DNA of 44,709 nucleotides from Bradyrhizobium sp. (lineage in GTDB: Bacteria; Pseudomonadota; Alphaproteobacteria; Rhizobiales; Xanthobacteraceae), in NCBI RefSeq assembly GCF_019242285.1, contig NZ_JAFAVV010000003.1, forward strand, positions 1 to 44,709. Direction: 5' to 3'. The notes beneath the pieces are model-generated. The model was not told the origin of the DNA and made no database searches. It saw only the letters and a list, made by a program, of their open reading frames with translations. A program made the position numbers and the translations under genes. Below are positions 1 to 44,709 of this stretch, piece by piece. Position 1 is the first letter of the stretch; each line of letters begins with the position of its first letter.

Positions 1-694
1 CGCCGTCGAGCGCGGCATGGGGATCGGTGGTCTGGCGGCCTTTGGCGTCGAGCGCGTAGCCGGGCGGGATGGGTTCGCCGCGCCGCGCGGCGCGCCGGAT
101 TTTTCCGCGCGCGGCGACCGCCGGCGACATGTCGAGATCGAACGGCATTTCCGTTCCGCCCGGTGCCGCCACCGCGATCGGGCTGGTGCCGAGCAGGCCT
201 TCGCGGCCGCCCCACGGCGGCATCGCTTTCGAGGCATTGGTGAAGACGATGCCGATATAGCCTGCATCCATCGCCTGCAGCGCATAATTGGCCGCCATGC
301 CGAAATGCGTGCTCCGGCGCGCGGAGACGATGCCGACGCCGAACTCGCGCGCCATCTCGATCGCTTCCGCCATCGCTTTGGTCGCGACCACGAAGCCGAA
401 CGCGTCCTGGCCATCGAGCGCGCCAACCATCGGCGTGACGCGCTCGACTTTCAAGTCCGGGCGCGGATTGATCAATCCGCGCCGCACGCGCTCGAGATAA
501 CGCGGCAGCGTCTGCAGCCCGTGGGTGTCGACACCGCGCAGGTCGGCGCGCACCAGGCATCGCGCGACCGTCGCCGCATCCGCCTCGGGCAAGCCATGCG
601 CGATCAGCAGCCGGCGGCCGAACACCTCGGCGGCTTCGGCGTCGGCGTAGAACGGACCTTGCGTGCCGGGACTGGTTTCCTGCGTGACCGTCAT
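1..694 (-). CDS. Ldh_2-family malate/L-lactate-type dehydrogenase, C-terminus cut by window edge
   Basis: This gene is missing from the ORF track because it runs off the left edge. Translating the reverse strand from the ATG at 694 gives about 231 residues starting MTVTQETSPGTQGPFYADAE. It contains the family hallmarks RADLRGVDTHGLQTLPRYLE (about residues 48-67), followed by STHFGMAANYAL and an FTNASKAMPPWGG segment, typical of the NAD(P)-dependent malate/L-lactate/ureidoglycolate dehydrogenase family (Pfam Ldh_2). These cytosolic enzymes oxidise 2-hydroxy acids; the exact substrate cannot be told. The purine-rich AAAGGG about 14 bases before the ATG is only a fair ribosome site. A tripartite tricarboxylate transporter binding protein lies upstream on the same strand beyond a tRNA, a pairing compatible with organic-acid catabolism. 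The overlapping plus-strand ORF at 17-841 is a shadow. Confidence 0.88.
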   Translation of the reverse strand, partial: MTVTQETSPGTQGPFYADAEAAEVFGRRLLIAHGLPEADAATVARCLVRADLRGVDTHGLQTLPRYLERVRRGLINPRPDLKVERVTPMVGALDGQDAFGFVVATKAMAEAIEMAREFGVGIVSARRSTHFGMAANYALQAMDAGYIGIVFTNASKAMPPWGGREGLLGTSPIAVAAPGGTEMPFDLDMSPAVAARGKIRRAARRGEPIPPGYALDAKGRQTTDPHAALDG

Positions 695-797
695 GATGAG
701 CACCGCAACCCTTTCAATCTCGATGGCAAAGACGCGCGTGTCCCGCGCGATGATTTCCTCTGCGCCGAAATGGCTTCTGAAGAGCGTCTTGATCGCG

Positions 798-873
798 TGG
801 TGGGCCCGGCAGGACTCGAACCTGCAACCAGACCGTTATGAGCGGCCGGCTCTAACCATTGAGCTACAGGCCC
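798..873 (-). tRNA. tRNA with anticodon CAT, best read as tRNA-Ile2 (lysidine type)
   Basis: The reverse strand folds as a complete cloverleaf of 76 bases with an encoded CCA: acceptor GGGCCTG/CGGGCCC, D-arm GCTC/GAGC, anticodon stem GGCCG/CGGTC with loop CTCATAA, and T-arm GCAGG TTCGAGT CCTGC. The anticodon is CAT, which could be elongator Met or Ile2. The acceptor stem has C4-G69 and C5-G68, the pairs known to be recognised by the lysidine synthase TilS, and the short D-loop also resembles bacterial Ile2. Ile2 is therefore preferred. It would decode AUA after modification of C34. Confidence 0.93.
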
Positions 874-968
874 CGCCGCAGGGCGGCCGACGGGCTGCTG
901 AGCGGTGCCGGGTCCGTTTACAGGGCGGGGGGCAATCGCGCAATGCGCCGCGGCGGGCTCACCCAAAG

Positions 969-1949
969 TCAATCCACCGATACACCGGCGAACTGCACGA
1001 CCTTGCGCCACTTCTCGGTCTCGTCGGCGAGGAATTTGCCGAATTCGGACGGCGACATCGGCCGGGGAAGCCCGCCGAACTGGGCCAGCCGCGCCAGCAG
1101 CTTGGGGTCCTGCAACGCTTCGGCGACCGCCTTGTTGAGGATGTCGACGACCTCCGGCGGCGTACCCTTCGGCGCGCAGATGCCGTAGAAGCCGAGTGCC
1201 TCGTATCCCGGCACGGTCTCGGCGATCGCCGGCACCTCGCTCACGCCCGGCCAGCGCTGCGGCGAGGTGACGCCGAGCGCCCGCACGGTGCCGCCGCGCG
1301 ACTGCTCCAGCGCGCCGGGCAGGTTGTCGAAGATGAGCTGCACCTTGTTGGAGATGACGTCGGGATAGGCGAGCGCCGATCCCCGATAGGGCACGTGCAC
1401 CATCTCGCATTGGGTCATCGCCTTGAACAGCTCGGCGTCGAGATGCACCGACGTGCCGTTGCCGGAGGAGGCGAAGAACACCTTGCCGGGGTTCGCCCTG
1501 CAGTAGTCGATGAACTCGCGGACGGTCTTCGCGGGCACGTCGTTGGCGACCACCAGCATGTTGGGCAGCTGCATGATGCTCGCGACCGGCACGGTGTCGC
1601 GTAGGAAGTCGAACGGCAGTTTCTTGTAGAGCGAGGCCGAGATCGGGTTGTTGGCTCCGACGAACAGCAGTGTGTAGCCGTCCGCCGTGGCGTTGATCGC
1701 CGCTGCGGCCGCGATGTTGCCGCCGGAGCCGGTGCGGTTCTCGATCACGAACTGCTGGCCGAAATGATCCGACAGCCACTGGCCCATGATCCGCGCCGTG
1801 GTGTCGACCGGCCCGCCCGGCGCGAAGCCGTTGATCCAGTGCACGGCGCGGTTCGGGTAGGTATCGGCGGCGGAAACGGGCGCTGCGCCCGCTGCAAGGC
1901 CCCCAAGGCAAACGAGGGCCGACAGCGCGGCACGCAAGGTCCGAGGCAT
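969..1949 (-). CDS. Bug/TctC-family tripartite tricarboxylate transporter substrate-binding protein
   Basis: This is a periplasmic binding protein of the Bug (TctC) family, 326 residues with the start used here. It has an N-terminal signal peptide (basic MPRTLR, a hydrophobic stretch, then cleavage near VSAADTYP). The family motifs are NGFAPGGPVDTTAR after the signal, VIENRTGSGGNIAAAAAINA, and HVPYRGSALAYPDVISNKVQ in the middle. Such proteins bind carboxylates or related small ligands and deliver them to TctAB permeases, or act as sensors; no tctA or tctB is in this window, so the protein is an orphan here. The ATG at 1949 is chosen over the upstream ATG at 1961 because GGGAGGA lies just before it. 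The ligand is unknown. Confidence 0.92.
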   Translation of the reverse strand: MPRTLRAALSALVCLGGLAAGAAPVSAADTYPNRAVHWINGFAPGGPVDTTARIMGQWLSDHFGQQFVIENRTGSGGNIAAAAAINATADGYTLLFVGANNPISASLYKKLPFDFLRDTVPVASIMQLPNMLVVANDVPAKTVREFIDYCRANPGKVFFASSGNGTSVHLDAELFKAMTQCEMVHVPYRGSALAYPDVISNKVQLIFDNLPGALEQSRGGTVRALGVTSPQRWPGVSEVPAIAETVPGYEALGFYGICAPKGTPPEVVDILNKAVAEALQDPKLLARLAQFGGLPRPMSPSEFGKFLADETEKWRKVVQFAGVSVD

Positions 1950-2061
1950 GAATCCTCCCATTCGGCTTCTTGTTGTCGGAGGATGCTTCCATAAAATCGC
2001 AGGCTTGCCTACTGCAATGATGCGGCGTCGCGCCGTTGACGCAGAGCTCGCCTGCTCGCGC

Positions 2062-3276
2062 TCATTTCTTCACCATCGGGCACGCCCGGTCGGGCGGGCC
2101 GAACGCCTGCTCGCCCGGGATCTTCGCCAGGATCTGGTAATAGTCCCACGGATACTTGCTCTCGTCCGGCGACTTGACCTGCGCCAGCCAGAGATCATGC
2201 ACCATCAGATTGTCCTCGCGCAGCCGGCCGTTGCGGGCGAAGAAATCCTCGACCGGTTTCTCGCGCATCCTGGCCGTGACCTTCAGCGGGTCGTCGGTGC
2301 CGGTCTCCTTGATCGCGTCGAGATAATGCCAGACGGCGGAATAGACCCCGGCCTGCCACATCGTCGGCATCCGGTTCACCTTGGCGAAGTAGCGCCTGGA
2401 CCATTCCCGCGTCTTGTCGTCCATGTCCCAGTAGAACGAGGTGGTCAAAAGCAGGCCCTGCGCCGCCTTCAACCCGAGGCCGTGGACGTCGGTGATCAGC
2501 GCGAGCAGCGCCGCCATCTGCTGGCCGCCCTTGAAGATGCCGAACTCGCCGGCGGTCTTGATCTCGTTCACGTTGTTCGGCGGGCCGCCGGCAATGCCGA
2601 CGATCTTCGCCTTCGACGCCTGCGCCTGCAGGATGAAGGACGAGACGTCCGAGGTCGCAAACGGCGGCCGCACCGAGCCGACCACCTTGCCGCCGGTCTT
2701 CGTCACGACCTCGGAGGCGTCGCGCTCCAGCGAGTGCCCGAAGGCGTAGTCGTCGGTGATGAAGAACCAGCTGTCGCCGCCGCGCTTGACCACCTCCTGC
2801 GCGGTGCCCGCCGCGAGCGCATGGGTGTCGAACACCCATTGCAGCGCATAGGGCGAGCAGAACTTGCCGTGGAAATCGGCCGTTCCCGTCGACTGGGTGA
2901 TGAACAGCTTCTTCTTCTCGTTGGCGATGCTCTGCACCGCAAGGCCGACTGCGGAGACCGGCACGTCGACGATCAGGTCGACCTGCTCGGTGTCGTACCA
3001 GCGCCGCGCGATGGCCGCGCCGACGTCTGGCTTGAGCTGGTGGTCGCCGATGATGACGCTGACCGGCTTGCCGAGCACCTTGCCGCCGAAATCGTCGACC
3101 GCCATCTGCGCCGCCGTCACCGAGCCCTGGCCGGTCGGCGTCGAGGCCGGCCCGTTCATGTCGGTGAGCACGCCGATCTTGACCGCGTCGTCGGAAATCT
3201 GCGCCCGCGCCGCGCCCGGCATCAGCATTGCGGCGAGCAGCGCCGCGAGCAGGGATAATGTCCTGGCTGGAATCAA
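2062..3276 (-). CDS. ABC transporter substrate-binding protein, branched-chain amino acid (LivJ/K-like) type
   Basis: This is a periplasmic type I binding protein of the Peripla_BP_6 class. The mature part begins AQISDDAVKIGVLTDMNG and shows GSVTAAQMAVDDFGGKVLGK and FITDDYAFGHSLERDASEVV, typical of binding proteins for HAAT-family ABC importers (branched-chain amino acids, amides, urea or aromatic acids). The ORF track extends it to 3438, but the likely start is the TTG at 3276: GGGGGAGGA precedes it at good distance and the reading then opens with a proper signal peptide (IPARTLSLLAALLAAMLMPG). That gives 404 residues, usual for the family. No permease or ATPase genes adjoin it, so the ligand cannot be inferred. 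The structured intergenic region at 3.48-3.83 kb lies upstream of it. Confidence 0.9.
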   Translation of the reverse strand: MIPARTLSLLAALLAAMLMPGAARAQISDDAVKIGVLTDMNGPASTPTGQGSVTAAQMAVDDFGGKVLGKPVSVIIGDHQLKPDVGAAIARRWYDTEQVDLIVDVPVSAVGLAVQSIANEKKKLFITQSTGTADFHGKFCSPYALQWVFDTHALAAGTAQEVVKRGGDSWFFITDDYAFGHSLERDASEVVTKTGGKVVGSVRPPFATSDVSSFILQAQASKAKIVGIAGGPPNNVNEIKTAGEFGIFKGGQQMAALLALITDVHGLGLKAAQGLLLTTSFYWDMDDKTREWSRRYFAKVNRMPTMWQAGVYSAVWHYLDAIKETGTDDPLKVTARMREKPVEDFFARNGRLREDNLMVHDLWLAQVKSPDESKYPWDYYQILAKIPGEQAFGPPDRACPMVKK

Positions 3277-3480
3277 GTGGTCCTCCCCCAATCGACGCGG
3301 CGTGCGTCTTTCGTGTTGCTGCGCCTCGCCACCGGCCGAGCTCGAAGCGAGCCGGCACGCGTTTGTGTATCCCGCATCCTTATGCAGATTTCTGCGATCT
3401 TCAACCATCCGGCAAACAGCGGAAATGTCATGGAGCAACGTTCCCGCGGCGCGAAACGCCCGGGTGATGCCATTGATCCG

Positions 3481-3830
3481 GCCCTCCGGAAATCAAGAGG
3501 GCGCAGGGAATGCCGAGTGCTTCAGCCGCACCCATGGCCCGCGTGCAACAAGAACGCACGCGGCGGTTACCACAGGTTCAGCCGAGATCACCGGCATTCC
3601 CTGCGCGATGGTGTTAACGCTTATGCCGTGCTCTCCCCGGGGACCGGGCTTTCTTGCCCCCGTCGCTCGCAAGATCATCTCTCTTTGCGAGCTTGACACC
3701 AGCGTCGGGGTGTCAGGACCACACGGTTTCGCCGTCCGCGGCATCCCGTTCGTCTGACGGGTTGCCTGCGTCCATCGCACCCCGTCCCGCGTTCGTGACG
3801 ATCGCGATACGCCCCCCTTGCCGGGACGGG
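3481..3830. repeat. Inverted-repeat-rich, gene-free structured region
   Basis: The 875-base gap between 3276 and 4152 holds no convincing gene. Within it are consecutive inverted repeats: GCCCTC/GAGGGC (3481-3502); a perfect 15-base pair GCGCAGGGAATGCCG (3501-3515) with its complement at 3592-3606; nested inside this, CCGCGTGC/GCACGCGG (3539-3563); GCTCGCAA/TTGCGAGC (3665-3692); TGACACC/GGTGTCA (3694-3715); and CCCGTCCCG/CGGGACGGG (3781-3830). This looks like a folded RNA or a composite palindromic repeat. I recall similar sequence in other Bradyrhizobium genomes, but that is memory, not a search. Confidence 0.6.
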
Positions 3831-4050
3831 ATGCACCTATAATCGCACTGATTTGGGGTCGGCGTCAAGCGATTTTCCGAAAATCGGAAGGCGATAGTTG
3901 CCGTAGGCCACGGCCGGTTTTGCGCATGGTCGGCACGCGGCCTCTTGGCTCGCGGCAGTCGCGAGCGCCTCAGGCAGTGACGGCGCGATGATCGTGGCCA
4001 TGTGAAGCAAATATGATGATCGTACGACAATGATAAAGTGTTGAAGCCGG

Positions 4051-4078
4051 TTGACGTCAATCGACGCCTTTCTATCTA
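4051..4078 (+). promoter_or_regulatory. Candidate housekeeping-type promoter for the DUF3551 gene
   Basis: TTGACG (4051-4056) and TATCTA (4073-4078) are separated by 16 bases, in a stretch that is AT-richer than its surroundings. This places the transcript start about 65 bases before the DUF3551 ATG. The -35 matches TTGACA at five of six positions and the -10 matches TATAAT at four. This is a motif match only. Confidence 0.35.
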
Positions 4079-4151
4079 CGCCGGGCAAATGATGCGACGT
4101 TGGCTGCCGTTTCTCCTCGAGAGCGGCGCGACAAGAAGATAGGAAGAAAGA

Positions 4152-4493
4152 ATGAAGCCGTTATCGAGGACGATGATCGTCCCCCCTGTGAAAGCGCTGC
4201 TTGCAATCGCTGTCGTTGCCACGACTGTGTCGAAGGCCAGCGCGGAAGATTGGTGCCGGATCAACGAACACAATCTCTTGAGCTGCGGGTTTGCGAGCAA
4301 GGAACAGTGCAATGCCATGACGTCCGGCCGCACGGGCTACTGCGACCACAATCCGTTCCCGGGCAAGCCTGCCGCTCACCACCCGATCGGGGTGTATTCC
4401 CAGGCGGAATACACCGCCTGCCTGTCCATGAAACTGGATTGCGGCGGTGGTGCGTTTGCCTATGCACCGAAGACGAGGCCGGCAAGGAACTGA
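4152..4493 (+). CDS. DUF3551 small secreted cysteine-rich protein
   Basis: A 113-residue exported protein. The N-terminus MKPLSRTMIVPPVKALLAIA leads into a hydrophobic core and a probable cleavage after KASA, so the mature form starts EDWCRINEHN. Six cysteines follow (DWC, LSCGF, EQCNAM, YCDHN, ACLSM, LDCGG), the spacing seen in DUF3551 proteins, which are abundant in Bradyrhizobium and relatives and have no known function. The cysteines probably form disulfides in the periplasm. GGAAGAAAG before the ATG is a reasonable ribosome site. It appears monocistronic, with a candidate sigma-70 promoter about 75 bases upstream. Confidence 0.82.
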   Translation: MKPLSRTMIVPPVKALLAIAVVATTVSKASAEDWCRINEHNLLSCGFASKEQCNAMTSGRTGYCDHNPFPGKPAAHHPIGVYSQAEYTACLSMKLDCGGGAFAYAPKTRPARN

Positions 4494-4602
4494 ATGAAAC
4501 GATCGGCGGCCGGTCACGCGGCTTGTAGAGCGGATGAGCGAAGCGCAATCTGTCTCAAACACCAGAGTGAAGGCCTGATTTCCAGCTCGGTTCGATGCGG
4601 CC

Positions 4603-4636
4603 GTGGGGCGGATTACGCTTTCGCTAATCCGCCCAC
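4603..4636. repeat. Short intergenic palindrome (GGCGGATTA type)
   Basis: GTGGGGCGGATTA and its near complement TAATCCGCCCAC flank a short CGCTTTCGC loop. A decayed half copy (GCGGATTACGCTTTG) lies at about 4691. Palindromes of this kind are scattered between genes in Bradyrhizobium. It occupies the 262-base gap between the DUF3551 and VOC genes, in which I see no further gene. Confidence 0.6.
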
Positions 4637-4755
4637 AGGCTTCGGCGAGCTGGATAGAACGGGCAAAAGCGCGACAGTTCCGACGTTTGCAGCGGATTAC
4701 GCTTTGTCGATCCATGCGCTATACCGGAGCGGCGGAACCGGTTCGGGAGTTGAAG

Positions 4756-5139
4756 ATGGCCGTTCGCAGTGTCTCGATTGCACTCTCGACTGAGAACGTC
4801 GCGCGGTCCGTGAGGTTCTATGTGGAGCAGCTCGGCTTCACCTGCACGCTGCAATCGGAAGGCTTCGCACGCGTTCGGCTTGGCGTTGCGGACATCATGC
4901 TCGCGCAGCCCAACGCCCATCTGCCCTGGCAGGGCCCACGCTTCACCGGCTCGATCTATCTGGAGGTCGACAATGTCGAGGAGCTGTGGGAGAGCCTCAA
5001 GACTCGCGCGCGTATCTCTTACCCAATCGAGACCATGGCTTACGGCGTGCGTGAGTTCGGCCTGTTGGATGATAACGGCTATGCGTTGTCGTTTGCCCAG
5101 CATGTCGCAACGGACGAACGAGTGTCGCCGACGCCGTGA
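4756..5139 (+). CDS. VOC (glyoxalase/bleomycin-resistance fold) family protein
   Basis: 127 residues from the ATG at 4756, which follows CGGGAG at 8-9 bases; the longer track ORF from 4603 runs into repeat sequence. The protein shows the paired beta-alpha-beta modules of the vicinal oxygen chelate fold: STENVARSVRFYVEQLGFTC at residues 11-30, and GSIYLEVDNVEELWESLK then GVREFGLLDDNGYALSFAQ in the second half. The usual metal ligands are poorly kept: there is no histidine in the first strand, and the final Glu of the common NxLEF motif is serine here. It may therefore be a metal-independent binding protein of the bleomycin-resistance type rather than a glyoxalase. The substrate is unknown. Confidence 0.78.
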   Translation: MAVRSVSIALSTENVARSVRFYVEQLGFTCTLQSEGFARVRLGVADIMLAQPNAHLPWQGPRFTGSIYLEVDNVEELWESLKTRARISYPIETMAYGVREFGLLDDNGYALSFAQHVATDERVSPTP

Positions 5140-5199
5140 CATGTCCCGATCGCGGCGATAGCATCCGGCTGACGAAGCTGACAGGCTCGGAGGCATGAC

Positions 5200-5961
5200 A
5201 TGGATCTCGATCTCACCGGCAAGACCGCGCTCGTCACGGCCGCGAGCGGCGGCATCGGCGCCGGTGTGGCGGAGGCGCTCGCGGACGCGGGGGTGCGGGT
5301 GGCGATCAGCGGGCGTACGCAGGCTTCGCTCGACGTGGTGGCCGAAAAGCTCGCCGCCAGCGCGGGCGGACGGCCGGCGATCGTGGTGGGCGATGTCGGC
5401 GCCAAGGATGGCCCGGGCCAGATCGCGGCCGAAGCCGCGGCAGCGCTCGGCGGCCGGATCGACATCCTCGTCAACAATGCCGGCGCCGCGCGGCCGATCG
5501 CCGGCGAGGTGGACGATGACTATTGGGACGAATCGTTCAACCTCAACTTCATGGCCGCGCGGCGGCTCGCCGATCTCGTCGTGCCCGCGATGAAGGCGCA
5601 GCGCTGGGGCCGGATCATCAGCATTTCCGGGGCGCTGGTGGCGCCAAGGCCGAATGCCGCGGCGCCCGCCAAGGCGGCGCTGGCGAGCTGGTCGCGAACG
5701 CTGGGGTTCGCGCTCGGCGGCTACGGCATCACGGTCAACACCATCGCGCCGGGGCGCATCAACACGGCGCAGATTCTGACCAGGCTGCACCCGACGGAGC
5801 AGTCGCGCGCCGACTACATCAAGCAGAACATTCCCGCCGGCTATTTCGGCGAGCCCTACGACATCGGCCACCTGGTCGCGTTCCTGGCCTCGCCGCTCGC
5901 GCGCTACATCAACGGCGCGGCGATCCCGGTCGACGGCGGCGCGGTGCGGCAGACGCTGTGA
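5200..5961 (+). CDS. SDR-family oxidoreductase lacking the catalytic tyrosine
   Basis: A 253-residue Rossmann-fold protein of the FabG-like classical short-chain dehydrogenase family. It has the cofactor loop TAASGGIG near residue 15, the NNAGAA motif near 92-97, and the C-terminal SPLARYINGAAIPVDGG. The active-site segment reads ISGALVAPRPNAAAPAKAAL. Ser141/Ser143 and Lys158 are in place, but the Tyr of YxxxK, expected at 154, is Ala. The fold and NAD(P) binding are clear; ordinary dehydrogenase chemistry is doubtful. The gene starts about 60 bases after the VOC gene and could be co-transcribed with it. A ribosome site (CTCGGAGG) precedes the ATG. Confidence 0.88.
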   Translation: MDLDLTGKTALVTAASGGIGAGVAEALADAGVRVAISGRTQASLDVVAEKLAASAGGRPAIVVGDVGAKDGPGQIAAEAAAALGGRIDILVNNAGAARPIAGEVDDDYWDESFNLNFMAARRLADLVVPAMKAQRWGRIISISGALVAPRPNAAAPAKAALASWSRTLGFALGGYGITVNTIAPGRINTAQILTRLHPTEQSRADYIKQNIPAGYFGEPYDIGHLVAFLASPLARYINGAAIPVDGGAVRQTL

Positions 5962-6013
5962 ATCGCGGTGCGCCCCAGGGCGAGCATCCGCGGACAAGCC
6001 ACCCTCGCGCCGG

Positions 6014-6691
6014 CTATCCTTCGTCCGCCGCGGCGAGCCGCTCGGCTTCGGCGAGATCCTCGGCCGTGTTGGCGTTGAAGAACGGATCGAGCGGTGTCGT
6101 CGGCCAAATGACGGTGGCGAGCGAAAAGCGCGCGGCCCAGCGGCCGACTTTCCTGACGCCCTCCACCACCAGCGCGTGGCGCAGCTCCTCGCGCAAGCCG
6201 ACGCGCCACAGGCCGATCACCGGATGCGACTGCTCGGCGGAGGCCGCGATGGCGAGCTCGGCGTTCTGCTCGGCACGGGCCCGATGCAGGCGCGCGACGA
6301 GATCGCGCGGCAGGAACGGGCAATCGGCCGCCGCGCTCAGCATCCATTCGACCTCCGGCCGGTTGGTTGCGGCCCAGTCGAGGCCGGCGAGGATGCCCGC
6401 GAGCGGTCCTGGAAAATCGGCGACGCTGTCGCCGATCACCGGCAGGCCGAACGCGGCGAAGCGCGCCGGCTCGCCATTGGCGTTGAGGACGAGGCCGTCG
6501 CATTGCGGCGCAAGCCGCGCGATCGCGCGTTCCAGGATGGTGCGGCCGGCAATGCTGCGCATCGGCTTGTCGCCGCCGCCCATGCGCCGCGCCAGCCCGC
6601 CGGCGACCAGCACGCCCGGCGTGGGCGGCACGCCGCGCCCGTTGAGGCGCGGAGCATCCGGATTTGCCACGGCGGCCTTGTCGGTCTTCAT
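6014..6691 (-). CDS. mobA: Molybdenum cofactor guanylyltransferase
   Basis: 225 residues from the ATG at 6691; the track start at 6799 lies inside a repeat and is not credible. The nucleotidyltransferase signature [16 protein letters not shown] sits near residues 28-43, followed by FNANTAEDL near the C-terminus (common in MobA). The enzyme transfers GMP from GTP to Mo-molybdopterin, giving the guanine dinucleotide cofactor needed by DMSO-reductase-type enzymes such as nitrate reductase and formate dehydrogenase. It is transcribed divergently from mobB; the 185-base gap contains a palindromic repeat. About 25 residues precede the motif, longer than in E. coli MobA. Confidence 0.93.
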
Positions 6692-6770
6692 GATACCGCC
6701 GAGGTTAGCATGACAGGGCGTGCGCGCGGATATAGCATTGGTGAAGATTGAACGAAATGCGGCCCCAGCC

Positions 6771-6847
6771 GTCATTGCGAGCGAAGCGAAGCAATCCACG
6801 TATCAACCCCGGGGAAAGATGGATTGCTTCGCTGCGCTCGCAATGAC
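6771..6847. repeat. Intergenic palindromic repeat (GTCATTGCGAG type)
   Basis: GTCATTGCGAGCGAAGCGAA and its near complement at 6829-6847 (ending GCTCGCAATGAC) form long arms around a loop of about 20 bases. This is a widespread small palindromic repeat in Bradyrhizobium and Rhodopseudomonas, known to me from general familiarity. It lies between mobA and mobB and could form a strong hairpin in either transcript. Confidence 0.75.
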
Positions 6848-6876
6848 GAGGCGGCGGGTTCCGGAGAGTAGACTGA

Positions 6877-7404
6877 ATGAGAGTCATTGGGCTCGCCGGC
6901 TGGAGCGGCGCAGGCAAGACCACGCTGGTGACGCGGGTGCTGCCGCTTCTCAAGGCGCAGGGGCTGCAGGTCTCCGTGATCAAGCATGCCCACCACGATT
7001 TCGACGTCGACGTTCCCGGCAAGGATTCCTGGCGGCACCGCGAGGCGGGCGCCGAGGAGGTGCTGGTGTCGTCCGGCAGGCGCTGGGCGCTGATGCACGA
7101 ACTGCGCGGCGCCCGCGAGCCCCGCCTGCCGGAGCTGTTGGCGAAGCTGTCGGCGGTCGACCTCGTCATCGTCGAAGGCTACAGGTCCGACCCGCATCGC
7201 AGGATCGAGGTGCACCGCGCCGCCAACGCCAAGCCGCTGATGTTTCCCGACGACCCCGGCATTGTAGGGATCGTCGCCGACGTCACCGTGGCGACCACGC
7301 TGCCGACCGCTTGGCTCGACGACATTCCCGCCGTCGCCACGATGCTGCGGCGGTCCGCGATCGGGCTCGAGGATGTGCTGGCGCTGAACGCCGCGGAGAT
7401 CTGA
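6877..7404 (+). CDS. mobB: Molybdopterin-guanine dinucleotide biosynthesis adaptor GTPase
   Basis: 175 residues beginning MRVIGLAGWSGAGKTTLVTR, with the Walker A loop GWSGAGKTT at residues 8-16. The MobB hallmarks SVIKHAHHDFDVDVPGKDSW and DLVIVEGYRSDPHRRIEVHR follow. MobB binds GTP and assists MobA in forming the molybdenum guanine dinucleotide cofactor; it is not strictly essential in E. coli. The start is supported by the family N-terminus, with GGAGAG about 11 bases upstream. It is transcribed away from mobA. The next gene downstream is a TusA-family sulfur carrier, which would fit a cofactor-maturation theme, but the 228-base gap argues against a tight operon. Confidence 0.93.
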   Translation: MRVIGLAGWSGAGKTTLVTRVLPLLKAQGLQVSVIKHAHHDFDVDVPGKDSWRHREAGAEEVLVSSGRRWALMHELRGAREPRLPELLAKLSAVDLVIVEGYRSDPHRRIEVHRAANAKPLMFPDDPGIVGIVADVTVATTLPTAWLDDIPAVATMLRRSAIGLEDVLALNAAEI

Positions 7405-7632
7405 GGCGCGGCGACCTTCGGTGACCGGAGGAAAGCCGGGCGCCGTCAATATGTCCGCTTCGCAAGGCGGAGGATGGCATCTTCGCGGCGATGAAATTCC
7501 CGCACGGTGGCGTCCCGGCTCTCGTGGAGACCGACGGATGCGCCGAGCTTGGCGAAAGCGTGACCGTCGTGCGGATCTGCCGGCGCGGCAGATCGGTTGA
7601 CGGCGCCGATTCCGCTCGCCATGCTGCGCTGC

Positions 7633-7902
7633 ATGACGACGATACGACTGGATCTCACCGGGCTGAAATGTCCGCTGCCGGTGCTGAAGACGCGCAAGGC
7701 GCTGATGCCGCTGAGATCGGGCGACCTCCTGGAAATTCATTGCACCGATCCGTTGTCCGTGATCGACATTCCGAATCTGGTGCGGGAGACAGGCGACAAA
7801 GTCGAGATCACCGAGCACACTGCGCAGCGGATCGTGTTCTTGATCGAAAAGACCGATCGACTGATCGGAAAGGCTAATCAGTCGTCAGCTACACAAGGCT
7901 GA
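7633..7902 (+). CDS. TusA-family sulfur carrier/sulfurtransferase
   Basis: 89 residues from the ATG at 7633, chosen because the family begins right before LDLTGLKCPLPVLKTRKAL; starts at 7597 and 7621 would add non-conserved residues. Cys13 sits in the CPLP motif and is the expected persulfide carrier. TusA-like proteins relay sulfur from cysteine desulfurase to tRNA thiolation, molybdenum cofactor maturation or other acceptors. The neighbouring mobA/mobB genes hint at a molybdoenzyme link, but this is inference. No good ribosome site is visible. A rho-independent terminator follows within 20-40 bases. Confidence 0.85.
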   Translation: MTTIRLDLTGLKCPLPVLKTRKALMPLRSGDLLEIHCTDPLSVIDIPNLVRETGDKVEITEHTAQRIVFLIEKTDRLIGKANQSSATQG

Positions 7903-7921
7903 CCGGCCTTTCGCATCAGCG

Positions 7922-7942
7922 AAGGTCGCTACGCGACCTTTT
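7922..7942 (+). terminator. Rho-independent terminator after the TusA-family gene
   Basis: AAGGTCGC and GCGACCTT form a perfect 8-base stem around the loop TAC, followed by a short T run. It lies 20 bases past the stop codon. Confidence 0.6.
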
Positions 7943-8159
7943 GTCTATCGACAACGAAAGCGGCATCTGCCCCAATCAATCTGTCGTTGCGATAGAGGTT
8001 GTGGCATGCCACGATCACACGCAAAATGGGCGTTCCGATCCCGGCGTATCTTGCGGATAGCGCAGGAGGATTCACGCGGCCCTTCGCGGTCATGCGACCG
8101 GAACAGGAATCCCAGGAGCTAGAAGAGTCCAACACGGGTGGTTGGAAGGGGAGAGATGT

Positions 8160-9815
8160 ATGGCAAGTATCGACAGCGCGGGAACCATGGCCGGCGTGGG
8201 GGCTGGACTTCTCGATCGCGAGCACACTATCGCGAAGGCCGGATTCAATCGATGGCTGGTGCCACCGGCGGCGCTGTGCATCCATCTCTGCATCGGCATG
8301 TCCTATGGGCTGAGCGTGTTCTGGCTGCCGCTGTCGCGCGCGATCGGCATCGACAAGCCCGCAGCATGTTCGAGCCCATCGATGTTCGGTGACCTGTTCA
8401 CGACCACCTGCGACTGGCAGATCACGAATCTCCTGTTCATCTTCACCATCGGAATCGTGATGCTCGGGCTGTCGGCGGCGGTGTTCGGCGGCTGGCTGGA
8501 GCGGGCAGGGCCGCGCAAGGCAGGCGCCGTCGCCGCGCTGTGCTGGGCGGGCGGTTTCGCGATTTCGTCGTTCGGCGTCTACGTCCATCAGCTCTGGATT
8601 CTCTGGCTCGGCCTCGGGCTAATCGGCGGCGTGGGGCTCGGCCTCGGCTACATCTCGCCGGTTTCGACCCTGGTGAAGTGGTTCCCGGATCGGCGCGGCA
8701 TGGCGACCGGTATGGCCATCATGGGTTTCGGCGGCGGCGCCATGATCGGCTCGCCCCTGGCCAATCTCCTGATCAACTATTTCAAGACGCCGACCGACGT
8801 CGGCGTCTGGCAGGCCTTCCTGGTGATGGGCCTGATCTACTTCGTCTTCATGATGATCGGTGCTTTCGCCTATCGGGTCTCGCCGGTCGGTTGGCAACCT
8901 GAGGGCTGGACGCCGCCGGCACAGGCCAAGGCGATGATCACGCGGAACAACGTTCACCTCGAAGATGCGCACAAGACGCCGCAATTCTGGTTGATGTGGA
9001 TGGTGCTGTGCATGAACGTTTCCGCGGGCATCGGCGTGCTCGCCATGGCCTCGCCGATGCTGCAGGAGATCTTCGGCGGTTCGCTGATCGGCCATCCGGA
9101 TATCGGCGTCTCCGCGCTCGACGCGACGCAGAAGGTGGCGGTCGCGACCATCGCCGCCGGCTTCGTCGGCCTGCTTTCGCTGTTCAACATCGGCGGCCGA
9201 TTCTTCTGGGCCTCCCTGTCGGATCACATCGGAAGGAAGAGCACCTACTACACCTTCTTCATTCTCGGCATCGCGCTCTATGCGCTCGCGCCGAGCTTCG
9301 CTCATATGGGGTCGCGGCTGCTGTTCGTCGGAGCGTTCTGCGTGATTCTCACCATGTATGGCGGCGGTTTCGCGACCATTCCGGCCTATCTTGCCGACAT
9401 GTTCGGCCCGCAATTCGTCGGCGCGATCCATGGCCGTCTGCTGACGGCGTGGTCCACCGCGGGCGTCGTCGGTCCGCTCCTGGTCGGCTACATCCGCGAC
9501 GCCCAACTGCAGGCCGGCATCGACCGGGCGCTGGCTTATGATCGCACGATGTACATCCTGGCCGGATTGCTCGTGATCGGGCTGGTCTGCAACTTCCTGA
9601 TCAAGCCGGTCGACGACAAGTGGCATCTCAGTGATGCCGAGGTCGCAAAGCTGCAGGCCGAGAGCGCCAAGAGCGAGGCGGCGATCCAGCACGGCTCGTT
9701 CGGCATCGGCAAGGGTGGCCTCGACGTCAAGGCCGCGCTGTTCTGGCTGTTCGTCGGCGTCCCGCTCGCCTGGGGCGTCTGGAAGACGCTGGAGAGCGCG
9801 GTCAAGATCTTCTGA
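8160..9815 (+). CDS. OFA-type MFS transporter (oxalate/formate antiporter family)
   Basis: 551 residues from the ATG at 8160, preceded by GGGGAGAG; the track's TTG start at 8142 uses that ribosome site as coding. About twelve membrane segments are visible, starting with VPPAALCIHLCIGMSYGLSV. A non-conserved insertion follows the first helix (KPAACSSPSMFGDLFTTTC). The family motifs GWLERAGPRKAG between helices 2 and 3 and FWASLSDHIGRKSTYY in the second half match the oxalate/formate antiporter family. OFA members exchange small carboxylates across the inner membrane; the substrate here is unknown. Strong stem-loops before (7922) and after (9841) mark a single-gene transcription unit. Confidence 0.9.
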   Translation: MASIDSAGTMAGVGAGLLDREHTIAKAGFNRWLVPPAALCIHLCIGMSYGLSVFWLPLSRAIGIDKPAACSSPSMFGDLFTTTCDWQITNLLFIFTIGIVMLGLSAAVFGGWLERAGPRKAGAVAALCWAGGFAISSFGVYVHQLWILWLGLGLIGGVGLGLGYISPVSTLVKWFPDRRGMATGMAIMGFGGGAMIGSPLANLLINYFKTPTDVGVWQAFLVMGLIYFVFMMIGAFAYRVSPVGWQPEGWTPPAQAKAMITRNNVHLEDAHKTPQFWLMWMVLCMNVSAGIGVLAMASPMLQEIFGGSLIGHPDIGVSALDATQKVAVATIAAGFVGLLSLFNIGGRFFWASLSDHIGRKSTYYTFFILGIALYALAPSFAHMGSRLLFVGAFCVILTMYGGGFATIPAYLADMFGPQFVGAIHGRLLTAWSTAGVVGPLLVGYIRDAQLQAGIDRALAYDRTMYILAGLLVIGLVCNFLIKPVDDKWHLSDAEVAKLQAESAKSEAAIQHGSFGIGKGGLDVKAALFWLFVGVPLAWGVWKTLESAVKIF

Positions 9816-9840
9816 GCAGATATTCTGAGCGTTGCCATTC

Positions 9841-9877
9841 GCCGCGGGACGCCTTGCATGGCGCGTCCCGCGGCTTT
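9841..9877 (+). terminator. Rho-independent terminator after the MFS gene
   Basis: GCCGCGGGACGC (9841-9852) pairs perfectly with GCGTCCCGCGGC (9863-9874) around a 10-base loop and is followed by TTT. It begins 25 bases beyond the MFS stop codon. Confidence 0.75.
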
Positions 9878-9916
9878 CGTTTGACGTTTATCCGCAATGA
9901 CGTTCGGCGCGGATGG

Positions 9917-10099
9917 TCACGTGAAATTGTCGCAGCAAAGCGGCTCGGCGAGCAGATCGATCTCGCTCTGCACCTCGGCGGGTTCTCGCACCGCGATCGG
10001 CGCGGTCTCGGCGGTCGGCACCTCGGGCGCAAAACGGTGGCGCGCCTTCTCGATGATCTCGCGCAGCAGCGCAGCGCTCCGCGTCAGCAAAGCAGGCAT
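9917..10099 (-). CDS. Possible small hypothetical protein
   Basis: This is the best gene candidate in the 611-base gap between the MFS gene and the kdp locus. The 60-residue product opens MPALLTRSAALLREIIEKAR, a plausible amphipathic helix, continues with an acidic Pro/Ala-rich part and ends PLCCDNFT. I recognise no family. The ribosome site (GAGATGA) is weak, and long ORFs arise by chance at this GC content. It is kept because its composition is protein-like and nothing competes with it. Confidence 0.28.
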   Translation of the reverse strand: MPALLTRSAALLREIIEKARHRFAPEVPTAETAPIAVREPAEVQSEIDLLAEPLCCDNFT

Positions 10100-10236
10100 G
10101 GCGTCATCTCATGTCGATGTTTGCCGCCGCAGCGGCATACGTCTCGCCAGGATGACGGCTGCGGCATTTAAAAACGAGATGGCCGGGTGGGGAGAAATAT
10201 AAGGGCGGCATAAGCGTCGCGTCCGACCGCGATCGT

Positions 10237-10256
10237 CTTTATGGGATTCCTATAAG
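10237..10256. promoter_or_regulatory. AT-rich near-palindrome upstream of kdp, candidate KdpE site or promoter element
   Basis: CTTTATGGGATTCCTATAAG stands out as AT-rich in a GC-rich leader about 170 bases before the first kdp ORF. Its two halves are roughly symmetrical around GGATTCC. KdpE of E. coli binds a TTTATA-containing site upstream of kdpFABC, so this is a reasonable guess for the operator of the kdpE gene encoded in the same operon. This is position and composition evidence only. Confidence 0.25.
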
Positions 10257-10392
10257 TTCAGCGCTCCCGTCTTCTCGAAAACCTATGCGGCCGATGACAC
10301 GTTTCGGCCCCGACATCGGGATGAAGGGCACCCGGCGGATTTCGCTCGCCGTTGATCCATCGCAATTCGCCCGTCCTCCCGATTCGCAACGA

Positions 10393-10411
10393 TTGTGCGC
10401 GAAGCGCACAA
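10393..10411. promoter_or_regulatory. Perfect 8-base dyad just before the kdp operon
   Basis: TTGTGCGCGAAGCGCACAA has perfect 8-base arms around GAA. It ends directly before the ATGAGGAG ribosome site of the first small ORF of the operon. It could be a protein operator or an RNA hairpin that controls access to that site. Confidence 0.4.
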
Positions 10412-10426
10412 TGAGGAGCACCCCCC

Positions 10427-10510
10427 ATGCTGGACGTTCTGATGATCGCCCTCGCCTTCGGCCTGTTCGCGCTGGCGATCGGTTACACCTATGCCTGCGA
10501 GCGGCTCTGA
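10427..10510 (+). CDS. 27-residue single-span membrane peptide heading the kdp operon
   Basis: This ORF is too short for the ORF track. The product is MLDVLMIALAFGLFALAIGY followed by TYACERL. It is one hydrophobic helix with a short charged tail, preceded by GAGGAG at about 10 bases. It ends 11 bases before kdpF. Short peptides with the pattern FFAL...Y..xCxRL occur before kdpF in many bacteria, as I recall, usually unannotated. By position and shape it may be a small accessory or lipid-like subunit of the Kdp complex, or a leader peptide. The function is not known. Confidence 0.7.
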   Translation: MLDVLMIALAFGLFALAIGYTYACERL

Positions 10511-10521
10511 AGGAGACACTC

Positions 10522-10611
10522 ATGATCTTCGACTATTCGCTGGCCGCCGCCGTCTCGCTCGGCCTGTTGGTCTATCTCACCTACGCGCTGCTGCGGCCCG
10601 AGCGGTTTTGA
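10522..10611 (+). CDS. kdpF: K+-transporting ATPase subunit F
   Basis: A 29-residue single-span peptide, MIFDYSLAAAVSLGLLVYLT then YALLRPERF, with the LLxPERF ending characteristic of KdpF. It is preceded by GAAGGAGA. KdpF is a hydrophobic peptide that stabilises the KdpABC complex in the inner membrane. It lies between the 27-residue ORF and kdpA (37-base gap) and is shorter than the ORF track cut-off. Confidence 0.93.
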   Translation: MIFDYSLAAAVSLGLLVYLTYALLRPERF

Positions 10612-10648
10612 TCTCGCCCCGTTCCGCGTCCTCTGAAGGCAAAACCCC

Positions 10649-12352
10649 ATGACCGCAATTGGCTGGATTCAAATCATTCTGTACTGCGCCATCATCGTCG
10701 CCCTGACAAAGCCGCTCGGCTGGTACATGACGCGCGTCTTCAACGGCGAGCGCACCTTTCTGTCGCCGGTGCTGCGCCCGGTCGAGGCCGGTCTCTACCG
10801 GATCAGCGGCGTCGACGACAAGCGCGAGCAGCATTGGCTGACCTACACCGTCGCCATGCTCCTGTTCCATGTCGGCGGCGTCCTGATCATCTATGGCCTG
10901 ATGCGGCTGCAGGCGTTTCTGCCGTTCAATCCGGCCGCGCAATCGGCCGTCGCCGAGGACCTGTCCTTCAACACCGCAATCAGCTTCATCACCAACACCA
11001 ATTGGCAGAACTACGGCGGCGAGAGCACGCTGTCCTATCTGGTGCAGATGGTCGGCCTCACCCACCAGAACTTCCTGTCGGCCGCGACCGGCATCGTGCT
11101 GGCCGTGGCGCTGATCCGCGGCTTCGCGCGCGCCTCGATGCGCACGGTCGGCAATTTCTGGGTCGATGTGACGCGCTGCACGCTCTACATCCTGTTGCCT
11201 ATCTGCATCGTCTACGCGCTGTTCCTGGTCTGGCAGGGCATGCCGCAGACGCTCGGCGACTATGTCGAGGCCATCACGCTGGAAGGCGCAAGGCAGACCA
11301 TCGCGGTCGGCCCCGTCGCCTCGCAGGTCGCGATCAAGATGCTCGGCACCAATGGCGGCGGCTTCTTCAATGCCAACGCCGCGCATCCGTTCGAGAACCC
11401 GACGGCGCTGTCGAACTTCGTGCAGATGATCTCGATCTTCGCGCTCGGCGCGGGCCTCACCAACGTGTTCGGCCGCATGGTCGGCAACCAGCGCCAGGGC
11501 TGGGCGATCTTCTCCGTCATGGGCGTGCTGTTCCTCGCCGGCGTCGCCGTCACCTATTGGGCCGAGGCCAACGGCACCACCGCGCTCAATGCGCTCGGCC
11601 TGACCGGCGGCAACATGGAGGGCAAGGAAGTCCGCTTCGGCATCATCGCTTCGTCGATGTTCGCGGTGATCACCACCGATGCGTCCTGCGGCGCGGTCAA
11701 CGCGATGCATGACAGCCTCACTGCGCTCGGCGGCATGATCCCGCTGATCAACATGCAGCTCGGCGAGATCATCATCGGCGGCGTCGGCGCCGGGCTCTAC
11801 GGCATGCTGCTGTTCGTCGTGCTCGCGATCTTCGTCGCAGGCCTGATGGTCGGCCGCACGCCGGAATATGTCGGCAAGAAGATCGAGGCACGCGAGGTCA
11901 AGATGGCGATGCTGGCGATCCTGGTGCTGCCGCTGATGTATCTCGGCTGGACTGCGGTCGCCGTGGTGTTTCCGCCGGCCGTCGCCTCGATGGCCAATGC
12001 CGGGCCGCACGGCTTCACCGAGGTGCTCTATGCCTATACGTCGGCGACCGGCAACAACGGCTCGGCCTTCGCAGGCCTCTCCGGCAATACCTTCTTCTAC
12101 AACCTGACGCTCGCGAGCGCGATGTTCGTCGGCCGCTTCTTCATGATCGTGCCGGCCATGGCGATCGCGGGCTCGCTTGCGGGCAAGAAGTCGATTCCGC
12201 CGTCGAACGGCACGTTCCCGACCACCGGGGGCCTGTTCGTCGGCCTCGTCGTCGGTGTGATCCTGATCATCGGCGGCTTGACGTTCTTCCCGGCGCTCGC
12301 GCTCGGGCCGATCGTCGAGCATCTCGCGATGACCCAAGGCGCCGTGTTCTGA
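10649..12352 (+). CDS. kdpA: K+-transporting ATPase, ion-channel subunit A
   Basis: 567 residues, the usual KdpA length, polytopic with a channel-like fold of four repeated pore units. The K+ filter element [18 protein letters not shown] begins at residue 234, and further pore segments include [15 protein letters not shown] and [17 protein letters not shown]. KdpA binds and conducts K+ from the periplasm and works with the KdpB pump subunit for high-affinity uptake when K+ is scarce. It is the third ORF of the kdp operon. The stop codon lies in a small 16-base tandem duplication (CCGTGTTCTGA twice), leaving the protein intact. Confidence 0.97.
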
Positions 12353-12392
12353 GGGCACCGTGTTCTGATCGTTTCATTTCGGAGTTACGTCC

Positions 12393-14507
12393 ATGGAAGT
12401 CGTCAAGGCCAACAAGCGGATGCCGGTGTCGGCGATGCTGGATCCGAAAATCCTCAAGCCCGCGATCGTGGCTGCGTTTACCAAGCTCGATCCGCGGCTG
12501 ATGATGAAGAACCCGGTGATGTTCGTGGTCGAGATCGTGGCCGCGCTCACCACCGTGATCTTCGTCCGCGACCTCGTGACCGGCGGGGCTTATCTGGGCT
12601 TCACGTTCCAGATCATCCTGTGGCTGTGGTTCACGGTGCTGTTCGCCAACTTCGCCGAGGCCGTCGCCGAAGGCCGCGGCAAGGCGCAGGCGGATTCGCT
12701 GCGCAAGACGCGCACCGAGAGCCAGGCCAAGCTGCTGTCGGGCGCGGACGGCACGTTCCGCCTGGTGCCGGGCACCAGCCTCAAGGTCGGCGACATCGTG
12801 CTGGTCGAGGCCGGTGACGCCATTCCCTCGGACGGCGAAGTGATCGAGGGCGTGGCCTCGGTGAACGAGGCGGCGATCACCGGTGAATCCGCGCCGGTGA
12901 TCCGCGAGTCCGGCGGTGACCGTTCGGCGGTGACCGGCGGCACGCAGGTGCTGTCCGACTGGATCCGCGTCCGCATCACCGCGGCGCAGGGCTCGACTTT
13001 CATCGACCGCATGATCCGCCTGGTCGAGGGCGCGGAACGGCAGAAGACGCCGAACGAGATTGCGCTCAATATCCTGCTCGCGGGACTCACCATCATCTTC
13101 GTGTTCGCGACCGTGACGATCCCGAGTTACGCGTCCTATGCCGGCGGTCAGATCTCGGTCGTGGTGCTGGTTGCGTTGTTCGTGACCTTGATCCCGACCA
13201 CGATCGGCGCGCTGCTGTCGGCGATCGGCATCGCCGGCATGGACCGCCTGGTGCGCTTCAACGTGCTGGCGATGTCGGGCCGCGCGGTCGAGGCCGCGGG
13301 CGACGTCGACACGCTGCTGCTCGACAAGACCGGCACCATCACGCTCGGCAACCGGCAGGCGACCGCCTTCCGCCCGGTGCGCGGCATCAGCGAGCAGGAA
13401 CTGGCGGACGCGGCGCAACTCGCCTCGCTCGCCGACGAGACGCCGGAGGGCCGCTCGATCGTCGTGCTGGCGAAAGAGCAGTATGGCATCCGCGGCCGCG
13501 ACATGGCCGAGCTCGGCGCGACCTTCATCCCGTTCACGGCGCAGACCCGCATGAGCGGCGTCGATGCCGGCGGCTCGTCGGTGCGCAAGGGCGCGGTCGA
13601 GGCCATCCTCAACCATATCGGCGGCGGGTCGGCGCAGACGATGGCGAGCGGCAACACCGTCCGCGCCATCCAGGCGACGGCGAATTCCGATGTCGCCCGT
13701 GAAGTCCAGTCGATCGCCGACGAGATCGCCAAGGCCGGCGGCACGCCACTGGCGGTGGCGAAGGACGGCCGGCTGCTCGGCGTCATCCAGCTCAAGGACA
13801 TCGTCAAGGGCGGCATCCGCGAGCGCTTTGCCGAGTTGCGCCGCATGGGCATCCGCACCGTGATGATCACCGGCGACAACCCGATGACGGCCGCGGCGAT
13901 CGCGGCCGAAGCCGGCGTCGACGACTTCCTGGCGCAGGCGACGCCCGAGGACAAGCTGAAGCTCATTCGCGACGAGCAGGCCAAGGGCAAGCTGGTGGCG
14001 ATGTGCGGCGACGGCACCAACGACGCGCCGGCGTTGGCGCAGGCCGACGTCGGCGTCGCCATGAACTCCGGAACGCAGGCCGCGCGCGAGGCCGGCAACA
14101 TGGTCGATCTCGACTCCAACCCGACCAAGCTGATCGAGGTGGTCGAGATCGGCAAGCAGCTCCTGATGACGCGCGGCGCGCTGACGACGTTCTCGATCGC
14201 CAACGATGTCGCGAAATATTTCGCGATCATCCCGGCGATGTTCCTGGCATTCTATCCGCAGCTCAACGTGCTCAACGTCATGCATCTGGCGAGCCCGCAG
14301 AGCGCCATCCTGTCGGCGATCATCTTCAACGCGCTGATCATCATCGCGCTGATTCCGCTGGCGCTGAAGGGCGTCGCCTATCGCGCGATCGGCGCCGGCG
14401 CGCTGCTCCGCCGCAACCTGATGATCTACGGCGTCGGCGGCATCATCATTCCCTTCATCGGCATCAAGGTCATCGACCTCGCGGTCGCGGCCCTGCATCT
14501 GGCTTGA
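12393..14507 (+). CDS. kdpB: K+-transporting P-type ATPase subunit B
   Basis: 704 residues. It has the P-type ATPase signatures [20 protein letters not shown] in the actuator domain, the phosphorylated aspartate in [12 protein letters not shown] (Asp311), and [20 protein letters not shown] in the phosphorylation domain. KdpB hydrolyses ATP and energises K+ transport through KdpA. Membrane helices lie at about residues 40-85, 220-275 and in the last 120 residues. It follows kdpA by 40 bases and precedes kdpC by 24. The large minus-strand ORF at 12267-14651 is a shadow. Confidence 0.98.
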
Positions 14508-14531
14508 TGACGAGACCCTGGAGACACAACC

Positions 14532-15146
14532 ATGCTGAGAGAAATTCGTCCCGCCGTCGTTCTGCTGCTCCTGCTCACGCTGATCACCGGGCTCGCCTAT
14601 CCGCTCGCGATCACCGCGATTGCCGGCGTCATCTTCCCGGACCAGGCGCAAGGCAGCCTGATCCGCCGCGACGGCAAGGTGGTTGGCTCAGCGCTGATCG
14701 GGCAGCAGTTCAGGAGCGACCAGTATTTTCACGGTCGTCCGTCGGCGACCACCGCGCCGGACCCGAATGACTCCACCAAGACCGTGCCGGCGCCCTACAA
14801 CGCCGCCAATTCCGGCGCCTCCAATCTCGGCCCGACCTCGAAGGCGCTCGCCGACCGCGTCAAGGACGATGTCGAGAAGCTGAAGGCTGAAAAGCCCGGC
14901 AGCCCCGTGCCGGTCGATCTGGTCACGACCTCGGCAAGCGGGCTCGATCCCGACATCTCGCCGGAGGCGGCGCTGTTCCAGGTGCCGCGCGTGGCCAAGG
15001 CGCGCAACCTGCCGGAGGGGCGCGTCCGCGCCCTAGTCAACGACAACATCCGGGGCCGGCTTGCGGGATTGCTCGGCGAGCCGAGGGTCAACGTGCTGGC
15101 GCTGAATCTCGCGCTGGATGCCGCGTCCAGGTCGGCCGGCAAGTGA
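14532..15146 (+). CDS. kdpC: K+-transporting ATPase subunit C
   Basis: 204 residues. One N-terminal membrane helix ([20 protein letters not shown]) is followed by a periplasmic domain with the conserved FHGRPSA segment, the [20 protein letters not shown] motif, and [20 protein letters not shown]. KdpC is the single-span subunit that stabilises the KdpAB complex and raises its affinity for K+ or ATP. The start ATG follows GGAGACAC. kdpD begins 37 bases downstream. Confidence 0.97.
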
Positions 15147-15183
15147 GCTAGGCGTCGCTCGACGCCGAGGCTATATTCGTTGC

Positions 15184-17907
15184 ATGGCCAATTCCCGCCG
15201 CGATCCCGACCAGCGACCCTCGCCGGAAGCCTTGCTGGAAGCAGCCAAGCGCGAGGGCGGGGGTGTCGGCCATCTCAAGATTTTCGTCGGCGCCGCCCCA
15301 GGCGTCGGCAAGACCTACGAGATGCTGCAGAGCGCGCACGCCAAGCTGAAGGCCGGCGTCGATGTCGTCGTCGGCGCCGTGGAGACCCATGGCCGGGCGG
15401 AGACCGAGGCGCTGCTCCGCGGGCTCGAGGTGATCCCCCGCAGGCGCATCGAGTATCGCGGTCAGGTGCTGGAGGAAATGGATCTCGACGCGATCATCGC
15501 GCGCCGTCCGAAGATCGCGCTGGTCGATGAGCTCGCTCATACCAATGTCGCCGGCAGCCGCCATCCCAAGCGGTATCTGGATGTCGAGGAGCTGTTGTCG
15601 CGCGGCATCGACGTCTACACCGCCGTCAACATTCAGCACATCGAGAGCCTCAACGACGTCGTGGCGCAGATCACCCATGTCCGCGTGCGCGAGACCGTGC
15701 CGGATTCGGTGTTCGACCGCGCCGATGCCATCGAGCTGATCGACCTCACGCCCGACGACCTGATCCAGCGCCTGAAGGAGGGCAAGGTCTATGTCCCCAG
15801 ACAGGCCGAGCGCGCGCTGGAGCATTACTTCTCGCCCGGCAACCTGACCGCGCTGCGCGAATTGGCGCTGCGCCGCACCGCCGACCGCGTCGACGAGCAG
15901 CTCCTGAATCACATGCAGGCCAACGCGATCGCCGGTCCCTGGGCCGCGGGCGACCGCATCCTGGTCTGTGTCAGCGAGGACCCGCGCGCCGCCGGCCTCG
16001 TGCGCTACACCAAGCGGGTGGCCGATCGCGTCCATGCGCCCTGGACCGCGATCAGCATCGAAACGCGGCGGACGCTGCAGCTCTCCGACGCGCAGCGCGA
16101 TCGCCTCGCCGACACACTGCGGCTGGCGGAGGCGCTGGGCGGCGAGGCGTTGACCATTCCCGGCGTCGGGCGGCGCATCGCCGATGACATCATCAGCTTC
16201 GCCCAGGCCAACAACGTCACCCAGATCATCATCGGCAAATCGAGCCGCTCGCGCTGGTTCGAGATCATGCAGGGCTCGGTCGTTCACGAGCTGGTGCGGC
16301 GGACCGGCAACATCAGCGTCAACGTCATCGCCGGCGATGAGTTGCCGCCGGGGCCGGCCGGCAGGAGCGCGGTGCAGACCGCGGCGCGGCAGGAGCCGTT
16401 CCATCCGCGGCCCTATCTGATGGCGCTCGCGATCATCGCTGTCGGGCTCTTCGCCGGCGAAATGATCGATCGCTGGCTCGGCATCGAGAATGTCGACCTG
16501 GTGTTCCTCACCGCGGTGGTGATCGTCGCGGTGCGCTACGGCCTGTGGCCGTCGATCCTGGCCAGCATCGCCGCCTCGCTCTGCTACAACTTCTTCTTCC
16601 TGCCGCCGATCTACACCTTCACCATCACCGACCCGGTCAATATCGCAGCGTTCATCTTCTTCATGCTCATCGCCGTCCTGGTTTCCAATGTCGCAGGGCG
16701 CGTGCGGGTCCAGGCCGACACCGCGATCGGCCGGATCAGGACCACCGAGCAGCTCTACGCCTTCAGCCGCAAGCTCGCCGGCACCGCGACCCTCGACGAC
16801 GTGTTGTGGGCGACCGCCTATCAGACCGCGCTGATGCTGAAGGTACGCGTCGTGCTGCTGCTGCCGGAGGAGGGCGTGCTGGCGGTGAAGGCCGGCTATC
16901 CGCCCGAGGACCATCTCGACCAGGCGGACCTTGCCGCGGCGAACTGGGCCTGGAGCAACGACCGCCCCGCCGGACGCGGCTCGGACACGCTGCCCGGCGC
17001 CAAGCGGCTGTTCATCCCGATGCGCACCGGCCGCGGCTCGATCGGTGTCATGGGCATGGACAACGATCGCACCGGTCCGTTGCTGACGCCGGATCAGCGC
17101 CGGCTCCTCGATGCGCTGATCGACCAGGGCGCGCTCGCGATCGAGCGCGTGCTGCTGGTCGAGGACATGGACCGGGTCAAGCGCACGGTGGAATCGGAGC
17201 GCCTGCGCTCGGCGCTGCTCACTTCGATCTCGCATGATCTCAAGACGCCGCTGGCCTCGGTGCTCGGCGCGGCTTCCACCATGCGCGATCTCGCTGACGG
17301 ACTGGGCGACCAGGAGAAGCGCGACCTGCTTGCGACCGTGATCGACGAATCCGAGCGGCTCAACCGCTTCATCGCCAACCTGCTCGACATGACCCGGCTG
17401 GAATCCGGCACCATCGTGCCGAACGTGGCGCTGCACGACATCGGCGAGATCGTAGGCTCCGCGCTGCGGCGTGCCAGCAAGATCCTCGCGAACCACAAGG
17501 TCACGCTCGAGCTCGAGGCCGAGCTGCCGATGCTCGAGCTCGACGCGGTGCTGTTCGAGCAGGTGATCTTCAATCTGCTCGACAACGCTGCGAAATATTC
17601 ACCCGCCGACACCACCGTCGCGATCAAGAGCGCGCGCGAGGGCAAGCATGTCGTGCTGCAGGTGACCGACGAGGGCGACGGGATTCCGCCGTCCGAGGTC
17701 GAGAGCATCTTCGACAAGTTCTACCGGGTGCAGAAGGTCGACCAGGTGCGGCCCGGCACGGGGCTGGGGCTGGCGATCTCGCGCGGCTTCGTCGAAGCCA
17801 TGGGCGGCCGGATTTCGGCCGCGAACCGGTACGACCGCCGCGGCGCCGTGCTCACCATCCGCCTGCCGATTCCGGCCGGCGCCGCGGCGCTGGACACCGC
17901 CGCATGA
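15184..17907 (+). CDS. kdpD: Osmosensitive K+ channel sensor histidine kinase
   Basis: 907 residues from the ATG at 15184; the track start at 15118 lies inside kdpC. Domain order: KdpD sensor domain with Walker A GAAPGVGKT at residues 36-44, VDELAHTN and the QHIESLND motif; a universal-stress-like domain around 250-385; four membrane helices (DUF4118) at about 405-510; a GAF-like domain; HisKA with the phosphorylated His684 in ISHDLKTPLASVLGA; and the ATPase domain with DNAAKYSP and GTGLGLAISRG. It senses K+ limitation at the inner membrane and phosphorylates KdpE. The stop overlaps the kdpE start (ATGA). No clear ribosome site precedes the ATG, so translation may be coupled to kdpC. Confidence 0.96.
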   Translation: MANSRRDPDQRPSPEALLEAAKREGGGVGHLKIFVGAAPGVGKTYEMLQSAHAKLKAGVDVVVGAVETHGRAETEALLRGLEVIPRRRIEYRGQVLEEMDLDAIIARRPKIALVDELAHTNVAGSRHPKRYLDVEELLSRGIDVYTAVNIQHIESLNDVVAQITHVRVRETVPDSVFDRADAIELIDLTPDDLIQRLKEGKVYVPRQAERALEHYFSPGNLTALRELALRRTADRVDEQLLNHMQANAIAGPWAAGDRILVCVSEDPRAAGLVRYTKRVADRVHAPWTAISIETRRTLQLSDAQRDRLADTLRLAEALGGEALTIPGVGRRIADDIISFAQANNVTQIIIGKSSRSRWFEIMQGSVVHELVRRTGNISVNVIAGDELPPGPAGRSAVQTAARQEPFHPRPYLMALAIIAVGLFAGEMIDRWLGIENVDLVFLTAVVIVAVRYGLWPSILASIAASLCYNFFFLPPIYTFTITDPVNIAAFIFFMLIAVLVSNVAGRVRVQADTAIGRIRTTEQLYAFSRKLAGTATLDDVLWATAYQTALMLKVRVVLLLPEEGVLAVKAGYPPEDHLDQADLAAANWAWSNDRPAGRGSDTLPGAKRLFIPMRTGRGSIGVMGMDNDRTGPLLTPDQRRLLDALIDQGALAIERVLLVEDMDRVKRTVESERLRSALLTSISHDLKTPLASVLGAASTMRDLADGLGDQEKRDLLATVIDESERLNRFIANLLDMTRLESGTIVPNVALHDIGEIVGSALRRASKILANHKVTLELEAELPMLELDAVLFEQVIFNLLDNAAKYSPADTTVAIKSAREGKHVVLQVTDEGDGIPPSEVESIFDKFYRVQKVDQVRPGTGLGLAISRGFVEAMGGRISAANRYDRRGAVLTIRLPIPAGAAALDTAA

Positions 17908-18593
17908 GCGCGAACCCGATCAAGGTGCTGGTGATCGACGACGAGCCGCCGATCCGCAAATTGCTGCGGATGGGGCTGAGCACGCAGGGCTACGAGGTCC
18001 TCGAAGCCTCCAACGGCAGAAGCGCGCTGGAGATGCTGGCGAAAGAGCCCGCGCTGATCATTCTTGATCTCGGCCTGCCGGATATCGACGGTCACGATCT
18101 CCTGCGCATGATCCGCGGCCGCAACGACGCCGTGCCGATCGTGGTGCTGTCGAGCCGCGGCGACGAGGCCGGCAAGGTGCAGGCGCTCGATCTCGGTGCC
18201 GATGACTACGTGACCAAACCGTTCGGGATGGAGGAGCTGCTGGCCCGGCTGCGCGCGGCGCTGCGGCACCAGTTGCAGGTGCATGGCGAGCGGCCGGTGT
18301 TTCGCTCCGGCGATCTGTCCGTCGACCTGGTGCGCCGCATAGTCAAGGTCGGCGACAGGGACGTCAGACTTTCGCCGAAGGAGTATGACCTGCTGCGCGT
18401 GCTGGTGCAGCATGCGGGGAAGGTCCTTACCCACCGCTTTCTCCTGAAGGAATTGTGGGACGAATTGACCGACGCGCAATATCTGCGCGTCTATGTGCGC
18501 CAGCTCCGCCAGAAGATCGAGGTCGACCCGGAGCGGCCGCATTTCGTGCTGACCGAAACCGGCATCGGCTATCGTCTGCGCGCCCCGGACTAG
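17904..18593 (+). CDS. kdpE: KDP operon response regulator
   Basis: 229 residues of the OmpR/PhoB type. The receiver domain has the acidic pocket IDDEPP, the phosphorylated Asp55 in LIILDLGLPDIDG and the Lys of DDYVTKPFG. The winged-helix DNA-binding domain ends RQKIEVDPERPHFVLTETGI. It is translationally coupled to kdpD by a 4-base overlap. When phosphorylated, KdpE activates kdp transcription; the AT-rich near-palindrome at 10237 and the dyad at 10393 are the two candidate sites seen upstream. Having kdpDE in the same operon as kdpFABC implies positive feedback. Confidence 0.97.
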   Translation: MSANPIKVLVIDDEPPIRKLLRMGLSTQGYEVLEASNGRSALEMLAKEPALIILDLGLPDIDGHDLLRMIRGRNDAVPIVVLSSRGDEAGKVQALDLGADDYVTKPFGMEELLARLRAALRHQLQVHGERPVFRSGDLSVDLVRRIVKVGDRDVRLSPKEYDLLRVLVQHAGKVLTHRFLLKELWDELTDAQYLRVYVRQLRQKIEVDPERPHFVLTETGIGYRLRAPD

Positions 18594-18602
18594 TGCAAAT
18601 GC

Positions 18603-18627
18603 GGAACCATCTCGTTGCGCGAGGATT
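18603..18627 (+). promoter_or_regulatory. Weak general-stress (EcfG/RpoE2-like) promoter candidate for the DUF6496 gene
   Basis: GGAAC (18603-18607), 18 bases, then TT (18626-18627). This fits the relaxed rhizobial consensus GGAAC-N18/19-TT but not the CGTT -10 (GATT here). The predicted start lies about 20-25 bases before the DUF6496 ATG. Confidence 0.35.
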
Positions 18628-18654
18628 AGTTCCACGCAATCGGGAGAGATTTTC

Positions 18655-18867
18655 ATGGCACGCAAGGCAAGGAAATATTCAAAGAAGGCATCTTCGAGCG
18701 TCGAGCGCGCAATGAAGAAGCGCAAGCGCGGCAACCTGAAGAGCGGCCGCTCGGGCCGCAAGGTCAAGAGCCGCAAGCAGGCGATTGCGATCGGATTGTC
18801 CGAGGCGCGCAAGAAGGGCGCCAAGGTGCCGAAGAAGACGAGCAAGAAGCGCAAATCGAAGCGGTAG
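18655..18867 (+). CDS. DUF6496-like small, very basic protein
   Basis: 70 residues, 31 of them Lys or Arg, with no hydrophobic core: MARKARKYSKKASSSVERAM, then a central GNLKSGRSGRKVKSRKQAIA patch and a C-terminal KKTSKKRKSKR. The SRKQAIAIGLSEARKKG element is the recognisable DUF6496 signature. The composition is histone-H1-like and a role in nucleic-acid binding or nucleoid protection is plausible, but this is inference. GGGAGAG gives a strong ribosome site. The gene starts 61 bases after kdpE. A GGAAC-type stress promoter may drive it. ku, encoding a DNA-end-binding protein, lies next to it on the other strand. Confidence 0.85.
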   Translation: MARKARKYSKKASSSVERAMKKRKRGNLKSGRSGRKVKSRKQAIAIGLSEARKKGAKVPKKTSKKRKSKR

Positions 18868-18890
18868 GTTTGCGAGCGAGGTCACGCAGC

Positions 18891-19127
18891 GTGGGCTAGG
18901 ATTCGCCGAAGCTCGAAGAGCGAAGGCGAAGCGTGCCCACCGCCAAGATGCATGCTGTCGAGAGAATGGGAGGCACGGTGCTCCGCCCGATGCGAAGCAT
19001 CGCGCGTGTGCGTCTTAGAGCGTTTTCGAGCGAAGTGGATACCGGTTCGCGTGAAGAAAACGCGTCAAAACAAAGAAGCTGGAGCTTCCGTTCCGATTCC
19101 ATCGGAACGAAAAAGCTCTAGCCCACC
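18891..19127. repeat. GTGGGC intergenic repeat, copy 1, carrying a nested insertion
   Basis: The copy opens GTGGGCTAGG and closes TAGCCCACC. Inside are the submotifs shared with the other copies: GCGTGCCCACC, then GTCGAGAGAATGG followed by GGCACGG. A 105-base palindromic element (19016-19120) interrupts it just before the closing end. The right end overlaps the last codons of ku on the minus strand. Confidence 0.7.
19016..19120. repeat. RIME-like palindromic element with TAGAGC/GCTCTA ends
   Basis: The 105-base unit starts TAGAGCGTTTTCGAGCGAAG and ends GCTCTA. It contains an internal perfect hairpin, GTTCCGAT/ATCGGAAC. Sequences beginning this way are frequent between genes in Rhizobiales and resemble the rhizobial intergenic mosaic elements (RIME). 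It sits at the TTAG of the host GTGGGC repeat. Its right end supplies the stop codon of ku, and the hairpin may serve as the ku terminator. Confidence 0.65.
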
Positions 19128-20005
19128 TTGCGCTTGTGCCGCGCCGGCGAGCGATGCGCCTTGTTGGGCGCGCGCCGTTGCGTCGCGCGGCGCTGGCTCG
19201 ACCGCGCGTTTGTCCGCCGTGCCGCGCCTTTTCCCTTCAGGCTCTGCTTCAGCGCGTCCATCAGATTCACGACGTTGCTTGGCCGTTCTTCCGGCTCGGC
19301 GATCTTGATCGGTTTGCCGGCGGCCTTGCGCTTCACCAGCGTCCGCAACGCGTTCTCGTATTCGTCCTTGAATTTCGACGAGTCGAAATGCGCCGCCTTG
19401 CTGTCGAGGATGTGGACCGCGAGCTCGACCATGTCCTTCGAGATTTTCGGACTCTTGATGTCGTCGAAATAGTCGTCGGCGTCGCGCAGCTCGTAAGGAT
19501 AGCGCAGGGTGGTGCCGAGCAGGCCCTTGCCGAACGGCTCGATCATCAGCACGTGCTCGCGGTTGGTCAGCACGATGCGCGACAGCGCGACACGGTCCTG
19601 ATCCCTCATCGCGTCGCGGATCACCGCAAAAGCGTCGACGCCGGCCTTGCCGTCGGGTGCGATGTAGTAAGGATGGTTCAGATAACGCGGGTCGATCTCG
19701 TCCGTGGGCACGAAACTGTCGATCTCGATCGTATGGTTGCTCTCGATCTGCACCGCGTCGAGCTCGTCCTTCTCGATCTCGACATATTTGCCCTTGGCGA
19801 GCTCATAGCCGCGCGCCTTCTGCTCGCCCTCGACAATGTCGCCGGTCTCGGCATCGACCATCTGCTGCTTCAGCCGGTTACCGGTGTCGCGGTTGATCAT
19901 GTGGAAGCGCGTCTTCTCGACCGAGGTCGAGGCCGGGTAGAGCAGGACCGGGCAGGTCACCAGCGACAGTTTCAGCGAGCCTTTCCAATAGGCGCGGGGG
20001 GCCAT
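19118..20005 (-). CDS. ku: Non-homologous end joining protein Ku
   Basis: 295 residues. The bacterial Ku core starts MAPRAYWKGSLKLSLVTCPV and contains FHMINRDTGNRLKQQMVDAE, YELAKGKYVEIEKDELDAVQ and LRYPYELRDADDY. Ku forms a ring-shaped homodimer on double-strand DNA ends and recruits LigD, which is encoded divergently next door. After about residue 257 there is a long Arg/Lys/Ala-rich tail (for example ARRTNARSSQRRATQRRAPN), as in Ku proteins with extended C-termini that bind DNA or LigD. The last codons (GTG GGC TAG) lie in repeat sequence. An exact GGAAC-N16-CGTT promoter lies about 55 bases upstream of the ATG. Confidence 0.97.
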   Translation of the reverse strand: MAPRAYWKGSLKLSLVTCPVLLYPASTSVEKTRFHMINRDTGNRLKQQMVDAETGDIVEGEQKARGYELAKGKYVEIEKDELDAVQIESNHTIEIDSFVPTDEIDPRYLNHPYYIAPDGKAGVDAFAVIRDAMRDQDRVALSRIVLTNREHVLMIEPFGKGLLGTTLRYPYELRDADDYFDDIKSPKISKDMVELAVHILDSKAAHFDSSKFKDEYENALRTLVKRKAAGKPIKIAEPEERPSNVVNLMDALKQSLKGKGAARRTNARSSQRRATQRRAPNKAHRSPARHKRKVG

Positions 20006-20050
20006 TCACGATCTCCAGCGTTTCCAAGCCTTTATTTGCAGGGGCTTTTC

Positions 20051-20075
20051 GGAACTCCAACGGACGTTCGGGGTT
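20051..20075 (+). promoter_or_regulatory. EcfG-like promoter candidate for ligD
   Basis: GGAAC (20051-20055), 16 bases, then GGTT (20072-20075). This is one mismatch from GGAAC-N16-CGTT and fits the relaxed GGAAC-N18-TT form. It is interleaved with the opposing ku promoter and lies about 60 bases before the ligD start. Confidence 0.45.
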
Positions 20076-20083
20076 TTGGTTCC
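20059..20083 (-). promoter_or_regulatory. EcfG-type general stress promoter for ku
   Basis: On the minus strand the sequence reads GGAAC, 16 bases, CGTT (plus strand AACG at 20059-20062 and GTTCC at 20079-20083). This exactly matches the alphaproteobacterial EcfG (RpoE2-like) consensus at the right distance from the ku ATG. Confidence 0.7.
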
Positions 20084-20132
20084 GTAGAGGTGTGCTAGGC
20101 TCTCAAGGCCGGGCGATTACGAGAGACTGATT

Positions 20133-22829
20133 GTGCCGTCGCGAAAACTGTCGACCTACCGGAAGAAGCGCGATTTCGAGCAGACCTCCGAGCCCTCAGG
20201 CGAGGTCGAGGTCGCGCCGTCGAAGCGCCGCCGCTTCGTGATCCAGAAGCATGACGCGACCCGGCTGCACTATGACTTCCGGCTCGAGTTCGACGGCGTG
20301 TTCAAGTCCTGGGCGGTTACGCGCGGCCCCTCGCTCGACCCGCATGACAAGCGGCTCGCGGTCGAGGTCGAGGACCACCCGCTCGACTACGGCGACTTCG
20401 AAGGCACCATCCCCGAAGGCCAGTATGGCGGCGGCACCGTGCAGCTCTGGGACCGCGGCTACTGGGAATCGGACGATCCGGAACGTGGCTTCAAGAAGGG
20501 CGATCTCAAATTCACCCTCGATGGCCACAAGCTGCACGGGAGCTGGGTCCTGGTGCGCATGCGCCATAATCGCGACGGCAGCAAGCGCACCAACTGGCTG
20601 CTGATCAAGCATCGCGACGACTTCGCCAGGGAGGGCGAGGCGAACGACATCCTCGACGAGGATCGTTCGGTGGCCTCGGGCCGGACCATCGCGCAGATCG
20701 CCGAGGGCAAGGGCAGGGCGCCAAAGCCGTTCATGCTGGCGAAGAACGGCCGGGGCAGGGCCGACGCGGTGTGGAATTCCAACCGCGGTGAGGCCGCCGA
20801 GGCGCGCGCGAAAGCCAAAAATAACGACGAGGCTGATCCGAAGGCGACGTCTGCGAAGGCGCAGGCGGCGGTGACAGCGAAGGCAAAACGGATCGATTCG
20901 ATTCCCGATTTCGTCGCGCCGCAGCTCTGTGCCGCGGTCGATCAGCCGCCGGGCGGCGCGAATTGGGGCCACGAGATCAAGTTCGACGGCTACCGGGTGC
21001 AGCTTCGTGTCGAGCACGGCAAGTCGACGCTGAAGACCCGCAAGGGCCTCGACTGGACCGACAAGTTTCAGGCCATCGCGCAAGAGGCGCGGGCGCTCCC
21101 GGACGTCATGATCGATGGCGAGATCGTCGCGCTCGACCACGACAATGTGCCGAATTTCTCCTCGCTGCAGGCGGCGATCTCCGACGGCGATACCAGCCGG
21201 CTGATCTTCTTCGCCTTTGATCTTCTGTTCGCGGAGGACATGGACCTGCGCCGGCTGCCGCTCTCGGAGCGCAAGCGTCGGCTGAAGGAGCTGTTGGACG
21301 CGCGGCCGAAGAGCCAGGCGAAATCGGTCCGCTATGTCGAGCACTTCGAGGCCGAAGGCGAAGAGGTGATGGAATCGGCGCGCAAGCTGAAGATGGAGGG
21401 TATCGTCTCCAAGCGGCTGAGCGCGCCCTATCAGTCCGGCCGCACCGAGAGCTGGACCAAGGCCAAGGTCCGCGCCGGGCAGGAGGTCGTGATCGGCGGC
21501 TGGAAGACCACCGGCGGCAAGTTCCGCTCACTGATGGCCGGCGTACAGCACGATGGTCATCTCGCCTATGTCGGCATTGTCGGCACCGGCTTCGGCCAGG
21601 ACAAGGTCAAGTCCATCATGCCGGCGCTGAAGGCGGCGGCATCGCGAGAGAGCCCGTTCGGCGGCAAGAACGCGCCGCGCAAGACGCGCGAGATGCACTG
21701 GGTGAAGCCGGAGCTGGTGGCCGAGATCGAATTTGCCGGCTGGACCGCCGACGGCAACGTGCGCCAGGCCGCGTTCAAAGGGTTGCGGCTGGACAAGGCA
21801 GCGAGCGAGGTGGTGGCGGAACGCCCGCACATGGCCAGCGTCGCGCAGCCCGCGACGGCGCGGGCCCAGGTCAAATCGGCGAAGGCGGCCACCGCGCGGG
21901 CCAAGCCCGCGGACAAGAACGGCGGCGAGGTGATGGGCGTCGTCATCTCCAAGCCGGACAAGGAGCTGTGGCCGGACGGCGGCGACCGCGAGGGCGTGAC
22001 CAAGCTCGACCTCGCGCGCTATTTCGAGCAAGTCGGCGAATGGATCATCCCCTATATCAAAGGGCGGCCGTGCTCGATCGTGCGCGCGCCCGACGGCATC
22101 GATGGCGAAAAATTCTTCCAACGTCACGGCATGCAGGGCACCTCGAAGCTGCTCGAGCTGGTCAAGGTGTCGGGTGACCGCAAGCCCTATCTGCAGATCG
22201 ATCGAATCGAAGGTCTCGCGGCGGTCGCCCAGGTGGGGGGCCTTGAACTACACCCATGGAATTGCGCCCCCGATGAATACGACATGCCGGGACGGCTGGT
22301 GTTCGATCTCGACCCCGCGCCTGATGTCGCGTTCGCCGAAGTGATCGAGGCGGCGAAGGAGATGCGGCAACGTCTTTCCGACCTCGGAATGGAGAGCTTC
22401 TGCAAGTCCACCGGCGGCAAGGGCCTGCATGTCGTCGTGCCGCTGCGTCTCGGTGCGAAGGACAAGGTGAGCTGGCCCGAGGCCAAGGCTTTCGCGCAAG
22501 GCGTCTGCCAGCTGATGGCGGCCGAGGATCCCGAGCGCTACCTGCTCAACATGTCGAAGAAGCTGCGCAAGGGGAAGATCTTCCTCGATTATTTGCGCAA
22601 CGACCGGATGTCGACGGCGGTCAGCCTGCTGTCGCCGCGGGCGCGGCCGGGCGCCACGGTGTCGATGCCGCTGAGCTGGTCGCAGGTGAAGGACGATCTC
22701 GATCCGAAGCGCTTCACCATCCGCACCGCACCGAAGCTGATGGCGAAGAACAAGGCCTGGCAGGGATTCGACGACGCGGCCTCATCGATCAAGGCGGCGA
22801 TCAGGAAGCTTGCGGAGAAGGCCTCTTAA
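20133..22829 (+). CDS. ligD: Multifunctional ATP-dependent DNA ligase D
   Basis: 898 residues from a GTG start after GAGAGA. Domain order is phosphoesterase, ligase, polymerase. [12 protein letters not shown] (His40, His46, Asp48) with [20 protein letters not shown], removing 3'-phosphates and ribonucleotides. LIG: the adenylated Lys283 in HEIKFDGYR, then DGEIVALD and the C-terminal OB part. POL: a primase-like domain with the metal-binding [10 protein letters not shown] and [14 protein letters not shown]. Ala/Lys-rich linkers join the domains. With Ku it processes and seals double-strand breaks. It is transcribed divergently from ku across a 127-base region with interleaved stress-type promoters. 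The PE-LIG-POL order matches Pseudomonas-type LigD. Confidence 0.97.
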
Positions 22830-22830
22830 T

Positions 22831-22869
22831 TCATTTCCGGGGTACGCAGGCGCGATTCCCCGGAAATGA
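22831..22869. terminator. Bidirectional terminator between ligD and the DUF3309 gene
   Basis: TCATTTCCGGGG (22831-22842) pairs perfectly with CCCCGGAAATGA (22858-22869) around a 15-base loop. It starts right after the ligD stop and lies 20 bases beyond the convergent DUF3309 stop, so it can serve both genes. Confidence 0.7.
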
Positions 22870-22888
22870 GCATCTCGCGTGCGAAGGC

Positions 22889-23053
22889 TCAGATGCGTCC
22901 GAGCAGCAGCAGGATGACCAGGATCACGATGACGAGCCCGAGGCCGCCGCCGCCATAATAACCGGTGCCGTAGAACGGGCCGCCGCCGATGCCGCTGAAG
23001 CCGCCGAGCAGCGCGATGATGAGGATGATGAGGATGATCGTACCAATCGACAT
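22889..23053 (-). CDS. DUF3309 small membrane protein
   Basis: 54 residues from the ATG at 23053, which has an ideal AAGGAGG site; the track start at 23146 adds upstream untranslated sequence. The product is MSIGTIILIILIIALLGGFS, a Gly/Tyr-rich loop (GPFYGTGYYGGGG) and a second hydrophobic helix ending LLLLGRI. That is a two-span inner-membrane hairpin, the standard DUF3309 form. The function is unknown. A GCCTC/GAGGC hairpin lies in the leader just before the ribosome site. An exact EcfG-type promoter at 23111-23135 indicates stress induction. The neighbour ku also has such a promoter. Confidence 0.88.
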   Translation of the reverse strand: MSIGTIILIILIIALLGGFSGIGGGPFYGTGYYGGGGLGLVIVILVILLLLGRI

Positions 23054-23110
23054 GCCGCCTCCTTGAAGCCTCTCGCGAGGCCCTTTGTCAGTTCCATGAT
23101 GTGCCGGGGA

Positions 23111-23135
23111 AACGAGCGGGAACATTGAAAGTTCC
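23111..23135 (-). promoter_or_regulatory. EcfG-type general stress promoter for the DUF3309 gene
   Basis: On the minus strand the sequence reads GGAAC, 16 bases, CGTT (plus strand AACG 23111-23114 and GTTCC 23131-23135). This is an exact consensus match about 60 bases before the DUF3309 start. Confidence 0.65.
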
Positions 23136-23219
23136 GTTTTTTGCACTGCGATCGTGTGCGCTGCTCTTCTTTTCGCGACGGATGCGACTACATGCGATAA
23201 AACAGCAACAGGTGTTCCG

Positions 23220-23531
23220 ATGTCAGCGCCACTCGTGGTTTCGATTCCGCATCGCCTCGGCCGCGAGGAGGCGGTCCGACGCCTGAAAACCGGCCTGACG
23301 CGCGCAGCAGCGCACGTTCCGGTGCTGAGCGTCGACGAAGAACGTTGGGACGGCGATCACATGTTCTTCCGCGTCCGCGCGCTCGGGCAGGCGGCGTCAG
23401 GCCATATCGACGTCGAGGAGGACCACGTCCGGCTGGAGGTGATGCTGCCCTGGCTGCTGCAGCGCTTTGCGCAAGCCGCCCAGACGATGATCCGCGATCG
23501 CGGCAAGCTGCTATTGACCAAGAAGAACTGA
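23220..23531 (+). CDS. Polyhydroxyalkanoic acid system family protein
   Basis: 103 residues from the ATG at 23220; the track extends it upstream to 23154 without support. The sequence begins MSAPLVVSIPHRLGREEAVR and continues RLKTGLTRAA, then ERWDGDHMFFRVRALGQAAS, GHIDVEEDHVRLEVMLPWLL and AQTMIRDRGKLLLTKK. This matches the small PHA-granule-associated family named polyhydroxyalkanoic acid system protein. Its biochemical role is poorly known; links to PHA granules come from the family name and neighbours in other species, and no PHA genes are near here. It is divergent from DUF3309 and convergent with treY, separated from it by a repeat. Confidence 0.82.
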   Translation: MSAPLVVSIPHRLGREEAVRRLKTGLTRAAAHVPVLSVDEERWDGDHMFFRVRALGQAASGHIDVEEDHVRLEVMLPWLLQRFAQAAQTMIRDRGKLLLTKKN

Positions 23532-23560
23532 TCGGGCCTCGTTTTTAGCGAGATGCGGAG

Positions 23561-23770
23561 GGTGGGCTAAGCGCAGCGTGCCCACCAATTACGGGCAATG
23601 CCGTCGAGAGAATGGTGGGCACGGCGCTGCGCGCCTTAGTCGTACTAAGTCACATGTGTGGTGCTCTCGTTGAAACTCTTGAGCTTTTTGGAACGACCAT
23701 ATTTGCACAAAGACGAGTCGATTCAATGGCTTGAGTCTTCTTGTGACTCAGTACGATTAGCCCACCCTAC
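23561..23770. repeat. GTGGGC intergenic repeat, copy 2, interrupted by a MITE-like insertion
   Basis: The left end is GGTGGGCTAA and the right end TTAGCCCACCCTAC. Shared submotifs are GCGTGCCCACC and CGTCGAGAGAATGGTGGGCA. A 117-base insertion splits off the right end at TTAG. The treY stop codon (TAG, 23767-23769) is part of the right end. Confidence 0.75.
23640..23756. mobile_element. 117-bp MITE-like element with 14-bp terminal inverted repeats and TTAG duplication
   Basis: The left end TCGTACTAAGTCAC (23640-23653) and right end GTGACTCAGTACGA (23743-23756) are inverted repeats matching at 13 of 14 positions. TTAG flanks the unit on both sides (23636-23639 and 23757-23760). Removing the unit plus one TTAG restores an uninterrupted repeat end, CCTTAGCCCACC. 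The interior is AT-richer than its surroundings and has no ORF, so it would depend on a transposase elsewhere. The family was not identified. Confidence 0.7.
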
Positions 23771-26553
23771 GAGACCTCGATGCGCTTGCGGGCCGTTTTG
23801 GCCGGGGTTTCCATCCGCGCCTTCAGCAAGGCGACCGGCAGGTGCTGGAACAGCGTGGCGAGCGGAAGCTCGCTCGTGCCGGCGTCCTCCATGGCAAAAC
23901 CGCTCACATCGACAAAGCCGTCGAAGACATCTGCTGAGGGCCATGTCCGGCCGCCTTGCGAAAGCGGCGCGAACGTGCGTCCGGCCACGACGATCGCGGC
24001 GTCCCTGCCGCGACGTCGGGCGAAGGCGATGACGTGGCTGCGATGCGTGCCGCTCACCTCGAGCGGATGATAGTCGCCGAAGGTGAAAACCTCCGCGAGC
24101 TCGTGCCGGAGTTTCAACAGGTGTGCGGTCCAGGCGAGCTTCAGCCGCCCGCTGCGCCAGTCCTGCACCAGCGCCTGCCAATCGGGAGCCTTCAGCGCCT
24201 CCAGCATATTGGCGCGCGCGTCAAAATCGATCGGGCGGCGATTGTCGGGATCGACCAGCGAGAGGTCCCAGAGCTCGGTGCCCTGGTAGAAGTCCGGCAC
24301 GCCCGGCAGCGTCGCCTTCAGCGTGACCTGGCTCAGCGAGTTGAGCGCGCCCAATAGCGCCACGCGCTGCGAGAAGGTCGCGAGCGAATCGAGGAACTCG
24401 CCCGAGGCTTCGCGATCCAGGATCCCTTCGATGAAGCCGTGCAGTCCCGCCTCATAGGCCTCGACGGGATTGAGCCAGCTCGTCTCCTGCTTGCCTTCGC
24501 GCGCAGCCTTCGATGCATAGGCCTGGATGCGCTCGGCGAAGGCGTCATCCTGCGCGGCTACGGGAAAGGCGCCGAGCAGCGCCTGGTACAGCATGTATTC
24601 GGCGGTCACCGACGGCGCGCGCATCTCGCCCCTGGTGACGACATGCGGCGCATTCAGGACCTTCCATTTCGCGACCGTGCTGGTCCATTCGCCGGATATT
24701 TCGGACAATGCCGCGAGCCTGGCGCGGGCATCCTCGCCGCGCTTGGTGTCGTGGGTCGCAGTCGCCGTCATGCCATGCGGCCAGGCCCTGGCGCGCGCCT
24801 GCATCAGCGCGTGAAACGCGGCGACCGACAATCCCTTCGAGGCCGGGTCGCCGCCGACCTCGTTGAGCGCGAGCAAGCGATGGTAGCGATAGAACGCGGT
24901 GTCCTCCAGCGACTTCGCCATCAGCGGACCGGTGAACTGCTGCAGCTTCAGCGCGAAGCGCCGCACCCGAGCGGTCGAGTGCGCGGTCTCGCCGCGCCGG
25001 ATCAGGTCCATGGTGATGGTGTCGCGAAGGAAATCGAAAATGCCGTCGTCGGCGGCGAACCAATCCGCTCGCGCCCGTTTGACGGTCTCGCCGATCAGCT
25101 CGCGGTCGTGTGCGCTCGGCCCGGGCGCCGTCAGATAGGTGCGGTAGACCGGGAAGTGCAGCACATAGAGCTCGAGCGCCTGGGTCAGGCTGTCGGCGGA
25201 ATAGTCGCGGGTGGAATAGTGCCCGTTGGCGATGCGGGCCAAGAGCCGCGCCAGCACGGTGAACTCGCTGGAGAGCAGCGTCCGCAGCACGCGCCGCTTG
25301 GCGCCGCGCAGCACCGGCTCGAGCCGGGGCGGGGTCGATGAAATCTGCCGCCAGATCTCGTCCAGCGCGTCGAGTCCGCTCGGCTCGACCAGCACCTGGG
25401 TGATGACGTTCATCCACTCGTAGCCGGTGGTGCCGTGCACGCCGGCGAAGGCCTGCAGCTTCTCGCCTTCGCCGAGGATCTTCTCGACCACCAGATAGAA
25501 TGGCCTGGGATGCTTGCCCTGGGCGTCGCGGATCAGGCGGCGCAGGCGCTGGAAATATTGCGCGGGATCGCGCAGGCCGTCGATGTGGTCGAGCCGCAGA
25601 CCCTGCAGCCGGTCTTCCGCGATCAGCCGCTTCACCAGTTGATGCGAGGCATCGAAGGTCCCGGCATCCTCGACCCGAAGCCCGGCGAGCGTGTTGACGT
25701 CGAAGAAGCGGCGATAGTTGATGTCGCTCGAGGCAAGCCGCCAGTGACCGAGCTTGTAGTGCTGACGCTCCAGGAGATGATGCAGGGCGAGCGTCGGCGC
25801 CGGGCGGTCCTTTCCCGCGCGATAGGCGGCAAGTCCCTGCGCGATGAGCTCGGCCGCGCCGATCGCCTTCAGCGCGGCCTTGAAGGAAGGCGCTTCCTCG
25901 CGGTTCGGATGGCGCAGGCCCCGGTAGCGCGACGCCAATTCGAGGATGCGCCGGCCAGCCTCGCTGTCCTCGGCGCCGGCTTCCTTCACGATCATCCGCA
26001 GCACCTCGGCGTAACGCTCGGGCGCGATCGGCAGGCGGTGCTCGAAATACCAGCAGGAGAAGCTGCCTTCGTCCGCATCGTAGCGCAGCTCGATCTCGCC
26101 GCGCTCCAGCGCCTCGCCATAGGAAACGCCGAGGATCGGCAGCAGCACGCCGCCGCGCGCGCGGTAGGGCAGTTGCTCCCAGTCGATGTCGAAGGAGACC
26201 GCGCGCGGCGAGGCCGGGCCCCATTCCAGGACATCGAGCCACCAGGGATTGTCGGCGTAGTGCACGCCGACATGGTTGGGCACGAAGTCGAGGATCAGGC
26301 CGAGATCGTGCTGCTTCAGCGCCTCACTCAACTGCGCGAAGCCGGCTTCGCCGCCGAGCTCCGGGTTCAGCCGGGTGTGGTCGACGACGTCATAACCATG
26401 GGTCGAGCCCTTGCGTGCCTTCATGAAGGGCGAGGCGTAGAGATGGGTGATGCCGAGCGCCTTCAGATAGGGCACGATCTCGGCCGCCTTGTCGAAGCCG
26501 AAATCCTTGGTGAGTTGAAGCCGATAGGTCGCGAGCGGGATCGGCGACGCCAT
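23767..26553 (-). CDS. treY: Malto-oligosyltrehalose synthase
   Basis: 928 residues, GH13 subfamily. It opens MASPIPLATYRLQLTKDFGF, a TreY hallmark, then GITHLYASPFMKARKGSTHG and LDFVPNHVGVH. The catalytic region contains GLRLDHIDGLRDP and VVEKILGEGE. It isomerises the reducing-end glucose of maltodextrin to an alpha,alpha-1,1 linkage, and TreZ then releases trehalose. It is the last gene of the treS-glgB-glgX-treZ-treY run; one base separates the treZ stop from its ATG. The stop codon falls in the end of a GTGGGC repeat. Length and motifs are normal. Confidence 0.97.
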   Translation of the reverse strand: MASPIPLATYRLQLTKDFGFDKAAEIVPYLKALGITHLYASPFMKARKGSTHGYDVVDHTRLNPELGGEAGFAQLSEALKQHDLGLILDFVPNHVGVHYADNPWWLDVLEWGPASPRAVSFDIDWEQLPYRARGGVLLPILGVSYGEALERGEIELRYDADEGSFSCWYFEHRLPIAPERYAEVLRMIVKEAGAEDSEAGRRILELASRYRGLRHPNREEAPSFKAALKAIGAAELIAQGLAAYRAGKDRPAPTLALHHLLERQHYKLGHWRLASSDINYRRFFDVNTLAGLRVEDAGTFDASHQLVKRLIAEDRLQGLRLDHIDGLRDPAQYFQRLRRLIRDAQGKHPRPFYLVVEKILGEGEKLQAFAGVHGTTGYEWMNVITQVLVEPSGLDALDEIWRQISSTPPRLEPVLRGAKRRVLRTLLSSEFTVLARLLARIANGHYSTRDYSADSLTQALELYVLHFPVYRTYLTAPGPSAHDRELIGETVKRARADWFAADDGIFDFLRDTITMDLIRRGETAHSTARVRRFALKLQQFTGPLMAKSLEDTAFYRYHRLLALNEVGGDPASKGLSVAAFHALMQARARAWPHGMTATATHDTKRGEDARARLAALSEISGEWTSTVAKWKVLNAPHVVTRGEMRAPSVTAEYMLYQALLGAFPVAAQDDAFAERIQAYASKAAREGKQETSWLNPVEAYEAGLHGFIEGILDREASGEFLDSLATFSQRVALLGALNSLSQVTLKATLPGVPDFYQGTELWDLSLVDPDNRRPIDFDARANMLEALKAPDWQALVQDWRSGRLKLAWTAHLLKLRHELAEVFTFGDYHPLEVSGTHRSHVIAFARRRGRDAAIVVAGRTFAPLSQGGRTWPSADVFDGFVDVSGFAMEDAGTSELPLATLFQHLPVALLKARMETPAKTARKRIEVS

Positions 26554-26554
26554 G

Positions 26555-28317
26555 TCAGCTCTCGACGCGCCAGAACACCGACCAGGGGTCGAGCTGCTCG
26601 CCCGGCTCGCCGCCCCAGATCGGCGTGCCCGCCATCGCTTCGCGCGGCCGTGCGATGCTGCTGCCGGACAGATTGGCGAGCAGCCGGAGCGTCGTGCCGT
26701 CGCCGATGCGCCAGCTCGCCCTCAGCACGCCGTTTTCGTTGGCCTGCGCCTCGCCGAAAGCCATGCCCTGGAGCCGCGGCACAATCTCGCGCCGGCGCGT
26801 TGCGAGAAGACGCCGCACCAGCTCCAGCCGCGCGCGGCCGCTCGCGGTCGTGCGCCCATCCCAGTCGAGCACCGCCGACTTGAACGTGGCGGGATCGAGC
26901 GGATCGGGAACCTCGTCGCCATAGGCTTCATATGCCCAATCGTATTCCTCGCGCCGCCCCTTGCGCACGGCTTCGGCAAGTTCGCCCTTGAAATCGCAGA
27001 AGAACGGGAACGGCTTTTTCGAGCCCCATTCCTCGCCCATGAACAGCATCGGCGGCATCGGCGCGAGCAGGGTCACGGCCAGCGCGGCTTCGATCGCGCG
27101 CGGATCCGCGATCGCCTCCAGCCGGTCGCCGAGCGGGCGGTTGCCGATCTGGTCGTGGTTCTGCAGGAAATTGACGAAGGTGGTGGGCGCCAAATGGCCG
27201 CTCGACTCGCCGCGCGGCTTGTTGCCCCAGAACGGCGCGTTCTCGCCCTGATAGACGAAGCCCGATGCCAGCGAGCGGGCGAGATGGCCGCGCGGCGAGG
27301 TCTGGTAGTCGCCGTAATAGCCCTGGCTCTCGCCGGTCAGCAGCACATGCCAGACGTGGTGATAGTCGTCGTTCCACTGCGCGCGGAACTTGCCATGCGG
27401 AGGCTCTTGTGTGGCGTCGAGCAGGCTCGCACAATTGTCGCCATTCTCCAGCACGAGATGGATGTGCCTTCCGGTCCGGGCCGCGAACGCGCCGGCGGCG
27501 CGGCTCAGATCGTGCAGCATGGAGATCTCGCCGGGCTCGACCAGGATGTGGTTGGCGGCGTCGAACCGCAGCCCGTCGAAGCGGTAGTCGCGCAGCCAGT
27601 GCAGCGCGTTCTCGATCGCGAACGCGCGCACCTCTGGCCGGCGATAGTCGATCGCGCTGCCCCACGGCGTGTGGCCTTCGGTGAAGAAGGTCGGCGCATA
27701 GCGGTGGAGGAAATTCCCCTCCGGCCCGAAATGGTTGTAGACCACGTCGAGAAACACCATCAGCCCGCGCAGATGCGCTTCGTCGATCAGCCGCTTCAGC
27801 TCCTCGGGGCGGCCATAGGCGCTGTCGGGCGCGTACCACAGCACGCCGTCATAACCCCAGCCCCGGCTTCCCGCGAAATCCGCCAGCGGCATCAGCTCCA
27901 GCGCGGTGATGCCGGTCGCCACGAGATGATCGAGCTTGTCGATCATCGCGCGGTAGCTGCCTTCCTCCGTGAAGGCGCCGACATGGGTCTCGATGAAGAC
28001 GGCGTCCTGCCAGGGGCGCCCGCGCCAGTCCCTGGCGCGCCAGTCGAAGCGGGCATGATCGATGACTTCGCTCGGGCCGGACACGTCCTCGGGCTGGAAC
28101 GCCGATGCGGGATCGGGTACGTCGATCTCGTCGTCGATGCGGAACCTGTAGCGTGCGCCGCCCTTGATGCCAGCGACATCGGCTGTGTACCAGCCATCCG
28201 CGCCACGCTGCATCGGGTGCGGCAGTTCCAGCACCACGTCGACGCGCCTGGCCGCCGGCGCCCACAGCCGGAACGAGGCGCCGTCGTCCGTCACGCTGAC
28301 GCCGAAAGAGAGTTGCT

Positions 28318-28321
<4 letters not shown>
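26555..28321 (-). CDS. treZ: Malto-oligosyltrehalose trehalohydrolase
   Basis: 588 residues from the ATG at 28321; the track's longer frame to 28777 lies inside glgX. An N-terminal E-set/CBM48 domain (SFGVSVTDDGASFRLWAPAA) precedes the GH13 barrel with FIETHVGAFTEEGSYRAMID, FLDVVYNHFGPEGNFLHRYA, GLRFDAANHI and LVLENGDN. It cleaves the bond next to the trehalosyl end made by TreY, freeing trehalose. Its start overlaps the glgX stop by 4 bases, implying coupled translation. The last residues, PWSVFWRVES, are typical for TreZ. Confidence 0.96.
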
Positions 28322-30393
<2,072 letters not shown>

Positions 30394-30399
30394 GATGCG

Positions 30400-32550
30400 C
30401 TAGCTTTCCGGGATCAAATACATGGCGGCCAGTGGCGGGATGGTCAGGGCCAGCTCGGGGCCGCCGGCGCCGTCCTGGGTGTGGACCTCGCCGACATTGC
30501 CGACATTGCTGCCGCCGTAATGGGCGGAATCGGAATTGAACACCTCGCGCCAGCGGCCGGCATAGGGCACGCGGACGCGGTAGCCGTGATGGACGCTCGG
30601 TGAGAAATTGACGACGACGACGCAGCGCGCCCGCGGATCGCTGCCCTTGCGCAGCCAGGCGAACGTGTTGTGGTCGGCATCCTCGGTAATGATCCAGTCG
30701 AAGCCTGCGGCCTCGCAGTCCAGCTCGTGCAGGGCCGGCAGGTCGCGATAGAGCCGGTTGAGGTCGCGCATCAGGGCCTGGATGCCGGCATGCTTCTTCT
30801 GCTCCAGCAGATGCCAGTCGAGGGAATGGTCGTGGTTCCACTCGCGCTCCTGGCCGAATTCCGAGCCCATGAACAACAGCTTCTTGCCGGGATGGGCGAA
30901 CATGAAGCTGTAATAGGCGCGCAAATTGGCGAAGCGCTGCCAGTCGTCTCCCGGCATGCGGCCGAGGATCGAGCGCTTGCCGTGCACGACCTCGTCATGC
31001 GACAGCGGCAGGATGAAGTTCTCGGAGAAGGCGTAGTGCAGGCCGAACAGTATGTCGCCGTGGTGGTACCTGCGATGGATCGGATTCTTGCCGATGTATT
31101 TCAGCGTGTCGTGCATCCAGCCCATGTTCCACTTGTAGCCGAAGCCGAGTCCTCCGGACTCGATCGGTCGTGACACCTGCGGCCAGGCGGTCGACTCCTC
31201 CGCCGCCGTGGTGGCCTGCGGAAAGCGCGCGAACAGCTCGCGGTTGAAGCGCCGCAGGAACTCGATGGCTTCGAGATTCTCACGCCCGCCATACTGGTTC
31301 GGAATCCAGCCGCCCGACGGGCGGCTGTAGTCGAGATAGAGCATGGAGGCGACCGCATCGACCCTGAGGCCGTCGATGGCGTAGCGTTCCAGCCAGAACA
31401 GTGCGTTCGACACCAGGAGGTTGGTGACTTCGGTGCGGCCGTAATTGTAGATCAGCGTGCCCCAGTCGAGATGGCGGCCCTGCATGGGGTTGGCGTGCTC
31501 GTACAGCGCAGTGCCGTCGAAATGCGCAAGCCCGTGCGGATCGTCGGGGAAATGGCCGGGCACCCAGTCGAGCAGCACGCCGAGGCCCTCGCGGTGGCAG
31601 GCGTCGACCAGGCCTGCGAAATCGGCCGGCGAGCCGAACCGGCTGGTCGGCGCGAACAGGCCGGTCGGCTGGTAGCCCCAGGAGCCGTCGAACGGATGCT
31701 CGCTGACGGGCAGGAATTCCACGTGGGTGAAGCCGAGATCGCGGACATAGGCCGGCAGCTGCTCGGCCAGCTCGCGATAGCTCAGCCACTCGTTGTTGCC
31801 CTTGCGCCGCCACGAGCCGAGATGGACCTCGTAGATCGAGATCGGCGCGGTGCGCGAGTTGATGCCCGCAGGCGCCGGCCGCGGTCGCGGCAGGTTCGCC
31901 TCGTCGAACACGATGGAGGCGGTCTTCGGGCGCACCTCGGCCGCGAACGCCAATGGATCGGACTTCAGCGGCAGATGCTGGCCGTGCGGGCCGATGATGT
32001 CGAACTTGTAATGATCGCCCGCCTTGGCGCGCGGGATGAACAATTCCCAATAGCCGTTGCCGCGCACGCGCATCGGATGCCGCCGCGCGTCCCACAAATT
32101 GAAGTCGCCGACCACGCTGACCCGCCGCGCATTCGGCGCCAGCACGACGAAGGCCACGCCGTCGACGCCGTCGAGCGTCATCGGATGGGCGCCGAGCTTG
32201 TCATAGAGCTGCTGGTCGGTGCCTTCGCCGAGCAGATAGAGATCGTAGTCGCTGAGCACCGGCGGGAAGCGGTAGGGATCGTCGAGCTGGACGACGTTGT
32301 CGCCATATTGTGCGCGCAACTGGTAGCGCCGCGAGCCGTGCGGTGCGGTGCCTGCGAACAGCCCGGCATCGTGAATCCGCGACAGCGAAGCCACCTCGCC
32401 GTGTTCGCCGATCGCCTCGACCTTCGATGCTTCCGGCAGGAAGGCGCGCACCACGGCGCCGTCGCCCTCGTTGTGCAGTCCGAGATAGTGGAAGGGGTCG
32501 GCGTGGCGGCCTTCGACGATGGCGTAGGCTTCGGCGGAAAGTTTGCTCAT
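30400..32550 (-). CDS. glgB: 1,4-alpha-glucan branching enzyme
   Basis: 716 residues, full-length form with two N-terminal beta-sandwich (CBM48-like) domains, the second containing [20 protein letters not shown]. The GH13 barrel shows [30 protein letters not shown] (nucleophile Asp398), [12 protein letters not shown] (acid/base Glu451) and [12 protein letters not shown]. It introduces alpha-1,6 branches into glycogen. The ATG overlaps the treS stop by 4 bases. No glgA, glgC, glgP or glgE is in the window, so glucan polymerisation must be encoded elsewhere. Confidence 0.97.
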
Positions 32551-35500
32551 GAGGTCTCGCTCGGGGTCTCGCTTGCGGGCTCGGAGAGAATGCGCAGCAT
32601 CCCTAGCAGAGGAATGCGCAGCCAGTCAGGCCGGCGTGCCAGCTCATCCTCGATCTCGAACAGGAATTTTTCGACCAGGAAGAATTTCAGCAGTGCATCG
32701 CTCGCAGGCTGGTCCGCCGGCCACAGTCGTGAAGCCTTCATGATTTCGCGATAGCCGCTCAGTAATGCCGCCGTCGCGCGGTCGCGCCATCCGAGCAGTG
32801 CGGCGCCGAGCCGGCCCTTCTCGTCCGGCGCCAGGCCGAGCGCGCGGTCGAACGCAGCGCCGACCGAGTAGTCGATCGAATTGATCAGGCAGGCGAGGTC
32901 ACGCGCGGCCGGCGCCTTGCGGCGCCGTTCGTCGAGCGCAAGCCGGCCGTCGCCGTCGAAGCCGCTGATGTAGATGTCGTCCTTGACGATCAGCATGTGC
33001 GCCAGGCGCAGATCGCCGTGCTGACGGATGGTCAAGCCGCCGACGTCGGGCGACAGCAGGTTGGCGAGGAGGTCCGCGAGCGTTTCTCGCTGAGCGAGCA
33101 GGCGGTCGACCAGCGCGCGGTCGGATTCCTTGATCGTATCACGCTGCCGCTTCAACGAATCGAAAACGCGTGCGGCGCGGGCTTCCACCTCGCTGATCCA
33201 GCCTCGCACCCCGTCGGGCTCCATCGGCTCCGGCGCGAAGGGCATTTCGTCGGAGCGCGACGCCAGCGCCAGGTGCAATTCGGCGACGCGCGAGCCGGCC
33301 TGCGACATGTAGCGGAGATACGGCGTCTGCTCGTCGCTCTTGCGGTCGGAATCGCTCGCGGCCAACAGGCGGAAGTCGTCGACGAAGCGATCGAGATAGG
33401 CCGAGCTGACCGTCCAGGCGTCGCCCTGATTCTCGATCAGCGCATGCACGGTCGCAATTGCATAGTGGTTGTTGCCTTCGATGAATTCGACGCTGCCGAG
33501 CAGGGCCGGCGCATTGGCGAAGCCCACTGTCTCGGTCAGGAAATGCCCGACCTCGATCGCGGGCGCCGTCCCCGCTTCCATCTTGCGATAGATCTTGACG
33601 ACGTAATCGCTGTCCACGAGCGAGGTGTTGTTCATCCAACCGGCCTCGATCGGGCGAATGCGCCCGGGCTCGCGAACGGGCTGGTCGGTGAAGCGGCTGG
33701 TCGGCCGGAACTCGAGCCGCAGCTCGCCTTCCTTGACCGTGAGCGATTCCTGCAGGTTGCGCAGCAACAGGCCGAGAAAGATCGGCTCGGACGCGACATC
33801 GAGCAGGGTGCCTTCCCGCGCGCCCTGCCGGACGGCCGCGAAGGCGATCGGGTTGTAGCGCTCACGATCGAACCGGACCCACTCGATCTGCATCGGCAGG
33901 AGGTAGCGCGTGGTGGTGCCGCCTTGCGTGGCCTCGAAGAACGCCAGCCACGGCCGGTTGTCGCCGATCTCGCAGAACGGAATCGCCGACACCAGCCCTG
34001 GACGGATTCGTTCCGGCGTGTGCTCGGGATACCAGCGCGTCCGCGCCAGATGTCCCGGCAGCACGTCGCGCTCGAACACGCTGCGGGTGCGTGCGAGCGA
34101 GACCCAGGTCGAGCCGAGCGGCACCACCAGCGTCTCGAACTCCGGCACCGCGCGCGGGGTGACCGGCTCCGACTTGTCGCGCTCCTGCAGCAGGAACCAG
34201 TAGAAGCCGTACGGCCCGAGCGTGATCATGTAGGGCAATTCGCCGATCGCGGGAAAGCGCGAGCGGCCGAGCATCTCCAGCGGAATGCGGTCCTTCCAGG
34301 CGGACAGGTCGAGCTCGGTCGCCTGCGCCGAGCGCGACAGGTTGGCGACGCAGAGGATCACCTCGCCCTTGTACTGCCGGACATAGGCCAACACCGCGCG
34401 GTTGGCCGGGCGGATGAAGGTCATGGTGCCGCGGCCGAAGGCGAGCGTCGATTTGCGCACCGCGATCAGCCGCTTGGTGGCGCTCAGGAGCGACGACAGG
34501 CTGCGTGACTGCGCCTCGACATTGACCGACTCGTAGCCATAGACCGGGTCCATGATCATGGGGGCGTAGAGCCGCGCCGGATCGGCGCGGGAGAAGCCGC
34601 CATTGCGGTCCGGGGTCCATTGCATCGGCGTGCGCACGCCGTTGCGGTCGCCGAGATAGATGTTGTCGCCCATGCCGATCTCGTCGCCGTAATAGATGAT
34701 CGGCGTGCCCGGGAACGACAGCAGCAGCGAGTTCATCAATTCGATCTTGCGGCGGTCGTTGTCCATCAGCGGCGCCAGCCGCCTGCGGATGCCGAGATTG
34801 ATGCGGGCGCGCGGGTCGTTGGCGTAGGTCGACCACAGATAGTCGCGCTCGACGTCGGTGACCATCTCGAGCGTCAATTCGTCATGGTTGCGCAGGAACA
34901 GCGCCCATTGGCAGTTGGCGGGGATGTCCGGGGTCTGGCGCAGGATGTCGGTGATGGGAAAGCGGTCCTCCTGCGCGATCGCCATGTAGATGCGCGGCAT
35001 CAGCGGGAAGTGATAGGCCATGTGGCATTCGTCGCCATTGCCGAAATATTCCTGGACGTCCTCCGGCCATTGATTGGCCTCGGCCAGGAACAGCTTGTTC
35101 TTGGAATGGGAGTCGAGCTCGACCCTGAGCTTCTTGATGATGGCGTGGGTCTCGGGCAGGTTCTCGTTGTTGGTGCCGTCGCGCTCGCACAGATAGGGGA
35201 TGGCGTCGAGCCGGAATCCGTCGACGCCGGCGTCGAGCCAGCGCTTCATCACCTGGATCATCGCCTTGACCACGCGCGGATTGTCGAAGTTCAAGTCCGG
35301 CTGGTGCGAGAAGAAGCGATGCCAGTAGAACTGGCCGGCCTCCGGATCCCAGGTCCAGTTCGACTTCTCGGTGTCGGTGAAGATGATGCGGGTTTCCAGG
35401 TATTTCTGGTCGGTGTCGCTCCACACATACCACTCGCGCGCGCTCGAATTCCGGTGGCTGCGACGGGCGCGCTTGAACCAGTGGTGCTGATCGGAGGTGT

Positions 35501-35861
35501 GGTTGATCACGAGCTCGGTGATTACCCGCAGGCCGTGCTTCTTGGCTTCCTGGATGAAGCGGTTGAAGTCCTTCATGGTCCCGAAATCGGGATTGATGGT
35601 GCCGTAATCGGCGATGTCGTAGCCGTCGTCGCGGCCGGGCGAGGGATAGAACGGCAGCAGCCAGAGCGCGGTGACGCCGAGCTCCTGCAGATAGCCGAGC
35701 TTCTCGGTCAGGCCGGCGAAGTCGCCGATGCCGTCATTGTTGCTGTCGGCGAACGCCTTGACATGCAGCTGGTAGATGATCGCGTCCTTGTACCAGAGTT
35801 CGTCGGCGTCGAGATCGGTGGCCGGCAGCTCATGGGCGTCGATCGATGAGAGCACGTTCAT
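32547..35861 (-). CDS. treS: Trehalose synthase (maltose glucosyltransferase) fused to a divergent maltokinase domain
   Basis: 1104 residues. The TreS part (about residues 20-560) has [20 protein letters not shown] and GFRLDAIPY with Asp219, LAEANQW with Glu261 and RNHDEL with Asp327; it interconverts maltose and trehalose. The C-terminal part (about 590-1090, from [20 protein letters not shown]) resembles maltokinase, normally making maltose-1-phosphate. Its kinase motifs are altered: HGDLRLAH (948-955) where HGDLHLGQ is usual, and SGFDGDG (966-972) where IDFEGEP is usual, so the Mg-binding Asp is Gly. The kinase half may be inactive or changed. It is the first gene of a five-gene run. GAGGGGA precedes the ATG. 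Confidence 0.95.
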
Positions 35862-35884
35862 GGCACTGTCCCCTCAAGCCATGC

Positions 35885-35926
35885 GACCGCATGCGGTCTC
35901 GACTCGCGCCCGCTGCATGCGGGCGC
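35885..35926 (-). promoter_or_regulatory. Two adjacent hairpins in the treS leader
   Basis: A 14-base perfect palindrome GACCGCATGCGGTC (35885-35898) is followed by GCGCCCGC/GCGGGCGC arms around TGCAT (35906-35926). Both lie within 65 bases of the treS ATG and share a GCATGC-like core. They could act as operators or as mRNA structures. Confidence 0.35.
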
Positions 35927-36078
35927 GCCCGTCGGGTGACATAGGCGGAACGACGCCGCAAGCAGCGGCGCTCTCGACAGTTTGAGTTGTATCGTTCACG
36001 GTGATGCCATTGACATGGAACCGGCGTCCCATTCCTTTAACCTAATGCCAGAAGGAGACGCTTCGACCCTCCCTAACC

Positions 36079-36103
36079 AAGCCTCTTCTGCGGCATTGGT
36101 TCC
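36079..36103 (-). promoter_or_regulatory. Weak general-stress promoter candidate for the treS run
   Basis: The minus strand reads GGAAC, 18 bases, TT (plus strand AA at 36079-36080 and GTTCC at 36099-36103). This fits the relaxed rhizobial consensus, but the -10 is GCTT rather than CGTT. It would give a leader of about 210 bases including the two hairpins. Confidence 0.3.
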
Positions 36104-36108
36104 CGGCC

Positions 36109-36133
36109 GGAACGTCCTGTAGGCTAGAGCGTT
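36109..36133 (+). promoter_or_regulatory. EcfG-type general stress promoter for malQ and the GH15 gene
   Basis: GGAAC (36109-36113), exactly 16 bases, then CGTT (36130-36133). The predicted start is about 70 bases before the malQ ATG. The rest of the 348-base treS-malQ gap holds the weaker opposing candidate, the hairpins and no gene. Confidence 0.65.
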
Positions 36134-36209
36134 AAATACGGCTATCCTGTTTTCGTATCTAGATAATTTAGCGACGCCTCGCCACCGTCGCGTGCAAACC
36201 GCGTGCCGA

Positions 36210-38159
36210 ATGGACCTCTACACCACAGCCAACAGTCTCGGAATTCTCACCGAATTTGTCGATGGCCAGGGGCAGCGTCGAATCACCGACGAAGCCGCGC
36301 TGCGAATCATCGTCGATGCCCTGCCGGTACGCCGGCCTCAGCGCTTTGTCGAGGGCGCGATCGTGGTCCGTACTGGACAACCGGCGCGGACCGAGCTCAG
36401 CCCCGCGGCCAAGCTGCCGGTGCGCTGGACCATCGAGACGCCATCGCGCGTGATCACCAGGGGCGAAGCGATCACCCGCTCCATCGTCTGGCCCAGGGGC
36501 CTGTCGAGCGGCACCTATCGGTTGAAGCTGCGCGATGATGCCAAGAAGGTCGAGGAGGTGCCGCTTATCGTCGCACCGCAGCGGGCGTTCGGCGGCGATT
36601 TCCAGCGCGGCTGGCTGCTCGCGGTGCAGCTCTACGGCGTGCGCTCGGCGCGCAACTGGGGCATGGGCGATTTCGGCGATCTGCAGGCCTTGATCAGGCT
36701 CGCGGACGAGCTGGGCGCCGATGGCGTCGGGCTCAACCCGCTGCACGCGCTATTCGACGATCGTCCCGCCGATTGCAGTCCTTATGCGCCGAACAGCCGG
36801 CTGTTCCTGAACGCGCTCTATATCGATGTCGCCGCCATCCCCGAATATCGCGACACTGTCGATTGCGAGGTGATCGCGCGGCTGCGGCAGACGCCGATGG
36901 TGGAATATACCGAGGTCGCGGCGCAGAAATGGCGCGGCCTGCGCGAGGCGTTTGCGGCATTTTGCGTCGGCGCTGCGCCCGAGCGGCTGGCCGATCTCGA
37001 AGCGTTTCGCGACGAGCGCGGCATGCTGCTGCGACGCTTCGCGAGCTTCGAAGTGCTGCGTCACCGCTTCGGCAAGCCGTGGTGGGAATGGCCGGAGGAG
37101 TGGCGGCGGCCGACGGACGGAAGATGCGCGGAGCTTCGCAGCGGACCCGATGGCAGCGAGATCGCGTTCGTCGAGTTCGTGCAATGGATCGCGGACCGGC
37201 AGTTGCGCGCCTGCAGGGAGCTCTCGCGGCAGCTCGGGATGAAGGTCGGACTCTATCTCGACGTCGCCGTCGGGGTGCAGTCCGACGGTTTCGATGCCTG
37301 GAACGAGCAGTCGGCGATCTCGCGCCATCTCGCGGTCGGTGCGCCACCCGATCCCCTGCAGCCGTTGGGCCAGAACTGGGGGCTGGCCGGCTTCAACCCC
37401 GCCGGACTCGAACTGACCTCGTTCGCGCCGTTCCGCGACATGTTGCGGGCCTCGATGCGTCACGCCGGCGCGATCCGGCTCGATCACGCGTTCGGCCTGA
37501 AGCGGCTGTATCTCGTGCCGCACGGCTTTTCCGCCAAGGACGGCGCCTATGTCCAGATGCCGTTCGGAGCGCTGCTGGCGGTGACCGCGCTCGAGAGCGC
37601 CGCGCACAAATGCGTCGTCATCGGCGAGGATCTCGGCACCGTGCCGGAAGGTTTCCGCGAGCAGATGAACGGCTGGGGCATCTGGTCCTACCAGGTCATG
37701 CTGTTTGCCCGCGACGATGGCGGCCGCTTCCGCGGCGTCGACTATTTCTCGCCCGAGGCGCTCGTCACCTTCAACACCCACGACCTCTCGACCTATGCCG
37801 GCTGGCGTTCTTTCGGCGACCTGAAGCTGAAGCGCTCGCTCGGCCTCGATCCCGGCGAAACCGACGAAGCGCGCTGGCATGCGCTCGGCATGCTGGACGA
37901 ACTGCTGCGCGACCACGGCATCGATCGCAACGATTTCTCCTCGGTGACGGGATTCCTGGCCCGCAGCCGATCGCGGCTGCTCGCGATCTCGCTGGAGGAT
38001 CTGCTCGGGATCGTCGATCAGCCCAACATTCCCGGCACCGTCAACGAGCATCCGAACTGGCGCCAGCGCCTGCCGGTGACGATCGAGGAGATGGCTGCGG
38101 CGATCGACGTCGCGGCGCTCAGGGTCGCGACGCGGGAGCGGGCGCGCATGGCGGGCTGA
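36210..38159 (+). CDS. malQ: 4-alpha-glucanotransferase (amylomaltase)
   Basis: 649 residues from the ATG at 36210 (MDLYTTANSLGILTEFVDGQ); the GTG at 36192 has no better support, and neither start has a clear ribosome site. After an N-terminal domain of about 135 residues comes the GH77 barrel: RSARNWGMGDFGDLQALIRL, CSPYAPNSRLFLNALYID, the nucleophile in IRLDHAFGLKRLY, the acid/base Glu in VIGEDLGTVP, and FNTHDLSTYAGW. It transfers maltodextrin units between chains and can recycle short oligosaccharides left by TreZ and GlgX. It is divergent from treS and is followed by the GH15 gene after 27 bases. Confidence 0.95.
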   Translation: MDLYTTANSLGILTEFVDGQGQRRITDEAALRIIVDALPVRRPQRFVEGAIVVRTGQPARTELSPAAKLPVRWTIETPSRVITRGEAITRSIVWPRGLSSGTYRLKLRDDAKKVEEVPLIVAPQRAFGGDFQRGWLLAVQLYGVRSARNWGMGDFGDLQALIRLADELGADGVGLNPLHALFDDRPADCSPYAPNSRLFLNALYIDVAAIPEYRDTVDCEVIARLRQTPMVEYTEVAAQKWRGLREAFAAFCVGAAPERLADLEAFRDERGMLLRRFASFEVLRHRFGKPWWEWPEEWRRPTDGRCAELRSGPDGSEIAFVEFVQWIADRQLRACRELSRQLGMKVGLYLDVAVGVQSDGFDAWNEQSAISRHLAVGAPPDPLQPLGQNWGLAGFNPAGLELTSFAPFRDMLRASMRHAGAIRLDHAFGLKRLYLVPHGFSAKDGAYVQMPFGALLAVTALESAAHKCVVIGEDLGTVPEGFREQMNGWGIWSYQVMLFARDDGGRFRGVDYFSPEALVTFNTHDLSTYAGWRSFGDLKLKRSLGLDPGETDEARWHALGMLDELLRDHGIDRNDFSSVTGFLARSRSRLLAISLEDLLGIVDQPNIPGTVNEHPNWRQRLPVTIEEMAAAIDVAALRVATRERARMAG

Positions 38160-38186
38160 CGGGCTTCTTTTCAAAGGTTTGCGTGA

Positions 38187-39995
38187 ATGCCCTCCAGAAT
38201 CGAAGACTATGGCCTGATCGGCGATTGCGAGACCGCGGCGCTGGTCGGTCGTGACGGGTCGATCGATTGGCTGTGCTGGCCAAATTTCGATTCCGACGCC
38301 TGCTTCGCCGCCATTCTCGGCAGCGAGGAAAACGGCCGCTGGCGGATCGCGCCGACGGAGGACGTGCTGGAAACCTCCCGGTGCTACTGGGACAACACCC
38401 TGATCCTGGAGACGCGCTTCGAAACCGAGAGCGGCACGGTCGCGCTGATCGATTTCATGCCGCCGCGCGGCAAGGCCTCCGACGTCGTCCGGCTGGTGCG
38501 CGGCATCAGCGGCAGCGTGCCGATGCGGATGGAGCTGGTGCTCCGCTTCGGCTTCGGCGCCGATATTCCCTGGGTGAAGCGCGACGAGGACCGTTCCGCG
38601 CTGCTCGCGATCGCGGGGCAGGACATGACGGTGCTGCGCACGCCGGTCGAGACCCGCGGCGAGAATCTGACCACGGTCGCCGATTTCGTGGTCGGCGAGG
38701 GCGAGACCATTCCGTTCGTGCTCACCTACGGCCCCTCGCATCTGCCGCTGCCGGAGCCGATCAATCCGGCGGTTGCGCTGGAGGAGATCAAGGATTTCTG
38801 GCTCGAATGGTGCAGCCGCTGCAGATATGAAGGCGCGCACCGCGAGCTCGTCATGCGGTCGCTGATTACGCTGAAGGCGCTGACCTTCGGGCCGACCGGA
38901 GGCATCGTCGCGGCGCCGACCACCTCGCTGCCGGAGAAGCTCGGTGGCGCGCGCAACTGGGACTATCGCTTCTGCTGGCTGCGCGACGCCACCTTCACGC
39001 TGCTGGCGCTGATGAACTCGGGCTATACCGAGGAAGCCGCGGCCTGGCGCGGCTGGCTGCTGCGCGCGGCCGCCGGCGCGCCCGGAAACATGCAGATCAT
39101 GTACGGCATCTTGGGGCAGCGGCGCCTATTGGAATGGGAGGCCGGCTGGCTGCCGGGCTATGAGGGCTCGCAGCCGGTGCGGATCGGCAACGCCGCGCAT
39201 GCGCAGCTGCAGCTCGACGTCTATGGCGAGCTGCTCGATGCGTTCTACCAGGCGCGGGTGCTGACGCACGACCGGCTTGCCGACGGCACCTGGGCGCTGG
39301 AATGCGCGGTGCTGAAGCATCTTGCCGAGGTGTGGGACCAGCCCGATCACGGCATCTGGGAGCGGCGGGGCGAGGGCAGGCACTACGTGTTCTCGAAGGT
39401 CATGACCTGGGTCGCCTTCGATCGCGCCATCAGGAGCGCGGAAAAATTCGACCTCGAGGCGCCGCTCGCAAGCTGGCGCGTGCTGCGCGAGTGCATCCAC
39501 CGCGACGTCTGCCAGCGCGGCTTCGATGCCGATCTCAACAGCTTCGTCGAATCCTACGGATCGCAGATGCTCGATGCCAGCGTGCTGCTGCTGCCGGCAG
39601 TCGGCTTCCTGCCGCCTTCCGATCCGCGCGTGCGCGGCACGATCGAAGCGATCGAAAAATACATGATGCGCGACGGCTTCGTGCTGCGGCACGACCCGCG
39701 CGAGATCACCGACGAGATCCAGCCGATCGAAGGCGCGTTCCTCGCCTGCAGCCTGTGGCTCGCCGACGCCTATGTGCTGGCCGGCGACATCGGCAAGGCC
39801 GAGCCGCTGTTCAACCGCGTGGTCGGGATCGCCAACGATCTCGGCCTGCTCGCCGAGGAATACGACACGGGTGCCGGCCGCCAGACCGGCAACTTCCCGC
39901 AGGCGCTGACCCACATCGCGCTGATCAACACCGCGCACAACCTCGACGAGGCACGCAAGGCCAGCGAGAAACCCGCGATGCAGCGGTCGAAGTAG
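38187..39995 (+). CDS. Glycoside hydrolase family 15 protein (trehalase or glucoamylase type)
   Basis: 602 residues: an N-terminal beta-sandwich domain starting MPSRIEDYGLIGDCETAALV with DGSIDWLCWPNFDS, then an alpha/alpha barrel with GGARNWDYRFCWLRDATFTL and GIWERRGEGRHYVFSKVMTW, the latter carrying a probable catalytic Glu. Bacterial GH15 proteins of this length and start are commonly trehalases, glucoamylases or glucodextranases. Beside the trehalose genes a trehalase is attractive, giving glucose for the nearby zwf route, but the substrate is not proven. It probably shares the stress-type promoter of malQ. A GTGGGC repeat begins 11 bases after the stop codon. Confidence 0.92.
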   Translation: MPSRIEDYGLIGDCETAALVGRDGSIDWLCWPNFDSDACFAAILGSEENGRWRIAPTEDVLETSRCYWDNTLILETRFETESGTVALIDFMPPRGKASDVVRLVRGISGSVPMRMELVLRFGFGADIPWVKRDEDRSALLAIAGQDMTVLRTPVETRGENLTTVADFVVGEGETIPFVLTYGPSHLPLPEPINPAVALEEIKDFWLEWCSRCRYEGAHRELVMRSLITLKALTFGPTGGIVAAPTTSLPEKLGGARNWDYRFCWLRDATFTLLALMNSGYTEEAAAWRGWLLRAAAGAPGNMQIMYGILGQRRLLEWEAGWLPGYEGSQPVRIGNAAHAQLQLDVYGELLDAFYQARVLTHDRLADGTWALECAVLKHLAEVWDQPDHGIWERRGEGRHYVFSKVMTWVAFDRAIRSAEKFDLEAPLASWRVLRECIHRDVCQRGFDADLNSFVESYGSQMLDASVLLLPAVGFLPPSDPRVRGTIEAIEKYMMRDGFVLRHDPREITDEIQPIEGAFLACSLWLADAYVLAGDIGKAEPLFNRVVGIANDLGLLAEEYDTGAGRQTGNFPQALTHIALINTAHNLDEARKASEKPAMQRSK

Positions 39996-40005
39996 AAGCG
40001 GAGAG

Positions 40006-40166
40006 GTAGGGTGGGCTGAGGCGCGCACGCGACGATGCTTCGCATCGCGCGGAGCGACGTGCCCACCATTCTCTCACGGCCTGGCTTCAAAATGGTGGGC
40101 ACGCTCCTGGCTTTGCGTGGCGAGCTTCTGTGCATGCGGCTGCTTAGCCCACTCTGCGAACTCTAC
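40006..40166. repeat. GTGGGC intergenic repeat, copy 3, uninterrupted
   Basis: It begins GTAGGGTGGGCTGAG and ends TTAGCCCACTCTGC...CTCTAC. Submotifs GACGTGCCCACCATTCTCTC and AATGGTGGGCACG match the other copies, and GATGCTTCGCATC makes an internal hairpin. It fills the gap between the convergent GH15 and HAD genes. The HAD stop codon (40163-40165) lies in its right edge. Confidence 0.7.
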
Positions 40167-40975
40167 CCCTTGGCGTTCTCGCGCAGGATCATGTCGATGG
40201 CGTTGGCGAAACCTTCCTCCTCGTTGGAGGTGGTGACGAGCTTGGCCTGCCGCTTGATCTCGTCGGTCGCGTTGCCCATCGCGATCGACAGGCCGCTCAC
40301 GGCGAACATCGCCAGATCATTGTGCATGTCGCCGATGGTGGCGACGGCGTCGGTGGAGATTCCGAGCCGCTTCGCCATGGCCTGCACGAAGGTGCCCTTG
40401 TTGACGCCGGGCGGCGTGATGTCGAGATAATAGTTCTGCGACCGGCTCGCGGTCGCCTGCGTGCCGAGCGCTTCGCGCATCTTGGCCTCGCAGCGCACCA
40501 GCATGTCGAAATCGGACGACGAGCCGACGATCTTGCAGGCCCGCGACACATAGGGCGCGAAGTCGTCGATGATGGTGGGATCGGCGAGGATCGCGCGCTT
40601 CTCGTTCGGAACATAGGGGCCGTCGGGATTCCGCGTCAGCCATTGCTGGTTGGTGAACAGCCAGATGTCGGCGCCGAACTCGCGCAGGATATCGAGGCTC
40701 CGCGCGGCGGCCGAGGTCGGAATCAGATGCTGCTCGACCGCCTTCATGGCGGGATCGACGATCGAGGTGCCGTTGAACGGGCCGACCGGCAGCGTGATCT
40801 TGAGCGGCTCGATCAGGAAGCGCATGCCGATCGCCGGCCGGCTGGAGGTGATGGTGAAACCGATGCCGGCCCCATGCAGCCGCTGGGCCGCGGCCTTGGC
40901 GGCTTCGGTCAGCGTCTTGTCCTTGGTCACCAGCGTGCCGTCGACGTCGGAAACCACCAGCGCGATACGCGTCAT
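40163..40975 (-). CDS. Cof-type HAD-IIB family phosphatase
   Basis: 270 residues. HAD motif I is VSDVDGTLV at residues 8-16 (nucleophile and acid Asp), motif II is in FTITSSRPA, and motif IV is ATIGDMHNDLAMF, followed by AMGNATDEIK, with a C2-type cap in between. This is the Cof subfamily of soluble sugar-phosphate or nucleotide phosphatases. The substrate is not predictable; as the last gene of a pentose-phosphate operon it may dephosphorylate a hexose or gluconate phosphate by-product. Its ATG overlaps the gntK stop by 4 bases. The stop codon sits in a repeat end. Confidence 0.88.
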   Translation of the reverse strand: MTRIALVVSDVDGTLVTKDKTLTEAAKAAAQRLHGAGIGFTITSSRPAIGMRFLIEPLKITLPVGPFNGTSIVDPAMKAVEQHLIPTSAAARSLDILREFGADIWLFTNQQWLTRNPDGPYVPNEKRAILADPTIIDDFAPYVSRACKIVGSSSDFDMLVRCEAKMREALGTQATASRSQNYYLDITPPGVNKGTFVQAMAKRLGISTDAVATIGDMHNDLAMFAVSGLSIAMGNATDEIKRQAKLVTTSNEEEGFANAIDMILRENAKG

Positions 40976-41499
40976 GCACCACCCCTCAATTGCCGCAGGA
41001 CGTCGTCGACGATGGTCGTGACCGGCGCGTCGATCGACACTGCCAATGCATGCTCGTCCGGTCCGGGCGGCTCCAGTGTCTCGAACTGGCTCGCGAGCAG
41101 GTCCGCCGGCATGAAATGGCCCTTGCGATGGCCGATGCGGTCCGCGATCAACGCCTGCGAACCGTCGAGATAGACGAAGCGGATGTCGTCGCGCCCGTGC
41201 ACCAGGAGATCGCGATAGACCCGGCGCAGCGCCGAGCAGCCGATCACGATCTTCCGGCCGCCGGCGCAGACGCGGTCGATCTCGGCCGCGATCGCCTTGA
41301 GCCAGGGCCAGCGATCCTCGTCGGTCAAAGGCTGACCCGCGCTCATCTTGGCGACGTTGCTGGCGGGGTGGAACGTGTCGGCGTCCTCGTAGGCCCAGCC
41401 CAGGCGTTCCGCGAGCGCGCCGCCGATGGTGCTCTTGCCTGAACCGGCGACGCCCATCACGATCAGCGCGCAGGGTGGCTTACTCGGGCTCGCGGGCAC
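40972..41499 (-). CDS. gntK: Gluconokinase
   Basis: 175 residues from a GTG start at 41499 with a strong GGAGG six bases upstream. The P-loop is VMGVAGSGKSTIGGALAERL (residues 14-33), then DADTFHPASNVAKMSAGQPL, which is diagnostic for gluconokinase, and CSALRRVYRDLL. It phosphorylates D-gluconate to 6-phosphogluconate, feeding gnd or the Entner-Doudoroff route. The first 20 bases overlap the end of pgl, so the ribosome site is inside pgl. The stop overlaps the HAD start. Length is standard. Confidence 0.95.
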   Translation of the reverse strand: MPASPSKPPCALIVMGVAGSGKSTIGGALAERLGWAYEDADTFHPASNVAKMSAGQPLTDEDRWPWLKAIAAEIDRVCAGGRKIVIGCSALRRVYRDLLVHGRDDIRFVYLDGSQALIADRIGHRKGHFMPADLLASQFETLEPPGPDEHALAVSIDAPVTTIVDDVLRQLRGGA

Positions 41500-42238
41500 G
41501 AAAATCCTCCGGCAGCGCGGCCGTGTCGACCAGCCAGATCGTCTCGCCGATCGAGCGCGCGCGGTTCGCCGGCAGCTTCTCGCCGGCGAGCAACCGCGTC
41601 AAGATCGCGCGCTTGCCGGCGCCTCCGATCTCGAACAGCATCTCCCGGCAGGAGGCGAGCGCGGGCAGGGTCAGGCTCACGCGCGGCACGAACGGCTCGA
41701 CATTGGCCTTCGGCACGCCGACCACCCAGCGCGCGGTCTCCTCCACCGCCGGATAGCCCGGAAACAGCGAAGCGACGTGGCCGTCGGGCCCGGCCCCCAT
41801 CAGCACCATGTCGAACAGCGGCCGGGCGTTGTCGAGGTGATCGGCACCATGGAAGGATTGCAGCTCGCGCGCATAGCGCGCGGCGCTGGCGTCGGGGTTG
41901 GCCGTATCGGTCGGAATGGGGTGAATGTTCGCGGCAGGCGCGCATGCATCGAGGAAGGCGCTCCGCGCCATCGTCATGTTGTTGAGCGGGTCGGTCGCGC
42001 CGACGAACCGCTCGTCGCCGATGAACCAGTGCACGCGCTCCCACGGAATTCGTGTCCGGCAGGGCTCTCGCGCCAGCAAATGATAGAGCTGCTTCGGGCT
42101 CGATCCGCCGGTCAGACAGATCGCAACGCGCCCGGGGTTCGCATCGACCCGTGCCATCAGCCGCTCCGCTGCGGCCTCGGCCATCGCCGCGGCATCCGCG
42201 ACCACGATCAATCGTCGATGGTCGCGCGGCTCCGTCAC
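41480..42238 (-). CDS. pgl: 6-phosphogluconolactonase
   Basis: 252 residues from a GTG two bases after the zwf stop. The NagB/Pgl-type fold shows ICLTGGSSPKQLYHLLA, WERVHWFIGDERFV, NMTMARSAFLD and DMVLMGAGPDGHVASLFPG, all diagnostic of DevB-type 6-phosphogluconolactonase. It hydrolyses the lactone made by Zwf. Its placement between zwf and gntK in the order of the pathway supports the assignment. Confidence 0.96.
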   Translation of the reverse strand: MTEPRDHRRLIVVADAAAMAEAAAERLMARVDANPGRVAICLTGGSSPKQLYHLLAREPCRTRIPWERVHWFIGDERFVGATDPLNNMTMARSAFLDACAPAANIHPIPTDTANPDASAARYARELQSFHGADHLDNARPLFDMVLMGAGPDGHVASLFPGYPAVEETARWVVGVPKANVEPFVPRVSLTLPALASCREMLFEIGGAGKRAILTRLLAGEKLPANRARSIGETIWLVDTAALPEDFRAREPE

Positions 42239-42240
42239 GG

Positions 42241-43752
42241 TCAGAGCTTCCGCCAGCTACGGCCATCGCGCCGCAGGAGCTCCGCGGCGCCGGATGGACC
42301 CTCGCTGCCGGCCGGGTACTTCTCGAGTCCCTTGCCGCCGGCCTGCTTCCAGGCCTTGAGGAACGGCTCGACCGCCCGCCATCCCGCCTCGACGCCGTCG
42401 GCGCGCTGGAACAGGATGTTGTCGCTGATCATGCAGTCGTAGAGCAGGGTCTCGTAGCCGGTGGAGGGCTCGGCGTTGAAATAGTCCTTGTAGCGGAACT
42501 TCATTTCCACGCCGCTGATGTTGATCGTCGGTCCCGGCACCTTGCTGTTGAACTGCAGCGTGATGCCTTCGGTCGGCTCGATGCCGATGACGAGATAGTT
42601 CTCGGCCAGCCCGTCGACCGGCGTGCATTCGAACATTGCGAACGGCGCCTGCCGGAACTTGATCGCGACCTCGGTGCGCTTCAGCCCGAGCGCCTTGCCG
42701 GTGCGGAGATAGAAGGGAACGCCGGCCCAGCGCCAGTTGTCGATGGTCAGCTTCAGCGCCGCGTAGGTCTCGGTCGTGCTGTCAGGCCTCACGTCCTCGG
42801 TGGCGTCATAGGCTGGAACGATTTCGTCGCCGATCCGGCCTTGGCCATATTGCCCCCGCACCGAATTGCGCAGCGCCTCGTCCTCGTTCGGGACCTGGAT
42901 CGCCGCCAGCACCTCGGCCTTTTCCGAGCGCACGGTGTGGGCGTCGAATTTCGCCGGCGGCTCCATCGCGATCAGCGACAGCAGTTGGAACAGATGGTTC
43001 GGCACCATGTCGCGCAGCGCGCCGGTCTGGTCGTAGAAGCTGCCGCGATGTCCGACGCCGAGCTTCTCATCGACCGCGATCTGCACATGATCGATGTGAT
43101 GGCGGTTCCAGATCGGCTCGAACATGCCGTTGGCGAAGCGCAGCACCAGGATGTTCTGCACCGTTTCCTTGCCCAGATAATGGTCGATCCGGTAGATCTG
43201 GTGCTCGTTCAGAATGCTCAGCAGCTCGTCGTTCAGCGCCTTTGCCGAGGCGAGGTCGGTTCCGAACGGTTTTTCGACGATCAGCTTGCGCCACGGGCCG
43301 TTCTCGTCCTGATGCACCAGCCCGACGCGCCCGAGCTGGCGCGCGATCGGTGCGAACGCATTCGGCGGCGTTGCCAGATAGAACAGCCGGTTGCCGCCGG
43401 TATCGCGGGCGGCCTCCAGCTTCTCCAGTCGCTCCTTCATCCGGTCGAAAGAGCCCGGCTCGCTGGCATCGGCCTCGATCGCGGTGACGCATTCGAGCAG
43501 CCGGTTGGCGATAGCGTCATCCACTGCGCGGGTGGCGAACTTGCGCACGCCCTCCATCAGGCTTTCGCGCAAGGTCTCGTTCGACATGCCCCTGCGCACG
43601 ACGCCGACCACGCAAAACCGCTCCGGCAAGAGGTTCGCGGCCGCGAGGTTATAGAGCGAAGGCATCACGAGGCGATGGGTGAGGTCGCCGGTGACGCCGA
43701 ACAGGACGAAGCAGCAGGAATCCGGCTTTCTTTGCGCGTGACCGTTCGCCAT
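42241..43752 (-). CDS. zwf: Glucose-6-phosphate 1-dehydrogenase
   Basis: 503 residues. The nucleotide-binding loop reads FGVTGDLTHRLVMPSLYNLA, a small variant of the usual GASGDLAxRK. The substrate-binding and catalytic RIDHYLGKETVQNILVLRFA and the VEKPFGTDLASA segment are intact. It oxidises glucose-6-phosphate to the lactone and produces NADPH. It starts 30 bases after gnd and is followed closely by pgl. The tail, KYPAGSEGPSGAAELLRRDG, is typical. Trehalose and glycogen breakdown by the adjacent block would supply its hexose phosphate after phosphorylation. Confidence 0.97.
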   Translation of the reverse strand: MANGHAQRKPDSCCFVLFGVTGDLTHRLVMPSLYNLAAANLLPERFCVVGVVRRGMSNETLRESLMEGVRKFATRAVDDAIANRLLECVTAIEADASEPGSFDRMKERLEKLEAARDTGGNRLFYLATPPNAFAPIARQLGRVGLVHQDENGPWRKLIVEKPFGTDLASAKALNDELLSILNEHQIYRIDHYLGKETVQNILVLRFANGMFEPIWNRHHIDHVQIAVDEKLGVGHRGSFYDQTGALRDMVPNHLFQLLSLIAMEPPAKFDAHTVRSEKAEVLAAIQVPNEDEALRNSVRGQYGQGRIGDEIVPAYDATEDVRPDSTTETYAALKLTIDNWRWAGVPFYLRTGKALGLKRTEVAIKFRQAPFAMFECTPVDGLAENYLVIGIEPTEGITLQFNSKVPGPTINISGVEMKFRYKDYFNAEPSTGYETLLYDCMISDNILFQRADGVEAGWRAVEPFLKAWKQAGGKGLEKYPAGSEGPSGAAELLRRDGRSWRKL

Positions 43753-43782
43753 TCTGATGCCTTGTCCTTTATCGTTATGCTC

Positions 43783-44709
43783 TCAAGTCTTTGGCTTCGG
43801 CCCCGGTTCCCGATGGCCGCCGAAGCCGGCGCGCATGGCCGAGAGGATTTTTTCGGCGAAGGTGTGCTGCTTGCGCGAGCGGAAGCGGGCGAACAGCGCC
43901 GCGGTCAGGACTTCCGCCGGCACCGCCTCGTCGATCGCGGCGTTGACGGTCCAGCGGCCTTCGCCGGAATCCTCGACAAAGCCGGAGTAATTGTCGAGCG
44001 CGTGGTTCTCCGCGAGCGCGGACGCCGTCAGGTCGAGGAGCCAGGACGGGATCACGCTGCCGCGCCGCCACACCTCGGCAATGTCGGCGATGTCGAGATC
44101 GAAGCGGTGCTCTTCCGGCAGCGCGTCGATATTGGCATTCCTGAGAATGTCAAAACCTTCGGCATAGGCCTGCATCAGGCCGTATTCGATGCCGTTATGG
44201 ATCATCTTGACGAAATGCCCCGCGCCGACCGGGCCGGCATGGATATAGCCCTGCTCGACGCGCGGGTCACGGCCCTCGCGATGCGGCGTGCGCGGGATGT
44301 CGCCTGCACCCGGCGCCAGCACCTTGAAGATCGGATCGAGGCGGTCGACCACCGCCTTGTCGCCGCCGATCATCATGCAGTAGCCGCGCTCGATGCCCCA
44401 GATGCCGCCGGAGGTGCCGACGTCGACGTAATGGATGCCGCGCGCCTTCAGCGACTTGCCGCGGCGCACGTCGTCCTGCCAGAAGGTGTTGCCGCCGTCG
44501 ATGATGACGTCGCCATCCTCCATCGATTTCGCCAGGGTCTCGATGGTGGCCTCGGTGATCTTGCCCGCCGGCAGCATGACCCATGCGGTCCGCGGCTTCT
44601 CGAGCTTGCCGACGAAATCCTCCAGCGCCTTGGCGCCCGTGGCGCCGTCGGCGGCGAGCGCCGCCACCGCCTTTTCGTCCTTGTCATAGACTACGGTGGT
44701 GTGTCCATG
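43783..44709 (-). CDS. gnd: 6-phosphogluconate dehydrogenase, decarboxylating (short type), N-terminus beyond the window
   Basis: About 309 codons are present and the frame stays open to the window edge, reading [20 protein letters not shown] before the GTG that the ORF track takes as its start. So roughly the first 20 residues, with the NAD(P) fingerprint, are outside. Motifs are [13 protein letters not shown], the [20 protein letters not shown] loop, [20 protein letters not shown] with the catalytic Lys, and [10 protein letters not shown]. The short C-terminus ([20 protein letters not shown]) marks the YqeC/GndA-like class, many of which prefer NAD. It converts 6-phosphogluconate to ribulose-5-phosphate and CO2 and heads the visible operon. 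Confidence 0.95.

Follow-up and report, generated by a model that had tools for sequence, protein, structure and literature searches.

A segment of the minus strand running from about position 3834 to about 3436 of the window, the 44,709-nt stretch of Bradyrhizobium sp. DNA analysed here, is probably a member of a dispersed family of structured non-coding RNA genes, each transcribed independently of its neighbours. The initial annotation had read positions 3481–3830 as a gene-free, multi-stem structured RNA or a new repeat family, and both halves of this reading are supported. The full unit reaches a little beyond the stretch noted there: it comprises an RNA of ~3436–3834 and a promoter block that extends to ~3890. 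Beyond the earlier reading, sequence comparison points to the minus strand, to a promoter of the gene's own, to as many as ~130 intact copies per genome and to a reach of the family into other genera. The features of the window copy are listed in Table 1.

Table 1 Features of the RNA gene copy in the window and of its surroundings
Feature	Position	Strand	Remarks
Structured non-coding RNA gene copy, ~400 nt	3436..3834	-	5' end probably near 3834, 3' end near 3436; core common to all 40 copies first aligned; strand from wobble asymmetry
-35 hexamer TTGACG (CTTGACG)	3863..3868	-	Sole promoter-like site in 3300-4160; CTTGACG-like box in 22/70 copies with upstream sequence
-10 hexamer GATTAT, preceded by TG	3839..3844	-	12-13 nt upstream of first stem
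Inverted repeat TTCCGATTTTCGGAA upstream of -35	3875..3889	-	Recurs in type A copies; possible operator or upstream element
P1, 5' hairpin	3777..3834	-	Arms 3822-3834 and 3777-3789; inner segment GAGGGGCGNNTCGCGATCGTCACG near-invariant in family
Multi-branched middle domain	3610..3776	-	Closing helix 3772-3776/3610-3614; from consensus fold of 95 copies and fold of window copy
Middle-domain helix		-	CGUGU(GGUCC)/(GGGGAGA)GCACG; CGUGU pairs with GCACG
Middle-domain hairpins	~3740-3767, 3693-3715, 3665-3692, 3640-3663	-	From consensus fold of 95 copies and fold of window copy
Long hairpin	3501..3606	-	15-bp perfect base 3501-3515/3592-3606, holds hairpin 3539-3563; pairing retained in other copies despite exchanges such as G-C to C-G or U-A
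Hairpin GCCCTC/GAGGGC, 3' of long stem	3481..3502	-	By eye and consensus fold
3'-terminal hairpin CCCG-GGCG ... CGCC-CGGG	3443..3464	-	Covarying pairs; model pairs 381-389/393-402
Peripla_BP_6 binding-protein gene	2062..3258	-	Neighbour outside the unit; same strand, ~180 nt past RNA 3' end

Every stem named in the initial annotation is present at its claimed position. An inverted-repeat search of the window recovers the perfect 15-bp pair at the base of the long hairpin, within which an 8-bp pair (3539–3546/3556–3563) is nested; a further 8-bp pair lies at 3665–3672/3685–3692, and a 13-nt pair with a 92% match lies at 3777–3789/3822–3834. Two shorter pairs are visible by eye, GCCCTC/GAGGGC at 3481–3486/3497–3502 and TGACACC/GGTGTCA near 3694–3715. 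The minus strand from 3836 to 3436 folds at -217.1 kcal/mol (z = -7.0), a value equalled by none of 100 dinucleotide shuffles, and hence the stems in the window are more than chance. The plus strand also folds well (z = -5.9 against dinucleotide shuffles), as is expected of inverted repeats.

The suggestion that the stems form a multi-stem RNA rather than a single terminator is borne out by the aligned copies, which share one consensus structure and in which compensatory base changes, proposed at that time as a check, are plentiful. On a maximum-likelihood tree, 286 events change both sides of a pair while keeping the pairing, compared with 13–21 when the partners are slid by 1–3 columns. When covariation is tested strictly over all pairs against a tree-based null, 4 of the 121 structure pairs are individually significant, together with one pair outside the structure. 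In 68 copies from the window's own genome, 95.1% of cells are paired versus 88.5% (sd 0.2) after shuffling; the worst of these copies has 11% of its pairs broken and the window copy 0.8%. In homologues from other genera much of the long stem has been exchanged (GCAGGGAAUGCCGG to GCGGAACGCCGG) and is still paired.

The same alignment of 95 copies assigns the strand. The consensus fold reaches -279 kcal/mol on the minus strand compared with -228 kcal/mol on the plus strand, and the paired cells of the minus strand comprise 9255 Watson-Crick, 1406 G-U and 210 A-C combinations. Consistently, among one-sided changes of Watson-Crick pairs on the tree, 409 yield G-U and 127 yield A-C. Because G-U and A-C are each the other read from the opposite strand, a constraint acting at the DNA level would be blind to this difference. 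Mutation bias is rejected as the source of the asymmetry, since the excess of C>T over G>A in unpaired columns is merely 1.5–1.6-fold. A plus-strand RNA is rejected on its weaker consensus fold and on a wobble bias that runs the wrong way. Compensatory changes for one secondary structure, combined with strand-specific wobble tolerance, mark the family as structured RNA.

Just upstream of P1, the window copy carries a sigma70-type promoter sequence, TTGACG-18-GATTAT, on the minus strand. Similar tails, here called type A, have CTTGACG-N17/18-CATWAT or a close variant 12–13 nt before P1 in 22 of 70 own-genome copies, accompanied by the upstream inverted repeat TTCCGATTTTCGGAA. About two thirds of the own-genome copies have type B tails, in which a T-rich block is followed by a TGnTAT-like sequence that matches a promoter weakly. 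Among divergent copies, mostly from other genera, 19 of 23 have a -10 match at the P1 promoter distance, and most of these divergent copies carry TTGACA-N17-TATATT-like boxes at the same distance. A promoter of its own at a fixed distance is thus predicted clearly for type A and for most divergent copies of other genera, and more weakly for type B. The promoters of type A and of the divergent copies match the RpoD-type consensus reported for B. japonicum, TTG-N16-18-TATA, and an extended -10 element, TGnTA, is known there too (PMC4842269). No terminator of the RNA gene is recognised. Own-genome copies combine one RNA body with either of two unrelated tails, type A or type B, as though promoters had been swapped. 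In the loci L065–L071 and L059/L060, which belong to photosynthetic Bradyrhizobium and some others, an inverted repeat TGCCCGWCGGGCA lies ~80–100 nt upstream of the RNA start; it is kept at the ku/ligD site described below and may be an operator.

Related sequence had been expected in other Bradyrhizobium genomes, and the proposed search for homologues finds them in abundance. A DNA search returns at least 40 relatives with 76–84% identity in the own genome, in which a conserved 20-mer also occurs 79 times at up to 3 mismatches, against 2 for a control. Copy counts are given as matches of a covariance model, R1, that was built on the 3' half of the RNA. By this measure the own genome has 129 copies and Bradyrhizobium sp. 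BTAi1 has 94, and five further genomes of the genus have 103, 53, 26, 18 and 16, so that the repeat family is real and numbers up to ~130 intact copies per genome. The figure of 129 may count some split copies twice because the own genome is a draft of 979 contigs, many of which end in copies; BTAi1 (94) and the single-contig genomes G025 (103) and G015 (53) are free of this problem.

DNA matches occur in 34 of 37 genomes of the genus, and all named carriers are Bradyrhizobium; the three genomes that have none indicate that the family is not essential to the genus. In the same family of bacteria, 18 of 47 genera have a DNA match; genera other than Bradyrhizobium have few copies, and many genera of the family have one to several mismatch-free occurrences of a 24-nt motif from the 5' hairpin. 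Beyond this family of bacteria, a class-wide search with this P1 motif gives nothing above chance level. DNA matches are absent from 24 genomes of other families of the order, in two genera of one of which the 3'-half model finds three matches. Plasmid, phage and viral collections give no matches, and a phage, plasmid or viral element is rejected on this ground. Rfam 15 has no match to window positions 3200–4200 up to E = 1, and for the element at ten diverse loci its sole match is a microRNA hairpin at chance level (E 0.16, L113). A search of the open-licence literature found no description of the family, which is not proof that there is none. The family is unnamed and is missing from Rfam.

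The own-genome copies are old, as their median pairwise identity is 79% and no full-length pair exceeds ~93%. Most copies group by lineage in the copy tree, with some mixing. The RNA unit is full-length in nearly all copies, which were found by similarity, so that badly decayed ones could be missed. At a site between genes that we read from their translations as ku and ligD, the RNA and its promoter are almost unchanged among BTAi1, B. aeschynomenes, STM 3809 and SRS-191, and the rest of the intergenic DNA is not alignable. A second site is common to B. aeschynomenes, BTAi1 and SRS-191, and a third B. aeschynomenes copy is absent from the matching intergenic region of BTAi1. Shared sites, sites that differ in presence and the intactness of the copies together indicate that copies are gained or lost and that those present are kept intact. 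The presence/absence site L065 shows neither an exact junction nor a target duplication, the intergenic DNA being too diverged. One copy (L107, 2326–2817) is apparently interrupted by ~65 nt at model position 316.

Such a dispersed, intergenic and uneven distribution (16–129 copies within the genus), the presence or absence of a copy at one site between strains and the frequent adjacency of copies to other palindromic repeat modules would also fit a mobile or REP/MITE-like repeat, whose stems act as DNA hairpins in copying, protein binding or supercoiling and whose transcript is incidental. This is unlikely, however, because DNA hairpins are strand-blind, yet G-U is tolerated about seven times more than A-C and on one strand only; in addition, the unit is directional, ~400 nt long and provided with promoters at a fixed distance, and no obvious terminal inverted repeats are seen at the copy edges. 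Known palindromic repeats of these bacteria include Br-REP1 and Br-REP2 of B. japonicum USDA 110, which are dispersed intergenic palindromes of 20–40 nt with RNA hairpins (PMC5082802), and the GTAG and CGTC REP super-families, which are high-copy in Bradyrhizobium and Rhodopseudomonas with units of 20–40 bp (PMC3733652). The family is like Br-REP1 and Br-REP2 in being dispersed through intergenic DNA of Bradyrhizobium and relatives and in forming RNA hairpins. Br-REP1 is absent from the window, and Br-REP2 has only a chance-level match elsewhere. REP/BIME elements (GTAG, CGTC, Br-REP) are rejected because the unit here is ~400 nt, directional and equipped with a promoter, versus palindromes of 20–40 bp.

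A second account takes the RNA as belonging to an RNA-guided or retro-type mobile element (omega-RNA/HEARO-like, reRNA or retron-like), the copies being non-autonomous and amplified by an enzyme encoded elsewhere. HEARO, the omega-RNA of IscB elements, is likewise a large structured RNA with many dispersed copies per genome, and large structure, an own promoter, uneven copy number and lineage-clustered copies all fit mobile spread. Such an origin is nevertheless improbable: neither HEARO nor any other Rfam family matches, no neighbouring gene family or ORF recurs in ~110 loci, and the copies are old, with none decayed among those found by similarity. Unlike HEARO/omega-RNA or the reRNA of TnpB, the family has no adjacent IscB or TnpB nuclease ORF, and each copy has a predicted promoter of its own.

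The stretch had been placed upstream of a binding-protein gene, which is correct: the Peripla_BP_6 gene lies on the minus strand, and the window RNA reads toward it from ~180 nt away, as a cis-regulatory leader or 3'-UTR element of its neighbours (riboswitch, attenuator or stabiliser) would. This arrangement is not typical of the family. By our own approximate calls of flanking genes, 72 copies lie between divergent genes in 20 cases, convergent genes in 20 and tandem genes in 32 (20 + 12), so that orientation is nearly random, and no gene family recurs beside them. A leader of the binding-protein gene is rejected on this context, and a cis-acting element of any kind, already largely refuted, is very improbable. 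In five relatives with an orthologous binding-protein gene, the element is absent within 1.5 kb upstream, which does not amount to an empty site because synteny differs.

That the minus strand encodes a family of short proteins (ORFs 3493–3780 or 3713–4060) is scarcely credible, and this reading is rejected, as the initial annotation had anticipated in finding no convincing ORF: long frames are open on both strands (median longest 114–122 codons versus 84 in shuffles), but ORFs across the stretch have no Pfam match, the frame is lost between copies, anchor-to-anchor distances vary freely modulo 3 (25/20/15) and substitutions track base pairs.

If the stretch is an RNA gene, as proposed here, RNA polymerase with the housekeeping sigma factor would start at the tail promoter CTTGACG...GATTAT and produce an RNA of ~400 nt. 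In its predicted fold, a 5' hairpin whose inner motif is near-invariant is followed by a multi-branched domain, then a long stem and finally two 3' hairpins. Because the hairpin motif is invariant and the copies are independent of context, its most likely role is that of a trans-acting scaffold for an RNA-protein particle, with the invariant P1 segment as the likely binding platform. The genes would have been copied round the chromosome by some process, with selection on the RNA keeping the copies intact rather than allowing decay. Tentatively, one large structured RNA may be encoded by ~100 genes that each carry a promoter and are each kept intact by selection; this would parallel SINE- or snRNA-like amplification in a bacterium, with the dispersed copies still working as RNA genes and possibly spread via an RNA intermediate.

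Large structured bacterial RNAs, GOLLD, ROOL and OLE included, are usually single- or few-copy. The family is like these large ornate RNAs, studied by cryo-EM (PMC12286853), in being hundreds of nucleotides long, multi-branched and non-coding, and unlike them in that their Rfam covariance models do not match it, its copies reach ~100 and it is not found in phages or viral contigs. The non-coding RNAs BjsR1–BjsR10 and BjrC of B. japonicum, some with a few paralogues, reach about four imperfect copies in a genome according to published reports (PMC5082802, PMC4842269), and by description it is this copy number that sets them apart. It is unusual for a large folded RNA to have so many intact copies that carry promoters. 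Neither a housekeeping role nor selfish decay easily explains a ~400-nt RNA gene with up to ~130 such copies per genome and an orthologous site kept while its flanks drift, and both accounts are testable in genetically tractable Bradyrhizobium.

The family also has practical consequences for annotation and assembly. Its open frames invite spurious annotation as 'hypothetical protein', which presumably exists in databases already. Its copies break draft assemblies: many contigs of the draft genome G000 (e.g. C432, C154, C164 and C165) begin or end inside copies.

Other repeat modules, some of them REP-like, flank some copies. A different palindromic repeat of ~130–210 bp, GTAGGGTGGGCWAAG ... 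GCCCACCATTC ... GCCCACCCTAC, is present in the window at 23557–23770 and 40006–40157 (4 matches versus 0.05 expected), and it flanks several RNA-gene copies elsewhere too. Positions 19031–19052 carry an exact copy of CGAAGTGGATACCGGTTCGCGT, which belongs to another dispersed repeat (CTAGAGCTTCCGTTCCGAT...) that also lies near RNA-gene copies in L026, L028 and L043. Further modules of this genome are CACTGTCGTCGCCCGGCTTGACCGGGCGATCCAG... and REP-like GTAGCCCGCATGAGCGAAGCGACATGCGGG pairs, found in L020 and L031 (both in the flank at the RNA 3' end), L046, L047 and L054. The window also contains a tRNA-Met (CAT) gene on the minus strand at 798–873.
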